64,000 nucleotides of DNA from Psychrilyobacter piezotolerans. GTDB lineage: Bacteria; Fusobacteriota; Fusobacteriia; Fusobacteriales; Fusobacteriaceae. The stretch covers positions 1 through 64,000 of the forward strand of contig NZ_QUAJ01000006.1 in NCBI RefSeq assembly GCF_003391055.1, written 5' to 3'. The number at the start of each line of letters is the position of its first letter. The first letter of the stretch is position 1. Below are positions 1-64,000 of the stretch, piece by piece. The notes beneath the pieces are model-generated. The model saw only the letters and a list, made by a program, of their open reading frames with translations, ran no database searches and was not told where the DNA came from. A program made the translations under genes and the position numbers.

Positions 1-294
1 AAAAATTCATCTGCAGTTAACTTTTAAAAAATTTAAAATCTTAGCACCTTTTTTTGTAATGCCATTTTTTTTAAACTTGACTTTAAAAAAAATCAATTAT
101 TTTTACTTGACTTCATATAGTTAGTCTAAATCTTTGTTCATTGTTCTGCCTCTATATTTTTATTTTAATTATAACCTAAAGATCGTACTTCTGTCGCCCT
201 TTCAAAAAATAAGAAAAAAGGGAAGGATTTTTATTCTCAATGGAGTAAAAAAAAAGGGAGTAAGATTTTTAAGAAAATTTACGGAGGTCAGGAG
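1..294. other. AT-rich leader region upstream of clpB
   Basis: No gene is visible here. The element ACTTGACTT occurs twice, at about 75-83 and 105-113, exactly 30 bp apart; each contains a TTGACT that could be a -35 box, but neither has a convincing -10 at 17 bp. I see no CIRCE inverted repeat (the HrcA operator), so heat-shock control of clpB by HrcA is not supported by the sequence. A GGAGG at 283-287 precedes the clpB start. Confidence 0.4.
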
Positions 295-2880
295 ATGAAC
301 ACAGAAAAATTTACACAAAAAAGTCTAGAAGCACTGTCAGCAGCCCATGAATTTGCATTGAAATATAAGCATACCAATATAAAAAATGAGCATCTGATCC
401 TGGCTTTAATCGGTCAGATGAACGGACTTATACCAAAGTTATTGGAAAAGATGGGGAAAAATACCCCGGCATTGATAGACAGGATCGAGAAAGATCTCAA
501 TCATTTTCCCACAGTTGACACTCTTAATCCAAATAATATCTATATGGACAGAGACCTGAACGTCAGCCTGAATAAGGCTGAAAAAACAGCTGAAGAAATG
601 GGGGACAGCTATATAAGTGTCGAACATCTGTTTATATCACTCCTTGAAAATAAAATTTTAAAAGAAGAGGGAATAAATATTGAAAATTTTAAAACAGCCC
701 TGAAAGAAGTCAGAGGAAATCAAAGGGTAAACAGTCAAAATCCAGAAGGGGTCTATGATGTCCTCAATAAATACGGCAGTGATCTGTGTGAAGAAGTCAG
801 AAAAGGCCGGATAGATCCCATCATAGGCAGAGACGTTGAAATAAGAAGATCGATACAAATTTTATCCAGAAGAACTAAAAATAATCCAATGTTGATCGGG
901 GATCCCGGTGTCGGGAAAACAGCCCTGGTGGAAGGGCTGGCACAACGGATCGTAAAAGGGGATGTTCCGGATAACTTAAAGGAAAAAACCGTATTTTCCC
1001 TGGATATGGGAGCTTTAATTGCCGGGGCAAAATTCAGAGGTGAATTTGAAGAAAGGCTGAAAGCTGTGGTTAAGGAACTGGAAGCAAGTGAGGGAAAGAT
1101 TATCCTCTTTATAGATGAGATTCATACCATTGTAGGAGCCGGAAAAACAGAGGGAGCCATGGATGCCGGAAATTTATTGAAACCCATGCTGGCCAGGGGA
1201 GAAATAAATGTAATAGGTGCTACCACCATAGATGAGTATAGAAAATACATAGAAAAAGATAGTGCACTGGAAAGAAGATTCCAGACAATCCTGGTAAATG
1301 AACCAACAATAGAAGACAGTATATCTATCCTCCGGGGATTGAAGGAAAAATACGAGGTATATCACGGGATTCGAATAAGCGACAGTGCAATTGTATCGGC
1401 TGTAATACTCAGTGACAGGTATATCACAGACAGAAACTTACCCGATAAGGCAATCGACCTCATCGATGAGGCAGCCAGTAAAATAAAAACAGAGATGAAT
1501 TCTATGCCTTCAGAATTGGATGAGCTCACCAGAAAAGCCATGCAGTATGAGATAGAAAAAGAATCCCTGAAAAAAGAAAAAGATAAGGGGAGCCTGGAAC
1601 GGCTGAATAACCTTGAGCGGGAACTGGCTGAATTAAATGATAAAAAATCAGTCCTTCAAGCCCAATGGAATCTGGAAAAAAATGATGTAACCAGGGTGCA
1701 GCAGATAAAGGAACAGATAGAGGAAGCAAAGCTGGAGATCGAAAAAGCCAACAGGGAAGCCGATTTACAAAAATTGGCTGAATTACAATATGGAAAACTG
1801 CCTCAGCTGGAAAAAGATCTAAAAGCGGAAGAAGAAAAGATGGAGACCAGTAAAAAAACCAGCAGCAGACTGGTAAAGGAAGTCTTAGACAGAGATGAAA
1901 TAGCAGAAACACTAAGCTCCTGGACCGGTATCCCGGTAAATAAACTGATGGAGGGGGAAAAAGAGAAGATCCTTCATCTGGAAGACAGTATAAAATCCAG
2001 GGTAATCGGACAGCCGGAAGCTATAAAAAGCATTTCAGAATCTATTATCCGTGCCAGGGCAGGGCTCAACGATCCGGACAGACCCATGGGATCCTTTGTA
2101 TTTTTAGGACCCACCGGTGTGGGGAAAACCTATTTAGCCAAAACCCTTGCTTTGAATTTATTTGATGATGAACGAAATATAGTCAGGATAGACATGAGTG
2201 AATATATGGACAAATTTTCTGTAACCAGACTCATAGGAGCTCCTCCAGGTTATGTGGGGTATGAGGAGGGAGGACAGCTTACGGAAGCTGTGAGAAGAAA
2301 ACCATATTCTGTGATATTATTGGATGAGATAGAAAAAGCCCATCCAGATGTATTTAATATCTTACTCCAGCTCCTTGATGACGGCCGCCTCACCGACAGC
2401 AAAGGAAAGGTTGTCAATTTTAAAAATACCCTTATTATAATGACAAGTAATCTGGGCAGTGAGTATATAGTCGAGGATCCCCAGGTGGGGGAAGACACCA
2501 AAAAAATTGTGACCGACAGACTGAAGGCCAGTTTTAAACCTGAATTTATAAACAGGATCGATGATATCATAGTGTTTAGAGCACTGGGTAAAGAAAGTGT
2601 AAGAAATATAATAAAATTATTGATAAAAGAGATCAATGAAAGGCTGAAAGATAAATACATCGACCTCAGCTTTACGGCAGAGGCTGTAGATTATATTATA
2701 GAAAAATCTTACGATGTAAAATTCGGAGCCAGACCTATTAAAAGGTATCTGCAGAGGGAAGTAGAAACCAACTTAGCCAAGCTTATTCTACAGGGAGATG
2801 TGGCAGATGGGGATACAGTTGATGTCGGTGTAGCAGGAGAAAGCCTATCTTTTAAAGTTGTAAAAAAAGATAAAATTTAA
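295..2880 (+). CDS. clpB: ATP-dependent disaggregase ClpB (Hsp100)
   Basis: Cytosolic ring-forming AAA+ chaperone that threads and resolubilises aggregated proteins together with DnaK. At 861 residues it has the normal ClpB length. Visible domains: N-terminal Clp repeat (about 1-150), first ATPase with Walker A GDPGVGKT (202-209) and Walker B ILFIDEIH, a charged coiled-coil M-domain (about 400-530) that separates ClpB from ClpA/ClpC, and second ATPase with Walker A GPTGVGKT and Walker [12 protein letters not shown]. It lacks the IGF/IGL loop that ClpA uses to dock ClpP, as expected for ClpB. It starts at ATG with GGAGG about 7 nt upstream and appears monocistronic. No terminator was found directly after it. 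Confidence 0.97.
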
Positions 2881-2932
2881 TTTTAAAAATTCATTAAGAT
2901 AAGAGTAGATAAAAACAGTAGGTAAAGAAAAA

Positions 2933-2956
2933 AACTCCTAATTAAAATTAGGAGTT
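2933..2956 (-). terminator. Intrinsic terminator of the EamA gene, stop codon inside the stem
   Basis: A 10-bp perfect stem (AACTCCTAAT / ATTAGGAGTT, loop TAAA) is followed on the minus strand by a run of seven U. The TAA stop of the minus-strand EamA gene (2948-2950) lies inside the hairpin, so translation runs into the terminator. Confidence 0.85.
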
Positions 2957-3847
2957 CTCATGTAAATTGATTTTTCTTGCAGGAAGTTTTATTTTAGAAA
3001 TTATTACCCCTGTCAATAAGATAAAGATTCCCAGTATATTTACAGGATAAAGATATTCTTTTAAGAACAAATGACCTATAATAGCAGCTGTGGGAAGTTC
3101 TACTAAAGATACAATAGCTGCCTTTGTGGGACTGATAAATTCAAGTGCTTTAGTATAAAAAACATAAGCTAAAATGGTAGAAACAACACCCAGCATCAGG
3201 GAAAATCCTACCATCTCAAAACTTAATGCCCCTATTAAAACTTTTATATCCAGCATGGGAATTACAAAGACCGCTCCAATTAAAAAACTGTATATGAGGA
3301 TCCCCGAGGAATTTGAGCCTTTGGGGATTCTTTTACTTAATATGGGAAAGAATCCATAGGCCAGTCCAGACACTGCTCCCATAAGAAGTCCAACTTTATT
3401 TGTGTTTAAAACTGATATGTCTCCCCCTGTGACAATTAAAAACGCTCCATAAAATCCCAGAGTCAGAGATAACCCTTTAAAGGGGGTGATCTTTTCCTTA
3501 AAAAATATCCTGGATAGGAGGGCTGTAAAAAGCGGACCTGTGCATGACATGATTACACCAACAGTTACAGAGGTTCTGACAATACACTGGTACATTCCTA
3601 TCCCCATTATACCCTGGCTTATTATCCCAATTAAAAGAGAATGTTTAATATTTTCTTTTTTTATCTTTAATTTTTTTTTATCTTTTACAGCATAAAAAAT
3701 AAACATAGGAAGGAATGCAGAAAATAACCTTAAAAATGTTATTTCAAAGGGGCCGACTCCCGTTTCTCCCAGATAATATGAGATGATCCCAATGGTTCCC
3801 CAAGTAATCCCCGCTAAAAATGCAAACCCATAACCCTTTTCTTCCAT
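2948..3847 (-). CDS. EamA/DMT-family permease
   Basis: Inner-membrane transporter of the drug/metabolite superfamily, 299 residues, with about ten hydrophobic helices arranged as two EamA repeats (about 1-140 and 150-290). The opening GITWGTIGIISYYLGE and the internal PTKAAIVSLVELPTAAIIG segment are typical of the family, which exports amino acids, nucleosides or other metabolites. The substrate cannot be told from sequence. ATG start with AGGAGG upstream. It is transcribed alone, convergent with clpB. A second EamA protein lies at 40483-41331 but is not a close copy. Confidence 0.9.
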   Translation of the reverse strand: MEEKGYGFAFLAGITWGTIGIISYYLGETGVGPFEITFLRLFSAFLPMFIFYAVKDKKKLKIKKENIKHSLLIGIISQGIMGIGMYQCIVRTSVTVGVIMSCTGPLFTALLSRIFFKEKITPFKGLSLTLGFYGAFLIVTGGDISVLNTNKVGLLMGAVSGLAYGFFPILSKRIPKGSNSSGILIYSFLIGAVFVIPMLDIKVLIGALSFEMVGFSLMLGVVSTILAYVFYTKALEFISPTKAAIVSLVELPTAAIIGHLFLKEYLYPVNILGIFILLTGVIISKIKLPARKINLHENS

Positions 3848-4162
3848 TTTAAACTTCCTCCTGTATCTTTCATAATTTCCGCTTTCTATCTTAAAAAAAT
3901 CGCAGAAACATTATAAAAAATCAATATATAAATCAACTTTTTTTATAATTTATTTTAAAGTATATAATATATTCAGGGATTTAGATAGGTTTTGGTGCAG
4001 TGAATATTTTTTTAAAAAAATTATCTCTTCTAACTCTTCTCTTAATCAGCTAAAACAGCTATCCTTGTTTTTTTTTATCTTAAAGAGATCAAATTTAACA
4101 GAATTTCCCCTTTTAATAGTTGTCATGTTATAATTAAAAAAATAACTATAGGGGTGATTATC
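3848..4162. promoter_or_regulatory. Intergenic region with extended -10 promoter for the HAD gene
   Basis: A TATAAT box at 4129-4134 is preceded by TG at 4126-4127 (extended -10, TGnTATAAT). There is no good -35, as is common for extended -10 promoters. The rest is AT-rich DNA between divergent genes in which I see nothing else. Confidence 0.55.
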
Positions 4163-4852
4163 ATGAAATATGAAATTATAATATTTGATGCAGATGAAAC
4201 TTTATTCGACTTCAAAAAATCCGAAAAGAAAGCTTTTGAAAATACCATCATTGATTTCGGTATAGAATACCAGGAAAATCATCATTTTAAGATCTATAAG
4301 GAAATAAATACAGCTATCTGGAAGGAACTTGAGGACGGGCTTATCACCCAGAAAAAACTAAAAACAGAAAGATTTAAACGATTGTCGGAGAGACTGAATA
4401 TCCAATTTGATGAGGCTGAATTTGCAAAATTATTTATGAAATATCTCTCCCAGGCATCTTTTTTATACGAAGAAAGTCTCGAGCTTGTTAAAGATTTAAC
4501 TAAAGATTACAGGCTTACCATCATTACAAATGGTCTCAGTGCAGTTCAGGACAACAGGATAAAAAAGTCCGTTATTGCAGAATACTTTGAGGATATAGTG
4601 GTTTCTGAAGAGATAGGAGTATCTAAGCCAAATCCGGAAATATTTCAACATGCTTTAAATAATATTAACTATACCCATAAGAATAAGGTATTGATGGTAG
4701 GGGACAGCCTGACATCCGATATCCAGGGTGGAATAAATTTTGGTATAGACACATGCTGGTTTAATCCTGCTATGAATCTCAATGAGATAGGGATAGAACC
4801 TACCTATACTATCTCTGATTTGATGGAACTTAAGGAAATTTTAAAAAATTAA
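4163..4852 (+). CDS. HAD-family nucleotidase, YjjG-like
   Basis: Cytosolic haloacid-dehalogenase-superfamily phosphatase, 229 residues. Motif I is FDADETL (Asp9 nucleophile, Asp11 acid/base); motif II is TITNG; motif III/IV is VGDSLTSDIQGG. The DADxTLFDF form is characteristic of the YjjG/YfnB group, which dephosphorylates non-canonical pyrimidine nucleotides (house-cleaning) and other small phosphates. I place the start at ATG 4163, which has AGGGGTG 6 nt upstream, rather than the in-frame GTG at 4154 that lies within that ribosome site. Monocistronic, closed by a very strong terminator. Confidence 0.88.
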   Translation: MKYEIIIFDADETLFDFKKSEKKAFENTIIDFGIEYQENHHFKIYKEINTAIWKELEDGLITQKKLKTERFKRLSERLNIQFDEAEFAKLFMKYLSQASFLYEESLELVKDLTKDYRLTIITNGLSAVQDNRIKKSVIAEYFEDIVVSEEIGVSKPNPEIFQHALNNINYTHKNKVLMVGDSLTSDIQGGINFGIDTCWFNPAMNLNEIGIEPTYTISDLMELKEILKN

Positions 4853-4858
4853 TTTATA

Positions 4859-4918
4859 AAAAGACCATCATTTAGACCAGATAAACCTGGTCTAAATGAT
4901 GGTCTTTTATTTTTTATT
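4859..4918 (+). terminator. Strong intrinsic terminator after the HAD gene
   Basis: A perfect 22-bp stem (4859-4880 paired with 4887-4908), loop ATAAAC, then a T-rich tract. Unusually long for a bacterial terminator. Confidence 0.95.
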
Positions 4919-5025
4919 TTTATTTAACATGTGTAAAAATTCACACTATCTAAAAATAAGCTTAAAAATTTCGCCGTTTATACCAACAAATAGGACAAAA
5001 AGTTTAAAAAAATATATAATTAAGA

Positions 5026-5054
5026 TTGACAAATTTATTTTCATAGTATATAAC
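5026..5054 (+). promoter_or_regulatory. Sigma-70 promoter of the hydrogenase operon
   Basis: TTGACA (5026-5031), 17-bp spacer, TATAAC (5049-5054): near consensus. Transcription would begin near 5061, giving a leader of about 170 nt before hydC. I could not assign the leader to a riboswitch class. The half-matching TTGTGCAAGATAATCAA at about 5185-5201 resembles half of a Rex (NADH-sensor) site but is not a full match. Confidence 0.8.
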
Positions 5055-5229
5055 AGAAGGTGGAAATATTAAAATAAAGCTAAAATTAACTCTTATTTCC
5101 GTTCTTAACAATCTGTTTTATTACAAAAAGAATTATTTCGGTCTACGTTTAAAATCAAAAAGATCGAACTACAATCTTAAATTATTGTGCAAGATAATCA
5201 AATAAAGAGTTTTACTAAGGGGGCAAAAA

Positions 5230-5709
5230 GTGACAGCAGATATTTTTGACGTAAACAAAATATTAAAAAAATATGAGTATAAGGACAGTTCTTTAATACC
5301 TATATTGCAGGAAGTACAAAAACTTAATGAGGAAAAATATATTTCTGAAGAGATGGCTAAATATATAGCTGCAGAAATGAAAATTTCTAAAACCAGGATC
5401 TATGAGGTAATAACATTTTTTTCTGCATTGAATGACAAACCTAAGGGTAAATATTTCATCCAACTTTGCAACAGTACGGTATGTGAGATAACAGATAAAG
5501 ATCTCATTGAAAATGCTTTGGTAAGTGAACTTGGGATTCAGGTAGGAGAAACATCCCAGGACAAGATGTTTACCCTGGAGTATACACCTTGTTTTGGTGC
5601 CTGTGACGTTTCACCGGCTATGAGGGTCAATAAAGTAGTCTACGGTAATTTAACAGAAAGCAAGATAAAAAGTATAGTGAGTAAATTAAGAGGTGATACC
5701 CATGAATAG
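5230..5709 (+). CDS. hydC: NAD-linked [FeFe] hydrogenase, NuoE-like [2Fe-2S] subunit
   Basis: Thioredoxin-fold [2Fe-2S] subunit (159 residues) of a HydABC/Hnd-type soluble hydrogenase, related to the 24-kDa subunit of complex I. Four ligands are visible as Cys-x4-Cys (in CNSTVC) and Cys-x3-Cys (in CFGAC). The helical N-terminus (about 1-80) is the usual NuoE bundle. It passes electrons between the NADH-binding HydB and the catalytic HydA. Start is GTG at 5230 with AAGGGGG upstream. Its stop overlaps the hydB start by 8 nt, so the two are translationally coupled. Confidence 0.92.
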   Translation: MTADIFDVNKILKKYEYKDSSLIPILQEVQKLNEEKYISEEMAKYIAAEMKISKTRIYEVITFFSALNDKPKGKYFIQLCNSTVCEITDKDLIENALVSELGIQVGETSQDKMFTLEYTPCFGACDVSPAMRVNKVVYGNLTESKIKSIVSKLRGDTHE

Positions 5710-6964
5710 AACTCAGAAAGTAATTACTGAAAACTTTAATACATATAAAGTAGAGCAGATAGATAAATATATTGAAAATGGCGGATTCCAGGGATTGAAA
5801 AATGCTTTGGAAAAAGGAAAAGATTTCATAATCGATGAACTGAATATTTCCGGATTACGCGGTCGGGGAGGGGCTGCATATCCTACAGGTAAAAAATGGA
5901 ATGGCGGAAGACAAACTCATGCCGACGTCAAATATGTTCTTTGTAATGCAGATGAGGGAGAACCGGCAACTTTTAAAGACAGAGAGTTATTGGTTAAAGA
6001 CCCGTACAAGGTATTGGAAGGACTGGCTATTTCCGGATATACATTTGGAGCCAAGGAAGGTTTTATCTATATAAGGGAAGAATATGAATTCTTACACGAC
6101 AAGATAAGAAAAGCCATAAAATTAGCAGAAGAAAATGGTTACCTGGGAAAAAATATCCTGGGTACAGGATTTGATTTTTCCATAAAGGTGTTTTCAGGTG
6201 CCGGTGCATATGTATGCGGTGAAGGATCGGCTCTCATAGAGTCTATGGAAGGTAAGGCAGGGAGACCCAGAATGAAACCGCCAAGAATCGGTGTTGCAGG
6301 ATATATGGGAAAACCAACCCAGTCTAACAATGTAGAAACATTGGCAATAGTTGCAACCGTTTTAAAGATGGGTGCTGTTAACTATGCAAAATACGGAACT
6401 GAGAAAAGTATAGGGACTAAGATGATCAGCCTCTGCGGAAATGTAAAGAAACCGGGAACATATGAGATTCCCTTTGGAATGAGTCTGAGAGAAATAATAT
6501 ACGATATCGGTGGAGGGATCGTAGGAGATAAAGATATTAAATTCCTGCAGTTAGGCGGAGTATCAGGACCGCTGATGCCTAAAAAATATATCGATACAAA
6601 ATATACCTATGAAGATCTGGAAGCTGAAGGGTTCGGGATCGGATCGGGGGCTATTTTGGTGGCTGATGAGACTAAGAGTGTTATTAAATTTTTAGAATCG
6701 GTAAGTTATTTCTTCTTCCATGAATCTTGTGGAAAGTGTACTCCATGCAGGGAAGGAAAAAGACAGATGAAAAAATTATTGGATAAAATGTCTAAAGGAA
6801 CTGCAACAACTAAAGATCTAAAAAATATAGAAAAAATCTCCAGGATAATGACAGATGCATCTTTCTGTGGATTGGGGCAGACAGCGGCAACTGCAATGCT
6901 GACAGCTATAAAATATTTTTCACCGGAACTCTGCAGTTCTATAGATGAAATAAAGGCATTATAA
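5702..6964 (+). CDS. hydB: NAD-linked [FeFe] hydrogenase, NuoF-like NADH/FMN subunit (short form)
   Basis: Flavoprotein subunit (about 420 residues) that binds NAD(H), FMN and one [4Fe-4S] cluster. Visible: GLRGRGGAAYPTGKKW (nucleotide loop), AYVCGEGSALIESMEG (FMN region), and the cluster ligands CGKCTPC plus the later Cys in FCGLG. It is only the NuoF core: the N-terminal [2Fe-2S] domain and the C-terminal 2[4Fe-4S] ferredoxin domain of electron-bifurcating HydB proteins are both absent. I chose ATG 5702 (AGAGGTG 6 nt upstream) over the GTG at 5693. A 38-nt gap leads to hydA. Confidence 0.93.
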   Translation: MNRTQKVITENFNTYKVEQIDKYIENGGFQGLKNALEKGKDFIIDELNISGLRGRGGAAYPTGKKWNGGRQTHADVKYVLCNADEGEPATFKDRELLVKDPYKVLEGLAISGYTFGAKEGFIYIREEYEFLHDKIRKAIKLAEENGYLGKNILGTGFDFSIKVFSGAGAYVCGEGSALIESMEGKAGRPRMKPPRIGVAGYMGKPTQSNNVETLAIVATVLKMGAVNYAKYGTEKSIGTKMISLCGNVKKPGTYEIPFGMSLREIIYDIGGGIVGDKDIKFLQLGGVSGPLMPKKYIDTKYTYEDLEAEGFGIGSGAILVADETKSVIKFLESVSYFFFHESCGKCTPCREGKRQMKKLLDKMSKGTATTKDLKNIEKISRIMTDASFCGLGQTAATAMLTAIKYFSPELCSSIDEIKAL

Positions 6965-7002
6965 ATTTACATAGTTAATTATAAACCAGGGGGGTCTAAC
7001 AA

Positions 7003-8718
7003 GTGGTAAACCTTATAATAGATAATAAAGAAGTTCAAGTGCCCAAGGGTACAACAATAATAGAAGCAGCAAAGAAAATACATATCAAAATACCTAGCCT
7101 GTGTCACCATCCAGATCAAACTGTAAAAGGAAATTGTAGAATATGTTTAGTTGAAAATGACTGGGGCGGTTTAGTCGCAGCTTGTTCTACAAAGGTATCG
7201 GAAGGGATGAAGATAAAGACAAATACAAAATTTGTAAGAGATACTCAAAAAGGTGTTTTGGAATTAATATTAGCAAATCATAACCAGGACTGCCTAAAAT
7301 GCGATAGAAATGGTAACTGTGAATTACAGGACCTGTGTGAGAGATTTAATATTTCAAACAACAGTTTAGATGAAAATATAGTGGAAGCTCATGAAATAGA
7401 TGACTTTAACTGCTCTATAGTAAGAGATTATTCTAAATGTATAAAATGCGGAAGATGTGCCGATGTCTGCAGGGACGTGCAAAATGTAGATGTTTTAGCT
7501 GCAACTAACAGAGGAGCAGAATATGAATTTATACCTAGATTCGACAGAAAATTACATGAAACAGAGTGTGTATTCTGCGGCCAGTGTATAAAGGTATGTC
7601 CAGTTGGGGCAATCTATGAAAAGTCCAGTATAGATAAGGTTTTGACTGCAATAGACGATGAACAATTACATGTAATAGTTCAGATAGCACCTGCAGTAAG
7701 GGTAAGTGTAGGAGAATTATTTAATTTAGAACCCGGGAGTATCACAGAGGGGCAGATAGTATCCAGTCTTAAAAGAATAGGATTTGAAAAGGTATTTGAT
7801 ACCAATTTCACAGCAGACCTGACCATCATAGAGGAAGGTTATGAATTGATCGACAGAATCACAAATGGCGGAAAATTACCTATGATTACATCGTGCAGTC
7901 CTGGTTGGATAAACTATATAGAAGGACACGGGGAAGACCTGTTAGAACACCTATCCACATGTAAGTCGCCTCAGCAAATGTTCGGAGCAATTTCCAAGAC
8001 CTATTATGCAGAAAAGTTAGGAATTCACCCGTCTAAGATCTTTACAGTTTCAATAATGCCATGTACAGCAAAGAAATTTGAGGCTAACAGGGAAGAGATG
8101 AATTCATACGGATTCCCAGATGTAGATGCTGTATTGACAACCAGAGAATTAGGTAGACTAATAAAATCCCAGGGAATAGATTTTGCCAATGTGGAAGAAG
8201 AAGAATTTGATGCTCCATTTGGAATAGCATCGGGAGCAGGGGCAATATTCGGAGCCAGTGGCGGAGTAATGGAAGCTGCACTTAGAAGTGTATATGAAAT
8301 ACTTACTAAAGAAGAGCTGGAAAAATTAGAATTTGAAGAAGTAAGGGGAATGCATGGAATAAAAGAAGCTGCTGTAAATATAAATGGTAATGAAATAAAG
8401 ATAGCAGTTGTCCATGGATTAGGAAATGCTAAAAAAGTAATGGAAGAAATCAGAGCCGGAAAATCGGATTATACCTTCGTTGAAATAATGGGGTGTACCG
8501 GAGGATGTATCGGCGGCGGAGGACAGCCCATAGAAAAAACCAGAGAAACAAAACAAAAAAGAATGGATGCCCTATATACCATAGACAGTGATAAGGAGCA
8601 TCGATCTTCCCATAAAAACCCCACAATAATTAAATTATATGAAGAGTTCTTAGGGGAACCTAACGGGCATAAGGCTCATGTTCTCTTACATACAACATAT
8701 AAGGGTAGAAAATTATAA
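7003..8718 (+). CDS. hydA: [FeFe] hydrogenase catalytic subunit
   Basis: Reversibly couples 2H+ + 2e- to H2. In order: [2Fe-2S] domain (Cys34, 45, 48, 61), His/Cys-ligated [4Fe-4S] (His93, Cys97, 100, 106), two [4Fe-4S] clusters (Cys146-156 and 189-199), then the H-cluster domain with L1 TSCSPGW (296-302), L2 MPCTAKKFE (352-360) and L3 EIMGCTGGCIGGGGQP (494-509), and a C-terminal small-subunit-like tail ending KGRKL. L1 has Ser where the commonest motif TSCCPxW has the second Cys. GTG start at 7003 with AGGGGGG upstream. Last gene of hydCBA. The maturases HydEFG are not in this window. Confidence 0.97.
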   Translation: MVNLIIDNKEVQVPKGTTIIEAAKKIHIKIPSLCHHPDQTVKGNCRICLVENDWGGLVAACSTKVSEGMKIKTNTKFVRDTQKGVLELILANHNQDCLKCDRNGNCELQDLCERFNISNNSLDENIVEAHEIDDFNCSIVRDYSKCIKCGRCADVCRDVQNVDVLAATNRGAEYEFIPRFDRKLHETECVFCGQCIKVCPVGAIYEKSSIDKVLTAIDDEQLHVIVQIAPAVRVSVGELFNLEPGSITEGQIVSSLKRIGFEKVFDTNFTADLTIIEEGYELIDRITNGGKLPMITSCSPGWINYIEGHGEDLLEHLSTCKSPQQMFGAISKTYYAEKLGIHPSKIFTVSIMPCTAKKFEANREEMNSYGFPDVDAVLTTRELGRLIKSQGIDFANVEEEEFDAPFGIASGAGAIFGASGGVMEAALRSVYEILTKEELEKLEFEEVRGMHGIKEAAVNINGNEIKIAVVHGLGNAKKVMEEIRAGKSDYTFVEIMGCTGGCIGGGGQPIEKTRETKQKRMDALYTIDSDKEHRSSHKNPTIIKLYEEFLGEPNGHKAHVLLHTTYKGRKL

Positions 8719-8727
8719 GGTCTTGAT

Positions 8728-8766
8728 ATGCGGCACCCCAGATCTGGGGTGCCGCATCCTTTTTAT
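8728..8766 (+). terminator. Terminator of the hydrogenase operon
   Basis: A 13-bp perfect GC-rich stem (8728-8740 with 8745-8757, loop GATC), then CCTTTTT. Confidence 0.95.
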
Positions 8767-8918
8767 CTTCATACTTAGTGTACAAAATTCCCTAAAACCT
8801 CTGTTAAACCTGTTTTTCAAATTTTATCCGTGGTTTAGAAATTAATAAAAAGGAATTATTTATGAATTTCAGTAAAATGTATAACAGATATATAAATAAA
8901 AAAGGTGAGGTGGTAGGT

Positions 8919-9932
8919 GTGGCAAATTTGAAAACAAGCTATATGGGAATTGAATTAAAGAATCCGATTATCATGGGTGCAAGCACTCTTTCTGGAAATT
9001 TGGATTTTGTGAAAAAACAGGAAAAAAACGGAATTGCTGCTGTGGTTTACAAAACTATTTTTGAAAAGGACATCCAGCTTGAAAATTTAGAGGTAAGCGA
9101 GGAGCTGAATGAGTATGAGGAGAGAAATGCCGAAATGATAAATCCGTCATCTAAGATTGACGATTTCGGACCTGAATCCCATATCTTAAAGTTGAAAGAA
9201 TTCAAAGAAAATCTTTCTATTCCGGTGATAGCCAGTCTGAATGCAATAAACAAAAGCAGCTGGATAGAATATGCAAAAAAGATAGAGGAGACCGGGGTAG
9301 ATGCAATGGAGATCAACCTGTTTTACTCCCCTGAGAGTTTTGAAAAAACCAGTTGTGAGATCGAAAAAGAGCAGGTGGATATTCTAAGGGAAGTGAGAAA
9401 AACAGTTAAGATCCCCGTTTCCGTGAAACTTTCTCCCTATTATACAAATTGCCTGAATATGATAAAGCAGTTTCAAGAGGCCGGTGCAGACGGTTTTCTG
9501 CTGTTCAATAAATTCATAGAGCCTGAAATAGACGTGGAAAATGAAAAATTCAAAATTCAATGGAATATCAGCCACCTGGATGAAAACAGCCACTCTCTGA
9601 AATTTATCGGGACATCCTTTAAAAATATAGAGGCGGATATTTGTGCAGGAACAGGGATAATAACCAGCGATGATATAATTAAAATGATCCTTGTGGGAGC
9701 TCCTGCAGTCCAAATAGTAAGCGCTTTTTACAAAGATAATGAGGATGTAGTGCAAGAACTTCTGCTAGGGTTGTCACAATGGATGGATAAAAACAACTAT
9801 GATTCCATCTCCAAATTCAGAGGAAAGCTGGCAAAGTGTAATCTGGCAAACCCATATTCCTATAATATCGCCCAGTACCTGGACATTTTAAAAGATTCTA
9901 CAGAGATATTAAATGAGCACCATACCATCTAA
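8919..9932 (+). CDS. Dihydroorotate dehydrogenase-like FMN protein
   Basis: TIM-barrel flavoprotein of the PyrD-like family (about 337 residues). The start LKTSYMGIELKNPIIMGAS, the VSVKLSPY strand and the C-terminal GAPAVQIVSAFY phosphate-binding region fit the stand-alone dihydroorotate-dehydrogenase-like group whose true substrate is often unclear. I prefer GTG 8919, preceded by AAAGGTGAGG, because homologues begin close to there. An upstream in-frame ATG at 8862, with its own AAGGA, would add 19 residues. No other pyrimidine genes are adjacent. Closed by a bidirectional terminator. Confidence 0.8.
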   Translation: MANLKTSYMGIELKNPIIMGASTLSGNLDFVKKQEKNGIAAVVYKTIFEKDIQLENLEVSEELNEYEERNAEMINPSSKIDDFGPESHILKLKEFKENLSIPVIASLNAINKSSWIEYAKKIEETGVDAMEINLFYSPESFEKTSCEIEKEQVDILREVRKTVKIPVSVKLSPYYTNCLNMIKQFQEAGADGFLLFNKFIEPEIDVENEKFKIQWNISHLDENSHSLKFIGTSFKNIEADICAGTGIITSDDIIKMILVGAPAVQIVSAFYKDNEDVVQELLLGLSQWMDKNNYDSISKFRGKLAKCNLANPYSYNIAQYLDILKDSTEILNEHHTI

Positions 9933-9935
9933 AAA

Positions 9936-9977
9936 ATAAAAAGGTTCTTAGAATAAATATTCTGAGAACCTTTTTTT
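9936..9977. terminator. Bidirectional terminator between convergent genes
   Basis: A stem of about 12 bp with one G-U pair (AGGTTCTTAGAAT / ATTCTGAGAACCT, loop AAAT), flanked by A-tracts on one side and T-tracts on the other. It serves the DHOD-like gene (+) and the 124-residue gene (-). Confidence 0.88.
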
Positions 9978-9985
9978 ATAAACCA

Positions 9986-10360
9986 TTATTTTTCCATAAT
10001 AATTTCACTGAGTTTAACTCTGAAATCTTCCCCCTGAATATTATTCACATAAACACTCTGCCCGGAAAAAGTAGAGCTTTCTTTGGGTTTTAAGTTATAG
10101 AAGTTCATTTTCCCCACAACACTATACGGGGTATCTTTATCTTTAAACATAACAGTAACTTCTGCCTTTAAAATTTTTTTATCCGTATTATTTTTAACAA
10201 CTCCCTCAAAATATTTTCTCCCGCCGATTGTTTCACTTAAATCAATATTTAAAAGTGAGATCTTCTCCAGGGTAAAGTTATATTTTTTATGGTTGAACGG
10301 GGTAAATGAGCTAAATGACATAAAAGATAAAATAAAAAATAAAAAAACAATTTTTTTCAT
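9986..10360 (-). CDS. Small exported protein, FxLYD/DUF3426-like
   Basis: I do not recognise a named family with certainty. The 124-residue product has a signal peptide (KKIVFLFFILSFMSFSSF) without a lipobox Cys. A single beta-rich domain follows, with YFEGVVKNNTDKKI and a later LKPKESSTFSG strand. That pattern (new-bond/asparagine turn, then a Pro-Lys-Glu-Ser turn) recalls small FxLYD-type periplasmic domains. Function unknown. ATG start with AAAGGAG upstream. It is downstream of the HepT terminator and probably has its own promoter in 10361-10480. Confidence 0.6.
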   Translation of the reverse strand: MKKIVFLFFILSFMSFSSFTPFNHKKYNFTLEKISLLNIDLSETIGGRKYFEGVVKNNTDKKILKAEVTVMFKDKDTPYSVVGKMNFYNLKPKESSTFSGQSVYVNNIQGEDFRVKLSEIIMEK

Positions 10361-10483
10361 ATTTTTTGCTCCTTTTTAAAAATAATATTATGCACTGTTT
10401 ATATACTAAAAAAAACAATCAGTTCCTACAAAAATTTTAAAAAATAAAAGATTTTTTTTAACACCCTAATACCTATGACTATA

Positions 10484-10528
10484 AAAAAAAATCCTCCTAC
10501 AGAACTAGATCTTTCTAGGTGCAGGAGG
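10484..10528 (-). terminator. Terminator after hepT; copy A of a 45-bp perfect repeat
   Basis: Imperfect hairpin (CCTCCT...AGGAGG outer stem, CTAGA/TCTAG inner stem) followed on the minus strand by a run of U. The whole 45-bp element is identical to 11228-11272. The two copies bracket the mntA-hepT module. Confidence 0.85.
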
Positions 10529-10536
10529 GGATGATT

Positions 10537-10773
10537 TTAGTCTATGTTCTCATTTTTAGCCATAATATTTAAATATTTTTCTAATTCTAAAATTTCGCTA
10601 GGTATTTTAGAGATAGCTTCTCCTATAATCATTAAGTTATATTCAATAATCTCTTGTAAATCGTTATTTTCAATAAATTCTTCAAATTCAACATCTTTTA
10701 TTTTAGATTTAATTCTATTTATTTTTTCAATTATATCTACAATGTAATTATAATAATGTTTACTTCTAGACAT
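10537..10773 (-). pseudogene. hepT: HepT-like toxin, C-terminally truncated
   Basis: HepT (HEPN-fold tRNA/RNA nuclease) of the MntA/HepT toxin-antitoxin system. Only 78 residues are present. The helices through EYNLMIIGEAISKIPSEI are recognisable, but the protein stops before the catalytic RX4-6H (RNxxxH) motif and the neighbouring Tyr that MntA adenylylates. No continuation is found in the next bases, which run straight into the terminator. Its ATG lies within the mntA stop (ATGTCTAG, 8-nt overlap), the normal arrangement. A longer in-frame start at 10851 is less likely because it lies deep inside mntA. Probably non-toxic. Confidence 0.75.
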
Positions 10774-11089
10774 AAATAACACTCTCCAATATTTCTTTTC
10801 TAATTTTATCTCGATTATCTCTAGCAACTTTCGTTTTATATTCTTGTTCAAATTGATTAATAGTAATTAAATCTATATCTTTATGAAATAAATCTTCTAA
10901 AAAATATTTGGTTTTGCAGTAGTTTTTATACATTTTGTCTTTTTTTAATTTAATTAAAATATCTATATCACTTTCGCTGGTTTCTTTCCCAAAGGCATAA
11001 GATCCGAATAATCCTATTTTTTCGACTCCATATTCTTCAAAAATATTTTTATTTTCTTTTAATTTTTTTAGGATTTCATTTTTATTCAT
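10766..11089 (-). CDS. mntA: MntA-type minimal nucleotidyltransferase (antitoxin)
   Basis: A 107-residue Pol-beta-fold nucleotidyltransferase with the signature GLFGSYAFG...SDIDILI (Gly29-Ser30, Asp41, Asp43) and a third acidic strand DIDLITI. Family knowledge: MntA neutralises HepT by transferring AMP to a Tyr near the HEPN active site. All catalytic acidic residues look intact although the partner is truncated. Start is ATG 11089 with GGAGG 8 nt upstream. An extended -10 (TGGTATACT on the minus strand, at about 11137-11145) probably drives the pair. Confidence 0.88.
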   Translation of the reverse strand: MNKNEILKKLKENKNIFEEYGVEKIGLFGSYAFGKETSESDIDILIKLKKDKMYKNYCKTKYFLEDLFHKDIDLITINQFEQEYKTKVARDNRDKIRKEILESVIYV

Positions 11090-11227
11090 GAAACTACCTC
11101 CGTTTATCAATTTTAAAATTATTCCCTACTCTAAGTATACCATAAATATGTCTATTTTGAGGGAAACTAGAAGGGTCAATGCAAATTTAAGCCAGAGAGC
11201 AGCTAATTTTTGAGCCACTTGGGAGAG

Positions 11228-11272
11228 AAAAAAAATCCTCCTACAGAACTAGATCTTTCTAGGTGCAGGAGG
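11228..11272 (-). terminator. Terminator after the acidic-protein gene; copy B of the 45-bp repeat
   Basis: Identical in all 45 bases to 10484-10528, with the same minus-strand U-tract. It lies downstream of the minus-strand gene at 11306-11527. The spacing between copies is 744 bp. Confidence 0.85.
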
Positions 11273-11305
11273 AGGGTTATAAGTTCGAATTTTTAAATAT
11301 TCCTT

Positions 11306-11527
11306 TTAATTTTCATAATCATCGTAGTCATAGTCATAGTCATCTCTTAATTCAATTTCATATGGATCCTCAGGATTATCCAATCCGTATTTTTCAAGTA
11401 TTTCCTGCTTCAGATCCTCTGTTTCAAACCATTCCTGTGTAAATTTTTCATGATCTTCTTCACAAAGTTCCATATAATTTTCATAATCCCTTTTAGTCAT
11501 AACTTCCTCTAATTCTTCTAAATTCAT
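11306..11527 (-). CDS. Small highly acidic protein of unknown function
   Basis: A 73-residue soluble product, very rich in Glu and Asp, ending in a repeated Asp/Tyr tail (DDYDYDYDDYEN). It has no signal peptide, membrane helix or motif I recognise. The ribosome site AAAGGAG is well placed before ATG 11527, which together with the terminator supports a real gene. The charge suggests a nucleic-acid-mimic or protein-binding role, but that is only inference. Confidence 0.65.
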   Translation of the reverse strand: MNLEELEEVMTKRDYENYMELCEEDHEKFTQEWFETEDLKQEILEKYGLDNPEDPYEIELRDDYDYDYDDYEN

Positions 11528-11890
11528 CAGCTATTCTCCTTTTTTTATTTATTTAAGAAGTTTTCCCCTTATAACGATCTTTGAAATATTAAGGTTGTTT
11601 TCAGAGCTCTCTTCTTTTAGACAAAAATATAATACTATAAAACAAATAAAAATAAAAGATTTTTTTTAACTTTTTTTTCAGCCTTAATATCAACATTATT
11701 TGACTTTTATTTTTAAATTTTACACCCCATAAAAATTGTATTGACTTTTTGTTTATAAAAACATAAAATATCATACTAATCTAATAATTAGTTTAGATTG
11801 CATAAAATATTATATGGTTGTTTATGACTATTTTGTTATATTTTATATGAATTAAGTTAACAGTATAAATGCTGTATTATGGAGGTAAAA
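11528..11890. promoter_or_regulatory. Divergent intergenic region with strong promoter for the ATP-grasp operon
   Basis: TTGACT (11741-11746), 17-bp spacer, TAAAAT (11764-11769): a good sigma-70 promoter reading right, with a leader of about 115 nt. GGAGGTAAAA sits just before ATG 11891. No operator palindrome is obvious. Confidence 0.75.
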
Positions 11891-12952
11891 ATGAATATAG
11901 GTTTTATTATAGATGAGTGGGAAAATTTAAATCCATCTAAGGATTCCACACTAAGAATGATTCACGAATGCTGTGCAAGGGGGCATAATGTGGGTATTTT
12001 ATACCCTTATAACCTTACTATCAGAGACAATATAACTTATGGTTTTGTAAAGGTATTAAAAAAAGAAAGTTATGCACTGAACAGCTTTACGAGTTTCCAC
12101 AAAAGGATGGAATTTGACGAGAAGATGATGCCCATAAATGCATTTGATGCATTATTTTTAAGAAAGGATCCCCCTGTAGATTCTATCATGCTTAATTTTC
12201 TGGATTCAGTTAAGGATGAGGTCTTTATAGTAAATGATATAGACGGTATCAGAAAAGCTAACAACAAGCTTTACACAACTACTTTTCATGATCCGGAGGA
12301 TGAATTTCTTCCAAAAACCTATGTATCAAAAAATACCGAATACTTAAAGGGGATAATAGAAAAATCAACTGAGGAAAGAATGATCTTAAAACCCCTTGAC
12401 GGTTATGGAGGAAGCGGGGTAATCGTCATTGAAAAAAGTGCCAGCAAAAACTTGAGTTCCCTTCTGGATTTTTATATAAACGGAAAGACCGGCAAGCACT
12501 ATGTGATTGTGCAGGAGTATATCCCTGAAGCTGAAAATGGCGATGTAAGGGTAATGATGTTAAACGGCGAGCCCATCGGAGCTTACAGAAGGGTACCGTC
12601 GGAAACGGATAACAGATCCAATATACATGCCGGAGGAACTGCCCAAAAGTATAAACTTACAGACCATGATCTGAAGATGTGCAGAAGGATAGGAAAAAAA
12701 CTTGTCCAGGACGGGCTTTATCTAGTCGGCCTTGATATTATTGCCGGAAAACTCATCGAGGTCAATGTTCAAAGTCCCGGAGGAATAGTAAATATCAATA
12801 AAATGAGTAAAAATAAGATCCAAAAAAATATTATAGATTTTGTAGAGGAAAAGGTTCATGAGATAGAGGAATTTTTCAATGTGAAAGAATTCAGACTCAA
12901 CAGAAGAAGATTATTTAAAAAAGAGGTGTTCAGTGGAAAGATTGAGGACTAG
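11891..12952 (+). CDS. GshB-type ATP-grasp ligase
   Basis: A 353-residue cytosolic ATP-grasp enzyme with close resemblance to bacterial glutathione synthetase. It has a substrate domain with NDIDGIRKANNKLYT, the ATP-binding LKPLDGYGGSGV loop, VQEYIPEAENGDVRVMMLNGEPIGAYRR, and the metal/substrate end GLDIIAGKLIEVNVQSPGGI. The family joins a carboxylate to an amine with ATP (peptide-like bond). No gshA lies nearby, so the product may not be glutathione. ATG 11891 is chosen because the ATG at 11879 precedes the ribosome site. First gene of an operon; overlaps the next by 20 nt. Confidence 0.88.
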   Translation: MNIGFIIDEWENLNPSKDSTLRMIHECCARGHNVGILYPYNLTIRDNITYGFVKVLKKESYALNSFTSFHKRMEFDEKMMPINAFDALFLRKDPPVDSIMLNFLDSVKDEVFIVNDIDGIRKANNKLYTTTFHDPEDEFLPKTYVSKNTEYLKGIIEKSTEERMILKPLDGYGGSGVIVIEKSASKNLSSLLDFYINGKTGKHYVIVQEYIPEAENGDVRVMMLNGEPIGAYRRVPSETDNRSNIHAGGTAQKYKLTDHDLKMCRRIGKKLVQDGLYLVGLDIIAGKLIEVNVQSPGGIVNINKMSKNKIQKNIIDFVEEKVHEIEEFFNVKEFRLNRRRLFKKEVFSGKIED

Positions 12953-14249
12953 CGAAATTATTGACAATATCAGAAACTTTAGAACTTTTAAAGGAATTTC
13001 TGAGTCGGAAGGTTTCTATATAGAGGTGGAAAGCTACGTACCTTATATGGGTGGAGCTATCCATGCAGGACATAAGCTGAGGGAGGAGATCCGGTCTAAG
13101 TGCATCCTTTCGGAATTTGAAAGATGGCAGGAGGAAGATCCCTATACAGATACATTTATAAAGAATTTCCCCATAAAAATAATAGCTTTGGACAGCAGAT
13201 ATGAATATGATCTTAACAGAGATAAAGACAGCTGTATCTATGAGGATGCATGGGGGAAAAAAGTCTGGAATACAGAACTTACTGAGGAAGAAAAAGAAGG
13301 GTCTCTGGCCAAGTATAATGAGTTTTATTCAGTGGTAGAAGAACTTCTTAAGGCCTTGGAATTTATGTATGAAAAGATCTATGTCTATGATATCCACTCC
13401 TATAACCACAAGAGGGATGCCTATGCAGGAAGAAATCTCCCCCTGTTTAATCTGGGGACAACAGAACTTCCAAGGGATATATTTTCCAAGGATATAGATA
13501 AATTTTTGGGTCTTTTATCAAAAATGGAAATAGAAGGGCATGAAAATTATACTGCAGAAAATGATATCTTCAAGGGGAAGGGGCAGTTTTTGAAATTTAT
13601 TACAGAAATTTCTTCTCAGACAATAACCTATGCCCTGGAAATTAAAAAGGTTTTCTGTGATGAAAACAGCGGGGAACATTATGAAGAAATAATAAATAAC
13701 CTGGAAGAAGAATTTAATAAAATTGTAGAAAATCATACAAAAGAACTTCCAGAGGAGTTCAGCATCCATTTTTTAAATAATTTCGGGGAAAAAATTGAAG
13801 ACCTTTCCTATGGAGAGGCAGAAAAAATCTGCAGCCTCGTTACTGAAAATTACAGAAAGAGTAATGAGGGAGAATATTCCAAGGATGAAATAGAGAAACT
13901 TGTATCCACGAGAACCCCCGAAGCAATTATCGAGAGGAGTAAAAAAGGACTGCTTATCTATTTTAAAAATAAAATGGATGAGGTGGTAGCCTGCGGAAGC
14001 ATCGCCATGAGAGATGGAAATCCCGAAGCAAAACTTTTAAACGTAGGTAAAAATTACAGGGGCAGGGGATTTGCTCAGAAGATATGCGATTTAAGAGAAA
14101 AATTTTTAAAGGAACTGGGATTTAATAAGGTATATATTGAGAGTTTGAAATTTGAAAATACAATTAAATTTCATAGCAAAAGAGGATTTTTCCCTATACA
14201 GACTGATAGAAAATTAAAATACACTGTTTTCATGTGTAAAGAACTTTAA
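12933..14249 (+). CDS. N-formylglutamate amidohydrolase-like / GNAT acetyltransferase fusion
   Basis: A 438-residue two-domain protein. Residues about 20-270 resemble zinc-dependent N-formylglutamate amidohydrolases: VESYVPYMGGAIHAG near the start, YEYDLNR, a VYDIHSY metal/catalytic strand and FNLGTTELPR. Residues about 285-438 form a GNAT acyltransferase, with the acetyl-CoA loop NYRGRGFAQKICD and the closing KFHSKRGFFP. It starts at GTG 12933 (GAGGTG upstream) inside the ligase gene. The fusion implies hydrolysis of an amide and N-acylation of the same small molecule or peptide. Neither substrate is known. A run of glutamate-rich helix (about 245-290) links the halves. Confidence 0.75.
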   Translation: MERLRTSEIIDNIRNFRTFKGISESEGFYIEVESYVPYMGGAIHAGHKLREEIRSKCILSEFERWQEEDPYTDTFIKNFPIKIIALDSRYEYDLNRDKDSCIYEDAWGKKVWNTELTEEEKEGSLAKYNEFYSVVEELLKALEFMYEKIYVYDIHSYNHKRDAYAGRNLPLFNLGTTELPRDIFSKDIDKFLGLLSKMEIEGHENYTAENDIFKGKGQFLKFITEISSQTITYALEIKKVFCDENSGEHYEEIINNLEEEFNKIVENHTKELPEEFSIHFLNNFGEKIEDLSYGEAEKICSLVTENYRKSNEGEYSKDEIEKLVSTRTPEAIIERSKKGLLIYFKNKMDEVVACGSIAMRDGNPEAKLLNVGKNYRGRGFAQKICDLREKFLKELGFNKVYIESLKFENTIKFHSKRGFFPIQTDRKLKYTVFMCKEL

Positions 14250-14258
14250 GGAGAATTT

Positions 14259-14672
14259 ATGGAAATTTTAAAATATTTAAACGAAGAAAATTTAGATGAT
14301 TTTTTGAAAAATTTTGACTTTGAAACTTTAGATGCTGGAGATGAAGAGGGAAATACATTTCTTCATAAACTTGTAAAAATGGGAAATGTTTACGGGGTTG
14401 ATGTTTTAGCGGATATAGGAGCGGATATAAATGCCAGAAATAAAAAAGGTGAAACACCTGCCCATATTGCAGCAGAGATAGACAATATCGAAATTTTTCA
14501 GATTCTCTCAGATTATGGAGCAGATTTCAATATAAGAAATAATTCCCAAAGAACTCCGGAACGTATAGCAAGGATGAATAATGGAGTAGAAATATTAAAA
14601 ATCATCAGTAATTATAGTGAAGATTATGGATCTATTGAAAAGATGAAATGTCACAGGGAATTAGAAGATTAG
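14259..14672 (+). CDS. Ankyrin-repeat protein
   Basis: A 137-residue protein with about three ankyrin repeats: GNTFLHKLVKMGNVYGVDVLADIGADINARN, then KGETPAHIAAEIDN...LSDYGADFNIRN, then a degenerate SQRTPERIARMNN (written here in parts). Ankyrin repeats bind proteins. It lies 9 nt after the amidohydrolase-GNAT gene with AAGGAG upstream, so it is the third gene of that operon and may scaffold or inhibit its partners. It has no signal peptide. Confidence 0.85.
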   Translation: MEILKYLNEENLDDFLKNFDFETLDAGDEEGNTFLHKLVKMGNVYGVDVLADIGADINARNKKGETPAHIAAEIDNIEIFQILSDYGADFNIRNNSQRTPERIARMNNGVEILKIISNYSEDYGSIEKMKCHRELED

Positions 14673-15041
14673 GTGTCGTTGAAATAATTTTTGCGTGGCC
14701 TTTATTTAAAAAATTAATAAAATTAAGCTTAAAAGGACGTTATAAATTTAACGTCCTTTTCTGTTAGTAGTTTTCCAATTTTTGTCTGCGATATTCTTTC
14801 TAACAATTAAAAATACAATAATGAGTAAAATACTTGATAATATATTCTCTAGAGGTTTTAATAATGTTCTATATTTTTCAATTCACAATCTTTTAGTATT
14901 TTTTTTATAAAAAGGAAATGGAGTATAATATATATATATTATAAAAAATAAAATGGCAACATGATAAATTAAATATCCAAGGAGGTTGTTAATAATTAAA
15001 GATAGAAATTAAAAGTTAAACTTAAAAAAAGGAGGAGGAGA
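14673..15041. other. Intergenic region: terminator and weak promoter
   Basis: Holds the operon terminator at 14731-14760 (below) and a possible -10 TATAAT at 14924-14929 without a good -35, ahead of the MORN-repeat gene. AAAGGAGGAGGAG precedes the start at 15042. Nothing else is seen. Confidence 0.5.
14731..14762 (+). terminator. Terminator of the ATP-grasp/ankyrin operon
   Basis: An 11-12 bp perfect stem (AAAAGGACGTT / AACGTCCTTTT) with the T-tract formed by the 3' arm. Confidence 0.88.
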
Positions 15042-15605
15042 ATGAAAAAAATATTATTAATATTAATAATTATTATAAGTTTAATGAGTTATGGGAAATC
15101 AATTAATGAAGAGCAATTACAAAACAGAAATGGTGTGTATTATAAAATAAATAAAAAAACTCCATACACAGGAACAGTTATTGGCTATTACGAAAATGGA
15201 CAAATCGAACGTAAAAGAAATTATAAAGATGGATTAAAAAATGGGGAAACGACTGCCTATTACGAAAATGGGCAAATCGAATCTAAATTAAATTATAAAG
15301 ATGGATTAAAAGATGGAGAAGTTATCGCCTATTACGAAAATGGGCAAATCGAATCTAAAGAAAATTATAAAGACGGGAAAGAAGACGGGGAAAGGGTTGT
15401 CTATTATGAAAATGGACAAACCAAATCTAAAGAAAATTATAAAGATGGATTAAAAAATGGGGAAAGGATTTTCTATTACAATAATGGACAAGCCAAATCT
15501 AAAGAAAATTACAAAGATGGAAAACTAAATGGGGAAGTTATTAACTATTACGAAAACGGGCAAATCAAATCTAAATTAAATTATAAAGATGGACAAATTG
15601 AATAG
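15042..15605 (+). CDS. Secreted MORN-repeat protein (YwqK-like)
   Basis: A 187-residue exported protein: signal peptide (KKILLILIIIISLMSYG), a short lead, then six near-identical 24-residue repeats. They start at residues 49, 73, 97, 121, 145 and 169 with consensus YYENGQIxSKxNYKDGxxxGE (MORN variant repeat). The DNA repeats with a 72-bp period and high identity, so copy number could change by slippage or recombination. Such proteins are abundant in Fusobacteria and are often annotated YwqK-family antitoxin, but no function is established. No toxin gene is adjacent. Confidence 0.85.
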   Translation: MKKILLILIIIISLMSYGKSINEEQLQNRNGVYYKINKKTPYTGTVIGYYENGQIERKRNYKDGLKNGETTAYYENGQIESKLNYKDGLKDGEVIAYYENGQIESKENYKDGKEDGERVVYYENGQTKSKENYKDGLKNGERIFYYNNGQAKSKENYKDGKLNGEVINYYENGQIKSKLNYKDGQIE

Positions 15606-15638
15606 GAAGGAAATCATAAGATAATCTTTCATATGCTA

Positions 15639-15719
15639 GCTACCATAATGACGCTCCATTACATTGCTCTTAATTCAGCCTAAGGAGGTTTTAGGATCTC
15701 GTTGGAGGGATGGTATAGC
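15639..15719 (+). ncRNA. Possible structured RNA in the 3' region of the MORN gene
   Basis: GCTACCAT (15639-15646) can pair with ATGGTATAGC (15710-15719, two-base bulge), CTCC (15654-15657) with GGAG (15704-15707), and inside them CCTAA/TTAGG forms a small hairpin around an AAGGAGG. A terminator follows directly. It could be a small RNA or just a 3'-UTR fold. It matches no class I know. Confidence 0.25.
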
Positions 15720-15726
15720 AGGAATT

Positions 15727-15763
15727 AAAAAGAGCTCCTAAAATTGATTTAGGAGCTCTTTTT
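15727..15763 (+). terminator. Intrinsic terminator
   Basis: A perfect 16-bp stem (15727-15742 with 15748-15763), loop ATTGA, T-tract included. Confidence 0.92.
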
Positions 15764-15793
15764 CTATGCTTTTAAATGCCTGTTAAAAACTCT

Positions 15794-15822
15794 GATTGTT
15801 CGTATATAAAATATGCTATAAT
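15794..15822 (+). promoter_or_regulatory. Extended -10 promoter of the helicase gene
   Basis: TATGCTATAAT with the -10 TATAAT at 15817-15822 and the TG extension; weak -35. An almost identical box (AAAATATGCTATAATTTTA) recurs at 45253-45271 before the GNAT gene. Confidence 0.6.
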
Positions 15823-15870
15823 TTTACTGAAAACAATATTATAAAATATCTGAATTAATAGAGGTGAATA

Positions 15871-18243
15871 ATGGAAAATCGAGCAGTATTTACAGGACAT
15901 AAACAACCGATCTTACCTAAATTACAGCACTGTATAAAAAAAGCCAAAAAAATATATTTTATAGTTTCATTTATCAGGGACAGCGGAATGAAACTCCTGA
16001 TAAAAACCATAAAAGAAGCCGGCTCAGAAGGGAAAGAAATTAAAATAATTACCAGCAATTATTTAAATATAACCGAGCCCAATGCTCTATACAGACTCTA
16101 CGAAGTTTTTGAAAAAGATAAAAATATAAAAATTTTTAATAACTCCAGTATTTCTTTTCACCCTAAAACCTATATTTTTGAATACGAAAACGGCGAGGGT
16201 GAAGTCTTAGTCGGATCTTCCAACATCTCGTATTCTGCATTGATGAGCGGAGTAGAGTGGAACTATGCCTTTAAAAAAAGTTCTCATGAAAAAGAATATT
16301 ATGAATTTTTGAATGAATTTGAAGAATTATACGAGAAAAATAGTGTGTTATTGACCCTGGAATGGCTCAGAAAATATGAGCAGACATATAGAAAAAATAA
16401 AGATATAATTGACGTAGTTCCTCCAAAATTGGACTTAGAACCAATAAAGTTTCAGATACCTGCCCTCTATGAACTTTCAAAAACCAGGGAGGAAGGGCAT
16501 ACAAAAGCTATGGTCACTGTTGCCACCGGACTTGGAAAAACCTACTTAGGAGCCTTTGATTCACTGAACTATAAAAAAATATTGTTTGTAGCTCATAACA
16601 TTGAAATTTTGGAACAGGCCAGACTTTCATTTTTAAGTGTGCATAAAGGTAAGACCGCTGCATTTTTTACAGGGGATAAAAAATCAATGGATGGGGATAT
16701 TCTTTTTGCAACTATCCAGACACTGGGTAAGAAAAGATATTTAAATGAGGAATATTTTCCTAAGGATCATTTTGACTATATTATAGTAGATGAATTCCAT
16801 CATGCCGATGCCCCAACATACAGAAGGCTGATAGATTATTTTGAACCTGAATTTTTGCTTGGTCTGACAGCTACCCCGGATCGGTCAGACAACGGGGATA
16901 TATATGAGATCTGTGACTACAATATCGCCTATGAATGTAATTTTAGAACGGGGATAAACAACGGATGGCTGGTTCCCTTTGAATATTACGGAATCTACGA
17001 CGATGTTGACTACAGCTCCATCCCCTGGAGAAGCGGGAAGTATGATCTGGAAGCATTGGAAAATAAGCTGATGATCGAAGATAGAAGTGAAGAGATTTTA
17101 AAAAAATATAAAACCTATGGAAAAAATAAAACCATCGGGTTTTGTGCAAGTGTAAAACACGCCAAACATATGGAAGAGTATTTTAAAAAAAATAAGGTAA
17201 GGTGTGCAAGTATCTTGGGAGAAACTTCCAAGAATGATAGAACTCAGATAATTAAGGATTTTAGAAAGGGAGATTTAAAATTAATTTTTGTGGTAGACGT
17301 ATTCAATGAAGGGGTGGACATTCCGGATATTGAGACTGTGATGTTTTTAAGACCTACAACCTCCTATACTATATTCATCCAGCAGCTGGGCCGCGGACTT
17401 CGAACCAGTGAGGGAAAGGATAAATTGAGAGTTTTGGATTTTGTGGGAAATTACAAGGGAAGCCACTGGAAACCTCTGTTTTTAACAGGGAACTATAACC
17501 CTAAAGATCCCAAACAGAAAACAGGTTCTGCTATCGATATGGATCTTCCCCAGGGGTGTCAGGCAAACTTTGATCTGAAATTAATCGATTACCTGGAGCA
17601 GGAAAGGGTTAAGAAAGAACCCCTGAAAGAAAAATTGATCCATGAATTTTTCAGGATGGAAAGTGAGCTGAATAAAATACCTTCAATGATGGATGTAGAG
17701 GCACGCGGAAAATATCCTGTGGATATCTATATCAAAACTTTTAAATCATGGCTGAATTTTTTAGTGGATATAGAGAGAGCTGATCCAAATGAATTAAAGA
17801 TGTGGAAAATTAATATTGGAAAAGATTTTCTTAGCTTTTTGGAAAAAACTGCCATGACCAAATCTTACAAGATCCCGACACTCCTTAGTTTTATTGAAGG
17901 AGAACAACCGATAGGAGAAGTTTCCTCAACGACTATTGGGGAGAATTTTTCAGAATTTTATTCCAACAAACTACACGGGAAAGATTTAAACAATAAAAAA
18001 CATAAAAATTGGGATACATGGAATATCAAGGATTTCGAGAAATTAGCAGTTGAGAATCCGATTAAATTTTTATCCAAGAGCAGCAGTCAGTTTTTTACTT
18101 ATGACGGGGATAAAAGGGTCTTTTATCTCAACAAAAAACTTTATGAGATGTTGAAAGATAACAAAGAAATTATTAAAAAAATAAAAGACAGGTTGGAATA
18201 CAGGAAAACAAGTTATTTCAAGCGAAAATACGGGGAGGAGTAA
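15871..18243 (+). CDS. PLD-nuclease / SF2 helicase fusion
   Basis: A 790-residue cytosolic protein. N-terminal phospholipase-D-like nuclease domain (about 1-160) with HPK (His97, Lys99) and GSSN (115-118), a single HxK half-site as in BfiI/NgoFVII-type nucleases. SF2 helicase core (about 190-520): ATGLGKT (218-224), DEFH (307-310), TATP (333-336), VDVFNEGVDIP and QQLGRGLRT. C-terminal helical region (about 560-790) of unknown role. The set resembles restriction-type or DNA-repair helicases. Its stop overlaps the next ATG (TAATG), so it is coupled to a methyltransferase. A role in anti-phage defence is inference. Confidence 0.85.
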   Translation: MENRAVFTGHKQPILPKLQHCIKKAKKIYFIVSFIRDSGMKLLIKTIKEAGSEGKEIKIITSNYLNITEPNALYRLYEVFEKDKNIKIFNNSSISFHPKTYIFEYENGEGEVLVGSSNISYSALMSGVEWNYAFKKSSHEKEYYEFLNEFEELYEKNSVLLTLEWLRKYEQTYRKNKDIIDVVPPKLDLEPIKFQIPALYELSKTREEGHTKAMVTVATGLGKTYLGAFDSLNYKKILFVAHNIEILEQARLSFLSVHKGKTAAFFTGDKKSMDGDILFATIQTLGKKRYLNEEYFPKDHFDYIIVDEFHHADAPTYRRLIDYFEPEFLLGLTATPDRSDNGDIYEICDYNIAYECNFRTGINNGWLVPFEYYGIYDDVDYSSIPWRSGKYDLEALENKLMIEDRSEEILKKYKTYGKNKTIGFCASVKHAKHMEEYFKKNKVRCASILGETSKNDRTQIIKDFRKGDLKLIFVVDVFNEGVDIPDIETVMFLRPTTSYTIFIQQLGRGLRTSEGKDKLRVLDFVGNYKGSHWKPLFLTGNYNPKDPKQKTGSAIDMDLPQGCQANFDLKLIDYLEQERVKKEPLKEKLIHEFFRMESELNKIPSMMDVEARGKYPVDIYIKTFKSWLNFLVDIERADPNELKMWKINIGKDFLSFLEKTAMTKSYKIPTLLSFIEGEQPIGEVSSTTIGENFSEFYSNKLHGKDLNNKKHKNWDTWNIKDFEKLAVENPIKFLSKSSSQFFTYDGDKRVFYLNKKLYEMLKDNKEIIKKIKDRLEYRKTSYFKRKYGEE

Positions 18244-18824
18244 TGTCGGTAAAATTTTATAATGAAAATGCAGTAGATTTTTTTGAAAATACTGTAGATG
18301 CGGATATGGGGGAGACCTATAAGATATTCAACAGCTACCTGAAAAAAGGAGATACAATTTTAGATCTGGGATGCGGGAGCGGGAGGGATTCCCACTACTT
18401 TTCCAACTACGGTTATGAAGTGATCTCGGCTGATTATTCAGATGAGATGGTAAAGATGGCAGGAGATTATTTAAATAAAGAAGTCATTAAACTGGATATG
18501 CGTCAGATGGATTTTAAGCAAAAATTTGACGGGATCTGGGCTTGCGCTTCCATCCTTCATATAAAAAAAGATGAGATGGCAAAAGTTTTAGAAAAATCTC
18601 ATAAAGCCCTCAAAGACGGGGGGATTATGTATATGAGCTTTAAATATGGAGAAGGGGAAGTTCAAAGGGGAGGAAGACATTTTTCCAACTATACGGAAGA
18701 TACCTTCTCAAAACTTTTGGATTCTCTGGATATTTTTAGTGTTGAAAAATTTTGGAAAACAGCAGATGTGAGACCGGACAGGGGAGATGAATTTTGGCTC
18801 AATGTGATAGTAAAAAAAAAGTAG
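18243..18824 (+). CDS. Class I SAM-dependent methyltransferase
   Basis: A 193-residue Rossmann methyltransferase. Motif I is ILDLGCGSGRD, motif II ends in VISADYS, and the motif IV region is GIWACASILHI. There is no N/DPPY, so it is not a standard DNA N6-adenine or N4-cytosine methylase; it is closer to small-molecule or TehB-like enzymes. It overlaps the helicase stop by one base. The substrate is unknown; modification of an RNA, nucleotide or protein partner of the helicase is possible. Confidence 0.85.
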   Translation: MSVKFYNENAVDFFENTVDADMGETYKIFNSYLKKGDTILDLGCGSGRDSHYFSNYGYEVISADYSDEMVKMAGDYLNKEVIKLDMRQMDFKQKFDGIWACASILHIKKDEMAKVLEKSHKALKDGGIMYMSFKYGEGEVQRGGRHFSNYTEDTFSKLLDSLDIFSVEKFWKTADVRPDRGDEFWLNVIVKKK

Positions 18825-18845
18825 CCTAGGCTACTTTTTTTATTC
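18812..18845 (+). terminator. Terminator with the methyltransferase stop codon inside the stem
   Basis: AAAAAAGTAGCCTAGGCTACTTTTTT is a perfect palindrome (given here as one 26-base element at 18815-18840, key core GTAGCCTAGGCTAC); the TAG stop (18822-18824) is part of the stem. Confidence 0.9.
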
Positions 18846-18853
18846 GTCTTAGT

Positions 18854-18915
18854 GGAGTAAGTCACAATCGTCATTGTAGAAACAGTACCGCTGAAGCCTA
18901 ACGACTATAAACTTC
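18854..18915 (+). repeat. Degenerate intergenic repeat, copy R1
   Basis: A 62-nt block that aligns without gaps to 29428-29489 (I count 55 of 62 identities). It begins GGAGTAAGTCAC and ends AACGACTATAAACTTC. It contains a small hairpin ACAAT-CGTC-ATTGT. Further weaker similarity (GTGACAGAAA, CTCCTATGAT) runs through to about 19190. Confidence 0.7.
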
Positions 18916-19309
18916 GATTCAAAAGTTCTAATTATTATTACTTAGGTTTCTCTGATCTGAGATTCATATTTAAAATTCTTTCTAAAGTTAGAATTGATTT
19001 TGATACTCATGAAATCTCCATAGGAAGGAAGAGTTAGATTTTAAATTCGTGACAGAAAAAGCTTACAGGTTTTCTTAATCTGCGTAGATTAAAGGGTTTT
19101 CTGTGTATCTCAAAGAGATCCGCGTTCAAAGGATTTAAAAGAAAAAGCTCCTATGATCTAGCAGTAACCTTCAAAAATTTGCTTTAAAGTTGTATTTTTT
19201 TAGGTAATAGTATATCATTTCATGTAGCAGATATATGGTACTGCTATATTATTTCTACATTACTTTTATATCACCATATAAAAGCAAAGAAAAAGGAGGA
19301 ACAAATTTT
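18916..19309. other. Non-coding continuation of the R1 repeat region
   Basis: No credible gene. It carries short pieces shared with the regions at 20697-20830 and 29490-29670 (ATTCGTGACAGAAA, AATCTGCGTAGATT, CTCCTATGAT) and ends with the ribosome site AAAGGAGGAAC of the transporter gene. It could be relic DNA or the 3' part of a structured element. Confidence 0.4.
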
Positions 19310-20614
19310 ATGTTAACAAACCCAGTTTTATTATCAGTTATCTTGATGAGTGTTTTATGTCTTCTAAACTTGAATGTCATCTTATCTCTAATTATAGCTG
19401 CATTATTTGGAGGGCTTCTATCGGGTATACCTCTAAATGAAGTTATGAGTATCTTAGTAGGAGGGATGGGAGGAAATGCTGAAACGGCACTTAGTTATAT
19501 ATTGCTTGGAGCTTTGGCTACAGCAATTCACGAAACCGGCCTGGCTACATTATTATCTAAAAAAATCGCCAAGACAATAAAGGGGAAAAGGGCTGTACTG
19601 CTAATTATTATTGCATTCATCAGTTGCTTATCGCAGAACCTTATACCGGTTCATATTGCTTTTATACCAATTCTTATACCTTCATTATTAAAAATTATGA
19701 ATATATTGAAAATTGACAGGAGGGGAGCAGCTTGTGCTCTTACCTTTGGTCTTAAAGCACCTTATATTGCACTGCCTGTGGGATTTGGACTGATATTTCA
19801 TGGAATTATTGCTGATCAAATGACAGCAAATGGAATGGAAATTTCTAAATCAATAATCTGGGAAGGAATGGCTTTCCCGGCTCTAGGAATGGTAGTTGGT
19901 GTTTTGGTTGCAATATTTATCAGTTATCGAAAACCCCGGGAATATGAAATCACAGAATTTTCTGAAATGGACCTTATTGACGATGAAGAGATTAAATTTA
20001 CAAGATCACATTTTGCTGCCTTACTAGGGGCAGGAACAGCCCTGGTTATCCAGTTAACTATAGGCTCTCTGCCTCTGGGTGCAATTGTAGGTCTGGGAAT
20101 AATGGTAATCTTCAGGGCCATAAAATGGAACAGCCTCAATGATATAACCAACAACGGGATACATATGATGGGGTTCATTGCCTTTGTAATGCTGGTTGCC
20201 TCAGGTTATGGAGCGGTAATCAGAGAAACCGGAGGAGTCCAGGCTTTGGTTGATGTGACAGCAGGAATTGTCGGTGAAAGTAAATTTTTTGCCTCCCTTA
20301 TAATGATTATCCTGGGGCTGATCATCACCATGGGGATAGGAACTTCCTTTGGAACAATTCCTATTATCGCAGTTATCTATGTACCCCTTTGCTTAAAATT
20401 AGGGTTTAGTCCCCTTGCAACTGCAATACTTATAGGTACAGCAGCAGCACTTGGTGATGCAGGATCCCCTGCCTCCGACAGTACATTAGGTCCTACTGCA
20501 GGTCTCAATGCAGATAATCAGCACGACCATATTTGGGATACATGCGTTCCGACTTTCTTGCATTTTAATATACCCCTTGTAATATTTGGTGTAATTGGGG
20601 CAATGATCTTCTAG
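19310..20614 (+). CDS. Na+/H+ antiporter-family (YuiF-like) permease
   Basis: Inner-membrane transporter of about 434 residues with 11-12 predicted helices, in the ion-transporter superfamily. The C-terminal GDAGSPASDSTLGPTAGLNADNQ... segment and the N-terminal LLSVILMSVLCLLNLNVILSL fit the NhaC-like YuiF group (COG2056-type), whose members are annotated as Na+/H+ antiporters or amino-acid (possibly histidine) carriers. I use ATG 19310 (AGGAGG upstream); the extension to 19235 is unlikely because it lacks a ribosome site. Confidence 0.8.
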   Translation: MLTNPVLLSVILMSVLCLLNLNVILSLIIAALFGGLLSGIPLNEVMSILVGGMGGNAETALSYILLGALATAIHETGLATLLSKKIAKTIKGKRAVLLIIIAFISCLSQNLIPVHIAFIPILIPSLLKIMNILKIDRRGAACALTFGLKAPYIALPVGFGLIFHGIIADQMTANGMEISKSIIWEGMAFPALGMVVGVLVAIFISYRKPREYEITEFSEMDLIDDEEIKFTRSHFAALLGAGTALVIQLTIGSLPLGAIVGLGIMVIFRAIKWNSLNDITNNGIHMMGFIAFVMLVASGYGAVIRETGGVQALVDVTAGIVGESKFFASLIMIILGLIITMGIGTSFGTIPIIAVIYVPLCLKLGFSPLATAILIGTAAALGDAGSPASDSTLGPTAGLNADNQHDHIWDTCVPTFLHFNIPLVIFGVIGAMIF

Positions 20615-20660
20615 TCTATTATTTTTAAAGGAAAAATCACATAAAAATTTTATTATATTC

Positions 20661-20686
20661 AGGCACTCTTAGGAGTGTCTTTTTAT
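20661..20686 (+). terminator. Terminator of the YuiF-like gene
   Basis: An 8-bp stem AGGCACTC/GAGTGTCT (one G-U), loop TTAG, then TTTTTAT. Confidence 0.75.
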
Positions 20687-20696
20687 ATTTTTTCTC

Positions 20697-20830
20697 AACA
20701 ACTATAAACTTCAGATTGAAGGTCTTAATTTAAAAATAAAAAAACTTCTGTGTTGTAGCAGTAAAGCATATCCTTCGTGTAATTCGTGACAGAAATTTTA
20801 GTAGTACCCTGAGTAGATCACTGCCGGGAT
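20697..20830 (+). repeat. Degenerate intergenic repeat, partial copy R2
   Basis: Shares AACNACTATAAACTTC with R1 and R3, and GTAATTCGTGACAGAAA with the tail of R1, but lacks the GGAGTAAGTCAC head. Confidence 0.45.
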
Positions 20831-20922
20831 GTTATATTTAATAACAATAATAGGTAACATTTATAAAATATATATTATTTTAAAATATAATTTTTATATA
20901 TTAAACAAATGAAAAAATTATT

Positions 20923-20962
20923 TTAATACATTTCCCGCATATATGCACATATAAATAGAACA
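20923..20962 (+). repeat. 40-bp diverged direct repeat, copy 1
   Basis: Aligns to 21109-21148 with 31 of 40 identities, most changes being transitions; both end AAATAGAACA. The region between (20963-21108) holds no gene. Confidence 0.5.
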
Positions 20963-21108
20963 AAATCCACGCCTTTATTCACGTTTAGTTAACTTTTAAT
21001 TCAATATTAAGTTTAAAAAGGTATTTCTAATAACGATGAAAAAGGTCTGCCAGAGGTATATCATTTTTGTTCATAGGTACAATATATAAAATCAATATTA
21101 AAACCGTT

Positions 21109-21148
21109 TCAACACACTTTCTGTATATAAGTACATACAAATAGAACA
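21109..21148 (+). repeat. 40-bp diverged direct repeat, copy 2
   Basis: Second copy, ending 6 bp before the -35 box of the promoter at 21155. Its position suggests a regulator-binding or upstream-activating element. Confidence 0.5.
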
Positions 21149-21154
21149 TTATGG

Positions 21155-21183
21155 TTGACTTTAGTTATGTTTTGTTTTATAAT
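21155..21183 (+). promoter_or_regulatory. Consensus sigma-70 promoter
   Basis: TTGACT (21155-21160), 17-bp spacer, TATAAT (21178-21183): the best promoter in the window. It drives the membrane-protein gene at 21248. Confidence 0.9.
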
Positions 21184-21247
21184 GGATCTTGAAAATCAAA
21201 TGAAAAAAGATTTTTAAGCATAAAACAAAAAACTAGGGGGAACAAAA

Positions 21248-22789
21248 GTGGATTATTTAGTAAGTCAAATTTCGCACATCTCAGCATTAAATCATTTTTT
21301 TTTAACAATGATAATTTTAATTACAATGATTTTGGTTTCAAGAACCGTTGTAGCAGGAACTAAGTATTCGTCTATACTTATTATTGTTGTATTTGGATTG
21401 GTTATGGGATTTGTAATGGTAAAAAGTCAGGTGGCAACACCGGGGCTCAGTGAATTTCCAATGATAGTATTGGCCAGTAAAACCACCATTATAGCATTGA
21501 TTGCATCATTTTTTGTAGGCGGACAGGAGATAAAAAAGATATTCTTTAAAGAAAAGCTCAGTGCCGAGGAAATTATGATTCCTTCTAAAGAGGAAGTTAT
21601 ATTAGGAACAAACAGTACACAATTATTTTTCTTAATCAGGGCTTTCTTCATTTTAATAGGGATAGAAACAATTAAAATTTTACTTGTCGGATCTTCCGGA
21701 AAGAACGTTTTTGAAAATTCATATCTTCTATTAGCATATTTAAGTATTGTACTGTCAATAATTTTTATCGATAACAAGGCTAAAATATCACATAAACAAA
21801 GTTATATTAGAAGCGGATTCATTGAAATAATTGCAATTTTAGGAATTTTAATTTTATCCCTTAGGATATCCCAATTAATCCAGCCTATCATTGCTCTTCC
21901 TCAGATTTTCTTCGCAATGATTATATCTGCTGCATTGGGGATGTTATTATCTAACTGGAAATTCGGACCTACAATTAATTCCCTTTTATTTGCAGGAGTT
22001 CCAATTGTACTGGCTGGTACTTTTTTAGTCGGTGGTTCTAGAATGGGAGAAGCATTTAAAATATCGGGAGTTAAAAATGTCATGATCTACGGATTTTCAG
22101 GACAGTTATTCTGGATGTTTGCAGGAATGGCAATACTGATATTTTTAGGGAAGGTAAATCATGTGAATAATATAGCCCCTGGAATGGCAGGAGCACTGTC
22201 ACACTCAGGGCTGACTGGTGCATGTACCAGTGGAGACCTTGGAGAAAAGGCAGCAACAAGAGCTCCAATAATGATTAACGTACCATTTTTCGGACATATC
22301 TTTGTCTTTTCTATCTTAGCAGCCAGTGCAAAAAGAGGCAGTATAATTGTCGGGTGGGTTATACCTCTTGTTATTGCAGGAATAATATTAACAGCTCTTT
22401 CTATAAAGACATTAAGAAATTCCAATGAAGATGATGCTGAGGAGATAAAGGGTCTCATGCAGTTTTCATTCGGATGGCAGATTATAGCTGTATTTTCAAG
22501 TTTTACCCTGTTAAATATGGCGGGCATGCCCTTGGAACAGGTTTCCATAGCGGTGTCTTCTGCCTTATCTCACTTTGGGTTATTTGCAGCAGTCCAGGGA
22601 GGTATGTTTGGAGAAAGTGCAGCCGGATTGATAGCATTTATTTTTGCAATGCCATTCCTGGTACATCCCCTTGTATTTGGTATGTTTGGTAATGCCGTAG
22701 AAAATCAGGGTAAGATGGCGGTTAAATTAGTGAGTCTATTTACATTAATTGGTTTTATCGGTGTAGTATACTCAATGATCAGTATTTAA
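21248..22789 (+). CDS. Polytopic membrane protein, putative transporter
   Basis: A 513-residue integral membrane protein with about 13 hydrophobic helices. I cannot assign it to a named family with confidence. Gly-rich loops such as LSHSGLTGACTSGDLGEKAATRAP (written in part) and GMFGESAAGLIAF resemble substrate or ion-binding hairpins of the ion-transporter superfamily. A short soluble loop (about 95-120) with KKIFFKEKLSAEEI separates the first four helices from the rest. GTG start with AGGGGG upstream, a strong promoter, and a strong shared terminator. Its neighbours are two other carriers, which favours a transport role. Confidence 0.6.
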   Translation: MDYLVSQISHISALNHFFLTMIILITMILVSRTVVAGTKYSSILIIVVFGLVMGFVMVKSQVATPGLSEFPMIVLASKTTIIALIASFFVGGQEIKKIFFKEKLSAEEIMIPSKEEVILGTNSTQLFFLIRAFFILIGIETIKILLVGSSGKNVFENSYLLLAYLSIVLSIIFIDNKAKISHKQSYIRSGFIEIIAILGILILSLRISQLIQPIIALPQIFFAMIISAALGMLLSNWKFGPTINSLLFAGVPIVLAGTFLVGGSRMGEAFKISGVKNVMIYGFSGQLFWMFAGMAILIFLGKVNHVNNIAPGMAGALSHSGLTGACTSGDLGEKAATRAPIMINVPFFGHIFVFSILAASAKRGSIIVGWVIPLVIAGIILTALSIKTLRNSNEDDAEEIKGLMQFSFGWQIIAVFSSFTLLNMAGMPLEQVSIAVSSALSHFGLFAAVQGGMFGESAAGLIAFIFAMPFLVHPLVFGMFGNAVENQGKMAVKLVSLFTLIGFIGVVYSMISI

Positions 22790-22835
22790 AAGTAAGAGCG
22801 GGCTTCCCAGGAGAAGCCCGCTCTTACTTTCTATT
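22789..22835. terminator. Strong bidirectional terminator
   Basis: A perfect 18-bp stem (22789-22806 with 22813-22830, loop CCAGGA) between the convergent membrane-protein gene (+) and rtcB (-). Confidence 0.93.
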
Positions 22836-22840
22836 ATTTT

Positions 22841-24025
22841 CTATGCCTTAAAATTATAGAGGGGAATTATTTCATCGATGATTTCTACACATGGGTCCAG
22901 AAGAGGTATAATTTCATCCTTGGACTTGTATGCCTTGGGAGCTTCATCCAGAGTACCGCGGGATACCGAAGTGGTGTAGATTTCTTTCATGCTCTCTTTG
23001 AATTCATCCATATTCAGAAGATCTTTGGCCTTTCTTCTGGAGAGAACTCTCCCTGCCCCATGGGGTGCTGAAAAATTCCAGTCGGGACTTCCCTTTCCCC
23101 TTGCTACTATAGATCCATCCCTCATATTAAGGGGGATGATAAGTTTTTCTTTCCTGTGGGCAGATACCGCCCCCTTTCGCAGGACATAGTCTTCAAAGTT
23201 AAAGTAGTTGTGGACAGATTCCCAGAGGGGAACCTCCTTACCCAGAAGATATAGTGGTCTTCCATCCAGAGCCAGGGAGATCCCTTTTTTTATATACGAT
23301 ATATAGGAGGTGTCAAGATCAAGGTGACGGGCAATCCTCAAGACCATAAAAAGTCTGTTGAGAGTGGCAAAGGATTGACATATCTTCATATCCTCCAGGT
23401 ATTCAGAAACATTTTTTCCTTCCAGATATTTTAAGTCTCGGGGAACCTCCTCGCTGCAGTGTCTTTCTGCAACCCTTTGATGGTACTGTGCCGTCTGATG
23501 TCCCAGATGTCTCGATCCTGAGTGGACCAGAAGATATTTTTGCCCCCTGCGGTCTTTGGATACCTCTATAAAGTGGTTTCCAGATCCCAGGGATCCGACG
23601 GAAGACATATGTCTGTCAAAATCGGTATTGGTTTTATCCGAAAGGAGCTGAATTTTTTTTATGAACTGACGGGAAAAATTCTCCTCCTTCCAGCTTTTAT
23701 TAACATCGTGGCCGTGGGGGATCTCCCTCCTTATGAAGTTGTCCAGGGAACTAAAGTCTATCTCAATATCTTCAAGTTCTAAAACCGTGACTCCGCAGCC
23801 TATGTCTACACCTATAATATTTGGAATCACGAAATCAGGCGAAGGAGAGCAGGCCATTGTTAACCCGATAACCGATCCCTTACCGGAATGAACATCGGGC
23901 ATAACCCTTATCTTATTTTTAGAAAAGATTTTCAAATCGCAGATTTTTTTAATCTGCTGGATACAATCGTCTTCGAGGTCTTCAATAAAAACCTTAGCTG
24001 TATTAAACTGTCCTTTTATATTCAT
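22841..24025 (-). CDS. rtcB: RNA-splicing ligase RtcB
   Basis: Mn2+- and GTP-dependent ligase joining RNA 2',3'-cyclic-phosphate (3'-P) ends to 5'-OH ends. The 394 residues carry the full signature: MPDVHSGKGSVIG, GVDIGCG, LGSGNHFIE, HSGSRHLG, and the guanylylated His322 in PHGAGRVLSRR. Bacterial RtcB repairs tRNA or rRNA after ribotoxin or stress cleavage. AGGAG 8 nt before ATG 24025. No Archease or RtcR partner is adjacent; it appears monocistronic and constitutive. Confidence 0.95.
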   Translation of the reverse strand: MNIKGQFNTAKVFIEDLEDDCIQQIKKICDLKIFSKNKIRVMPDVHSGKGSVIGLTMACSPSPDFVIPNIIGVDIGCGVTVLELEDIEIDFSSLDNFIRREIPHGHDVNKSWKEENFSRQFIKKIQLLSDKTNTDFDRHMSSVGSLGSGNHFIEVSKDRRGQKYLLVHSGSRHLGHQTAQYHQRVAERHCSEEVPRDLKYLEGKNVSEYLEDMKICQSFATLNRLFMVLRIARHLDLDTSYISYIKKGISLALDGRPLYLLGKEVPLWESVHNYFNFEDYVLRKGAVSAHRKEKLIIPLNMRDGSIVARGKGSPDWNFSAPHGAGRVLSRRKAKDLLNMDEFKESMKEIYTTSVSRGTLDEAPKAYKSKDEIIPLLDPCVEIIDEIIPLYNFKA

Positions 24026-24201
24026 AATTTATCTCCTAATGTTTAAAAATGTTACTGACGATGATCAGGTCAGAGTAAAAAAAATAATAAACCATTCATG
24101 CTAACCTTTGTCTGTATAAGGATCCTCTTTTTTAGTTCAATTTGAGTTATATGCACTTAGGATATGAGTTTTAATTTTTAGCACTTCCTTTTGCAGCAAG
24201 T

Positions 24202-25563
24202 TTAAATTAGTTTATGTAAAATTATTGTAAATAATACCATTCCAAATAGAGCAAATGGATAGGTAGCGGCATACCCTGCAGCCGGATCATCGGAACCTAT
24301 TGTATCTACAGCCGCACCCAGTCCAGGAGTAGAGGTCATCCCTCCACATATAGCTCCCGAAAGCATAATCCAGTTGATTTTAAAAACATACTTACCTACC
24401 ACAAAACCTATAAACATAGAGAATAGACTTATAAGGATGGAGAATAAACACAGGTAAATACCATCTCCCATAAGGGAATTAATAGTGGCAAAACCATATC
24501 TTAATCCAACTACAGAAAGAAAAAATGTAAGGGATATTTCGCTTATTACCCCGATAATTTTTTTATCCATTCTAAAAGTCATAAATCCTATTTTTCCTAT
24601 ATATCCTAAAAAAGTAGAAGTAACTAGAATTGCCCCTGTAGAACCTAAACTAAAATATCCTAAGGGACCTAAATTAATTTTTATCATTCCAAGTGTATAT
24701 CCTGTAATACATGTAAAAAAAAATGCCAGAGTATCAAATCTTACAGGCTCAATATATTTAATTTTTATTGTATTTTTTATTTCATCCATTTCTTTTCTAA
24801 ATTCTTTGTATTCTTTTTCTAAATTCAATCTAAATATTTTTGGAAATAATTTCATGGCTAATATCACCATAAGAACTCCAAATGGATACCCCACAGCATA
24901 TCCAATTCCAACTTTAGATTCAGCATCAAGAATAAAAGCATTCACTTGATCTGGAGATAATGAAGAAGTGTTTATAGGTGTCAATGTCCCCTTAGGGTCC
25001 AGTATATTAAGAATTCTTTTTTTATTTTGTTGACTAAGAGAAGGATACTTTTCAGCCCATTCTTTAGCGTGCTCCCTGGATGCTTCAATTGCTGCAGCTA
25101 ATCCGGGGGAACTGGTTAGAGCTCCTGTGTAAACCCCTGAAACTTCATATGGATTTATTTTTTTGATCACAGTTGTAAGAACATAAGTTGTTCCGGCTCC
25201 TATGAATACAATTAGAAACCCTAAAGCAATAAACTTGGTTCCGTATTTTTTAACTATAACGGCAATATTATCCGCCACCAAAAGCCCAATAGTAGCTACA
25301 AAAAGAATTAAAAATAAAGTAAAAAACTTTTTATCTATAACGCTGACCTTTAGCAGGGATTCAAATATAGAAGTATTTGGTCCCTGAGTATCTACCATAT
25401 TATGGGCTATTTTAACTATCCACCACCCTATTCCCAGCCCAGAAAATAATGTACCTGAAGTTCCGATTTTTAAAATTCTTCCTAAAATCAGGCCTGTATA
25501 AATTGTTATAAACATAAGAGTGAAAGGGTTTGTCAGCCAATGAATACTTTTAAACATAAACAT
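24202..25563 (-). CDS. Aspartate/alanine-exchanger-family (YidE/AspT-like) transporter
   Basis: A 453-residue membrane protein with two Asp-Al_Ex repeats. Each contains a signature loop: first GALTSSPGLAAAIEAS followed by GIGYAVGYPFGV, second GGMTSTPGLGAAVDTIGSDDPAAGYAATYPFAL. The family exchanges aspartate for alanine or related acids. The two TrkA_C domains often found between repeats are missing; the linker (about 240-275) is a short charged helix. Start ATG 25563 has GAGGTG 7 nt upstream. It follows the Cys-rich protein gene after a 68-nt gap, possibly in the same transcript. Confidence 0.85.
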   Translation of the reverse strand: MFMFKSIHWLTNPFTLMFITIYTGLILGRILKIGTSGTLFSGLGIGWWIVKIAHNMVDTQGPNTSIFESLLKVSVIDKKFFTLFLILFVATIGLLVADNIAVIVKKYGTKFIALGFLIVFIGAGTTYVLTTVIKKINPYEVSGVYTGALTSSPGLAAAIEASREHAKEWAEKYPSLSQQNKKRILNILDPKGTLTPINTSSLSPDQVNAFILDAESKVGIGYAVGYPFGVLMVILAMKLFPKIFRLNLEKEYKEFRKEMDEIKNTIKIKYIEPVRFDTLAFFFTCITGYTLGMIKINLGPLGYFSLGSTGAILVTSTFLGYIGKIGFMTFRMDKKIIGVISEISLTFFLSVVGLRYGFATINSLMGDGIYLCLFSILISLFSMFIGFVVGKYVFKINWIMLSGAICGGMTSTPGLGAAVDTIGSDDPAAGYAATYPFALFGMVLFTIILHKLI

Positions 25564-25631
25564 ATAAATTCACCTCTTTTTGGAAGTTAAATTAAAAAAT
25601 TATATCTTTTTTCCTATTTTCCTGGATTTTT

Positions 25632-26099
25632 TCATGGAACAAGTTTTTTCTTCTCTTCAGGGGGTGAAACGTCTTCATCGGAATGATCTTCCTCTATATT
25701 GGGGTAAGGTTCACCTTCATTTTCAAAGCCGTATACCCCGAAGGTAATAACCTCTATTGCATCTGGATCTACCCCTGGGGTTTTCCCCAATTTTCTATTC
25801 CATGCAGCAGCACACTCTGGGCATGATTGTTCCCTTCCCTCTGTAACAATAAGATCAGCACAGATACAGTATCCCAAATAAATTGCACACCAAGAACAGT
25901 CGTTTTGAATACAGCAGTTATATTTCCCCTTCTCTCGGAGATCTTCCTTAGCTGTTTCAAGTTTATCTCTAAGTTGTTCAACACTGGGTTCATTGGTCTC
26001 TGTATAGTATCCTTTTGGCTCCCAAAATTCAGTAGTGTATAAAAAATATCCCAGGATAATTAAGATCACAGGAAGAAGGATATAAAGCAATTTCTTCAT
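25632..26099 (-). CDS. Membrane-anchored Cys-rich protein
   Basis: A 155-residue protein with an N-terminal helix (about 4-21) that is a signal anchor, then a cluster of eight cysteines (62, 63, 68, 71, 78, 80, 93, 96) arranged CC-x4-C-x2-C-x6-C-x-C-x12-C-x2-C, followed by AAAW and an acidic Pro-rich tail. The spacing recalls small exported metal-binding or heme-handling proteins, but I cannot name the family. Strong ribosome site GGGAGGTGAG. It is first in a possible operon with the AspT-like carrier and divergent from the binding-protein/GGDEF pair. Confidence 0.65.
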   Translation of the reverse strand: MKKLLYILLPVILIILGYFLYTTEFWEPKGYYTETNEPSVEQLRDKLETAKEDLREKGKYNCCIQNDCSWCAIYLGYCICADLIVTEGREQSCPECAAAWNRKLGKTPGVDPDAIEVITFGVYGFENEGEPYPNIEEDHSDEDVSPPEEKKKLVP

Positions 26100-26324
26100 C
26101 TTGACTCACCTCCCTTAAACTCTAGGTTATGTTTCTTATATAGGATTTTACCTTCTATTTCTTAATAATCCTTTATTAAAAATCAGCTAAACCTGCTGCA
26201 AAAGTAAAACTCCAATATATTTTTCTATGAAGGAGATCTTTTATTTAAGTGGTACATTATGTAATCGTTTATAACTATAGAGGATTTTTTAGGTTAAAAA
26301 AATAATGCAGTATGGAGGATTTTG

Positions 26325-27443
26325 ATGAAAAAGATGTATTGGGTTTTGATAGCAATAAGTTTAATAATAGTAGTAATTTCAGGGGCTGTACTTAGGAATA
26401 AAAAAAGTATAGATATAGGGGTTATCAGCACCTTGTCGGGAAAATACTCAGATCAGGGAACCGATATATTAAATGGTGTAGTGATGGCTGCAGAAGATTT
26501 TAACAAAAAACAGAAATTTTACCAGCCAAAGATCAATCTGATAATAAGGGATGATAAGCATGATGAAGAGACTGCAAAAAAAGCTGCACACGAACTCATA
26601 GATAAAAAAGTTGCGGCTATAATAGGTCCACTAACATCTAAGATGGCATTGGTCATAAATAAAATAGGAACTGAAAGAAAGATGCTGACAATAAGCCCTA
26701 CAGCTTCAAGTACTGAACTTTCAGGAATAGATGATTATTTTATAAGACTGATCTCTTCAGAAGGAAACATTGCAGCATTTGCAGCAAAAATATCAAAAGA
26801 GCACTTCAATATGAAAAAGGTTCTCATAATTTACAGCGGGGAAAATAATACTCTTGCATCTTCATTTAAAAATGTATACCTGGAAAACTTTTTAACAGAT
26901 GATAGCGATGCAAATAACGTCTATATTAAAACGATGAATGATCCAGTGGAGTCTTATTTCCCCGGGATAAAAGATAAAATAGACGGAGTATTGTTAATTG
27001 AAAGCCCCATGGATGCTGCAGAAACGGTTAAAAATATAAGGCAGCTGGATATCGATATACCTATCCTTTCTTCCGACTGGGGATTTCATAAAGATTTTAT
27101 AGTTTATGGGGGGAAATATATAGAGGGGACATACTTTATAAATGATTACGATGAAAATTTTTCAGGTGAAGCATTTCAGAGGTTTAAGAAAAAATATCAG
27201 GAAAATTTTAATAAAAATATTAACGCTGCCTCTCTTTATGGTTATGAGGGTCTGAATATTCTTTCGGCTGCTCTCAAGAGGGATAAAAATATGAGCAGTG
27301 AGGAGCTAAAAAAAGAAATTTTATCGCCTGGATCAAATAAATTTTTCCTAAAGCCTGGAAAATTCGACAGATATGGTGACCGGGAAAAGGAAATTTCTAT
27401 ATTTCAGATAAAAAATAAAAAATTTAAAAAGATTGATCTATAA
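26325..27443 (+). CDS. ABC-type periplasmic binding protein (Leu/Ile/Val-type), membrane-anchored
   Basis: A 372-residue type-I periplasmic-binding fold (Peripla_BP_6). After an N-terminal signal anchor without a lipobox it reads IDIGVISTLSGKYSDQGTDILNGVVMAAEDFN, here quoted in part as GVISTLSGKYSDQG, then AAIIGPLTSKMAL, YFIRLISSEG and ASLYGYEGLNIL. No ABC permease or ATPase genes are near. It lies 52 bp upstream of a transmembrane GGDEF protein, so it more likely senses a ligand for that protein than feeds a transporter. ATG 26325 with GGAGG; the TTG at 26322 is not needed. Confidence 0.85.
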   Translation: MKKMYWVLIAISLIIVVISGAVLRNKKSIDIGVISTLSGKYSDQGTDILNGVVMAAEDFNKKQKFYQPKINLIIRDDKHDEETAKKAAHELIDKKVAAIIGPLTSKMALVINKIGTERKMLTISPTASSTELSGIDDYFIRLISSEGNIAAFAAKISKEHFNMKKVLIIYSGENNTLASSFKNVYLENFLTDDSDANNVYIKTMNDPVESYFPGIKDKIDGVLLIESPMDAAETVKNIRQLDIDIPILSSDWGFHKDFIVYGGKYIEGTYFINDYDENFSGEAFQRFKKKYQENFNKNINAASLYGYEGLNILSAALKRDKNMSSEELKKEILSPGSNKFFLKPGKFDRYGDREKEISIFQIKNKKFKKIDL

Positions 27444-27495
27444 AACAATGAGTTTTGAGTGATACTTTTAAAATAAAAATTGATGGGAGGTTCTT

Positions 27496-29415
27496 TTGAA
27501 AATTACAAGTATAAGGCAGCTTTTATTACATAGACTTATTTTAATGGTTCTTCTTCCCATGTTTTTAGTGAACTGGCTGGTATTATCCATATCGGTGGCC
27601 AGTATAAAAAAGACCATCCATAGAAGAAACACAATGGTAAAAATAATGATAGATCATTTTTTTCAAGATTACGAAGATGTTTTAGATCAGACCCATAGAG
27701 TTTTTTCCAGGGAAGATCTGGAAGATCATGAAAAAAATGACTATTTAAAGACCTGGATAGAAAATTTTAAAGGGTTAGAAAAATTGGGTATATTGAACTT
27801 GGACGGTATCATCCAATATTCTTCCAAGGCAGAAGATGTGGGAACTGATATGTCTAATTTTAAATTTATAGAAAGTGCACTGAATGAAGAAGGGGCCGCA
27901 TGGTCAGGGTTTGCTTTTTACTCTAGAGATGGAAAAAAACAAATTATGGCGGCAAAAAGATTTGGTGAAAATATTTTAGTCACTCATATAGATCTCCAGT
28001 GTTTTAACAAGATTTTTAATGAGATCACTGAGAATAGCAGAAGTAAAATATTTATTTTGGATAACGACGGGAATGCCATCTTTTACAATGCCGGAGATAT
28101 AAGCACCGAAAGACAAAATTCCCTGAGATATAAATACATCTTCAGGAAGAAAAATAGGAATCATGCTGAAATTGATTTGATAAAGGAGGAAACCTCTGGC
28201 GATACAGTAGAAAATTTTTTGGAGATAAAAAAAACCGGCTGGAGTATTGTTTTCATAGAAGAAGAGGGCAGAAAATTTATTTTTATTTGGGATTTTTATA
28301 AATATATAATTTTGATCCTGGGGTTATTTACCCTGATAATGATTTCCATGGTTTATTTCATAATAAAAAAAATATTGAGTGATATAAAAAAATTAAAAGA
28401 AATAGCTGACAGGGTATCCAATGAAGAGTTACCGGAAAAGAATAATTATAAAATATTAGAAATCGAAAAACTGGCAGATAAATTTTTAGAGATGGGGAAG
28501 ACAGTACTGGAGCGGAAAAATATCCTGAAGGAAGAGATTTCTTTTCTTGAGACTTTATTAGATACGATTCCTGAACCTGTTTATTTTAAGGATAAAGAAC
28601 AAAGGTATTTAGGATGCAACGAAACCTATGCCGGATATCTGGGGATAAAAAAAGAGGAGTTGCAGGGGAAAACTGTATATGATCTGTACCCTAAAGATAG
28701 AGCAGATGGATACCATAAGGCCGATGAAGAACTTATAAAAACGGGGAAATCCCAGCTGTATGAAAGCAAGCTTATAAATAAAATCCTTGGCTGCCAAAGG
28801 GATGTAATGTTTCATAAATCGGTATTCAGAAATCTGGATGGGGAAATAGCCGGTATAATAGGAGTAGTGCAGGATATTACAAATTTAAAAAAGGCAATGG
28901 AGAAACTAAAAACTCTTTCTACTATAGACGGTCTTACAGAAATCTATAATAGACGTGGATTTGATGAGCTATCCATTAAAAACTGGAAGGAAGCCATCAG
29001 ATGTAAAAAGGAGGTTTCTGTCATAATGGGGGATCTTGACATATTTAAACTTTATAATGACCATTATGGTCACCAGGGTGGAGATGAATGTCTGAAAAAA
29101 ATTGCCAGGGTATTAAAAAATTCATGTAAAAGACCTCTGGATATCGTTGCCCGTTATGGGGGAGAGGAGTTTATAATCCTTCTCTATAATACTAATTTAG
29201 AGGGAGCCAAGGTAGTTTCTGAAACTATAATAAAAAATATTCAAAATTTAAATATAGAACATGTCAAATCAAAGCATGATAAAAGAGTTACAATCAGCTT
29301 AGGAGCAGCCTCTCAGATTCCAATAGTTGGAGAAAATATTGAAATACTTATAAAAAATGCAGATAAGATGCTTTATAGGGCAAAAGAAAATGGTGGAAAT
29401 AGAGTGGAAGTATAA
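27496..29415 (+). CDS. Transmembrane sensor diguanylate cyclase (Cache-PAS-GGDEF)
   Basis: A 639-residue inner-membrane enzyme predicted to make c-di-GMP from two GTP. In order: helix (about 8-32), periplasmic Cache-like sensor (about 35-255), helix (about 265-290), linker, PAS domain (about 350-465, DTIPEPVYFKDKEQRYLGCN in part), GGDEF domain (about 470-639). The active site is GGEEF (555-559). An intact inhibitory I-site, RPLD (546-549), lies five residues before it, so product feedback is expected. TTG start at 27496 with GGGAGG 5 nt upstream. Probably co-transcribed with the binding protein before it. Confidence 0.9.
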   Translation: MKITSIRQLLLHRLILMVLLPMFLVNWLVLSISVASIKKTIHRRNTMVKIMIDHFFQDYEDVLDQTHRVFSREDLEDHEKNDYLKTWIENFKGLEKLGILNLDGIIQYSSKAEDVGTDMSNFKFIESALNEEGAAWSGFAFYSRDGKKQIMAAKRFGENILVTHIDLQCFNKIFNEITENSRSKIFILDNDGNAIFYNAGDISTERQNSLRYKYIFRKKNRNHAEIDLIKEETSGDTVENFLEIKKTGWSIVFIEEEGRKFIFIWDFYKYIILILGLFTLIMISMVYFIIKKILSDIKKLKEIADRVSNEELPEKNNYKILEIEKLADKFLEMGKTVLERKNILKEEISFLETLLDTIPEPVYFKDKEQRYLGCNETYAGYLGIKKEELQGKTVYDLYPKDRADGYHKADEELIKTGKSQLYESKLINKILGCQRDVMFHKSVFRNLDGEIAGIIGVVQDITNLKKAMEKLKTLSTIDGLTEIYNRRGFDELSIKNWKEAIRCKKEVSVIMGDLDIFKLYNDHYGHQGGDECLKKIARVLKNSCKRPLDIVARYGGEEFIILLYNTNLEGAKVVSETIIKNIQNLNIEHVKSKHDKRVTISLGAASQIPIVGENIEILIKNADKMLYRAKENGGNRVEV

Positions 29416-29427
29416 AAGAGTTGGTAT

Positions 29428-29489
29428 GGAGTAAGTCACGATCGTCATTGTAGAAATACTACAGCAGAAGTATAACGACTATAAACTTC
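29428..29489 (+). repeat. Degenerate intergenic repeat, copy R3
   Basis: The same 62-nt block as R1 (18854-18915). The small hairpin is ACGAT-CGTC-ATTGT, where the R1 A-T pair is replaced by a G-U pair, so pairing is kept. It lies directly after the GGDEF gene. Confidence 0.7.
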
Positions 29490-29721
29490 AAGGGGAAAGG
29501 TTAAAATAATTTTTTTTAATCTGTATAAATCTGCGACAGAAAGTAAGGTTCTAAAGATTCCATCTTTAATACGGGTTCTTTCTTTTTATCTGAAAAAGAA
29601 ATTAAGTTGAAAATAAAAATAAGATTCTAACCAAGAAAAAATAAGACTCCTATGATACAACAGGAAATTTTTTTAATTAAGTGGAATTGGTGGCAAAAAT
29701 AATATAAAAAAGGAGAAGATT
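29490..29721. other. Non-coding continuation of the R3 repeat region
   Basis: No gene seen. It includes AATCTGCGACAGAAAG-like and GACTCCTATGAT-like words shared with the R1 tail, then AAAGGAG before blc. Confidence 0.4.
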
Positions 29722-30234
29722 ATGAATAAAATAATAATTATTATACTGATATTAACCCTGCTTTCTGCCTGCAGCAGCAAAAAAGAAATAAATTTAAAAG
29801 ATCATTCACTGGAAGAATTTTCCCTTGAAAAATATCTGGGAGAATGGGTGGAAGTTGCCAGAACAGACAACAAATTTGAGAGGGGACTCACAAAGGTAAC
29901 TGCAAACTATTTAAAAGAAGGAAATAAGATTATAGCCGTCAACAGGGGATGGAGCGAAGAAAAACAAAAATGGAGTATGAGTAGGGGGTATATAAAAGAA
30001 ACTCCTCAATTAGGCAGATTAAAGGTATCTTTTTTCAGGCCATTTTATGGGAGCTATAACGTTCTTCATATCGATAAAGACTATAACTATGCTCTGGTTG
30101 GAGGAGATACAAGTAAATATTTATGGGTATTAAGGAGAAGGGATGTAGAGATGTCAGAAAAATTATTGGAAGAATATTTAAAGAAAGCCAAAAACTTGGG
30201 CTATGACACAGAAGGAATGATTTTTATGGAATAG
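29722..30234 (+). CDS. blc: Outer-membrane lipocalin Blc
   Basis: A 170-residue bacterial lipocalin lipoprotein. The signal peptide ends in the lipobox LLSAC (Cys17 lipidated). Structural motif I is KYLGEWVEVAR, then VNRGW, GRLKVSFFRPFYGSYNVLHIDKDYNYALVG (quoted in part as YNVLHIDKDYNYALVGG) and YLWVLRR, which are diagnostic. Family members bind lysophospholipids or fatty acids at the outer membrane and are stress- or stationary-phase-related. It is monocistronic and ends at copy 1 of the 48-bp terminator repeat. Confidence 0.93.
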   Translation: MNKIIIIILILTLLSACSSKKEINLKDHSLEEFSLEKYLGEWVEVARTDNKFERGLTKVTANYLKEGNKIIAVNRGWSEEKQKWSMSRGYIKETPQLGRLKVSFFRPFYGSYNVLHIDKDYNYALVGGDTSKYLWVLRRRDVEMSEKLLEEYLKKAKNLGYDTEGMIFME

Positions 30235-30239
30235 TAATA

Positions 30240-30287
30240 AAAAGAGAGCTGTTACAGCTCTCTTTTTACTGGTTAGAAATATAATTT
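30240..30287. repeat. 48-bp perfect repeat, copy 1 (contains terminator)
   Basis: Identical to 40421-40468. It holds the hairpin AGAGAGCTG-TTA-CAGCTCTCT with A-tracts and T-tracts on both sides (bidirectional terminator for blc + and manA -), plus 20 bp beyond it (ACTGGTTAGAAATATAATTT). Left boundary of the mannoside island. Confidence 0.95.
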
Positions 30288-30327
30288 ACACGTAATTTGG
30301 GATAGACTACTTTTTAATATTTTATTT

Positions 30328-31305
30328 TTACATAAATGTTTTTAAAATTTCTAATTCCCCTTCTATCTCTATATTTAATTTAGGAGGGATATACCAAGTT
30401 TCGCCTTTTTTTATGGAATAGGCCACACCATCACAATTCAGATTTCCCTCTCCTTCCAAGATGGAATATATCATAAATGAATCTCTATTTGTATCTTCAA
30501 ACTTTTTCTCTAACAGAAATTTATCTATATTAAAATATTTACCCCTAATAATCTCCTGTTTAGTTCCCCCATTTACTTCTACATTCTTTCTATTTTGATC
30601 GGTATTAATTTGGGGGATCGTCTCATAATCTATAACTTCCATAGCCTTGTCTAAATGAAGTTCACGAAGTTCACCATCAATCAATCTATCAAAATCATAA
30701 ATTCTATAGGTTATATCGGAATTTTGCTGTACCTCACAAATTAATATACTCCCCTCTAAACTTGCGTGAACTAATCCAGGAGTGACGTTTATAAAATCTC
30801 CTTTTTTTATAGAAATGATATTAAATAAATCATTAAAATTTTTATTTTTAGTTTTTTCCATAAATAATTTTTTAGTCATTCCTTCTTTAAATCCCATAAT
30901 TAACTTGGCATCAGAACTAGCTTCCATTATATACCATGACTCTGATTTTCCAAATTCTCCCTCTACCCGGAGGGCATATTCATCATTTGGATGCACTTGA
31001 ACAGATAACCTGTCGTTGATATCCAGATATTTTATAAGTAAAGGAAATTTCCCCCCATATTTATGGTAGACTTTTTCTCCTACAAAATTACCTTTATAAT
31101 CTGAAAATAACTCCTCTAAGGTCTTCCCCTCTAATCTGCCATTTTCAATAACACTCATTTCATTTTTACGGGAACTTACCTCCCAAGATTCCCCATAAGA
31201 ATCCTCTGTAGGTAAAGTCATTTCAAAACTTTTCTCAAAACCTCTTCCTCCCCATACTTTTTCTTTAAAAACTTTTTTAAATTTAAATGGGTATAGTCTT
31301 TCCAT
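30328..31305 (-). CDS. manA: Mannose-6-phosphate isomerase, type I short form
   Basis: Cytosolic zinc enzyme interconverting mannose-6-P and fructose-6-P, so feeding glycolysis. At 325 residues it is of the Bacillus ManA length. Motifs: KVWGGRGFEKSF near the start, LDINDRLSVQVHPND (zinc ligands), GKSESWYIM and GDFINVTPGLVHASLEG, with a cupin C-terminal half. Last gene of the minus-strand island operon. Its place after an alpha-mannosidase and a PTS fits catabolism of a mannoside. Confidence 0.95.
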   Translation of the reverse strand: MERLYPFKFKKVFKEKVWGGRGFEKSFEMTLPTEDSYGESWEVSSRKNEMSVIENGRLEGKTLEELFSDYKGNFVGEKVYHKYGGKFPLLIKYLDINDRLSVQVHPNDEYALRVEGEFGKSESWYIMEASSDAKLIMGFKEGMTKKLFMEKTKNKNFNDLFNIISIKKGDFINVTPGLVHASLEGSILICEVQQNSDITYRIYDFDRLIDGELRELHLDKAMEVIDYETIPQINTDQNRKNVEVNGGTKQEIIRGKYFNIDKFLLEKKFEDTNRDSFMIYSILEGEGNLNCDGVAYSIKKGETWYIPPKLNIEIEGELEILKTFM

Positions 31306-31382
31306 AACAGCTCCTTTTTTTGAATATAAAAATTAAAACTATATTTTAATTTTTATTCCATATTTTTTTTATTGAATTTTTT

Positions 31383-32027
31383 TCATTTTTGCAGGGGTGT
31401 AAAAATAATTTTTTTAGGATAGTGGAGTCCATTTCTTGCGAGGGGCATCATATAATGGATTATACTACCCATAAAAAATGAACTTAATACAGTACCTACC
31501 CCAAGATTTGAAAAATCTTTTAATTTAAAACCAATTACCAGAGCAATTATAAGAGCACTGACATCTGCAGTAGTTTTTATCTTACGATAAGATATTTCTG
31601 TCGTATCTGCAATGGAAAAAACAAAAGTTTCAGTATGATTTTTGGGAAGTTTAGTAACAAACATCATAGCACATCCTATTCCTACAAGAATAAGCCCAGT
31701 AAAAAGGATAAAAATTTTTATAATGAAAGATTCTGATTTAAGGACTTGTATTAACGGATAGTAGCAAAAATCAATAAGTTTCCCCAATATTATAGAAACT
31801 ATAAAAGCCTTATAATTTAAGAATTCTTTTTTTAATATAGCAGCTACAATAAGAAGTATAAAGGCTATTATTATAAGCCAATTTCCTACTTTTATACCTG
31901 TAAGTTTATAGAGGTTCTCTACCAAGGCATCCCAACCGCCTGCCCCAAGGTCACTTATAAGAGTAAATGTTATACCCAGAGCCAATAGGAATAAACCAAT
32001 TAAATAATATGTTACTTTTAAAAACAA
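31383..32027 (-). CDS. YczE/YitT-like membrane protein
   Basis: A 214-residue protein with five or six hydrophobic helices: LGAGGWDALVENL early, then GIGCAMMFVTKLP and a conserved C-terminal GTVLSSFFMGSIIHYMMP. It matches the COG2364 (YczE/YyaS) family of uncharacterised inner-membrane proteins, sometimes linked to transport or regulation. It lies in the mannoside operon between the secreted hydrolases and manA, so it may move a product of that pathway. Confidence 0.75.
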   Translation of the reverse strand: MFLKVTYYLIGLFLLALGITFTLISDLGAGGWDALVENLYKLTGIKVGNWLIIIAFILLIVAAILKKEFLNYKAFIVSIILGKLIDFCYYPLIQVLKSESFIIKIFILFTGLILVGIGCAMMFVTKLPKNHTETFVFSIADTTEISYRKIKTTADVSALIIALVIGFKLKDFSNLGVGTVLSSFFMGSIIHYMMPLARNGLHYPKKIIFTPLQK

Positions 32028-32062
32028 TTTTTTCTCCTTTAATTATCGTAATATTTTATGTA

Positions 32063-32914
32063 TTAATTTTTTAACAATTTAATTTTAGCTATAATAGGTC
32101 CGTGATCAGAGAGATATATACCATCTTCAATTATTTGAAGTTGCTCATAACTATTTACTTGAATATTGTCACTTACAAAGATATAATCAATTTCAGATTT
32201 TTTGTCTTTTCCAAATCCATTATATGTATAATTGAATCCTTTAGGTGGAGTTTGTGTACTAAATTTAGCATCATTATAATCATTTGTAAAAGTTTCATAA
32301 CTATTTTTATTATTTCTTTCAAAGTTAAGATCTCCCATAATTAGAATAGGTTCATCGTTTAAATGGGATATTTTTTTTGCTTTTTTTACAATTAGCTGGG
32401 CACTTTTTTCTCGGGATACTATACCTTTATGATCAAAGTGAGTATTAAATACTAAAATTCTTTTACCTGTTTTCTTTTCTTGAAGCCTTACCCAGGTTGC
32501 TATTCTAACACGTGAAGTATCCCAACTAATACTTGCTACTATTTCAGGAGTTTCAGATAACCAAAATGTGCCATTATCTATTACAGTAAACTTATCTTTT
32601 TTATAAAAAATACTGGTATGTTCTCCATAATGAATACCATCATCTCTTCCAATTCCTGTCCGACCATATTCAGGTAATTCATCACTTAAAAACAACACTT
32701 GGCCTCCTCTATCTTCTTGAAAACCTATGATATCTGAATTAGATATCTTTAAAAATGATACAAGTTTATTACTTCTAGCCGGCCAATTATGTATTCCATC
32801 GGCAGCTATAGTACTATTTTTACTATTTCTAATATTAAAACTCATAATATTAATTGACTCTCCGAAACTTAGAACACTTAACAATAAACTTAAAATTACA
32901 ATTGTTTTTTTCAT
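32063..32914 (-). CDS. Exported endonuclease/exonuclease/phosphatase-family hydrolase
   Basis: A 283-residue secreted enzyme with an N-terminal signal peptide and an EEP fold: MSFNIR, IIGFQED (catalytic Glu), NTHFDHKG, MGDLNFE, EIDYIFVS and SDHGPI (catalytic Asp-His). Such enzymes cut phosphodiesters in lipids, sugars or nucleic acids. In this operon a phospholipid or phosphoglycan substrate outside the cytoplasm seems more likely than DNA. Its signal-peptide DNA is nearly the same as that of the next gene. Confidence 0.85.
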   Translation of the reverse strand: MKKTIVILSLLLSVLSFGESINIMSFNIRNSKNSTIAADGIHNWPARSNKLVSFLKISNSDIIGFQEDRGGQVLFLSDELPEYGRTGIGRDDGIHYGEHTSIFYKKDKFTVIDNGTFWLSETPEIVASISWDTSRVRIATWVRLQEKKTGKRILVFNTHFDHKGIVSREKSAQLIVKKAKKISHLNDEPILIMGDLNFERNNKNSYETFTNDYNDAKFSTQTPPKGFNYTYNGFGKDKKSEIDYIFVSDNIQVNSYEQLQIIEDGIYLSDHGPIIAKIKLLKN

Positions 32915-32934
32915 TCAATCCCCCTAATTTAAAA
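32854..32934 (-). repeat. Duplicated ribosome-site/signal-peptide cassette, copy 1
   Basis: About 81 bp covering the ribosome site (TTAGGGGGATT on the minus strand), start codon and signal-peptide codons of the EEP gene; close to 90 percent identical to 33869-33950. Confidence 0.8.
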
Positions 32935-32951
32935 AAAATAAATTTGCTTAT

Positions 32952-33929
32952 TTAATCTTCTAGTATAAACTCTCTTAATTCTTGTAGATTACCGGTGTTG
33001 ATCATAACACTTTTTAATGGTTTTAACAGGTTCCACATATCTATATTATCTGGTGAATTCCAAAACCTAATTAGTACACCGTGTTCATGACCTATTTCAT
33101 TTGCTAAATTCATCTGATTTATGAAGTAGTCAGAGAATGTTACCTTATTTTCAGCTAAATATTTATAAAGAAGTTTGTAATTTTTGCTGAGTGCTACGGA
33201 AGCATTTTCAGTATTTACTTCATTTAACCTTTTTTCTTTACTAAGAGGAGCATTAAATTCACTTATTATCTCCTTGTATAATTTCTCGTCTTTAAAATTA
33301 AATGATTTTTTAGGATCATTATATTTCCAAAGGCCGCTACTAACAATAGGAGTTACTTTAGCATTTGTAAAATAATTTTTCCAGTTATCGTTGCTATAAA
33401 TATCACCAAAGCGTCCATCCTTAGTAGAATATCTTACTGAATCAGGACTAGTATAATCTACGTTGGTAAATATTGTTACAGCTCCTTCTTTTATGGTTCC
33501 ATCAGGAAGATATTGAGTGAAAATATGACTGTATTTTCCAGCAACCTCCTGTAGTAAGTCCCATGTTTCCTTATTTGTAGTTTTTAAATCAACATGCAGA
33601 AACACTTTTTCATCCTTATTGTTATATACTACTCCTTTATTGGCAGCAATAAATTTTGTTAAAGGTTTTAAATACATATCCTCTAAAGTTCTATCGGGAG
33701 TAATTTCCTCTTCATCATGAGCAACATAAAGATTAGGAACCCCCTTACTATCAGTTCTAAGCCAGATATCGGCTTCAATACTGGACATCCCATTTTTCAA
33801 TGCCAAAATAAGTGGTTGCTCTTGTAAATAATCATTATGTGAATGGGCATTAGGCATATAATATTTAGTTGATTCTCCGAAACTTAGAACACTTAACAAT
33901 AAATTTAAAACTATAATTATTTTTTTCAT
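32952..33929 (-). CDS. Exported PI-PLC/GDPD-like phosphodiesterase
   Basis: A 325-residue secreted TIM-barrel protein of the phosphatidylinositol-PLC/glycerophosphodiesterase superfamily. After the signal peptide (ending SFGES) come NAHSHNDYLQEQPL, SIEADIWL, LYVAHDEE and VFLHVDLKT, which carry the two His and acidic metal ligands. The mature end is GVLIRFWNSPDN. It is likely to release a phosphorylated headgroup such as glycerol-phosphate or a mannosyl-glycerol-phosphate. Second secreted hydrolase of the island. Confidence 0.85.
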   Translation of the reverse strand: MKKIIIVLNLLLSVLSFGESTKYYMPNAHSHNDYLQEQPLILALKNGMSSIEADIWLRTDSKGVPNLYVAHDEEEITPDRTLEDMYLKPLTKFIAANKGVVYNNKDEKVFLHVDLKTTNKETWDLLQEVAGKYSHIFTQYLPDGTIKEGAVTIFTNVDYTSPDSVRYSTKDGRFGDIYSNDNWKNYFTNAKVTPIVSSGLWKYNDPKKSFNFKDEKLYKEIISEFNAPLSKEKRLNEVNTENASVALSKNYKLLYKYLAENKVTFSDYFINQMNLANEIGHEHGVLIRFWNSPDNIDMWNLLKPLKSVMINTGNLQELREFILED

Positions 33930-33950
33930 TTAATCCCCCTAATTTTAAAA
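33869..33950 (-). repeat. Duplicated ribosome-site/signal-peptide cassette, copy 2
   Basis: Second copy, giving the leader of the GDPD-like gene. Both encode ...LLLSVLSFGES. Similarity stops just after the signal peptide. Confidence 0.8.
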
Positions 33951-33960
33951 TATTAAATTA

Positions 33961-36525
33961 TTAATACGTTATATTTATATGATCATAAGCCAGTATTTTA
34001 TCTTTTTTTATTGTTTTCCCCAGTGCATTAACTATCCGTTTTTTAATCTCTTTAGAAATTTCAATTTGATTTTCAGTAGGATTATAGAGTCTTAATATTA
34101 CTTTATCTTCTACTAAATCTATTCCGCTGAATGTGAGATCACTTTCAAAAATCATAAGGGATTCTTCTGTATCCATTTCACATTTTTCCAGCCAAATGTC
34201 GAAGTTATCAATCCTATGAATTTCTTTTTCTAACTCTTGTTTTTGGTATAATAATGGATCATTTAAATATCTTTCAGTTAACTGGCTTATTCTTTTTTCA
34301 TCGATTTCTTTGTTCAACCCTATGGAAAATTCAAAAGTTAACTTCTTTTGCAGCTGTCCGTCTTTAGCCACCATAACTCTTCCTGAGGCTCTGCCAGGCC
34401 TGTGATGTAAATCATTCTTACCAATATACCCTACAGACCTGAATAATGTTATGGCAACCCCGTCTTCTACAAGTTGATATTCTTTTACTCCTTTTCCAAA
34501 GCAGGTAAAGCTTTTATCCTCATTGTAGATAGACACACTATTTTGCATAGGCTCTAAATTTATTGGAAATTCTGTATAACCTTCCCAATTATTCATGAGA
34601 CTATGATTGTTTTCTCTTTTGATAAATCCAAAAGGAAGATCGGCTACTGCAAATTCTGTATTTATACCAAGATTAAATACCACCCTTAACCTATGATCTA
34701 AAATAGAATTATCTATATCTACTTTGAATCTGACAAGTTCATCAGATAAAACAATTGAAAAATCAATTATTAACTCTTTAGTTTCATTTGAACGCCCTGT
34801 TCTATCTTTTTTTAATGAAACCGGAATCCTTGTTTTAGCCTGAAGATTCATAATCTTTTTATAATTTGATACCTTGACACTTTTTAAGATAAAGTCTTTT
34901 ATTATTATTTCTTTTTCGTCTCTAAGTGAAGAGTAATCATAAAGATCCCCATCATCACTCATATTCTCAAATGAAAGAAAGTCTTTTATTATGATATTGT
35001 TAACCTTATCCTCTAAATTTAATTTTCCATCTTCAAATATAATCTTATATAAATTATTTTCAATCTGGTCTATTTCTGTTTCTGATAGTTTATCTGATTC
35101 CAGACAATCATAGCTAACTTTAAATATCTTATAAGATAAAGGTTTCATCTCAACTTTAGTCATGTCAATATCATTAATATAATAATATTCATCTACACCA
35201 GTTTCTACTTCACCTTCAGGAGTCAATAGTACCTGTCTTGGTTTCTGCTTCTTCTCCTGGTTATTTATTGTAAACTTCATTTCTTTTCCTTCAAAATCAG
35301 TTATTTTAAAGTTTTCCTTATCTGTAATTATCTTATTTCCAGTAGATGTTATTTCTTCTTCGTTTGAACCATTTACAAGAATAAAGATGTCTTTTTCCTC
35401 AAGGTTATGTAGCATAGTTTTAGCTATAAGATTAAATAAAGAATGAGCTATCTGCTGAGCCTGTTGGCACCTCATTATTACATCTTTATTAGTTGCATCA
35501 CTATTACATCCTCCCATACTGTCATGGGCATGAGATTCTAAAAGAAGTTTCCAGGCTTTGTCCAACATCTCAATTGGAGCACTGATTCCTTTCTTTTTAG
35601 CAAAAGCCATTAGTGGTTCTACTTCTCTTATAAGAAATTGCTCTACATCATGGTTAATTTTCTTTATATCATACCTTGATGATGTAATACTTTTATGTAC
35701 CCTTGAATATCTTGGATATCTAAATTCACCTTCATAATTATTATTTGGGTTTATACTATCCATATATTTTTCATAAGAACTTAAGATATAATTATCTTTT
35801 CCTATGGAATTAACTTTTTCAACAAATTTATCAAAATCAGAGTCAATACTTACCTGATCTCCACCTATTGGTCCCATTATATTTTCATCGGAAGATATTG
35901 ATTTTATTTTTTCGAGCAGTTTAAAAGTCTCTATATAAAGCTGTTGTTCGTCAAAATTTCTATGTCTTCCACCCCTTTCAGGGTGGGCTAAAGAATATCC
36001 AAAAGGCATAGCTGCTGTTTTTATTCTATCTCCATTTAATGCAGACCAATTCATCTCTACACTACCCATATATTTATCATCATATCCTCTTCTTATGATG
36101 ATATTATTGATATCAAAAGATTTTGTTATCTGAGGAAGCTGGGCACTGGCACCAAAAGTATCTGGAAGATAGAGTACATCCATACTATGTCCCATATTTT
36201 CAGCATAGGTCTTTCCATATTTTAAGTTTCTAAAAACTGATTCACAACCAATATTAAATAGATCTGGCTGTGTATGCCAAGGTCCTATGAACAGTCTTTT
36301 TTCTTGAATAAGTTTTTTTACTCTATTCAAGTCTTTTCCTCTTAGATTAAGGTAATCTTCCATTAAAGAGCTTTGGCCATCTAAATGATAGTTCAGCTTG
36401 GAATTTTCTTCTAAGGCACCAAATATTTCTTTGAATGATTTTAATGCTAAGACCTGAGTATCAAGAGTGGTAAAATACCACTCTCTGTCCCAATGTGTGT
36501 GTGCTATCATATGTATATTTTTCAA
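33961..36525 (-). CDS. GH38 alpha-mannosidase
   Basis: An 854-residue cytosolic (no signal peptide) glycoside hydrolase family 38 enzyme. The zinc site begins in AHTHWDREW; the nucleophile is Asp122 in LYLPDTFGASAQLPQ; HAHDSMGG gives another ligand. The long beta-sandwich C-terminal half is normal. With a PTS next to it, the likely substrate is an incoming 6-phospho-mannoside, as for E. coli MngB with mannosyl-glycerate. It lies 13 nt after the PTS gene. Confidence 0.93.
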   Translation of the reverse strand: MKNIHMIAHTHWDREWYFTTLDTQVLALKSFKEIFGALEENSKLNYHLDGQSSLMEDYLNLRGKDLNRVKKLIQEKRLFIGPWHTQPDLFNIGCESVFRNLKYGKTYAENMGHSMDVLYLPDTFGASAQLPQITKSFDINNIIIRRGYDDKYMGSVEMNWSALNGDRIKTAAMPFGYSLAHPERGGRHRNFDEQQLYIETFKLLEKIKSISSDENIMGPIGGDQVSIDSDFDKFVEKVNSIGKDNYILSSYEKYMDSINPNNNYEGEFRYPRYSRVHKSITSSRYDIKKINHDVEQFLIREVEPLMAFAKKKGISAPIEMLDKAWKLLLESHAHDSMGGCNSDATNKDVIMRCQQAQQIAHSLFNLIAKTMLHNLEEKDIFILVNGSNEEEITSTGNKIITDKENFKITDFEGKEMKFTINNQEKKQKPRQVLLTPEGEVETGVDEYYYINDIDMTKVEMKPLSYKIFKVSYDCLESDKLSETEIDQIENNLYKIIFEDGKLNLEDKVNNIIIKDFLSFENMSDDGDLYDYSSLRDEKEIIIKDFILKSVKVSNYKKIMNLQAKTRIPVSLKKDRTGRSNETKELIIDFSIVLSDELVRFKVDIDNSILDHRLRVVFNLGINTEFAVADLPFGFIKRENNHSLMNNWEGYTEFPINLEPMQNSVSIYNEDKSFTCFGKGVKEYQLVEDGVAITLFRSVGYIGKNDLHHRPGRASGRVMVAKDGQLQKKLTFEFSIGLNKEIDEKRISQLTERYLNDPLLYQKQELEKEIHRIDNFDIWLEKCEMDTEESLMIFESDLTFSGIDLVEDKVILRLYNPTENQIEISKEIKKRIVNALGKTIKKDKILAYDHINITY

Positions 36526-36538
36526 TTTTTTTCTCCCT

Positions 36539-38164
36539 TTAATATAATATTTCTCTTACATCTCCAGCAATTGTCTGTACTTTAACACCATAAATTATCT
36601 GAAGTGCATTTCCTTTACGAACAATTCCTGATGCTTTTAATAATCCCTTCCATGTATGATCTTCAGATACTTTATTTGGATCTTTTACTATTACTCTTAG
36701 TCTAGAAATACAGTTGTCTAAGCTTTCTATATTTTCTTTCCCACCTAGATTCATTATGATATCATTAGCTAGTCTAGCTCCTTGAAATTGTGGCTCTAAT
36801 TTTTTTCCTTCACCTGTTTTCTCTAAATAATCCTTTTTGCTATAAAGTTTCACTTCATCTTCATCTTCTCTTCCCGGAGTCTTAACATTGTATTTTAAGA
36901 TTAAGAATCTAAATGCAAAGTAATAAGCTGTGAAAAATAGAGGTACTAAGAAAAAGTATGGAACAATATATAATTTTTGAAATTGGAATATCTGAGGTAA
37001 CCAATCTTTAATACTACTTCCATATATTGATATTTTAAAGTATTCAGCTAACGTAAATGCTAAACCTGTAAGAGGAACATGTACTAAATAGAATAACCAA
37101 GGAGCTACAAACAGAAATGTAAACTCTAAAGGTTCAGTTATTCCAAACAAGATCATAGTTAATACTGCTGGCATTAATATTCCAAGAAGTTTTGTTCTTT
37201 GTTCAGGCTTTGCTGTATGGTATATAGCCAGCGCTGCTCCTGGTAAAGACCCTAAATGTAAGATAGCTCTTCCAGAGTTAAGGTTTCTGGTGATTAACTT
37301 TGTCATTTCAGATGAACCTAATTGTGCCATTTGAATACCAGAAGTTCCCACTACTAAATTACCATCCACTATAGCTGTTCCTCCAAGCTCAGTCCATCTT
37401 AGCGGGATTGTAACTAAGTGATGAAGTCCCAATGGCAGTAAAGATTTATCTAGCATAGCCCATAGATATGTCCCGAATAGACCTGTTCTGGATATAAAGT
37501 TAGCTAGTTCCGCTAAGGCCAATCCAAACGTAGGCCATACATAGTAGCATATAATTCCTGCAAAAGATCCAGCAACTAATGATAGGATAGGGACAGTCCT
37601 TGTTCCCGCAAAGAAAGAAAGAACCATGGGTAATTTTACATTATAAAAACGATTATGTATTTTTTGTACAATTAATCCTATGATTAATCCTCCAAATATA
37701 CCGGTTCTATAGGAAAAATATCCTAAAACATTAGTATAAAGAGAGTTCCATTTAGTTGCAGTGATTATATCCATACCTCTGTTTTCAACTAAAAATGTTT
37801 TTGCAGTTGTTACAGCTGAAATATCATTTATTTTAAACATAGATGATATTATTGCATTAAATGCAATATATGATAACACCGCTGAGAATGCTGCCCATCC
37901 TTGTTCTTTTTTAGACATCCCGAATGCCACACCTGCAGCATATAATATTGGAAGATTAGCAAATACTACCTTACCAATAGATTTCATTATAAAAAATATA
38001 TTATATATTGTGCTCCCGCTATATATAATGTCTCCTAATCCCAGTGCATTGACTGTCCCTTGAGAAGTAAATGCTCCTCCTAATCCCATAAATACACTTC
38101 CTATTGCCATAACGGCCAAAGGCATGAGCATCGTTCTCCCTAGTGTTTGTAGCGTCTCTTTCAT
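36539..38164 (-). CDS. PTS glucose/glucoside-family EIICB permease
   Basis: A 541-residue inner-membrane sugar permease. EIIC (about 1-430) has the GLC-family GITEPLEFTFLF and LGLHHLVTIP motifs. EIIB (about 460-541) has the phosphorylated Cys485 in ESLDNCISRLR. There is no EIIA here, so a shared EIIA-Glc must donate phosphate. Notable: the known mannosyl-glycerate PTS (MngA) is of the fructose family, so this pairing with a GH38 enzyme is different. It abuts the PHP gene (1-nt gap). Confidence 0.93.
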   Translation of the reverse strand: MKETLQTLGRTMLMPLAVMAIGSVFMGLGGAFTSQGTVNALGLGDIIYSGSTIYNIFFIMKSIGKVVFANLPILYAAGVAFGMSKKEQGWAAFSAVLSYIAFNAIISSMFKINDISAVTTAKTFLVENRGMDIITATKWNSLYTNVLGYFSYRTGIFGGLIIGLIVQKIHNRFYNVKLPMVLSFFAGTRTVPILSLVAGSFAGIICYYVWPTFGLALAELANFISRTGLFGTYLWAMLDKSLLPLGLHHLVTIPLRWTELGGTAIVDGNLVVGTSGIQMAQLGSSEMTKLITRNLNSGRAILHLGSLPGAALAIYHTAKPEQRTKLLGILMPAVLTMILFGITEPLEFTFLFVAPWLFYLVHVPLTGLAFTLAEYFKISIYGSSIKDWLPQIFQFQKLYIVPYFFLVPLFFTAYYFAFRFLILKYNVKTPGREDEDEVKLYSKKDYLEKTGEGKKLEPQFQGARLANDIIMNLGGKENIESLDNCISRLRVIVKDPNKVSEDHTWKGLLKASGIVRKGNALQIIYGVKVQTIAGDVREILY

Positions 38165-38165
38165 T

Positions 38166-39512
38166 TTATTCCCCCTTATTTATATGATTTTCTACATCGT
38201 ACCAACTTATATACTCTACAATTCCAACTTTATTATAAATTGGATTCAAAAAATATCGTATCCCACCATCTAAATTATGCCCTTCAACTCTAAAGTTTTC
38301 TCCTTTGTCTAATTTTATTTTTATTTTAAATTCTGAATTTTTTTCAGAATAAATTTTTTTCCCATTTAAAATACCATGCCATAGAACCTCCTCTTTCGAT
38401 TTGACAAAATAAGTTATCTCTTCATCTATCTGGTCACCTAAAATATAATTTTTTTCTATAGAATAAATCTTAATATCTATCTCATCGTCAAAAGTTATAT
38501 AGTTCCTTCCATATTTTAATGCTTCCAATATTTTTTTTTGATTTAATCCTTCCTCTAAATATGTGGCATTTTTAGGGATTCCAACTGTTGTCTTATACCC
38601 TTTTATACCCTTATGTGTATCACTTCCAGCTACTCCAAAAATCTTATATCCCTTACTCCATAAATAATCGAAAGCTAAAATAGATTTATTTATCATCTCT
38701 TCTTTTTCTTTATAGGGACAATTTATGAGTTCAATTGTATGAAAAAGTTCCATGGGTAAATTGTATTTTAATCCTGTACTATTTTGAAATGGATGATTTA
38801 ATGAGATCAGACTCTCTTTTTTGCCTTTCACCTCAAATAAAATTCTTTTTACATTTTCACAAGGATCCAGATTTTCTTTAAATAACTCTGCATAATCTAT
38901 AAGATCTACTCCATATATATTGAAATGCCCTTTATTGTCCAAGGTCAACTCTGTTCCTGAAAAAAGATTCCAATCCCTATTAATCCCTTTGTTAGATATG
39001 ACATTGTGGTCTGTTATAAATAAATAATTCAATTTTTTTTCTTTATATCCATTGTAGACCTCTAATTGAGATATTTTTCCATCTGAAAAATTAGTGTGGC
39101 AATGCAATTCTCCAAAATACCATCCTTTTTCTCCTTTTGTTGAGACTTCTTGAATTTTCCTATAATCATCCCCATGGTAAATTTTCATATCCTCTAGTAT
39201 TTCTATAGAATATTCTCCTCGACAGTCATAATTTTTTATGAGAGTTAATGTCCATTCCCCTTTATCCAGATCCCCTTCTTTAAATAAATTCGAAGTTCTA
39301 TTAAATTCTTTAAAAATAGAATAAACTCTATTGTAGGTTTTTAAGGTAAATGTCCCCCTTATTCTACCCTTTGGATCTTTCAATACGGCGATTACATGTT
39401 CAAATATACAGTTTTTTAAAAAAATAGTTATATTTTCCTTGGCATCCTCCACATGAAACCTGTGTATAATTTTTTCTGGAAACTTCGATAAAAATACTCC
39501 TTCTATTAACAT
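38166..39512 (-). CDS. PHP-domain metallohydrolase (CehA/McbA-like)
   Basis: A 448-residue cytosolic protein. The N-terminal beta-sandwich (about 1-125) has no clear function. The PHP domain (about 130-380) starts GELHCHTNFSDGK and has TDHNVIS, SGTELT and GSDTHKG, giving a full metal site. The family hydrolyses phospho- or carbamoyl esters. First gene of the island operon, divergent from the RpiR regulator. It could remove a phosphate or act on a phosphodiester in the imported compound. Confidence 0.85.
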   Translation of the reverse strand: MLIEGVFLSKFPEKIIHRFHVEDAKENITIFLKNCIFEHVIAVLKDPKGRIRGTFTLKTYNRVYSIFKEFNRTSNLFKEGDLDKGEWTLTLIKNYDCRGEYSIEILEDMKIYHGDDYRKIQEVSTKGEKGWYFGELHCHTNFSDGKISQLEVYNGYKEKKLNYLFITDHNVISNKGINRDWNLFSGTELTLDNKGHFNIYGVDLIDYAELFKENLDPCENVKRILFEVKGKKESLISLNHPFQNSTGLKYNLPMELFHTIELINCPYKEKEEMINKSILAFDYLWSKGYKIFGVAGSDTHKGIKGYKTTVGIPKNATYLEEGLNQKKILEALKYGRNYITFDDEIDIKIYSIEKNYILGDQIDEEITYFVKSKEEVLWHGILNGKKIYSEKNSEFKIKIKLDKGENFRVEGHNLDGGIRYFLNPIYNKVGIVEYISWYDVENHINKGE

Positions 39513-39545
39513 GTTTTTCTCCTTTTTTATTTTGATTTTTTAATG

Positions 39546-39568
39546 TATAATTACAATTATGAATTATA
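39546..39568. promoter_or_regulatory. Palindrome between the island operon and its regulator
   Basis: TATAATT (39546-39552) and AATTATA (39562-39568) form a perfect 7-bp inverted repeat in the 71-bp divergent gap. A probable operator for the RpiR-type protein, overlapping likely promoters of both genes. Confidence 0.5.
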
Positions 39569-39583
39569 AAGGTGTGAATTATT

Positions 39584-40297
39584 ATGAGTATCAGTATACG
39601 TAAATTAGTTAGTAAATATTCTTTGACTCAATCTGAAGAGATTGTTTTAACTTATATCTTAGAAAATTTAGATGATGTTTTAGACTATGGGGTTCGTAAA
39701 GTTGCTAAAGATTGTTTTTGTTCTACATCTGTAGTCATGCATCTTGCTAAAAAAATGAACTTAAAAGGTTTTGTGGATATGGTTTATCATTTTAAAAGCT
39801 TAACTTCCAAAAATCATGAAAATCATGAATTTATAAATTATTTTGAAAAAAACCATACTAAACTGGAAGAGTTAAAAAAAATCTTAGAAACATCTTCTAA
39901 TGAAGCTATCTACATAATGGGGAATGGATTTTCAAAAATTATAAGCCGTTATTTTCAAGAGCGCTTAACAAAGCATGGATATCTTGCATTTGTAAATGAA
40001 CATTTAGAACTTTTAGAAACACCTCATACAAAGTCTCCTTTAGCTATTATTATTTCTGAATCTGGAGAAACGAAGTATTCTGTAAAGCAATTAAACAAAT
40101 GTATAAAAAATGATATAAAAGTTATCTCTTTTACATGTAATATTGAAAATACTATACAACAAAATTCTTTTCTGAATTTATCTATTGAAAACAGTGCTTA
40201 TATTAAATCTTTAAATACTGATTTTAATTGTTTTTTTTCAAATTTAATTATGACAATAGATGCTCTTATGTCCACTTTGGAATCAAAATGCTTATAA
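39584..40297 (+). CDS. RpiR/MurR-family transcriptional regulator
   Basis: A 237-residue regulator. N-terminal HTH_6 domain (about 1-75) with VRKVAKDCFCSTSVVMHLAKKMNLKGF (recognition helix, quoted in part as CSTSVVMHLAKKMNLKG). C-terminal SIS phosphosugar-binding domain (about 95-225) with YIMGNGFS and AIIISESGET. It probably senses a mannose- or hexose-phosphate and controls the divergent operon. It ends just before copy 2 of the 48-bp repeat. Confidence 0.88.
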   Translation: MSISIRKLVSKYSLTQSEEIVLTYILENLDDVLDYGVRKVAKDCFCSTSVVMHLAKKMNLKGFVDMVYHFKSLTSKNHENHEFINYFEKNHTKLEELKKILETSSNEAIYIMGNGFSKIISRYFQERLTKHGYLAFVNEHLELLETPHTKSPLAIIISESGETKYSVKQLNKCIKNDIKVISFTCNIENTIQQNSFLNLSIENSAYIKSLNTDFNCFFSNLIMTIDALMSTLESKCL

Positions 40298-40420
40298 ATT
40301 AACTATATATCATATATCTACCCTTGTAAATAGTTTTAAAAATTAAAAAAAAGTTACATATATTGTAACCTGTTACAATATATGTATCGATATATCAAAT
40401 TTAATAAAAAATTATAAAAT

Positions 40421-40468
40421 AAAAGAGAGCTGTTACAGCTCTCTTTTTACTGGTTAGAAATATAATTT
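40421..40468. repeat. 48-bp perfect repeat, copy 2 (contains terminator)
   Basis: Identical to 30240-30287. Acts as bidirectional terminator for rpiR-like (+) and EamA (-). Right boundary of the island; the copies are 10,181 bp apart. Confidence 0.95.
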
Positions 40469-40482
40469 TAGTCCTTTTAATT

Positions 40483-41331
40483 TTACCCTTTTCTTTTTAA
40501 AATTAGATAGGTGGCCGATAAAATCATCCCCCCTCCTATAATTGTTGGGATTCCTGGCATTTCATTAAAAAATATTCCTCCTAATATAACAGCTCCCAAT
40601 GGATCTATATAGGATAAAACTCCCACATGCTGAACTTTTATTCTTTTTATTCCTTCAAAATAGAGGTTTAATGCTATACATGTGTGGATGACCCCCACTA
40701 TAATCATTAAGATTAAAGACAGGGTATTGAATCTCTTCATATTTTTGATCACAGGAAAAAAGATCAAGGAGGAGATTCCCATTTGAAATAAACTGATTTT
40801 ATGGGATGGAACATCTTTCAATTTTTTTACACTGATTGTAACTAAGGCGTAAAAAAATGCCGCGATCAACCCATACCCCACACCTGTCATGCTAAAATTA
40901 CTGCCTTTTTGAGACCCCATCAGGGTCATTAAAATTATCCCCGAAAAGCTTAGTCCAACAGCAATTAAAGTTCTTTTATTGATACTTTCCTTTAACAGAA
41001 AAACAGAAAGTATAGTTACGATAACAGGGGCTACATAGTAACTCATTGTTGCTGAAGCAATAGTTGTAACTTTAATTGCCCGAAAAAAGAAAAACCAATT
41101 GAGAGCAATAAATAATCCGCTCATAGAAAGGATTAAATATTCTTTCAAAGACAATTTATTGCTTGTGCTATCTTTCTTTTTTGTAAATTTTAATATTCCA
41201 AGTACTATAAATGCTATAAATACTCTGAAAAAGACTATAACCTCTGGCGGCTGATCAATATATCGTACAAATATCCCGATACTTCCCCATATAATCATTG
41301 ATGATATCATCAAAAGATATCCTATATTCAT
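40483..41331 (-). CDS. EamA/DMT-family permease
   Basis: A 282-residue ten-helix inner-membrane carrier with two EamA repeats. It starts IGYLLMISSMIIWGSIGIFVRY and has SATMSYYVAPVIVTIL in the first repeat and VLSYIDPLGAVILGGIFFNE in the second, a typical family ending. Export substrate unknown. It lies outside the island and converges on the repeat that also ends rpiR. AGGAG upstream of ATG 41331. Confidence 0.9.
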   Translation of the reverse strand: MNIGYLLMISSMIIWGSIGIFVRYIDQPPEVIVFFRVFIAFIVLGILKFTKKKDSTSNKLSLKEYLILSMSGLFIALNWFFFFRAIKVTTIASATMSYYVAPVIVTILSVFLLKESINKRTLIAVGLSFSGIILMTLMGSQKGSNFSMTGVGYGLIAAFFYALVTISVKKLKDVPSHKISLFQMGISSLIFFPVIKNMKRFNTLSLILMIIVGVIHTCIALNLYFEGIKRIKVQHVGVLSYIDPLGAVILGGIFFNEMPGIPTIIGGGMILSATYLILKRKG

Positions 41332-41597
41332 AATGCTGCTCCTCCCAAACTATATATTTAGGCATACTGTACCACAAATTTAAACTTTAAGCTATATTTT
41401 TCCCCTACTGATTTAAAGTATCGAGAAGAATTTTTAGGATAATGTTATCTACGGTAAATATAAAGTAGGTGTGTCAGATATAGTCTATAAAGAATATCCT
41501 TATTTGAAGTTTTTAATCTATTCTGTTATTATGATAATAAAGTTATAATATTTTGTTTAAAGTAAAAATATATATAATCCAGGGAATAATTCTGAAA
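41332..41597. promoter_or_regulatory. Region upstream of the riboswitch, with putative promoter
   Basis: TATAAT at 41544-41549 with a weak -35 is placed to start RNA about 45 nt before the aptamer. Nothing else is seen in 41332-41520. Confidence 0.4.
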
Positions 41598-41674
41598 AAG
41601 GCAGAGCAGGGGAAATTTTGTGACGCAAAACTAAAGGGTCTAAGTCTCTTAAGATATGACAGCCAGTTGCCGCA
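41598..41674 (+). ncRNA. Cyclic-di-GMP-I (GEMM) riboswitch aptamer
   Basis: The conserved core is present in order: GGCA (P1 5'), a small stem capped by a GAAA tetraloop (CAGGG-GAAA-TTTTG), GTGACGCAAA, AAAGGGTCTAAG, a variable arm, and GACAGCCAGTTGCCG closing P1 with TGCC. This order and these bases match the GEMM-I class, which binds c-di-GMP. It precedes an HD-GYP gene by about 95 nt and is followed by a terminator. Confidence 0.9.
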
Positions 41675-41682
41675 ACTTTTTT

Positions 41683-41725
41683 AGAGGTATGCTATTTGTA
41701 TAATTACAATGTAGCCTCTTTTTTA
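41683..41725 (+). terminator. Riboswitch expression-platform terminator
   Basis: AGAGG (41683-41687) and an inner CTA pair with TAG-CCTCT (41712-41719), then TTTTTT. Located between aptamer and gene, so the riboswitch probably acts by transcription attenuation. Confidence 0.75.
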
Positions 41726-41768
41726 TTTGCTTTAAAATATTAATAATGAATAAAAAAAGGGGTGGTTT

Positions 41769-43946
41769 ATGAATAAATTATTATTTTCAATTTTTATTTT
41801 ATTGAGTGTTTCTATTTATGGGATAGAAAATTTAAATATTCCATTAAATAAAGATGAAAAAGAGTGGATTACAGCAAATAAAAATAAAAATATAACGATT
41901 TATTTGGATAAGGACAGAGGGATATTAAATTATTATTCAAAGGGAAAAAGAAAGGGTGTTTTTCCTAATATAATTAAAGTATTGGAAGAAAACACAGGAC
42001 TTAGTTTTAACATAATCGATGAAGATACTGAAATATTTGAGAGTTCTGTAGATTTGGGGATTCCTGATATAGTAATGGGTGTAGAAGACTATAAAAGAAA
42101 TAATAAAGAATATGAGTATATAGATACACCTGTTGAATTAGATGGAGTTGCGATTACCAGAAAAGATTATCCTTCTATTGATTTTAAAGAAGATAATTTT
42201 GGAAAAAAAATTGTCTATGAAGAGGGAGACCAGATAAAAAATAAAATTATAAAGAAATACGGGAACCTAATTACATTGATCTCTAAACCAAATCAAAAAG
42301 AAGCTGTAGAAGCTATATTGTCTAAAGAGGCGGATGTTTATATCGAAGATTATCAGGAGGCTTTAAAATATTTAGTCAAAACGCCAAACAATAATGTAAA
42401 ATTAAATTATTTTTCAAAAGTTATTAAAACGGATTATTATACTGGAGGAAAGGCAGAATTTCAGCCTTTGTTAGATATTATAGAGAGAATTTTTGATAAT
42501 AAAGATCTGACAATGAAGTTTTTTCATGAGGAAACACTGAGTTATACGAAAAATAAGTTGGAGATATCCAATGAAATTCAAGAATATATTAAAAACAGGA
42601 AAAAAATAAAGGTTTTTCTTCCTTCCTTTGAAGAATTTCCACAGCTTTTCTATATCAATGAAAATAAGGTCCCAGAAGGATTTTTAAATAATTACTTCTA
42701 TGAAATTGATAAAATATTGGGAATACAAATAGAGTTTGAAAGAGAAAATATAGATTTTGATGTAGACCCATTTATACTGAGTGTCAATGGGGAAGAATTA
42801 ATATCTGAAAATGAAGAAATACTCATAACAGAACCTTATACCCAGATACCATTATTGATTTTTAATAGTAGTGATGAAAGCTACGTCCCGTATTTTGATA
42901 ATCTAAAAAAATATCGTATTGCTGTAGTAAGAAATTCTTTTATTGAAAGGTATCTTTTGTATAAAGGATTAGGGAATAATTTAATAAGGTTTAAAAATAT
43001 AAGAGAAGTATTGACAGCAGTAAGTTCTAAAAAAGCGGATATTTTAATAGGGGAATTGCAGCAAATTGATTATTTTTCAAAATTATATAGTATAAGAGAT
43101 CTGCAGGTTGCAGGGACTATCCAGGATAAGCTGGAGTTAAGTTTTGGAATACCCAAAGAAGATAAAACCCTTTATTTTTTAATAAATTCATTGAACAATG
43201 AATTTTCTTATAGAATAAAAGAAGATAAAGATAAATTTTTTATCCAAAAAATAAAAATAGCAAAAGATTATAAATTATCTATAGTTATCTCCGCAGTTTC
43301 AATTCTCCTGCTAAGTTTCGTTTATAATCATTTAAGAAAATTTAAAAACACTTCTATGAAGTTAAAAAAATTAACTATTGGTCTGGTTGAAACTCTGGAA
43401 AATGCCAATACATTCAACGATGAAGATACAGGTGCACATATAAAACGATTAAACAAATATTCAGAATTATTGGCTGAAGAACTTAAAATGCCGAATTATT
43501 TTGTAAATGAAATAGGATTATATGCTTCCCTTCATGATGTGGGAAAGATAGGGATACCTGATAATATATTAAAAAAACCCGGGAAATTGACAGAGGAAGA
43601 ATTTGAAACAATGAAAAATCATGTGGAAATAGGATATAATCTTATGAAAGATCTGGATATTAGTCCGGTAGCTTTAAATATAGTCAGATATCATCATGAA
43701 AAATGGAATGGTCTGGGATATGGAAAAGGTTTAAAAGGAGAAGAGATCCCAATTGAAGCAAGGATAGTGGCTTTGGCAGATGTATACGATGCATTGCGTC
43801 AGGAAAGGGTTTATAAAAAAGCCTTTACCCATGAAAAATCTATAGAGATAATAAGATCTGAAAGTGGCAGACATTTTGACCCTGAAATAGTTAAAATTTT
43901 TATAAAAAAACATAAAAATTTTGAAAGGATTTTCGAGGAAAATTAA
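41769..43946 (+). CDS. Sensor c-di-GMP phosphodiesterase: tandem SBP-3 domains + HD-GYP
   Basis: A 725-residue inner-membrane protein. Signal peptide, two solute-binding-family-3 domains in the periplasm (about 25-270 and 280-500, EvgS-like, each starting near a KNITIYL or RKKIKVFLPS strand), one membrane helix (about 505-525), short coiled linker, HD-GYP domain (about 540-725). The metal site HDVGKIG (589 on) and HHEKWNGLGY are present, but the signature reads GYG (650-652) instead of GYP. Expected to hydrolyse c-di-GMP in response to a ligand, likely an amino acid. Under riboswitch control. Confidence 0.88.
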   Translation: MNKLLFSIFILLSVSIYGIENLNIPLNKDEKEWITANKNKNITIYLDKDRGILNYYSKGKRKGVFPNIIKVLEENTGLSFNIIDEDTEIFESSVDLGIPDIVMGVEDYKRNNKEYEYIDTPVELDGVAITRKDYPSIDFKEDNFGKKIVYEEGDQIKNKIIKKYGNLITLISKPNQKEAVEAILSKEADVYIEDYQEALKYLVKTPNNNVKLNYFSKVIKTDYYTGGKAEFQPLLDIIERIFDNKDLTMKFFHEETLSYTKNKLEISNEIQEYIKNRKKIKVFLPSFEEFPQLFYINENKVPEGFLNNYFYEIDKILGIQIEFERENIDFDVDPFILSVNGEELISENEEILITEPYTQIPLLIFNSSDESYVPYFDNLKKYRIAVVRNSFIERYLLYKGLGNNLIRFKNIREVLTAVSSKKADILIGELQQIDYFSKLYSIRDLQVAGTIQDKLELSFGIPKEDKTLYFLINSLNNEFSYRIKEDKDKFFIQKIKIAKDYKLSIVISAVSILLLSFVYNHLRKFKNTSMKLKKLTIGLVETLENANTFNDEDTGAHIKRLNKYSELLAEELKMPNYFVNEIGLYASLHDVGKIGIPDNILKKPGKLTEEEFETMKNHVEIGYNLMKDLDISPVALNIVRYHHEKWNGLGYGKGLKGEEIPIEARIVALADVYDALRQERVYKKAFTHEKSIEIIRSESGRHFDPEIVKIFIKKHKNFERIFEEN

Positions 43947-44360
43947 AAAAATTTTACCTTTAATTTGATTATATTAATAACTGATGGTTTATATTATCTG
44001 GGTATTCTAATTAGCCTTTGGTTTTAGTTAGATTAATAATTAATTCAATTATTCAATATTTTAAAATATAAATTGCTATAACTTTATATCTTCTAAGATC
44101 TAGGTTCACCAGATAGACTAAAAGTCTTTCTGGTGGACCTTTAGTCCTTCTCATGGATTAAGTTTTTTCCCTCTCAACCTCAATATTACCAACGAATAAA
44201 TGAAACTCATCTCTGTACAATTTTTAAGAAGCACAGGTGGAAAATCAGAAGGGAAGGGAACCATTTTTTGATAACAATCAAAAATGTTATAAGATACTTA
44301 ATATAGATGTTCGTAAGAGAAACTTGTGGATTAATTTTTTAATATATATAGGGGGTAAAG
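43947..44360. other. Intergenic region with a long hairpin
   Basis: Besides the hairpin at 44102-44140 I see no gene and no clear promoter box. The ribosome site AGGGGG precedes nanA at 44361. Confidence 0.5.
44102..44140 (+). terminator. Long hairpin, probable terminator of the HD-GYP gene
   Basis: A 12-bp outer stem (AGGTTCACCAGA / TCTGGTGGACCT, one G-U) plus a 5-bp inner stem AGACT/AGTCT with an AAA loop. Only a short T-rich tail follows, so it may be a structured RNA instead. Confidence 0.55.
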
Positions 44361-45239
44361 ATGAAAACAAAATTAGGTGGTATCTATTCAGCATTAATGG
44401 TGGCATATGATGAAGACGGCAATATAAATGAAAATGGAACCAGAGAAATTATCAGACATAATATCCACAAGATGGAGGTAGACGGCTTATATGTAGGCGG
44501 AAGTACAGGGGAAAATTTCATGATATCTACAGAGGAGAAAAAAAGAATTCTTTATATCGCCATGGATGAAGGAAGGGGTCAGGTTAAACTTATGGCACAG
44601 GTGGGATCTGTAAATTTAAAAGAAGCTGTGGAGCTTGGAAAATATGCCACCGATCTGGGGTATGACGCACTGTCAGCAGTAACTCCTTTTTACTATAAAT
44701 TTGATTTTGAGGAGATAAAGAACTATTACAATACAATTATAGAGGCCACTGGAAATTATATGGTGATCTATTTCATACCATCTTTAACAGGAGTAAATCT
44801 CAGCCTGGATCAATTTGGCGAACTTTTTGAAAATGAAAAAATAATAGGAGTAAAGTTTAGCCATGGAGATTTTTTCCTTCTGGAAAGACTTAGAAAGGCA
44901 TACCCAGACCACCTTATATACGCAGGTTTAGATGAGATGATGTTATCGGCTGCGGTCCTTCATGTAGATGGCGGAATAGGAAGTACATATAATGTGAATG
45001 GAATAAGAGCAAAACAAATATACACCCTTGCTAAAGGAGGAAAAATAAAGGAAGCCAGAGAACTACAGCATACAACCAATGACTTGATAGAGGGAATCCT
45101 GGCCAACGGCTTATACCAGACAATCAAAGAGATTATGAAAACTCAAGGGGTAGATGCAGGGTATTGCAGACAGCCTACAAAAAGGCTTTCAGAGGAAGGA
45201 ATTATAGCAGCAAAGGAATTGGCTGAAAAATATTTATAG
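44361..45239 (+). CDS. nanA: N-acetylneuraminate lyase
   Basis: Cytosolic aldolase splitting sialic acid into N-acetylmannosamine and pyruvate. A 292-residue TIM barrel of the DapA/NanA family. GGSTGE (46-51), Tyr137 in VIYFIPSLTG and Schiff-base Lys165 in IGVKFSH fall at the same numbers as in the E. coli enzyme. The loop YFIPSLTGV fits NanA better than DapA. No nanK, nanE or sialic-acid transporter is nearby. AGGGGG ribosome site. Confidence 0.9.
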   Translation: MKTKLGGIYSALMVAYDEDGNINENGTREIIRHNIHKMEVDGLYVGGSTGENFMISTEEKKRILYIAMDEGRGQVKLMAQVGSVNLKEAVELGKYATDLGYDALSAVTPFYYKFDFEEIKNYYNTIIEATGNYMVIYFIPSLTGVNLSLDQFGELFENEKIIGVKFSHGDFFLLERLRKAYPDHLIYAGLDEMMLSAAVLHVDGGIGSTYNVNGIRAKQIYTLAKGGKIKEARELQHTTNDLIEGILANGLYQTIKEIMKTQGVDAGYCRQPTKRLSEEGIIAAKELAEKYL

Positions 45240-45261
45240 AATTATTTGATACAAAATATGC

Positions 45262-45267
45262 TATAAT
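45262..45267 (+). promoter_or_regulatory. Extended -10 promoter of the GNAT gene
   Basis: TATGCTATAAT, with TG at 45259-45260; matches the helicase promoter at 15817 over about 19 bases. Confidence 0.55.
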
Positions 45268-45333
45268 TTTATTAAAAAATATATACAGTGGACCTATTTA
45301 TTCATATAAAAATTAAAATAGCAGGGGGATCAT

Positions 45334-45822
45334 ATGGAATTAAAGATTAGAAATGGAAGATTGGAAGATGTTGAAGCTTGTTTTATCCTGGAAGGGAAAA
45401 CATTTCCAGAGGATGAAGCAGCCTGTAAGGAAAATATAGAAATAAGGTTAAGAAAATTTGCAGAAGGATTTATAGTAGGAGAGTTAGATGGGAAGATAGC
45501 AGCCCATATAAATAGTGGTTCTACCAATCAGGAAGACATAACAGATGAAGAGTTCAAGGGTCTCATCGGTCATGAAGATGGAGGGAAAAATATAGTTATT
45601 TTTTCAGTAGCTGTGGATCCTATTCATCAAAAAAAAGGAATAGCTAAGATGATGATGAAAGAATTTATTGAGGTATCTAAGAAGATGGGAAAGGAGAAGA
45701 TCCTTCTACTCTGTAAGGAAAATCTTATGAAAATGTATGAAAGAATGGGATATAAGAAGATAGGAATTTCAGCTTCTACCCATGGGGGAGCTGTGTGGTA
45801 TGAGATGGAGCAGACTTTATAG
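45334..45822 (+). CDS. GNAT-family N-acetyltransferase
   Basis: A 162-residue single-domain acyl-CoA transferase. Motif A is VAVDPIHQKKGIAKMMM (Q/RxxGxG/A acetyl-CoA loop), then LCKENLMKMYERMGYKKIG. The start LKIRNGRLEDVEACFILEGKTFPEDEA resembles the arylalkylamine-acetyltransferase-like subgroup (quoted in part). Substrate unknown. Monocistronic, own promoter and terminator. Confidence 0.88.
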   Translation: MELKIRNGRLEDVEACFILEGKTFPEDEAACKENIEIRLRKFAEGFIVGELDGKIAAHINSGSTNQEDITDEEFKGLIGHEDGGKNIVIFSVAVDPIHQKKGIAKMMMKEFIEVSKKMGKEKILLLCKENLMKMYERMGYKKIGISASTHGGAVWYEMEQTL

Positions 45823-45836
45823 GTTATTTATGGTTA

Positions 45837-45871
45837 AGAGGCATCTAATTAATTAGAGCCTCTTTTTTTTT
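45837..45871 (+). terminator. Terminator of the GNAT gene
   Basis: AGAGGC / GCCTCT stem extended by TCTAATT/AATTAGA, then nine T. Confidence 0.9.
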
Positions 45872-45933
45872 GTTTAAGTAATTTTAATAAAAATTGTAGA
45901 TTTATTTAATTTGATATTATTATTTTTACAGGG

Positions 45934-47550
45934 CTAATAGATAATTTTATTTTTACCGCTGTTTTTAGACTGATAAAGCAGCACATCTGCTTTTTTTATA
46001 AATTGTTCTATATCCAGTCCCCTCTCATATTCGGCTATTCCGCCGCTTACGGTTATTTTCATTAGTTTTTCCAAATTTGAAGTAAGTATAAAGTCATATT
46101 TTTCTATTATTTTTCTCAGCCTATTTCCTATTCTAAATGCTTCCTTTCGATTTACATTGTGAACAAGGATTATAAATTCTTCCCCGCCATATCTATATAT
46201 CTGATCATTTTTATCGGTATTTTCTATAAATATTTTACAGATTAATTTTAAAACTTTATCTCCAAATATATGACCATAGGTATCATTTATTTTTTTAAAA
46301 TCATCTATATCAAATATAATTATCGAAAAATTATAGTCATCAAATAGTTCATATTTCTTCTTTGCTGCTGACAGGCAGAGTTCCAACCCTTTCCTGTTAT
46401 ATACACCAGTAAGACAGTCGGTTATGGCACTGTTTTTTAAATTAAGTTCTCTTTTTTCTATATTGGTCTGAAGTACTTCAACTTCTTTTCTTATTGCATT
46501 AAGTTCTGAGTCTTCAGATATAAATTCTAAAAGTTTTTTTTCATCGTTTTTATAATTTCCAAGAGAAATCTCCCTTATCAAAGTATTTATAATTTTGATA
46601 TGGCTGTCCAGTTTTTTAATAAATTTATTTACAATAATCGAGGTGATTGTAAGTCCCAGTAATGTAAATAATAAACCAGATATAATTATTTTATGAGCTG
46701 TTTCAGTCAATTCATGCTCATAGACCCCTCCAATCATAAGAAGTTCTAACTCGGGAATATATTCTTTGATAAAAATTACGGCTCCCTTGGGGGTATCTAT
46801 CTTTATGCGTGAAATATCTGTTGATAATGCTACATCCCTCAGATAATAATTTCCTTTGGAAAACTTAACAGGGAAGAGATTTTCCATATACTCTCTGATC
46901 AACAAAAAATTTTCATTATTTTTTTCTGAGTCTATAACAATGGAATCAAATTTATCGACTATGAATATGGTTACTTTTTTTCCCAATGCAAACTCTTTTA
47001 ATTTCTTTTCAAGGCCGCAAAAGTTTAGATCCAATCCAATAACACCCTTAAAAATTCCATCTTTACTGTAAACTTTTTTTGTTATAGTTGTTCCTCTTTT
47101 CCCATCCATAAATTCATAGGTTATGGTGGATAAGTTATTGTTTTTAGACCTTAAACTCCCTATATACCAGGGTCGTGATCTCGGGTCATAATCTATTGGA
47201 AGATTTGTATTGGATGTGTAGATCCTTCCTTTATCGGATCCCCAAAATATATTTTTAATCTCTGTATTATCAGCTGCGACTTTACCCAGCATAAGGTTTA
47301 AATTCTGCTTATCACCCTTTAATTCATCATAGTCACTGACTAAGATTTCAGCTAGATTCAATAAGGTTTTAGACTTATTAAAAATTAAATTAAATTCAGA
47401 CTTCTGGGAATGGAACATGAGTTCTATCTTTTCCATTTCACTCTCATCTATTTTATTTTTAACTAAAAAATATCCATAAGTTCCTAAAAAAAATATTGGA
47501 ATCAATGCACTAATTATTGATATTTTAATAACTTTTTTTTTTATATTCAT
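45934..47550 (-). CDS. Transmembrane sensor diguanylate cyclase (dCache-GGDEF)
   Basis: A 538-residue inner-membrane enzyme. Helix (about 8-30), double-Cache periplasmic sensor (about 35-280, with RSRPWYIGSL and GVIGLDLNF typical of dCache_1), helix (about 285-310), HAMP-like linker, GGDEF domain (about 375-538). The active site GGEEF (455-459) is intact. At the I-site the sequence is DKND, not RxxD, so product inhibition is probably lost, unlike the cyclase at 27496. It lies 12 nt after an HD-GYP gene in the same operon. Confidence 0.9.
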   Translation of the reverse strand: MNIKKKVIKISIISALIPIFFLGTYGYFLVKNKIDESEMEKIELMFHSQKSEFNLIFNKSKTLLNLAEILVSDYDELKGDKQNLNLMLGKVAADNTEIKNIFWGSDKGRIYTSNTNLPIDYDPRSRPWYIGSLRSKNNNLSTITYEFMDGKRGTTITKKVYSKDGIFKGVIGLDLNFCGLEKKLKEFALGKKVTIFIVDKFDSIVIDSEKNNENFLLIREYMENLFPVKFSKGNYYLRDVALSTDISRIKIDTPKGAVIFIKEYIPELELLMIGGVYEHELTETAHKIIISGLLFTLLGLTITSIIVNKFIKKLDSHIKIINTLIREISLGNYKNDEKKLLEFISEDSELNAIRKEVEVLQTNIEKRELNLKNSAITDCLTGVYNRKGLELCLSAAKKKYELFDDYNFSIIIFDIDDFKKINDTYGHIFGDKVLKLICKIFIENTDKNDQIYRYGGEEFIILVHNVNRKEAFRIGNRLRKIIEKYDFILTSNLEKLMKITVSGGIAEYERGLDIEQFIKKADVLLYQSKNSGKNKIIY

Positions 47551-47562
47551 ATGGCTGTCCTT

Positions 47563-48909
47563 TTAAGCAATGATTTTTATAAATGCGTCTACAACTACAG
47601 GAGAAAATTGTGTCCCTCTGTTTTTTAGGAGTTCCCCTACACCTTCTTCTGTGGTCAGTTGTTTTTTATACACCCTTTCCGATGTCATAGCATGCCACGA
47701 ATCTGCCACAGATATAATCTGAGATAACAGGGGAATTTCATCTTCCTTGAGCCCTTTGGGATAACCCTTTCCATCCCATCTTTCATGGTGATATAAAATA
47801 CACTCAGAGATATCTTTTAGAGTATCACTCTGTGATACTATTTTATATCCCATCTGGGAGTGCTCTTTGATAATTTTATATTCAGAACCACTTAATTTAC
47901 CTTTTTTATTCAAAATTTCACTGGGGATTATTATTTTTCCGATATCATGCATAACTGCAGCCCAGTACAGATCATCCAGTTGTTTTTCATCCAAATCCAA
48001 TGAATTTCCTATTTTAACGCTGTATGATGCCACCGATTCAGAATGACCCTTTGTATAATGATCATGAAATTCTAAAGCTGTAATAAAAGACTGGACAATA
48101 TCCTTTTGCAGCATCATCTTATAGTCACTGGATTTTTTTATCTTATAAAACCCATTTGAAAGCTGCTGAATCACCTGGATTTTATTTATAGTTTCACGGG
48201 AATAATGTTTGGAGGAGTTTTTACTTATATCCAGATTAAATCCCCCGATAATTTTTTCATTCTTAAATACTCCAACATAGAGAGATTCTTTTACCTGGGT
48301 TAAGGATGCATTTTTATTTTTTAACTTTTTTTGGATATCAAGTTCACAATTTTTATTTAAAATTATATTTTGTTCTGAAAATTTATAAAGATTTATATCT
48401 TCAGACATCTCTTGTAACTCTTCTAAGCTAAAACCTCTAGAATCAATAAATTTTAATTTATTATTTTTTACAATAAAAGCACTCCCAAAATCACTCTCCT
48501 GAGCTACCCTAAATCCAATTTTAAAGATCTCTAAAATGAATAATTCATCTTTATATTCAATGGGACTCAGCATTTTCAAAGAAAGATTGAAATAATCACC
48601 CATAGTATTATTTATTTTATTCAATTCCAAGTTTTTTTCCATACACAGATTTTGGTTATTTTGTGATTCGATAATGGTTTTTTGCAGCTGCTCGTTTAAA
48701 TTTTCAATTTTAGAATAACTTTTTTTAATCATTTCAAACAATATAAAAGCTGTCAAAATAATAAAGAAGAACCCTTTAAAATTACCTAGAATATGTAACA
48801 ACGATAAATCCTGGGTCAGGATAAAAAGCAGCTTATCGGAAAACAATATCCATAAAGAACTGAATAATGTATAATATATAACAATTTTTAACGATTCTTT
48901 AGACTTCAT
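47563..48909 (-). CDS. Membrane HD-GYP c-di-GMP phosphodiesterase
   Basis: A 448-residue protein. Two short hydrophobic helices (about 10-60) with little periplasmic loop, a coiled-coil (about 65-100), a GAF-like domain (about 115-270) and an HD-GYP domain (about 285-448). HDIGKI (321 on) and HHERWDGKGYP (382-384 is GYP) are canonical, so an active enzyme cleaving c-di-GMP to pGpG/GMP is expected. First gene of a two-gene operon with the opposing cyclase. Confidence 0.9.
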   Translation of the reverse strand: MKSKESLKIVIYYTLFSSLWILFSDKLLFILTQDLSLLHILGNFKGFFFIILTAFILFEMIKKSYSKIENLNEQLQKTIIESQNNQNLCMEKNLELNKINNTMGDYFNLSLKMLSPIEYKDELFILEIFKIGFRVAQESDFGSAFIVKNNKLKFIDSRGFSLEELQEMSEDINLYKFSEQNIILNKNCELDIQKKLKNKNASLTQVKESLYVGVFKNEKIIGGFNLDISKNSSKHYSRETINKIQVIQQLSNGFYKIKKSSDYKMMLQKDIVQSFITALEFHDHYTKGHSESVASYSVKIGNSLDLDEKQLDDLYWAAVMHDIGKIIIPSEILNKKGKLSGSEYKIIKEHSQMGYKIVSQSDTLKDISECILYHHERWDGKGYPKGLKEDEIPLLSQIISVADSWHAMTSERVYKKQLTTEEGVGELLKNRGTQFSPVVVDAFIKIIA

Positions 48910-49004
48910 ATCCCTACCTCCCTTATTATAATTAATAAAATACTCTGTTAATTATATAATACATTACACTTTTAATAAAGAGTATTTTCCCTAAAAAAAT
49001 ACTT

Positions 49005-49042
49005 AAAAACAAAAAAATGACCGATAATTAAACAGTCATTTT
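49005..49042 (-). terminator. Terminator of the YhdH-like gene
   Basis: AAAATGAC (49014-49021) / GTCATTTT (49035-49042); on the minus strand followed by a U-rich tract. Confidence 0.75.
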
Positions 49043-49074
49043 AAATTTATTCAATGATTATAATAGTCTGCAAT

Positions 49075-50064
49075 CTAACTTGAATGCTTTAGAATTACCC
49101 TTCCAATCAGCTTTGAATTCAACATATCCTGTACTTTTTCTAACATCTCCTCCAATAAAACCTCTTGAATTCCGTCTTCTAATTGGTCTCCCTTCCAGGA
49201 ATCAGCCAGGATATTCCATACCTCTTCCCTTTTTTCTTTAGGACACTGAACAGAATCGATTCCTATAAGGCGTACTCCCCTCAATATAAAAGGATACACA
49301 TTCATATGAGGAATCTCTCCTCCCGCTACATTTCCACAAGTAGTTGCTGCTCCACCATACTTTAGGGATCTGATAGCCATAGACAGGGGATCTCCTCCAA
49401 CTGTATCAATTACACCTGCCCAAGTTTGTTTTAACATAGCTCTATTAGACAGGTCTTTAAATTCATTCCTAATTATAGTTTCACGAGCTCCTAAACTTAA
49501 TAAAAAATCTTTCTTTTCTTCATTTCCAACAACACCCACTACTTCATATCCTAATTTAACTAAAAATTTAACGGCATGACTTCCAACACCACCAGAAGCC
49601 CCAGTTACAAGGATTGGTCCGTCCTCAGGTTCTATCATTGAAATTAATTCATAGACAGACAGTGCCGATGTAAAACCTGCTGTTCCGTAGATCATAGCTT
49701 CTTTTAAACTCAAATTTTTAGGTTTTTTTATTATCCAGCTGGATGGAACCCTGATATATTCACCAAATCCTCCATCTGTATTCATCCCCAGATCATATCC
49801 TGTGATAAAAACTTCCTCTCCAACTTTAAAATCAGAATTCTCAGATGAATAAACTGTTCCTGCGGCATCTATTCCCGGAGTATGCGGAAAATTTCTTGTA
49901 ACACCTTTATTTCCAGAGCAGGATAATGCATCCTTATAATTTAAGGACGAATAGATGACCTTGATAACTACATCTCCCTCTGGAAGATCCCCTATATTTC
50001 TTTTAACAATCTTAGGGATAAATTTTCCCTCTTCCTCAAAAATTCTAATAGCTTTAAAATCCAT
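49075..50064 (-). CDS. YhdH/AcuI-type NADPH-dependent reductase (MDR family)
   Basis: A 329-residue zinc-independent medium-chain dehydrogenase. SSLNYKDALSCSGNKGVTRNFPHTPGIDAAG (quoted in part: NYKDALSCSGNKG) is the diagnostic YhdH segment; the nucleotide fold is VTGASGGVGSHAVKFL. Members reduce acrylyl-CoA and related enones or quinones, protecting from reactive electrophiles. Start ATG 50064 (GGAG 8 nt upstream) rather than 50097. A perfect palindrome lies about 40 bp upstream. Confidence 0.9.
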   Translation of the reverse strand: MDFKAIRIFEEEGKFIPKIVKRNIGDLPEGDVVIKVIYSSLNYKDALSCSGNKGVTRNFPHTPGIDAAGTVYSSENSDFKVGEEVFITGYDLGMNTDGGFGEYIRVPSSWIIKKPKNLSLKEAMIYGTAGFTSALSVYELISMIEPEDGPILVTGASGGVGSHAVKFLVKLGYEVVGVVGNEEKKDFLLSLGARETIIRNEFKDLSNRAMLKQTWAGVIDTVGGDPLSMAIRSLKYGGAATTCGNVAGGEIPHMNVYPFILRGVRLIGIDSVQCPKEKREEVWNILADSWKGDQLEDGIQEVLLEEMLEKVQDMLNSKLIGRVILKHSS

Positions 50065-50102
50065 ATTATCAACTCCATTTAATAAAATACACCACATAAC
50101 TA

Positions 50103-50116
50103 GTACGATATCGTAC
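50103..50116. promoter_or_regulatory. Perfect 14-bp palindrome upstream of the YhdH-like gene
   Basis: GTACGATATCGTAC, about 40 bp before the start codon: a probable operator. HxlR-family regulators often control YhdH genes and bind GTAC-bounded palindromes, but no such regulator is in this window. Its half-site recurs at 51991-52006. Confidence 0.6.
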
Positions 50117-50184
50117 CATCATCCAATGCATATTTTACTATACCTAACCAAAAATGTCAATAATAGTTAATTTAATTGATAAAG

Positions 50185-50826
50185 TTAAAATTCTCTTCCC
50201 CCTGATATCTTTAAATCTTCAGTATTTTCATATATCCCTTTAATGGAAGCTTCCAATCCTCTAGCTATAGACTTTAGATCCATGCAGGGCATATTTTTTT
50301 TATCCAGCACCTGCTGTGGTATAAAAGGTACATGGATAAACCCGCCCCTTTTTACCAGAGAAAACTTATTTATATGATAGAGTAAACCATACATTATATG
50401 GTTGCATACAAAGGTTCCGGCAGTATTGGAAATCGAAGCAGGTATATTTGCTTTTTTTACCTCCTCCACCATGGCTTTGATTGGGAGACTTGTAAAATAT
50501 GCATTCTCTCCATCTTGATATACAGGCTCATCTATGGGCTGATTTCCCTTGTTGTCCTTTATTCTGGCGTCATCTAAATTGATAGCCACCCTTTCTACAG
50601 AGATATCGTACCTTCCCCCTGCCTGCCCCACACAGATTACAACTTCCGGTTTGTGCTCTTTTATCCCATCTAAAAGAATATCTATAGATTCTTTAAAAAC
50701 TGTAGGTACTTGAAGTTTAATAATTTCTACCCCTTCTATCTTTCCCGGCAGAAGTTTAACCGCTTCCCAGGCCGGATTTATAATCTCATTTCCAAATGGA
50801 TCAAATCCTGTAATAAGTAACTTCAT
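50185..50826 (-). CDS. pcp: Pyrrolidone-carboxylate peptidase
   Basis: Cytosolic cysteine peptidase removing N-terminal pyroglutamate. A 213-residue protein from ATG 50826 (AAGGAGG upstream). The catalytic triad is visible: Glu78 in ISVERVA, Cys141 in TAGTFVCN, His165 in GGFIHVPF, and [10 protein letters not shown] near the start. It follows a broken DUF979 gene by 11 nt, the usual DUF969-DUF979-pcp order. Confidence 0.95.
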
Positions 50827-50837
50827 CTTTCTCCTCC

Positions 50838-51134
50838 TTAAAATGCCCAAAAATACATAAGTACAATATGGATCCCCAGCATTGCTATTGCCACCGGTGC
50901 CTGGGCTAAAATAACACCATTTTTATTTTTCATATCCATAATTGCTGCGGGAACTATATTAAAATTGGCAGCCATTGGTGTAAGCAGTGTCCCGCAGTAT
51001 CCTGCTGTAAGTCCTAATGCCCCTGCAATAGCCGGATCTACTCCCTGAGAAAATACAAAGGGTATTCCTATTCCCGCTGTAATCACTGCAAATGCTGCAA
51101 AGGCAATTATTCCGATAGCTAATGCCGGGAAAAA
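50838..51134 (-). pseudogene. C-terminal remnant of a DUF979 membrane protein
   Basis: An open stretch of 98 codons after an in-frame TAA (51135-51137). It encodes the last three helices of a DUF979-type membrane protein (AIAGALGLTAGYCGTLLTPMA and [13 protein letters not shown] are recognisable). The family is about 300 residues, so the first two thirds and the usual DUF969 partner are gone. The apparent GTG start at 51086 is just an internal codon. The break lies next to an eight-G run. Confidence 0.75.
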
Positions 51135-51292
51135 TTAATCCCCCCCTTTTTATTTATTACATAAAGAATACAGGAAATAAAACTATTGTTTTGTAATCTA
51201 TTTTACATTTATAAAAAAATATAAAGGTTCGGAAATAGGGAAAGGTAGATGTTGAAAGGTTCGAGTTATTGGGCTTTGACATATTAAACTCC

Positions 51293-51469
51293 TTACCCTT
51301 CTACCCTCTCAATAACACTTACAGGACATTTTTTGGCACAGAGTCCACAATTAATACAAATATTAGTTATCTCATATCCAAATTCTTTATTTTCAACAAT
51401 AGCATTTTTAGGACAAATTTTGCTGCAAAATCCACACTCTATACACTCATTTCTATTTATCTTGTACAT
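51293..51469 (-). CDS. Small 2[4Fe-4S] ferredoxin
   Basis: A 58-residue protein with two perfect Cys-x2-Cys-x2-Cys-x3-Cys-Pro motifs: CIECGFCSKICP and CINCGLCAKKCP. A clostridial-type low-potential electron carrier. ATG 51469 has GGAGGAG 6 nt upstream and lies 1 nt after the stop of the membrane iron-sulphur gene, so the two form an operon. It is likely the soluble electron donor or acceptor of that membrane protein. Confidence 0.92.
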   Translation of the reverse strand: MYKINRNECIECGFCSKICPKNAIVENKEFGYEITNICINCGLCAKKCPVSVIERVEG

Positions 51470-51470
51470 C

Positions 51471-51950
51471 TTAACTCCTCCTCTTTTCCACCTCTTTAGT
51501 TGCTGTTTTCATTGGACAAATTTGACACCATGCTCTAGGAATATAAAACATTCCAAGTCCGATACCAGCAAGTAAACTACTTCCCATCATTCTTAACATC
51601 CCTCTACCTATACCCTCTAATGTTCCTCCAGAACTCAACATAGAAAAAGCAAAGGAAGTCATCATTACTCCCAAAATAATATACTTACTTTTATTACTTC
51701 TTAGTTTAACTGGCAGATATCTCTTTTTTCCCAGTTCAGGTATAAATCTACCAAAAAAAGCTCCCCTTGGACAATAGTGGGAACAGTGTATCCTCCCTCT
51801 CCCTCTAAATCCCTGAAAAATTGGTGCCAGCATACAAAGAAAACCTAATATTCCCAGTCTAATATCCATAATACTTAGTCCAAAATATGCCACTAACAAT
51901 ATCCAGCTCCAGTGGGTTTGAACTTTTAACTTTAATAAACTCTTTCTCAT
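51471..51950 (-). CDS. NapH/CcoG-like membrane iron-sulphur protein
   Basis: A 159-residue protein with about four hydrophobic helices and two Cys-x3-Cys-Pro half motifs: CSHYCPRGAFFG (after helix 2) and WCQICPMKTAT (near the end). Such proteins (4Fe-4S binding domain of the NapH/NosR type) pass electrons across or at the membrane. It is shorter than typical NapH (about 280). First gene of an operon with the small ferredoxin. An inverted repeat lies about 40 bp upstream. Confidence 0.82.
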   Translation of the reverse strand: MRKSLLKLKVQTHWSWILLVAYFGLSIMDIRLGILGFLCMLAPIFQGFRGRGRIHCSHYCPRGAFFGRFIPELGKKRYLPVKLRSNKSKYIILGVMMTSFAFSMLSSGGTLEGIGRGMLRMMGSSLLAGIGLGMFYIPRAWCQICPMKTATKEVEKRRS

Positions 51951-51990
51951 TATCTTTCACTTCCTTTTTATCAGCTTTAAATATTCATAT

Positions 51991-52006
51991 ATCGTAATAA
52001 TACGAT
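51991..52006. promoter_or_regulatory. Inverted repeat upstream of the NapH-like gene
   Basis: ATCGTA-N4-TACGAT, about 40 bp before ATG 51950: likely operator. The same half-site, in the opposite order, forms the palindrome at 50103-50116. Confidence 0.55.
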
Positions 52007-52196
52007 GCAAATTTAAGCTTGTCAACTTAATTGTTTTTTTACTCATTTGTATTTCTTGGTATCTATGAGTTCAATCAACTGCCGGTCGTTAAAGCGTCAC
52101 TTAATGGATTCCTATAGGGGAGGGAATCTGTTACAAAAATCAAAAAAAGAGGGATTTCTCCCTCTCAATGTTTCTTACTATGCTATTTTTATTTTT

Positions 52197-52298
52197 TTAG
52201 CTATCCCTTGACCTTCTGATGTCCATCCAGAAAGGTTTTCTGACTTCTCCTCTTATGTTTCCTAGCTCCGAATAAGCATGCAGGTAAAGGAAGAGCAT
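52197..52298 (-). pseudogene. Possible 3' remnant of an unidentified gene
   Basis: An open stretch of 33 codons (ATG 52298 to TAA 52197, Arg-rich end KPFWMDIRRSRDS) directly followed on the minus strand by a good terminator (GAGAGGG/CCCTCTC-type hairpin with seven U, 52144-52168). The terminator without an intact gene suggests decay. I do not recognise the protein. Confidence 0.25.
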
Positions 52299-52379
52299 AG
52301 CCGCCTAGTAAATTTTACTTATCATTTATAAATACTAGAAAAATATAGAATAGTCATTCAGTAAGATGGAAAGATTGGG

Positions 52380-52418
52380 GATATAAAAAGAGATAACTCT
52401 GATTTGAGATTATCTCTT
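52380..52418 (-). terminator. Terminator of the ABC-2 exporter operon
   Basis: AAGAGATAA / TTATCTCTT stem with inner CTC/GAG pairs; on the minus strand followed by TTTTTATAT. Confidence 0.75.
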
Positions 52419-52489
52419 GGTTTTATTGACCTAAATATATGATTAGAAAAATTTAAAAAAATTGAATTAGGCCTATTATAGAATGTTTT

Positions 52490-53290
52490 TTAATAAAGAT
52501 CCAATGTAGCATATTTACGAGAAAGTTTTTCGACGTATAAAAATAAAAGGTAACCAATAATCATAAATAGTGAACCAATTAAAAATTCACCTAATATAAG
52601 TCCAAAAAGATGAGCTCCATCATAACTATCAACGAGTAATCTTGCAGCCTCTATCCCTCTACTCATAGGAGTAAAATAAGATACTTTTTGTAGAAACAGT
52701 GGTAACCTTGAAATAGGAAAGGATGCCCCCGTTAATACTACTAAAGACATTTCAGACACATTTAAAAACATGTGTACTTCTCTTAAACAAAGCCCTAAAG
52801 AGGAGATAGTTATCCCAATAGACATAGCACTATAGAGACTTACAGAGAGCACTCCCATGAATACTGCCAAATTTTCTAAAGGAATAGTAAGTTCAAAAAA
52901 AAGATATCCTACTGTTAAACCTATTATGACAGTAATAAAAGAATCAATCACATGAAATATACTACGCCCCAAGAAAATAAGAAATTTATTATATGGAGAA
53001 GCTACAATAAACCTAAGGGTTCCAAATCTTCTTTCAAGAATGAGATCATTACCCACTCCATAAATTGCATTTGAAGTACAAAGTAGAAATGAATTTCCTA
53101 TTATCCATGTACTTATATCTGTTGTTTTAAATGCATAGCTAGATAGGATTGAAAAAAATACTATCTTTAAGATAGGTGCAAACACTTTCATAAATATATA
53201 GGATTTGACATCTACCCAAGCAAATAACCCTTTATAATTAATTAATGATTGATAGAAAAATCTTCTTATCCCCTCTCTTATAAAGTTCAT
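52490..53290 (-). CDS. ABC-2-type exporter permease
   Basis: A 266-residue membrane subunit with six hydrophobic helices and the ABC-2 signature region LVVLTGASFPISRLPLFLQKVSYFTPMSRGIEAAR (quoted in part: GASFPISRLP). The LILERRFGTLRFIVASP segment is the coupling helix facing the ATPase. Its ATG shares one base with the stop of the previous permease (TAATG). With its partner it forms a heterodimeric export channel; substrate unknown (drug, lipid or peptide). Confidence 0.9.
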   Translation of the reverse strand: MNFIREGIRRFFYQSLINYKGLFAWVDVKSYIFMKVFAPILKIVFFSILSSYAFKTTDISTWIIGNSFLLCTSNAIYGVGNDLILERRFGTLRFIVASPYNKFLIFLGRSIFHVIDSFITVIIGLTVGYLFFELTIPLENLAVFMGVLSVSLYSAMSIGITISSLGLCLREVHMFLNVSEMSLVVLTGASFPISRLPLFLQKVSYFTPMSRGIEAARLLVDSYDGAHLFGLILGEFLIGSLFMIIGYLLFLYVEKLSRKYATLDLY

Positions 53291-54075
53291 TATATCACCC
53301 CCAAAGTAGCTTTTTCTCTAGCCTTTATATCAATAATTTTATATAGAAAATAGCTTAAAATACCATATATTGTTGTCAGGCCTATTAAGTAGCCAAGATG
53401 AATATAGAATGAATGAAGATTGTCTATTCCACTAATACACATTCTAATAAGAAGTAAGAAATGTGTAGGTGCTAAGGAATATGATATTGGTATCAAACTA
53501 GATGGTAGCAAGGATATGGGAAACGCTACCCCAGACAGTATCATCATAGGATAGTCTAAGATATTCATAAATATTCGTGTACTCCTTGATACAGCTAATA
53601 ATCCCGATAGCATCATTGCAATTCCTATAAATGAGGATAAACCTATAATGAAAACTAGAATAAATTTGGATAGATCTACTATAATTATAGGAATTGAAAA
53701 TGCTATAGACACGAAAAATATACTTATAAGCATAGAGAGTGTACCTAATATAGTATTTCCAACTACCTTTCCAAACATAATGAGGAAAAAGTTTGTAGGT
53801 GAGTTGAATATTATCTCTAAAGCCCCCATAAACCTTTCTCTATCAATATCCCCTGCTGAAGAAAAACTAATTGTTCCCCATAAACTAGCAACTGCTGTTC
53901 CAAACATCACATAGTTAATAATTTTTTCATTAGAGCTATCCATATAAATCATATATAGAGTAAAGCCATATAGAATAGGATAAACAATCATACAAAACCT
54001 AAACATAGACCTTCCAAAAGACTGTCTCATTTGAAGAAATATACTAGATATAAAAACTCTGAGGTTAGCCTTCAT
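53290..54075 (-). CDS. ABC-2-type exporter permease
   Basis: A 261-residue six-helix subunit. DIDRERFMGALEIIFNSP is the coupling segment and MILSGVAFPISLLPSSLIPI the ABC-2 signature. I prefer ATG 54075 (AGGTG 6 nt upstream) over 54081 or the GTG at 54084. Its start lies inside the end of the ATPase gene, so translation is coupled. Homologous to the following permease but not a recent duplicate. Confidence 0.9.
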   Translation of the reverse strand: MKANLRVFISSIFLQMRQSFGRSMFRFCMIVYPILYGFTLYMIYMDSSNEKIINYVMFGTAVASLWGTISFSSAGDIDRERFMGALEIIFNSPTNFFLIMFGKVVGNTILGTLSMLISIFFVSIAFSIPIIIVDLSKFILVFIIGLSSFIGIAMMLSGLLAVSRSTRIFMNILDYPMMILSGVAFPISLLPSSLIPISYSLAPTHFLLLIRMCISGIDNLHSFYIHLGYLIGLTTIYGILSYFLYKIIDIKAREKATLGVI

Positions 54076-54835
54076 ATCCATCACCTACAACCTTTAAATA
54101 GAGATCTTCTAAGGTTTTTTTCCCATTTTCTTTTATTAGATTACTAGTTTCTCCTATTGCAAGAATTTGTCCATCTGAGATTATACTTACTCTGTCACAA
54201 AGCTCCTCAGCCTCTTGCATATAGTGAGTTGTAATAAGTATAGTTGTTCCCTTGGACACTAAATTTTTTATAATTTTTCTTAACTCTATTGCACTTGTAG
54301 GGTCCAACCCAATTGTAGGCTCATCAAGAAATAGTATTTCTGGTTTATTGATAAGTCCTCTTGCTATTTGTAGTCTTTGTTTCATCCCTTTTGAAAATGT
54401 CTCTACTTTATGGTGGGCTTTTTCTGACAAACCAACTAATTCAAGTAGTTCTGGAATAACTTTTCTTTGAGTTTTAATATCTATCTTATACAGGTCTGAA
54501 AAATATCTTAAATTTTCATAGGCTGATAACCTCCAATAAAGACTACGTTCCCCACCAAAAATAAAATTAATTCTAGGTCTAATTTTATTGGTTGCTTTTG
54601 ATATATCATTACCAAGAATAGTAACCTTTCCAGATGTTGGAAGTAACATAGTAGTTAAAATCTTAATTGTTGTAGTTTTTCCTGCTCCATTTGGTCCTAA
54701 TAAGCCAAATACTTCTCCTTTTTCAACAGAGAAACTTATCCCCTTTAAAGCTTCTGTTGCAACTGACTTTTTATTAAAGATACCTATTTTAGAATTATAA
54801 ACTCTTTTTAAATCAATAACCTCGATAACCTTCAT
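54065..54835 (-). CDS. ABC-2 exporter ATP-binding subunit (DrrA-like)
   Basis: A 256-residue cytosolic ATPase. Walker A GPNGAGKTT, Q-loop region NFIFGGERSLYWRLSAYENL, signature FSKGMKQRLQIARGL (SKGMK instead of SGGQ, usual for this branch), Walker B ILFLDEPTIGLDP and switch His in TTHYMQEA. First gene of a three-gene exporter operon, preceded by a promoter with an operator palindrome. Confidence 0.95.
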   Translation of the reverse strand: MKVIEVIDLKRVYNSKIGIFNKKSVATEALKGISFSVEKGEVFGLLGPNGAGKTTTIKILTTMLLPTSGKVTILGNDISKATNKIRPRINFIFGGERSLYWRLSAYENLRYFSDLYKIDIKTQRKVIPELLELVGLSEKAHHKVETFSKGMKQRLQIARGLINKPEILFLDEPTIGLDPTSAIELRKIIKNLVSKGTTILITTHYMQEAEELCDRVSIISDGQILAIGETSNLIKENGKKTLEDLYLKVVGDGYEG

Positions 54836-54853
54836 AAACCCTCCCCTTAAATA

Positions 54854-54880
54854 TGATTATATCTTCATCTAATTAGATGA
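54854..54880 (-). promoter_or_regulatory. Exporter-operon promoter with operator palindrome
   Basis: TCATCTAATTAGATGA (54865-54880) is a perfect 16-bp palindrome just upstream of a -10 TATAAT (minus strand, 54854-54859), inside the -35/-10 spacer. Binding there would block RNA polymerase. The adjacent ArsR-like protein is the obvious candidate. Confidence 0.7.
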
Positions 54881-54914
54881 GTGTATAATAACATATAAAA
54901 AATATTTTAGCAAT

Positions 54915-54947
54915 AAAAAAAATACTGTTAAAAAACAGTATTTTTTT
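54915..54947 (-). terminator. Terminator of the ArsR-like gene
   Basis: AAAATACTGTT / AACAGTATTTT, loop AAAA, U-tract on both strands. Confidence 0.85.
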
Positions 54948-55028
54948 ATCAATCTTATAAAAGGTGGTATAAATTCATTATAGAGGTTTGGTAACTTAAA
55001 CTTTAATTTCAATAATCTAATATAAGAC

Positions 55029-55958
55029 TTAATCGTTCATAATAAAGTTATTCAGTTCACTAAGAAACTTTTTATAAGTAATTTTATTAAGACTATAGTA
55101 TTTTGTATTTTTATCTCTTTCTATGTGAACAAGATCTAATTTTTTAAGACTATCCAAATGATGTGATATTGTTGGACGACTAACATTAAAATGTTCAGAA
55201 AGCTCTATTCCAAATGAAGGTTTATGAGTAATATACCTAAGAATCTTTAGCCTTGTTTTATCTGAAAGTACCTTTGTAAAATTTACAAGTTCTTCTGGAG
55301 TGAATTTATCTTCAGTAGATTTAATATTTTTTAGAACAATTAGGGTATTATCATTAAAATACCTAATGCAAGGATTGTTGTTATAGTAGGTAGAAATAAA
55401 GATATAATTTTTATAGTCTGAAATACGATAAAATTGCTTCCCCATTAGTTCCTGAGCAAGATTAAGAGGATGCATTTTAATCAATTGACTCTTTATATAA
55501 GCAGTAAACTCTTTATGGCCTTTTTCATACAAATTATCTTTAGAAGATTCTAAAATCTTCTCTGTTTTAGTTAGCAGATTAATTAGATGTTCTTTAAGTT
55601 CTTTTATGTTTTCCAAACAAAATAAGGTATTTTCACGAAGGCCAACATCCTTTATCTCTTCTAAGGTTCTATTCTTAATAATAGCTATAGGAACACGCTC
55701 TCCTAATATACAATAGATGAATTTGTCTTCATCCATAGTTTTTAAAACATTAATAAAATTGATAGTTGGAAGCATACAATCAATTTCTAAAAATAACTCT
55801 CCAATACTTTCTAGAGAAACGTTATTTTTAATAAAAAAATTAAAACTATCTTCAAGTTCACTAGGTAACTTGATAAGCATATCACTAGCTAACATACATA
55901 GATATCCTAGACTTTCAGCAACTACAGATTTACCTATAATAATATTTTTTTTATTCAT
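55029..55958 (-). CDS. ArsR-type transcriptional regulator with long N-terminal domain
   Basis: A 309-residue protein. Residues about 1-220 form a helical domain of no family I can name (DUF5937-like at best). The last 90 carry an ArsR winged helix: TKVLSDKTRLKILRYITHKP then GIELSEHFNVSRPTISHHLDSLKKLDLV (quoted in part as FNVSRPTISHHLDSLKKL). The Cys metal-binding CxC of metal sensors is missing, so the ligand is not obviously a metal. Probably represses the exporter operon just downstream. Confidence 0.85.
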   Translation of the reverse strand: MNKKNIIIGKSVVAESLGYLCMLASDMLIKLPSELEDSFNFFIKNNVSLESIGELFLEIDCMLPTINFINVLKTMDEDKFIYCILGERVPIAIIKNRTLEEIKDVGLRENTLFCLENIKELKEHLINLLTKTEKILESSKDNLYEKGHKEFTAYIKSQLIKMHPLNLAQELMGKQFYRISDYKNYIFISTYYNNNPCIRYFNDNTLIVLKNIKSTEDKFTPEELVNFTKVLSDKTRLKILRYITHKPSFGIELSEHFNVSRPTISHHLDSLKKLDLVHIERDKNTKYYSLNKITYKKFLSELNNFIMND

Positions 55959-56268
55959 ATAACCACCCTTTTTTATATTACATTAAACTTATTATAACAT
56001 ATATAAATATATCTATGTTTGATTAACTTTCGATAAGCAATATAATATAAAAGTGGATAGGCTACAATAAGTTGGACAGTTTTCTTAAAGTCATATAAAA
56101 TAAATAATTTAGTATCATTTATTTTAATATTCGCGATATCGGAGAATCAGAAAGAGGAAGTTCTTAATTACTCCTTGCCCACCCTAATTTTCTTCAATAA
56201 TTTTAGGGAACTAAATTTATAGAAAAAGTCCCTAAAAAATATTTAGGGACTTAATTGCGTTCATTAAA
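55959..56268. other. Intergenic region; terminator and possible transposon scar
   Basis: It holds the terminator at 56226-56256. AAGTTGGACAGTTTT at about 56069-56083 resembles ends of IS3/IS150-type elements, but no transposase pieces follow. No gene is seen. Confidence 0.35.
56226..56256 (-). terminator. Terminator of the iron-sulphur oxidoreductase gene
   Basis: AAGTCCCTAAA / TTTAGGGACTT perfect 11-bp stem; U-tract on the minus strand. Confidence 0.85.
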
Positions 56269-57258
56269 TTAATCTTTAGTATTATTGGCTTTATAAACAT
56301 TATATAGTTTCTCATAACCTACTTGGTTAAATGGACAGACTTTAATACAAATGCTACATCCATGATTTTCAGAAAAATTTTTAAAGCATTTATAACTATC
56401 AATACTCTTAATAATTCCATATTCGTTTTTTATTGGATTTTGAAAAATTGCTTTCCCTGGGCATTTTTTTTCACAGAGTTTACACTTACTGCAAAATTCT
56501 TCTATCCACTTATGTTTATTACTCAAATTGATAGGAAGATTTTCTATATTAGTATAAACAGCCGCTATCCTTACTCTTGGTCCAAATTCAGGCGTTATTA
56601 GCATTCCATGATTTCCATGAAACCCAAGTCCCGCCAACTCTCCTAATGCAGGATATAACGTTTGCCCCATTAATGGATGAGCAGCATGCACATCGCACCC
56701 ATTTTTTCTTAAAAACTCAGCAATTTTCATAGATATTTTTCCAAGTTTATTATAAGTCTTATGAACCATAACTCCAGTACTGTAACTAGGTGCAGTTTCT
56801 ATTATATCCTTATCCATCTCCAGCGTAAAAACAATAGCATTATCATACATTATTGCAAAATCTTTAAATATATATTTTCTTGGAACCTTTGTATAACCTA
56901 TTGAAGCAACACCAAGTGATTTTGCATATTCTTCTAACTCTTTTATAAATTCTTTATTAACTTTTTTTGCAGTATGTCCACTATTTTCACTTAATAAATT
57001 CAATGTATTTTTAATATCCGAAATACTCGATGCTATAATTGGAAGCGTTTTAGGAAAACCCGGTAGTTTAACATTTTCATCTTTTAGTTTTAACATTTCA
57101 TATAATATTTCAAATCTCTCAGGAGAAGCTGCAGTAGACTTATATGAATTTTTATTATTATATACATTTTGTTCTAATTTCAAAACCTTATTCATACGAG
57201 GTTTAGCTATAAATTTTAACATAGTGTTTCTAATTTTTGATTTTGCTTTCATTTTCAT
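56269..57258 (-). CDS. Iron-sulphur oxidoreductase related to QueG/reductive dehalogenases
   Basis: A 329-residue cytosolic protein. The N-terminal two thirds resemble the cobamide-binding/nitroreductase-like domain of epoxyqueuosine reductase and reductive dehalogenases (GELAGLGFHGNHGMLITPEFGPRVRIAAV, quoted in part as GLGFHGNHGMLITPEFGP). The C-terminus has two [4Fe-4S] sites: CSKCKLCEKKCP and GCSICIKVCP with an upstream Cys. It has no Tat signal, so it is not a respiratory dehalogenase. Next to a TetR regulator with matching palindromes. Substrate unknown. Confidence 0.75.
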   Translation of the reverse strand: MKMKAKSKIRNTMLKFIAKPRMNKVLKLEQNVYNNKNSYKSTAASPERFEILYEMLKLKDENVKLPGFPKTLPIIASSISDIKNTLNLLSENSGHTAKKVNKEFIKELEEYAKSLGVASIGYTKVPRKYIFKDFAIMYDNAIVFTLEMDKDIIETAPSYSTGVMVHKTYNKLGKISMKIAEFLRKNGCDVHAAHPLMGQTLYPALGELAGLGFHGNHGMLITPEFGPRVRIAAVYTNIENLPINLSNKHKWIEEFCSKCKLCEKKCPGKAIFQNPIKNEYGIIKSIDSYKCFKNFSENHGCSICIKVCPFNQVGYEKLYNVYKANNTKD

Positions 57259-57293
57259 CCTCCTTTTAAGTTTATCTCAATTCATGTATGAGT

Positions 57294-57305
57294 GTTAGTA
57301 CTAAC
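57294..57305. promoter_or_regulatory. Palindrome upstream of the iron-sulphur gene (TetR operator candidate)
   Basis: GTTAGTACTAAC, perfect 12-bp palindrome about 36 bp before the start. It shares GTGTT and ACTAAC words with the palindrome upstream of the TetR gene. Confidence 0.6.
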
Positions 57306-57317
57306 TAACTTAAATTT

Positions 57318-57350
57318 CAGAAAAAAATACTAAGAGGTTATCCCCTTAGT
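57318..57350 (-). terminator. Terminator of the TetR gene, stop codon inside the stem
   Basis: On the minus strand TACTAAGGGG-ATAA-CCTCTTAGTA (one G-U) then seven U. The TAG stop (57330-57332) lies in the 3' arm. Confidence 0.8.
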
Positions 57351-57908
57351 AAATACACTCACAAAACTTGAAATACTAACTTCCATGTCTATATCATCTG
57401 TTAAATTATCTACCATTAAAAAACTAATAAATATCCCAAAATTAGAAGATAAAAAATTGATTGCTATGATTTCTGGATCGTATTTTATATTATCTTTTTC
57501 CTTCATTTTATAAAAGTATTCAATTAATAATTTTTTAAATTCTATTGGAAATTTAAATAAAGGTGAACTTAATTCTGACGTTAGTTCTTTATTTTTTAAT
57601 TCCATTAAAATTATCTTTTTATTTTTAGATAATATATCTTGATAAATATGACTAATTTTGAGTAAATCCTTTTCTAAATCCCATTCCAAATTATTTTCAA
57701 AAATAAACTTGATATTTGGTAAAAAAACATATTCATTAAATACTTTTTCAAATAAGTTTTTCTTACTTTCAAAATGTCTAAAGACCGTCATTTCACTAAC
57801 TCCTGCTTCTTTAGCTATTTCCTTTGTTGTGGTAAGCGTATATCCTTTTTGAGAGAAAAGACTCATAGCACATTTTAAAATTTTTTCTATTGTATCTTGT
57901 TTACCCAT
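57330..57908 (-). CDS. TetR-family transcriptional regulator
   Basis: A 192-residue regulator. The HTH (about 25-46) is TTKEIAKEAGVSEMTVFRHFESK, the classic TetR pattern (quoted in part as AGVSEMTVFRHFESK). The C-terminal ligand domain is helical and unassigned. It very likely controls itself and the iron-sulphur oxidoreductase through the palindromes at 57926-57947 and 57294-57305. Confidence 0.92.
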   Translation of the reverse strand: MGKQDTIEKILKCAMSLFSQKGYTLTTTKEIAKEAGVSEMTVFRHFESKKNLFEKVFNEYVFLPNIKFIFENNLEWDLEKDLLKISHIYQDILSKNKKIILMELKNKELTSELSSPLFKFPIEFKKLLIEYFYKMKEKDNIKYDPEIIAINFLSSNFGIFISFLMVDNLTDDIDMEVSISSFVSVFTKGITS

Positions 57909-57925
57909 TCAACTTCTCCTCACTT

Positions 57926-57947
57926 AATGTTTGTGTTCACTAACATT
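57926..57947. promoter_or_regulatory. Palindrome upstream of the TetR gene
   Basis: AATGTT-t-GTG-tt-CAC-t-AACATT: an inverted repeat with 6- and 3-bp perfect arms, 18 bp before the start codon. Confidence 0.6.
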
Positions 57948-58143
57948 TTTAATGTTATCACTTTTCTATTTTAATGTCAAATTCATTTAAGAATTTTCAT
58001 TATAGATATTTATAAAAGTATAAATAACAACTGACTAACCAGTAATTTTAAAATATTTTTTTAGCATATAAATCCCCACCTTTTACAATTTTTTATTTGT
58101 TGGGTAAAAAAAAAACATCCCACAGGATGTTTAAAATTTTATT
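57948..58143 (-). terminator. Gene-free stretch containing the selC terminator
   Basis: The selC terminator is at 58106-58132: AAACATCC / GGATGTTT stem, loop CACA, U-tract on the minus strand. The rest of this stretch shows nothing. Confidence 0.7.
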
Positions 58144-58240
58144 TGGCGGAAGTATGTGGGAATCGAACCCACCCATGACGACTTAACGCCAAAACTCGGT
58201 TTTGAAGACCGGTAGGCACACCAGTTACCTATCTACTTCC
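58144..58240 (-). tRNA. selC: tRNA-Sec (UCA anticodon)
   Basis: 97 nt including an encoded 3' CCA. The acceptor GGAAGTA pairs with the 3' TACTTCC. The anticodon loop CTTCAAA carries TCA, which reads UGA. A long extra arm (GTTTTGGCG...TCGTCATG region) and an extended acceptor/T-stem (GGTGGGTTCGATTCCCAC) mark a selenocysteine tRNA. A -10 TATAAT lies just upstream (58247-58252, minus). The genome therefore probably makes selenoproteins. Confidence 0.95.
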
Positions 58241-58291
58241 AAAAAGATTATACTACAAAATACAGAAAAATGCCCCCTTTTTTTTTTTTTA

Positions 58292-58300
58292 TGCTATACT
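58292..58300 (+). promoter_or_regulatory. Extended -10 promoter of the (p)ppGpp synthetase gene
   Basis: TGCTATACT with -10 at 58295-58300, divergent from selC; leader about 95 nt. Confidence 0.5.
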
Positions 58301-58402
58301 TTGATTGTGAGTTGACGTTTAATCGGGTTGAAGACCAGATAAAACAAGGGGTGGATAACTTCAAATAAATTTAAAAAAAAAATTATTATGGGGTGAAAAT
58401 CA

Positions 58403-59203
58403 ATGAAAAAAGTAAAAATACATAAATTAAATAAAGACGAATTTTTTAAAACCTTTGACATTTCAAAAGAATACTTTACTTCTACAGGATTGGAGTGGGA
58501 TAATTTAAATAAAATCTATGCCGATTATTGCAAAATAGTTCCGCTGTTAGAAAAAGAAGCCGAACATATAGTTTCTAAATTAATAGATGTACCTTTAGTT
58601 CATTCTGTGAGAAGAAGGGTCAAAGAGCCCAGCCATCTGATTGAAAAGATTATCAGAAAAGGAAAAAAATACCACGATCTAAATATCGACGTAACCAACT
58701 ATACAAAGATTGTTACCGACCTGATCGGTATCAGAGTTTTACACCTGTTCAAAGACGACTGGATAAACTTACATAAGAGTATCACAGATATCTGGGAAAC
58801 CAAGGAGATCCCCCAGCTGAATGTAAGATACGGTGATTATAATATGGAAAATTTAGAAGACCAGTTAAAGGATATTGACTGTGAAATTATAATAAGGGAG
58901 TACGGATATAGGTCTGTACACTACCTCATTGGAGCTAATATTTCAAAATCTAAAGAGACCTTCATAGAGATTCAGGCTAGGACAGTATTTGAAGAGGCTT
59001 GGAGTGAGATTGATCACATTATCAGATATCCCTACGATACAGATAACCCTATCCTGACTGAATACCTGGCAATTTTTAACAGAATAGCCGGAAGTGCAGA
59101 TGAGATGGGAATGTTCATAAAAAAATTAAAGGCCGAAGTAGGAAATAACGGTAAAGAACTAGGAAATAATAGTAAAAGGGAACTGGATTTAAAATTTAAA
59201 TAA
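58403..59203 (+). CDS. Small alarmone (p)ppGpp synthetase
   Basis: A 266-residue single-domain RelA/SpoT-type synthetase without hydrolase or TGS/ACT domains. It transfers pyrophosphate from ATP to GDP/GTP. Motifs: HSVRRRVKEPSHLIEKI (GTP-loop region), DLIGIRVLHLFKDDW, YGYRSVHYLI, and FIEIQARTVFEEAWSEIDH with the catalytic Glu. The C-terminal tail is rich in Asn/Gly. GGGGTG ribosome site. Own promoter and terminator, so it may be stress-controlled. Confidence 0.92.
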   Translation: MKKVKIHKLNKDEFFKTFDISKEYFTSTGLEWDNLNKIYADYCKIVPLLEKEAEHIVSKLIDVPLVHSVRRRVKEPSHLIEKIIRKGKKYHDLNIDVTNYTKIVTDLIGIRVLHLFKDDWINLHKSITDIWETKEIPQLNVRYGDYNMENLEDQLKDIDCEIIIREYGYRSVHYLIGANISKSKETFIEIQARTVFEEAWSEIDHIIRYPYDTDNPILTEYLAIFNRIAGSADEMGMFIKKLKAEVGNNGKELGNNSKRELDLKFK

Positions 59204-59217
59204 GATGTATTTATAGA

Positions 59218-59252
59218 TTAGAGTTTTTTTAATTAAAAGCTCTTTTTTTATA
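59218..59252 (+). terminator. Terminator of the alarmone synthetase gene
   Basis: AGAGTTTTT / AAAAGCTCT stem with one G-U pair, loop TTAATT, then TTTTTTT. Confidence 0.8.
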
Positions 59253-59256
59253 TCTA

Positions 59257-59265
59257 TGATATAAT
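59257..59265 (+). promoter_or_regulatory. Extended -10 promoter
   Basis: TGATATAAT with -10 TATAAT at 59260-59265, close before the methyltransferase gene; leader about 25 nt. Confidence 0.55.
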
Positions 59266-59296
59266 ACTATACAAATAAAAGATGGAGTTGAACAGA

Positions 59297-60229
59297 ATGA
59301 AAGAATCAAAGAAGTTTATATATATAATTAACTATCCTACATTTGAAGAAGAACTTTGTATGTTGGAGATGAGATCTATTTTTAATACTGAACCAAAGGA
59401 TAAGATTTTAATATCTGACATAAATTTTAATCCTTCTAACAGCACCTTTATTAAAAGTCGATTGGAAGTTTTCCACGAAGAAGAAAATTTCCAAGATATT
59501 TTGAAAAAATTAGAAAAAAATATAATAACATTAGATGACTTTAGACTTGAATTTATAAAAGCTTTAAAAGCTGATGTGCCTTTCAGCGAAAGATTTGGAT
59601 ATCTCAGTAAGATAGGAGATAAGATTATGGGAGTCCCAGATATCAAAGCTCCTAAATTAGTTTTAGCCTTAGGTAAACATAAGGGCAGATGGGTCTTTGG
59701 TCTCCATGAAAAAAATGATAATCTGTGGAGTACCCACGAAAAAAAACCCTGCAGTTACTCCAATTCCCTAAGTGTAAGGGTAGCTAAAACAGTGGTAAAT
59801 ATCGCAGCTAACGGGGATAAAAATTTAAGGATCATAGATCCCTGCTGCGGGGTAGGAACTACAATTGTAGAAGGATTATCTATGGGTTATGAAATTTGGG
59901 GAACTGAAATCAGTGAAAAAAACACCAATAATGCCAAAAGAAACTTAGGATTTTTTAATCTGGAACCCAGAGTCACCCACCAGGATATGCATACAATAAA
60001 AGAAAATTATGACAGTTCTATAGTGGATATTCCCTACGGATTATTCAGTCATATTACCAAAGAACAGCAGCAGGATATCATAGATACTGCCAGACGAATC
60101 TCTAAAAAAATGATCCTTATAACCTTTGAAGACCTGGATCATATGGTTGAAAAATCAGGTTTTAAAATAATTGACAGATGTGCAGTTACCAAGGGAAGTT
60201 TTAAAAGATATATCTTAGTTTGTGAATAA
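59297..60229 (+). CDS. TRM11/TrmG10-like RNA methyltransferase
   Basis: A 310-residue protein: a divergent N-terminal part (about 1-130) and a class I methyltransferase domain with motif I IIDPCCGVGTTIVEG and motif IV DIPYG. The D(P/I)PY form and the DPCCGxGT loop fit the UPF0020/TRM11 group that makes m2G in tRNA. An RNA target is therefore likely. ATG 59297 has GGAG 9 nt upstream; the ATG at 59282 has none. Confidence 0.82.
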   Translation: MKESKKFIYIINYPTFEEELCMLEMRSIFNTEPKDKILISDINFNPSNSTFIKSRLEVFHEEENFQDILKKLEKNIITLDDFRLEFIKALKADVPFSERFGYLSKIGDKIMGVPDIKAPKLVLALGKHKGRWVFGLHEKNDNLWSTHEKKPCSYSNSLSVRVAKTVVNIAANGDKNLRIIDPCCGVGTTIVEGLSMGYEIWGTEISEKNTNNAKRNLGFFNLEPRVTHQDMHTIKENYDSSIVDIPYGLFSHITKEQQQDIIDTARRISKKMILITFEDLDHMVEKSGFKIIDRCAVTKGSFKRYILVCE

Positions 60230-60543
60230 AAGACCTAAGATAGACTGATCTAACTAAAAAATGAGAGGGAAAAATCCCTCTCTTTTAATTTTTTTTTGTA
60301 GTCTGTTTATATTTTTTTTATTTTTATTTTTAACTTTAAAAATCTTTTAATCCATGAGATCATAGTGCACTCCTCCATAACTATCTTTCAAAAAAGTTAG
60401 ATGTTATCTACGTTTAAATATAACATATTATCCTAGGCTTTTCAAGAAATAATTAAATTATGAGGTTCTATTTTACCATATATCTTAAAAAATAATTAAT
60501 TTTTTTTATTTAAAGTTTTATCTAAGGGGATTTTTTTAATAAT
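60230..60543. terminator. Intergenic region with terminator
   Basis: The terminator at 60263-60286 (GAGAGGGA / TCCCTCTC, loop AAAA, T-tract) closes the methyltransferase gene. The rest is AT-rich; I see nothing else in it. Confidence 0.8.
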
Positions 60544-61032
60544 TTATCCCTTAATTAATTGAACCAGTTCCCTGGCAGTATCGTTAAGAAAATTTCCCTT
60601 AAGATAAAATAATTCATTTTCAGCATTTTTTTCCAATTCTTTTGCAGTTTTAGGCTGTTCTAAAAACAACCCCAGCTGATTAAAATTTTTATCCAAAATT
60701 ACCATTGTAGGTATTTTAAATTCTTCTAAGTTAAGCAGAGGCATCAAATATTTTCTTCCCCTTCCCAAAGATATTATAGAAAGTTTGATGTTATCGTTGA
60801 TTTCGGTTATTTTTTTAGCTACAGTTATATTTAATTGACAATCCGGGCACCACATCTCACCACTAGCTAAGATATAGACCCTATCTTGGATCTCTTTAAT
60901 CTCATCGATTAGGTCCATAGGCAGTTCTATTCTAGAATAATTTTTAGGAATTCTCTCCCTTTCACCTTGGCTGGCCACCTCTACATAGTCCTCAAATTTT
61001 TGTCCCACCTGAAAAAGTTCTTTAAATGTCAT
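60544..61032 (-). CDS. Thioredoxin-like protein (CPDC active site)
   Basis: A 162-residue cytosolic thioredoxin-fold protein. The redox site is MWCPDCQ (Cys62, Cys65) after a YILASGE strand; the cis-Pro loop is IPTMVILD. It has an N-terminal helical extension of about 45 residues and resembles the thioredoxin_9 group of the low-GC anaerobes. No thioredoxin reductase is nearby. Probable disulfide reductase. Confidence 0.85.
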   Translation of the reverse strand: MTFKELFQVGQKFEDYVEVASQGERERIPKNYSRIELPMDLIDEIKEIQDRVYILASGEMWCPDCQLNITVAKKITEINDNIKLSIISLGRGRKYLMPLLNLEEFKIPTMVILDKNFNQLGLFLEQPKTAKELEKNAENELFYLKGNFLNDTARELVQLIKG

Positions 61033-61177
61033 ATTTCCCCCTATTAAAATCTAATTTTTTTCAGTATAGCATGAAAATAGAAGATTAACAAAAAATCCAA
61101 TTCTACCATTTATGTTATTTTTGTGATATAATGAATAACCGCATAATTTAATTTAACATTTGGAGGTAAGAGGTAAG

Positions 61178-61819
61178 ATGAAAAAATTAATATTATTTAT
61201 ATCCATTTTTTTTGTTTATAATCTGAGTTTTAGTACTTTTCTGGATAATGACCTATATAAAAGATTAAATACACCAAGATTGGATAAAAAAGTTTTGAAT
61301 AGAGCCCTTGAAGGATTGTCAAAGATCGACATAAAGAATAAAGAAGTTTTGACAATTATCGACTATACAAAATCAGCCAATGAAAAAAGGTTGTTTGTCA
61401 TCGATCTGAAAAAAGAAAAAGTTATTTTTGATACCTATGTTTCCCATGGGAAAAATACCGGGGGAGAATTTGCAAAAACATTTTCAAACAATATAGACTC
61501 CCTTCAGAGTTCAGTTGGATTTTTTAAAACTTCCACTACCTATACAGGCAGGAACGGGTACTCTATGAGATTAGACGGATTGGAAAAAGGGATAAATGAC
61601 AATGCCATGAGAAGAAATATAGTTATCCACGGGGCAAAATATGCTACAGAATCATATATAAATAAATATGGCAGATTGGGCAGGAGCTGGGGATGTCCCG
61701 CTGTCCCTCTAAATCTCAGTAAAGATCTGATCAACAGTATTAAAGGCGAAAGTATCGTTTATATCAACGGAGATTTAAATAATTACCAGAAAAAAACAAA
61801 GTTCTATATGAACTTCTAA
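61178..61819 (+). CDS. Murein L,D-transpeptidase-family protein (YkuD_2)
   Basis: A 213-residue exported protein: signal peptide (about 1-20), catalytic domain with IVIHGAKYA and RSWGCPAVPL (catalytic His and Cys). This is the YkuD_2 form (PF13645-type) found in diderm bacteria. It probably makes 3-3 peptidoglycan links or attaches proteins in the periplasm. ATG 61178 has AGAGGTAAG just upstream; 61160 is rejected. Confidence 0.88.
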   Translation: MKKLILFISIFFVYNLSFSTFLDNDLYKRLNTPRLDKKVLNRALEGLSKIDIKNKEVLTIIDYTKSANEKRLFVIDLKKEKVIFDTYVSHGKNTGGEFAKTFSNNIDSLQSSVGFFKTSTTYTGRNGYSMRLDGLEKGINDNAMRRNIVIHGAKYATESYINKYGRLGRSWGCPAVPLNLSKDLINSIKGESIVYINGDLNNYQKKTKFYMNF

Positions 61820-61834
61820 ATTTATACACACACC

Positions 61835-61866
61835 AAAAGGAGCTGTAATTACAGCTCCTTTTTAAT
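61835..61866 (+). terminator. Terminator of the L,D-transpeptidase gene
   Basis: AAAAGGAGCTGTAA / TTACAGCTCCTTTT is a perfect 28-bp palindrome with a T-tract. A second small hairpin, GCAGCG-TCA-CGTTGC plus TTTTTT at 61894-61914, may act as a back-up. Confidence 0.88.
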
Positions 61867-61912
61867 TATCTAAGAAATTATGATTGTCTGGATGCAGCGT
61901 CACGTTGCTTTT

Positions 61913-63994
61913 TTATTTTTCTTCCCTGACTCCTAAAACTACAGTTGTGTTTGGTGTAATTATTAATATGCCATTTTCTACCACTATTTCTGTATCTTTC
62001 AGTGGAATAATACCGGCATTTTTTGAATCTACCAAGATATCCATCCCGCTGGTAAACTCCTCATCTTTTAATTTTAAAGTTTCAAAGGAAGCATTGTGTA
62101 TAACTAAAAATTTACTGTATGGAATTCTCTCTACCCCGGCCCCATAGTTATATTCTATGGTATTATCCAGGGTATAGGCTATTACCCTGTAGGCATTAAA
62201 ATCATCTACCAGGATAAATTTCAGCCCTTTTTTTATATTTTCCGAACTTGAATATCTAAAGGCATTGGCACATCTTCTTAATTTTATTAAACCTCCGCAA
62301 TAATTATTCAGCCCCTTAAACAGAATATTCTCCTTCCTCCCCCACCTAATTTTATTCACAAAATCAGAGGAGGAGTAACTATTTTCATGATAGTGGGTTA
62401 TATCCCCGATATCATCATCAAAATTTATGAATTCCGATGTATAAGCTCTGCCTGATTCCGGGTCTTTTGGCTTATGTATGGCTCCCAGTGGCTTTGTAAG
62501 ACCGATCTCTGTTCCACCTTGGATTATTACCTTTCCCTGGGAGGTAAGGAGCATTCCCAGACTGAACTTGGCCAGATGGATCCTTTCCTTCATGGTTCCA
62601 TTATAGGATAAATTAATCTTATCCCAAAGGGTAAAACCGTCATGGATCGACAGATATTGCAAAGTTTCATCGGGGGAATAAGCAAACCTGTGATAGAGAT
62701 TTATGCTCACTGATTTATCATAATAATCTATTATATTTCCTATAATTCCAGCTCTGCATATATCTGTAAAATCATAGTTTCCCTGGACAAAACCAGGTTC
62801 ATGAATCTTTCCTAAATAGGAGTCCCTGGTACTATCATTGAAGACAGCCAAATTTATCCCGTGGGGATAGTTGGCTATATGCCCCTTTACAGGAGCTTCA
62901 TTGACAGGGAGATCTGTAAAATTCCAAGCTTCTCCCTGCAATATTATATTATCTCCCACAGCTTTTCTAATCTCTATCATGGTATCTATATCCATAAAGC
63001 CCATAAGATCAAATCTAAACCCATCTATCCCATATTCATCTATAAAAAATCTTATTGAATCAATAATTAATTTTCTTACCATAAGGTTTCGGCTCTCCAA
63101 AGTCGGTCCTGCCCCTGTTCCCCCGGAGATACTCCCATCAAACATACGATAATAAGATCCCGGCGTTAAGTTTTCAAATATATCCCACTTATAGGTGTGG
63201 TTGTACACCACATCCATGATAACTCCAATTCCATTTTCATGGAGTTTATTCACCAGATTTCGTAATTCTTTTATTCGGCCATATGGATTTTCTGCGTCTG
63301 CAGCTAACCATCCCTCCAATGTAAAGTAGTTATGCGGGTCGTATCCCCAATTATACGAAGACCCCAGCTCACTATATTTTTTTTCTCCCTCGTTTACAGT
63401 AAAATAATTTTGTATAGGTAAAAATTGGACATGGGTGACTCCTAATTCCTTTAAGTGATTTATTCCTTTTTCATATTCATAAAACCCTTTAAAAGTTCCT
63501 GCATCTTCCATCTCTACACCTATGGTAAAATCCCTTATATGGATCTCATAGGCAACCATGTCTGTAGGGGACCCCAAATTAGACATCCCTATACTGGTCG
63601 GCTTGACTCCTGCTTCCTCTGAGTCCATAGATATGATAGCACCCTTTCCTATATTGTTTACATCACCATCAGGTACAAAGCTTGCCATAGACTTAGCATA
63701 AGGGTCCAGAGCATATTTTACAGTTCCGTCCAGATGCTCTACTTTAAAATCATAAAAAAATTTATCCAGATTTGTATAGCCCGTTTCCCTCTCTTTTAAA
63801 ATAATACTCCAAACATCATCCTCTAATTTAACCATATTTTTAGAAAAAATAAGCCTCTGTGAATCATGTTTAAAATATAAATTCAAGAAAATATTTTTTA
63901 TATTAGGAGCCCAAACTTTTATTTTTGTAGTCCCGTCTTCTTTGAAGGTAACTCCCAGATCATCGCCTTTATATAGAAATTTTCTTAGATCCAT
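61913..63994 (-). CDS. pulA: Type I pullulanase (GH13)
   Basis: A 693-residue alpha-1,6-glucan debranching enzyme. N-terminal CBM48-like domain (about 1-120), then the GH13 barrel with the type I signature YNWGYDPHNYF, DVVYNHTY, nucleophile Asp in GFRFDLMGF, acid Glu in LQGEAWN and HDGFTLWDK, then a beta C-domain. It has no signal peptide, so it works on internal glycogen or imported maltodextrins. The start codon is 6 bp from the window end; its ribosome site and promoter lie outside. Confidence 0.95.
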   Translation of the reverse strand: MDLRKFLYKGDDLGVTFKEDGTTKIKVWAPNIKNIFLNLYFKHDSQRLIFSKNMVKLEDDVWSIILKERETGYTNLDKFFYDFKVEHLDGTVKYALDPYAKSMASFVPDGDVNNIGKGAIISMDSEEAGVKPTSIGMSNLGSPTDMVAYEIHIRDFTIGVEMEDAGTFKGFYEYEKGINHLKELGVTHVQFLPIQNYFTVNEGEKKYSELGSSYNWGYDPHNYFTLEGWLAADAENPYGRIKELRNLVNKLHENGIGVIMDVVYNHTYKWDIFENLTPGSYYRMFDGSISGGTGAGPTLESRNLMVRKLIIDSIRFFIDEYGIDGFRFDLMGFMDIDTMIEIRKAVGDNIILQGEAWNFTDLPVNEAPVKGHIANYPHGINLAVFNDSTRDSYLGKIHEPGFVQGNYDFTDICRAGIIGNIIDYYDKSVSINLYHRFAYSPDETLQYLSIHDGFTLWDKINLSYNGTMKERIHLAKFSLGMLLTSQGKVIIQGGTEIGLTKPLGAIHKPKDPESGRAYTSEFINFDDDIGDITHYHENSYSSSDFVNKIRWGRKENILFKGLNNYCGGLIKLRRCANAFRYSSSENIKKGLKFILVDDFNAYRVIAYTLDNTIEYNYGAGVERIPYSKFLVIHNASFETLKLKDEEFTSGMDILVDSKNAGIIPLKDTEIVVENGILIITPNTTVVLGVREEK

Positions 63995-64000
63995 ATTTCC

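Follow-up and report, generated by a model that had tools for sequence, protein, structure and literature searches.

A 10.13-kb accessory carbohydrate island, probably inserted at the terminator shared by blc and eamA in Psychrilyobacter piezotolerans

RESULTS

The window, a 64-kb stretch of DNA from the studied genome (G000), contains a gene island flanked by two direct repeats of 48 bp. On the left, a gene for a Blc-like lipocalin lipoprotein (29722 to 30234, + strand; Lipocalin_2, 1e-29) runs into repeat copy 1 (30240 to 30287), and on the right, a gene for an EamA/DMT transporter (40483 to 41331, - strand; EamA, 4e-43) runs into repeat copy 2 (40421 to 40468). The 10,133 bp between the copies (30288 to 40420) hold eight genes, a regulator gene and a divergent operon of seven. 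The regulator belongs to the RpiR family (HTH_6 plus SIS; 39584 to 40297, + strand). The operon, entirely on the - strand, begins with a CehA/McbA-type PHP metallohydrolase (38166 to 39512), which exceeded the cut-off of 80 for NF038032 with 122.5 bits, and a PTS EIIBC protein of the glucose/maltose superfamily lacking an EIIA domain (36539 to 38164; PTS_EIIC, 1.5e-54; PTS_EIIB, 3.5e-14). It continues with a GH38 alpha-mannosidase (33961 to 36525; Glyco_hydro_38N, 8e-36), for which the nearest model is that of mannosylglycerate hydrolase, PRK09819.

Two secreted proteins follow. The first (32952 to 33929) has a signal-peptide-like N terminus and matched no Pfam or NCBIfam family; its motifs presumably resemble those of PI-PLC/GDPD-type phosphodiesterases. 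The second is an endonuclease/exonuclease/phosphatase-fold (EEP) hydrolase (32063 to 32914; Exo_endo_phos, 1.5e-13). The operon ends with a YczE/YitT-like membrane protein (DUF6198; 31383 to 32027) and with manA (30328 to 31305), encoding a class I mannose-6-phosphate isomerase that scored 168 bits, over the cut-off, against TIGR00218 and was placed by a tree as an accessory paralog. The EEP hydrolase and the YczE-like protein are 61% and 52% identical, respectively, to paralogs encoded at the C19 mannoside locus. Within the signal-peptide regions of the two adjoining secreted genes, 30 bases are identical (32859 to 32888 and 33874 to 33903), suggesting that a leader was copied recently. At the right end of the island, 3' of rpiR, lies a perfect AT-rich inverted repeat with 14-bp arms (40357 to 40386). 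It folds, is unique in its own genome and is absent from 60 relatives; a hairpin, an operator and a recombination site are candidate roles.

The first-pass annotation had described the interior as one coherent carbohydrate locus and the island as a mannoside island. The description as one locus is largely correct; profile matches place PTS EIIBC, GH38 and ManA together in the island. The substrate is less certain than the word mannoside implies, because the yczE, EEP, phosphodiesterase-like and CehA/McbA genes are also present. From these gene assignments, we infer that the cargo may be a PTS/GH38/ManA module for a mannoside-phosphate. Secreted phosphodiesterase-like enzymes would release the mannoside, which PTS EIIBC would import and phosphorylate; GH38 would then split the phosphorylated mannoside to yield mannose-6-phosphate, and ManA would convert this to fructose-6-phosphate, with RpiR as the likely regulator. 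The proposed scheme resembles the mng operon for mannosylglycerate in E. coli, in which PTS import is likewise followed by a GH38 enzyme that produces mannose-6-phosphate. However, the island has a glucose-superfamily EIIBC, an RpiR regulator and additional CehA and secreted hydrolases, and its GH38 protein scored 614 bits against PRK09819, the MngB equivalog model, for which the cut-off is 1138.

Repeat comparison across the window showed that the two copies agree at 48 of 48 positions, with a mismatch directly outside on either side. The 48-mer consists of a perfect hairpin, AAAAGAGAGCTG-TTA-CAGCTCTCTTTTT, and a further 20 bp. The hairpin occupies the first 28 bp, has A and T runs on its sides and folds strongly on both strands in both copies (z of -3.3 to -6.4), and its structure is consistent with a bidirectional terminator. 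Copy 1 would thus end blc (+) and manA (-), and copy 2 would end rpiR (+) and eamA (-). The gene calls agree with the gene ends that had been assigned in the first reading, which had also reported the identical pair with its hairpin and 20-bp tail.

An exact 48-bp pair would be expected by chance about 4e-18 times in 64 kb. Dispersal of the 48-mer as a common genome-wide terminator would have undercut the proposed duplication, but a search allowing up to 3 mismatches found only the two copies in the genome (3,358,809 bases in 86 contigs) and none in 60 relatives, which rules that explanation out. The bare 26-bp terminator, its own reverse-complement reading aside, also occurs in the genome only at these two places. 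Beside the repeat, no clearly degraded homology was found past the 48 bp. A longer, degraded duplication was considered and rejected, as 40 nt of intergenic DNA past copy 1 had no significant likeness to the native right flank. The sequence past copy 1 and the native right flank do have TTTTTAAAATT in common; it falls within the conserved 3' end of manA (EILKTF) and was taken as a coincidence.

The first-pass annotation had inferred an ancestor in which blc and eamA converged on a single terminator, and had proposed that relatives be searched for it. Three genomes of the same genus (G005, G006 and G007) were compared, of which G005 was uninformative for the site, with blc and eamA on separate contigs. 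The proposed arrangement is present in both G006 and G007, where blc and eamA are directly convergent across a gap of about 100 to 120 bp that contains the same bidirectional terminator once, in diverged form. In G007, Blc is 84% identical and EamA 92% identical to the G000 proteins, and the gap is about 120 bp. In G006, the corresponding values are 78% (over residues 63 to 169), 93% and about 100 bp. When the window was compared by Blast with the 80 kb surrounding each of these sites, the flanks were collinear and a segment of about 10.15 kb was confined to G000. The arrangement with the island is therefore not common to all relatives, although the two empty sites may amount to one observation if G006 and G007 are sisters.

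Blast also matched the single terminator of G006 and G007 to both repeat copies in G000. Relative to these genomes, native sequence continues to the left of copy 1, on the blc side, and to the right of copy 2, on the eamA side. Since the outer flank of each copy continues native sequence, the native terminator is the ancestor of both. Both copies align to it with the 20-bp tail included, which indicates that the second one was made from the target rather than brought in by the island as an unrelated terminator.

None of the 48 sites differs between the two copies in G000, whereas 7 substitutions and one indel separate them from the G007 ortholog. The duplication thus postdates the species split, barring homogenization of the copies. 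An island older than the split of G000 and G007 would be expected to show about 7 differences between its copies, and the Poisson chance of seeing none, without gene conversion, is about 0.001. In a control, the remaining indels of the syntenic block, counting those 900 bp or longer, had direct repeats of 8 to 13 bp at their boundaries. As these reach 13 bp at most, local variation does not usually leave a repeat of 48 bp. The same empty site would follow if the island were ancestral and had been precisely excised from G006 and G007, possibly sisters, by recombination between the repeats. This is improbable, because the copies stayed identical at a locus that has diverged as described and because GH38 was found nowhere in G006 or G007. 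The zero divergence between the copies favors gain in the G000 lineage over loss in the relatives, in line with the original proposal that the island entered the site, and gain is the reading we prefer from the comparison of G000 with G006 and G007.

The base composition of the island, which the first-pass annotation had proposed comparing with that outside, departs only mildly from the rest of the genome. Its GC content is 29.8%, similar to that of the C19 locus (29.7%), whereas the sampled genome averages 33.6% +/- 2.2; the island is AT-richer than the genome, yet lies only 1.7 sd under the mean, at the 7.6th percentile. In the tree, the island manA is sister to the manA of the C19 mannoside locus (support, 90/83). 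The manA copies of C12, G004, G006 and G007 sit apart from this pair and look like housekeeping orthologs. This placement puts the island manA, together with the C19 copy, in an accessory clade at genus level.

Neither the PTS nor the GH38 gene has a close relative in the phylum, as judged by a phylum search. The nearest relative of the PTS protein, at 50% identity, is in another family of the phylum, and a scan of the genome contigs found one relative, at 31%. Genomes of that other family carry rpiR and CehA together with the 50% identical PTS gene, with GH38 replaced by another glycosidase-like gene, which suggests a module with an exchangeable glycosidase. As for a donor, viral contigs gave no exact 33-mer match and a plasmid scan gave no long match; across the genomes and scans covered, we found no second insertion at the blc/eamA site, no circle and no donor locus. 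The island is accessory DNA, mildly AT-rich and probably of near origin.

DISCUSSION

On balance, we consider it likely that a 10.13-kb accessory island for mannoside use entered the bidirectional terminator serving both blc and eamA, and that the joining step was most likely a crossover with a circular or tandem molecule. Such a molecule would carry the island and one copy of the terminator. A single crossover with the chromosome through the shared 48 bp, driven by homologous recombination or by a recombinase supplied in trans, as in cis-mobilizable elements (CIMEs), would leave the target at both ends, and the reverse crossover would excise the island cleanly and restore the empty site. Because the 48-bp target stands at both ends, a terminator remains for each of the four converging transcripts, and all genes stay intact. 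The first-pass annotation had noted that no integrase was present, and profile searches indeed found neither an integrase nor a transposase among the eight island genes. By inspection, the island ends have no matching terminal inverted repeats. A DDE transposon is ruled out, given the lack of both transposase and such repeats and a duplication of 48 bp rather than a short one.

The repeats could instead be the attL and attR of a decayed, CIME-like integrative element, with the terminator as att core and an integrase that was lost or acts in trans. The 48 bp falls within the range of 8 to 60 bp typical of tyrosine-recombinase att repeats (PMC5704250), intergenic transcription signals have been proposed as targets and some IMEs are found there (PMC7563491), and ten tyrosine-recombinase (integrase-domain) candidates occur elsewhere in the genome. 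However, the island retains no integrase remnant or transfer gene, its recognizable genes being metabolic, regulatory or membrane genes, and with only two 48-mer copies the genome holds no integrase-bearing element with such an att site; we regard this origin as possible but doubtful. One-sided natural transformation by homology-facilitated illegitimate recombination, homologous at eamA and illegitimate at blc, from a donor carrying island, terminator and eamA in that order, would need no enzyme of its own, and it would suit a syntenic block rich in indels and a manA of genus-level origin. It is unlikely, since the illegitimate joint would have to land by chance just past the terminator and the origin of the arrangement would only be shifted to an unseen donor. 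Finally, such a layout could come from a short-read assembler if a separate circular molecule, made up of the island and a single terminator, were fused with the chromosome across the 48 bp common to both; the assembly is a draft of 86 contigs. We give this explanation very little weight, because the circle could have gained its perfect terminator copy only through the same history of recombination and because plasmid functions were not seen among the island genes.

Among known systems, the island stands nearest to CIMEs and to minimal mobile elements. It is a good example of an island that lacks an integrase and has a target duplication the size of a terminator. As in a CIME, cargo without integration or transfer genes lies between direct repeats as long as att sites, exact over 48 bp, at a site that is empty and single-copy in relatives. 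It differs in that no ICE or IME remnant was found and in that what is repeated is a bidirectional terminator between genes rather than a known 3' end of a gene. In the minimal mobile elements of Neisseria, varying cassettes lie between two conserved genes (PMC3082526). The island is likewise a cassette of whole genes between two conserved genes, present in some genomes only and devoid of mobility genes, but minimal mobile elements have alternative cassettes and recombine in flanking DNA, whereas the island ends in a 48-bp target duplication. At the blc/eamA site we saw the island in G000, nothing in G006 and G007, and no alternative cassette. In Campylobacter, repeat-bounded circular intermediates form without an enzyme of their own, as in the pcp-bounded cfr(C) cassettes (PMC10770853). 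These illustrate that repeat-bounded cargo can circularize and re-enter at homologous sequence, but their repeats are genes, whereas that of the island is 48 bp and its circle is only proposed.

The insertion is precise, recent and without an insertion enzyme of its own; it is instructive, but no new kind of system. It provides a before-and-after pair for the chromosomal entry of a metabolic island without mobility genes, with an exact footprint of 48 bp. A two-way terminator duplicated at entry explains how a foreign operon can be added without disturbing adjoining transcription.

It is conceivable, though we think it quite unlikely, that throughout the genus the terminators between convergent genes are true integration sites for integrase-less cargo, with each insertion duplicating the terminator. 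If this were true, the duplicated terminator would insulate the newcomer and its neighbors, the pair would permit clean exchange between cells, and the C19 locus and a cassette at 10.5 to 11.3 kb, both with repeated terminators at their ends, would count as additional examples. If terminators proved to be preferred, the landing sites of integrase-less islands would follow a simple rule.

Neither of these two candidates held as independent evidence. The C19 locus has a fructose-type PTS along with GH38, EEP, yczE and manA genes, the last four related to those of the island, and a 34-nt terminator repeat marks its two ends (L084:5087-5120 and 15202-15235, spaced 10,115 bp apart). It was rejected as a second case, as the 34-nt repeat is a dispersed terminator family with many copies in the genus. 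The locus has no empty site, because G006 and G007 carry two other genes there. Within the window, a 45-bp identical terminator-like repeat (10484 to 10528 and 11228 to 11272) surrounds two small genes that look, from their motifs, like a nucleotidyltransferase/HEPN toxin-antitoxin pair; no clean empty site was recovered for this cassette, and related terminators occur elsewhere. A 57-bp repeat on C6 (83663 and 94269) was also rejected as an island boundary, being part of a dispersed intergenic element; the survey of repeats spanned about 406 kb. That element, of about 150 bp and containing CCGGCGGGCAAACAGCC, lies at C6 83540 to 83800 and 94150 to 94410, near ilv and parAB-like genes. A dispersed family of bidirectional terminators of about 50 bp, AAAGACCTCC...GGAGGTCTTT, occurs at many loci in G000 to G007 (for example, C6:133119, 134878 and 137651 and C15:1083).

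Other features were seen in the neighborhood of the island. At 41396 to 41502 of the window, G006 and G007 carry 2 to 3 kb, with patatin-like and HxlR-like genes, that is missing in G000, and a c-di-GMP-I riboswitch lies just downstream of this site (41590 to 41674). Farther to the right, the window contains a selenocysteine tRNA gene (58144 to 58240).
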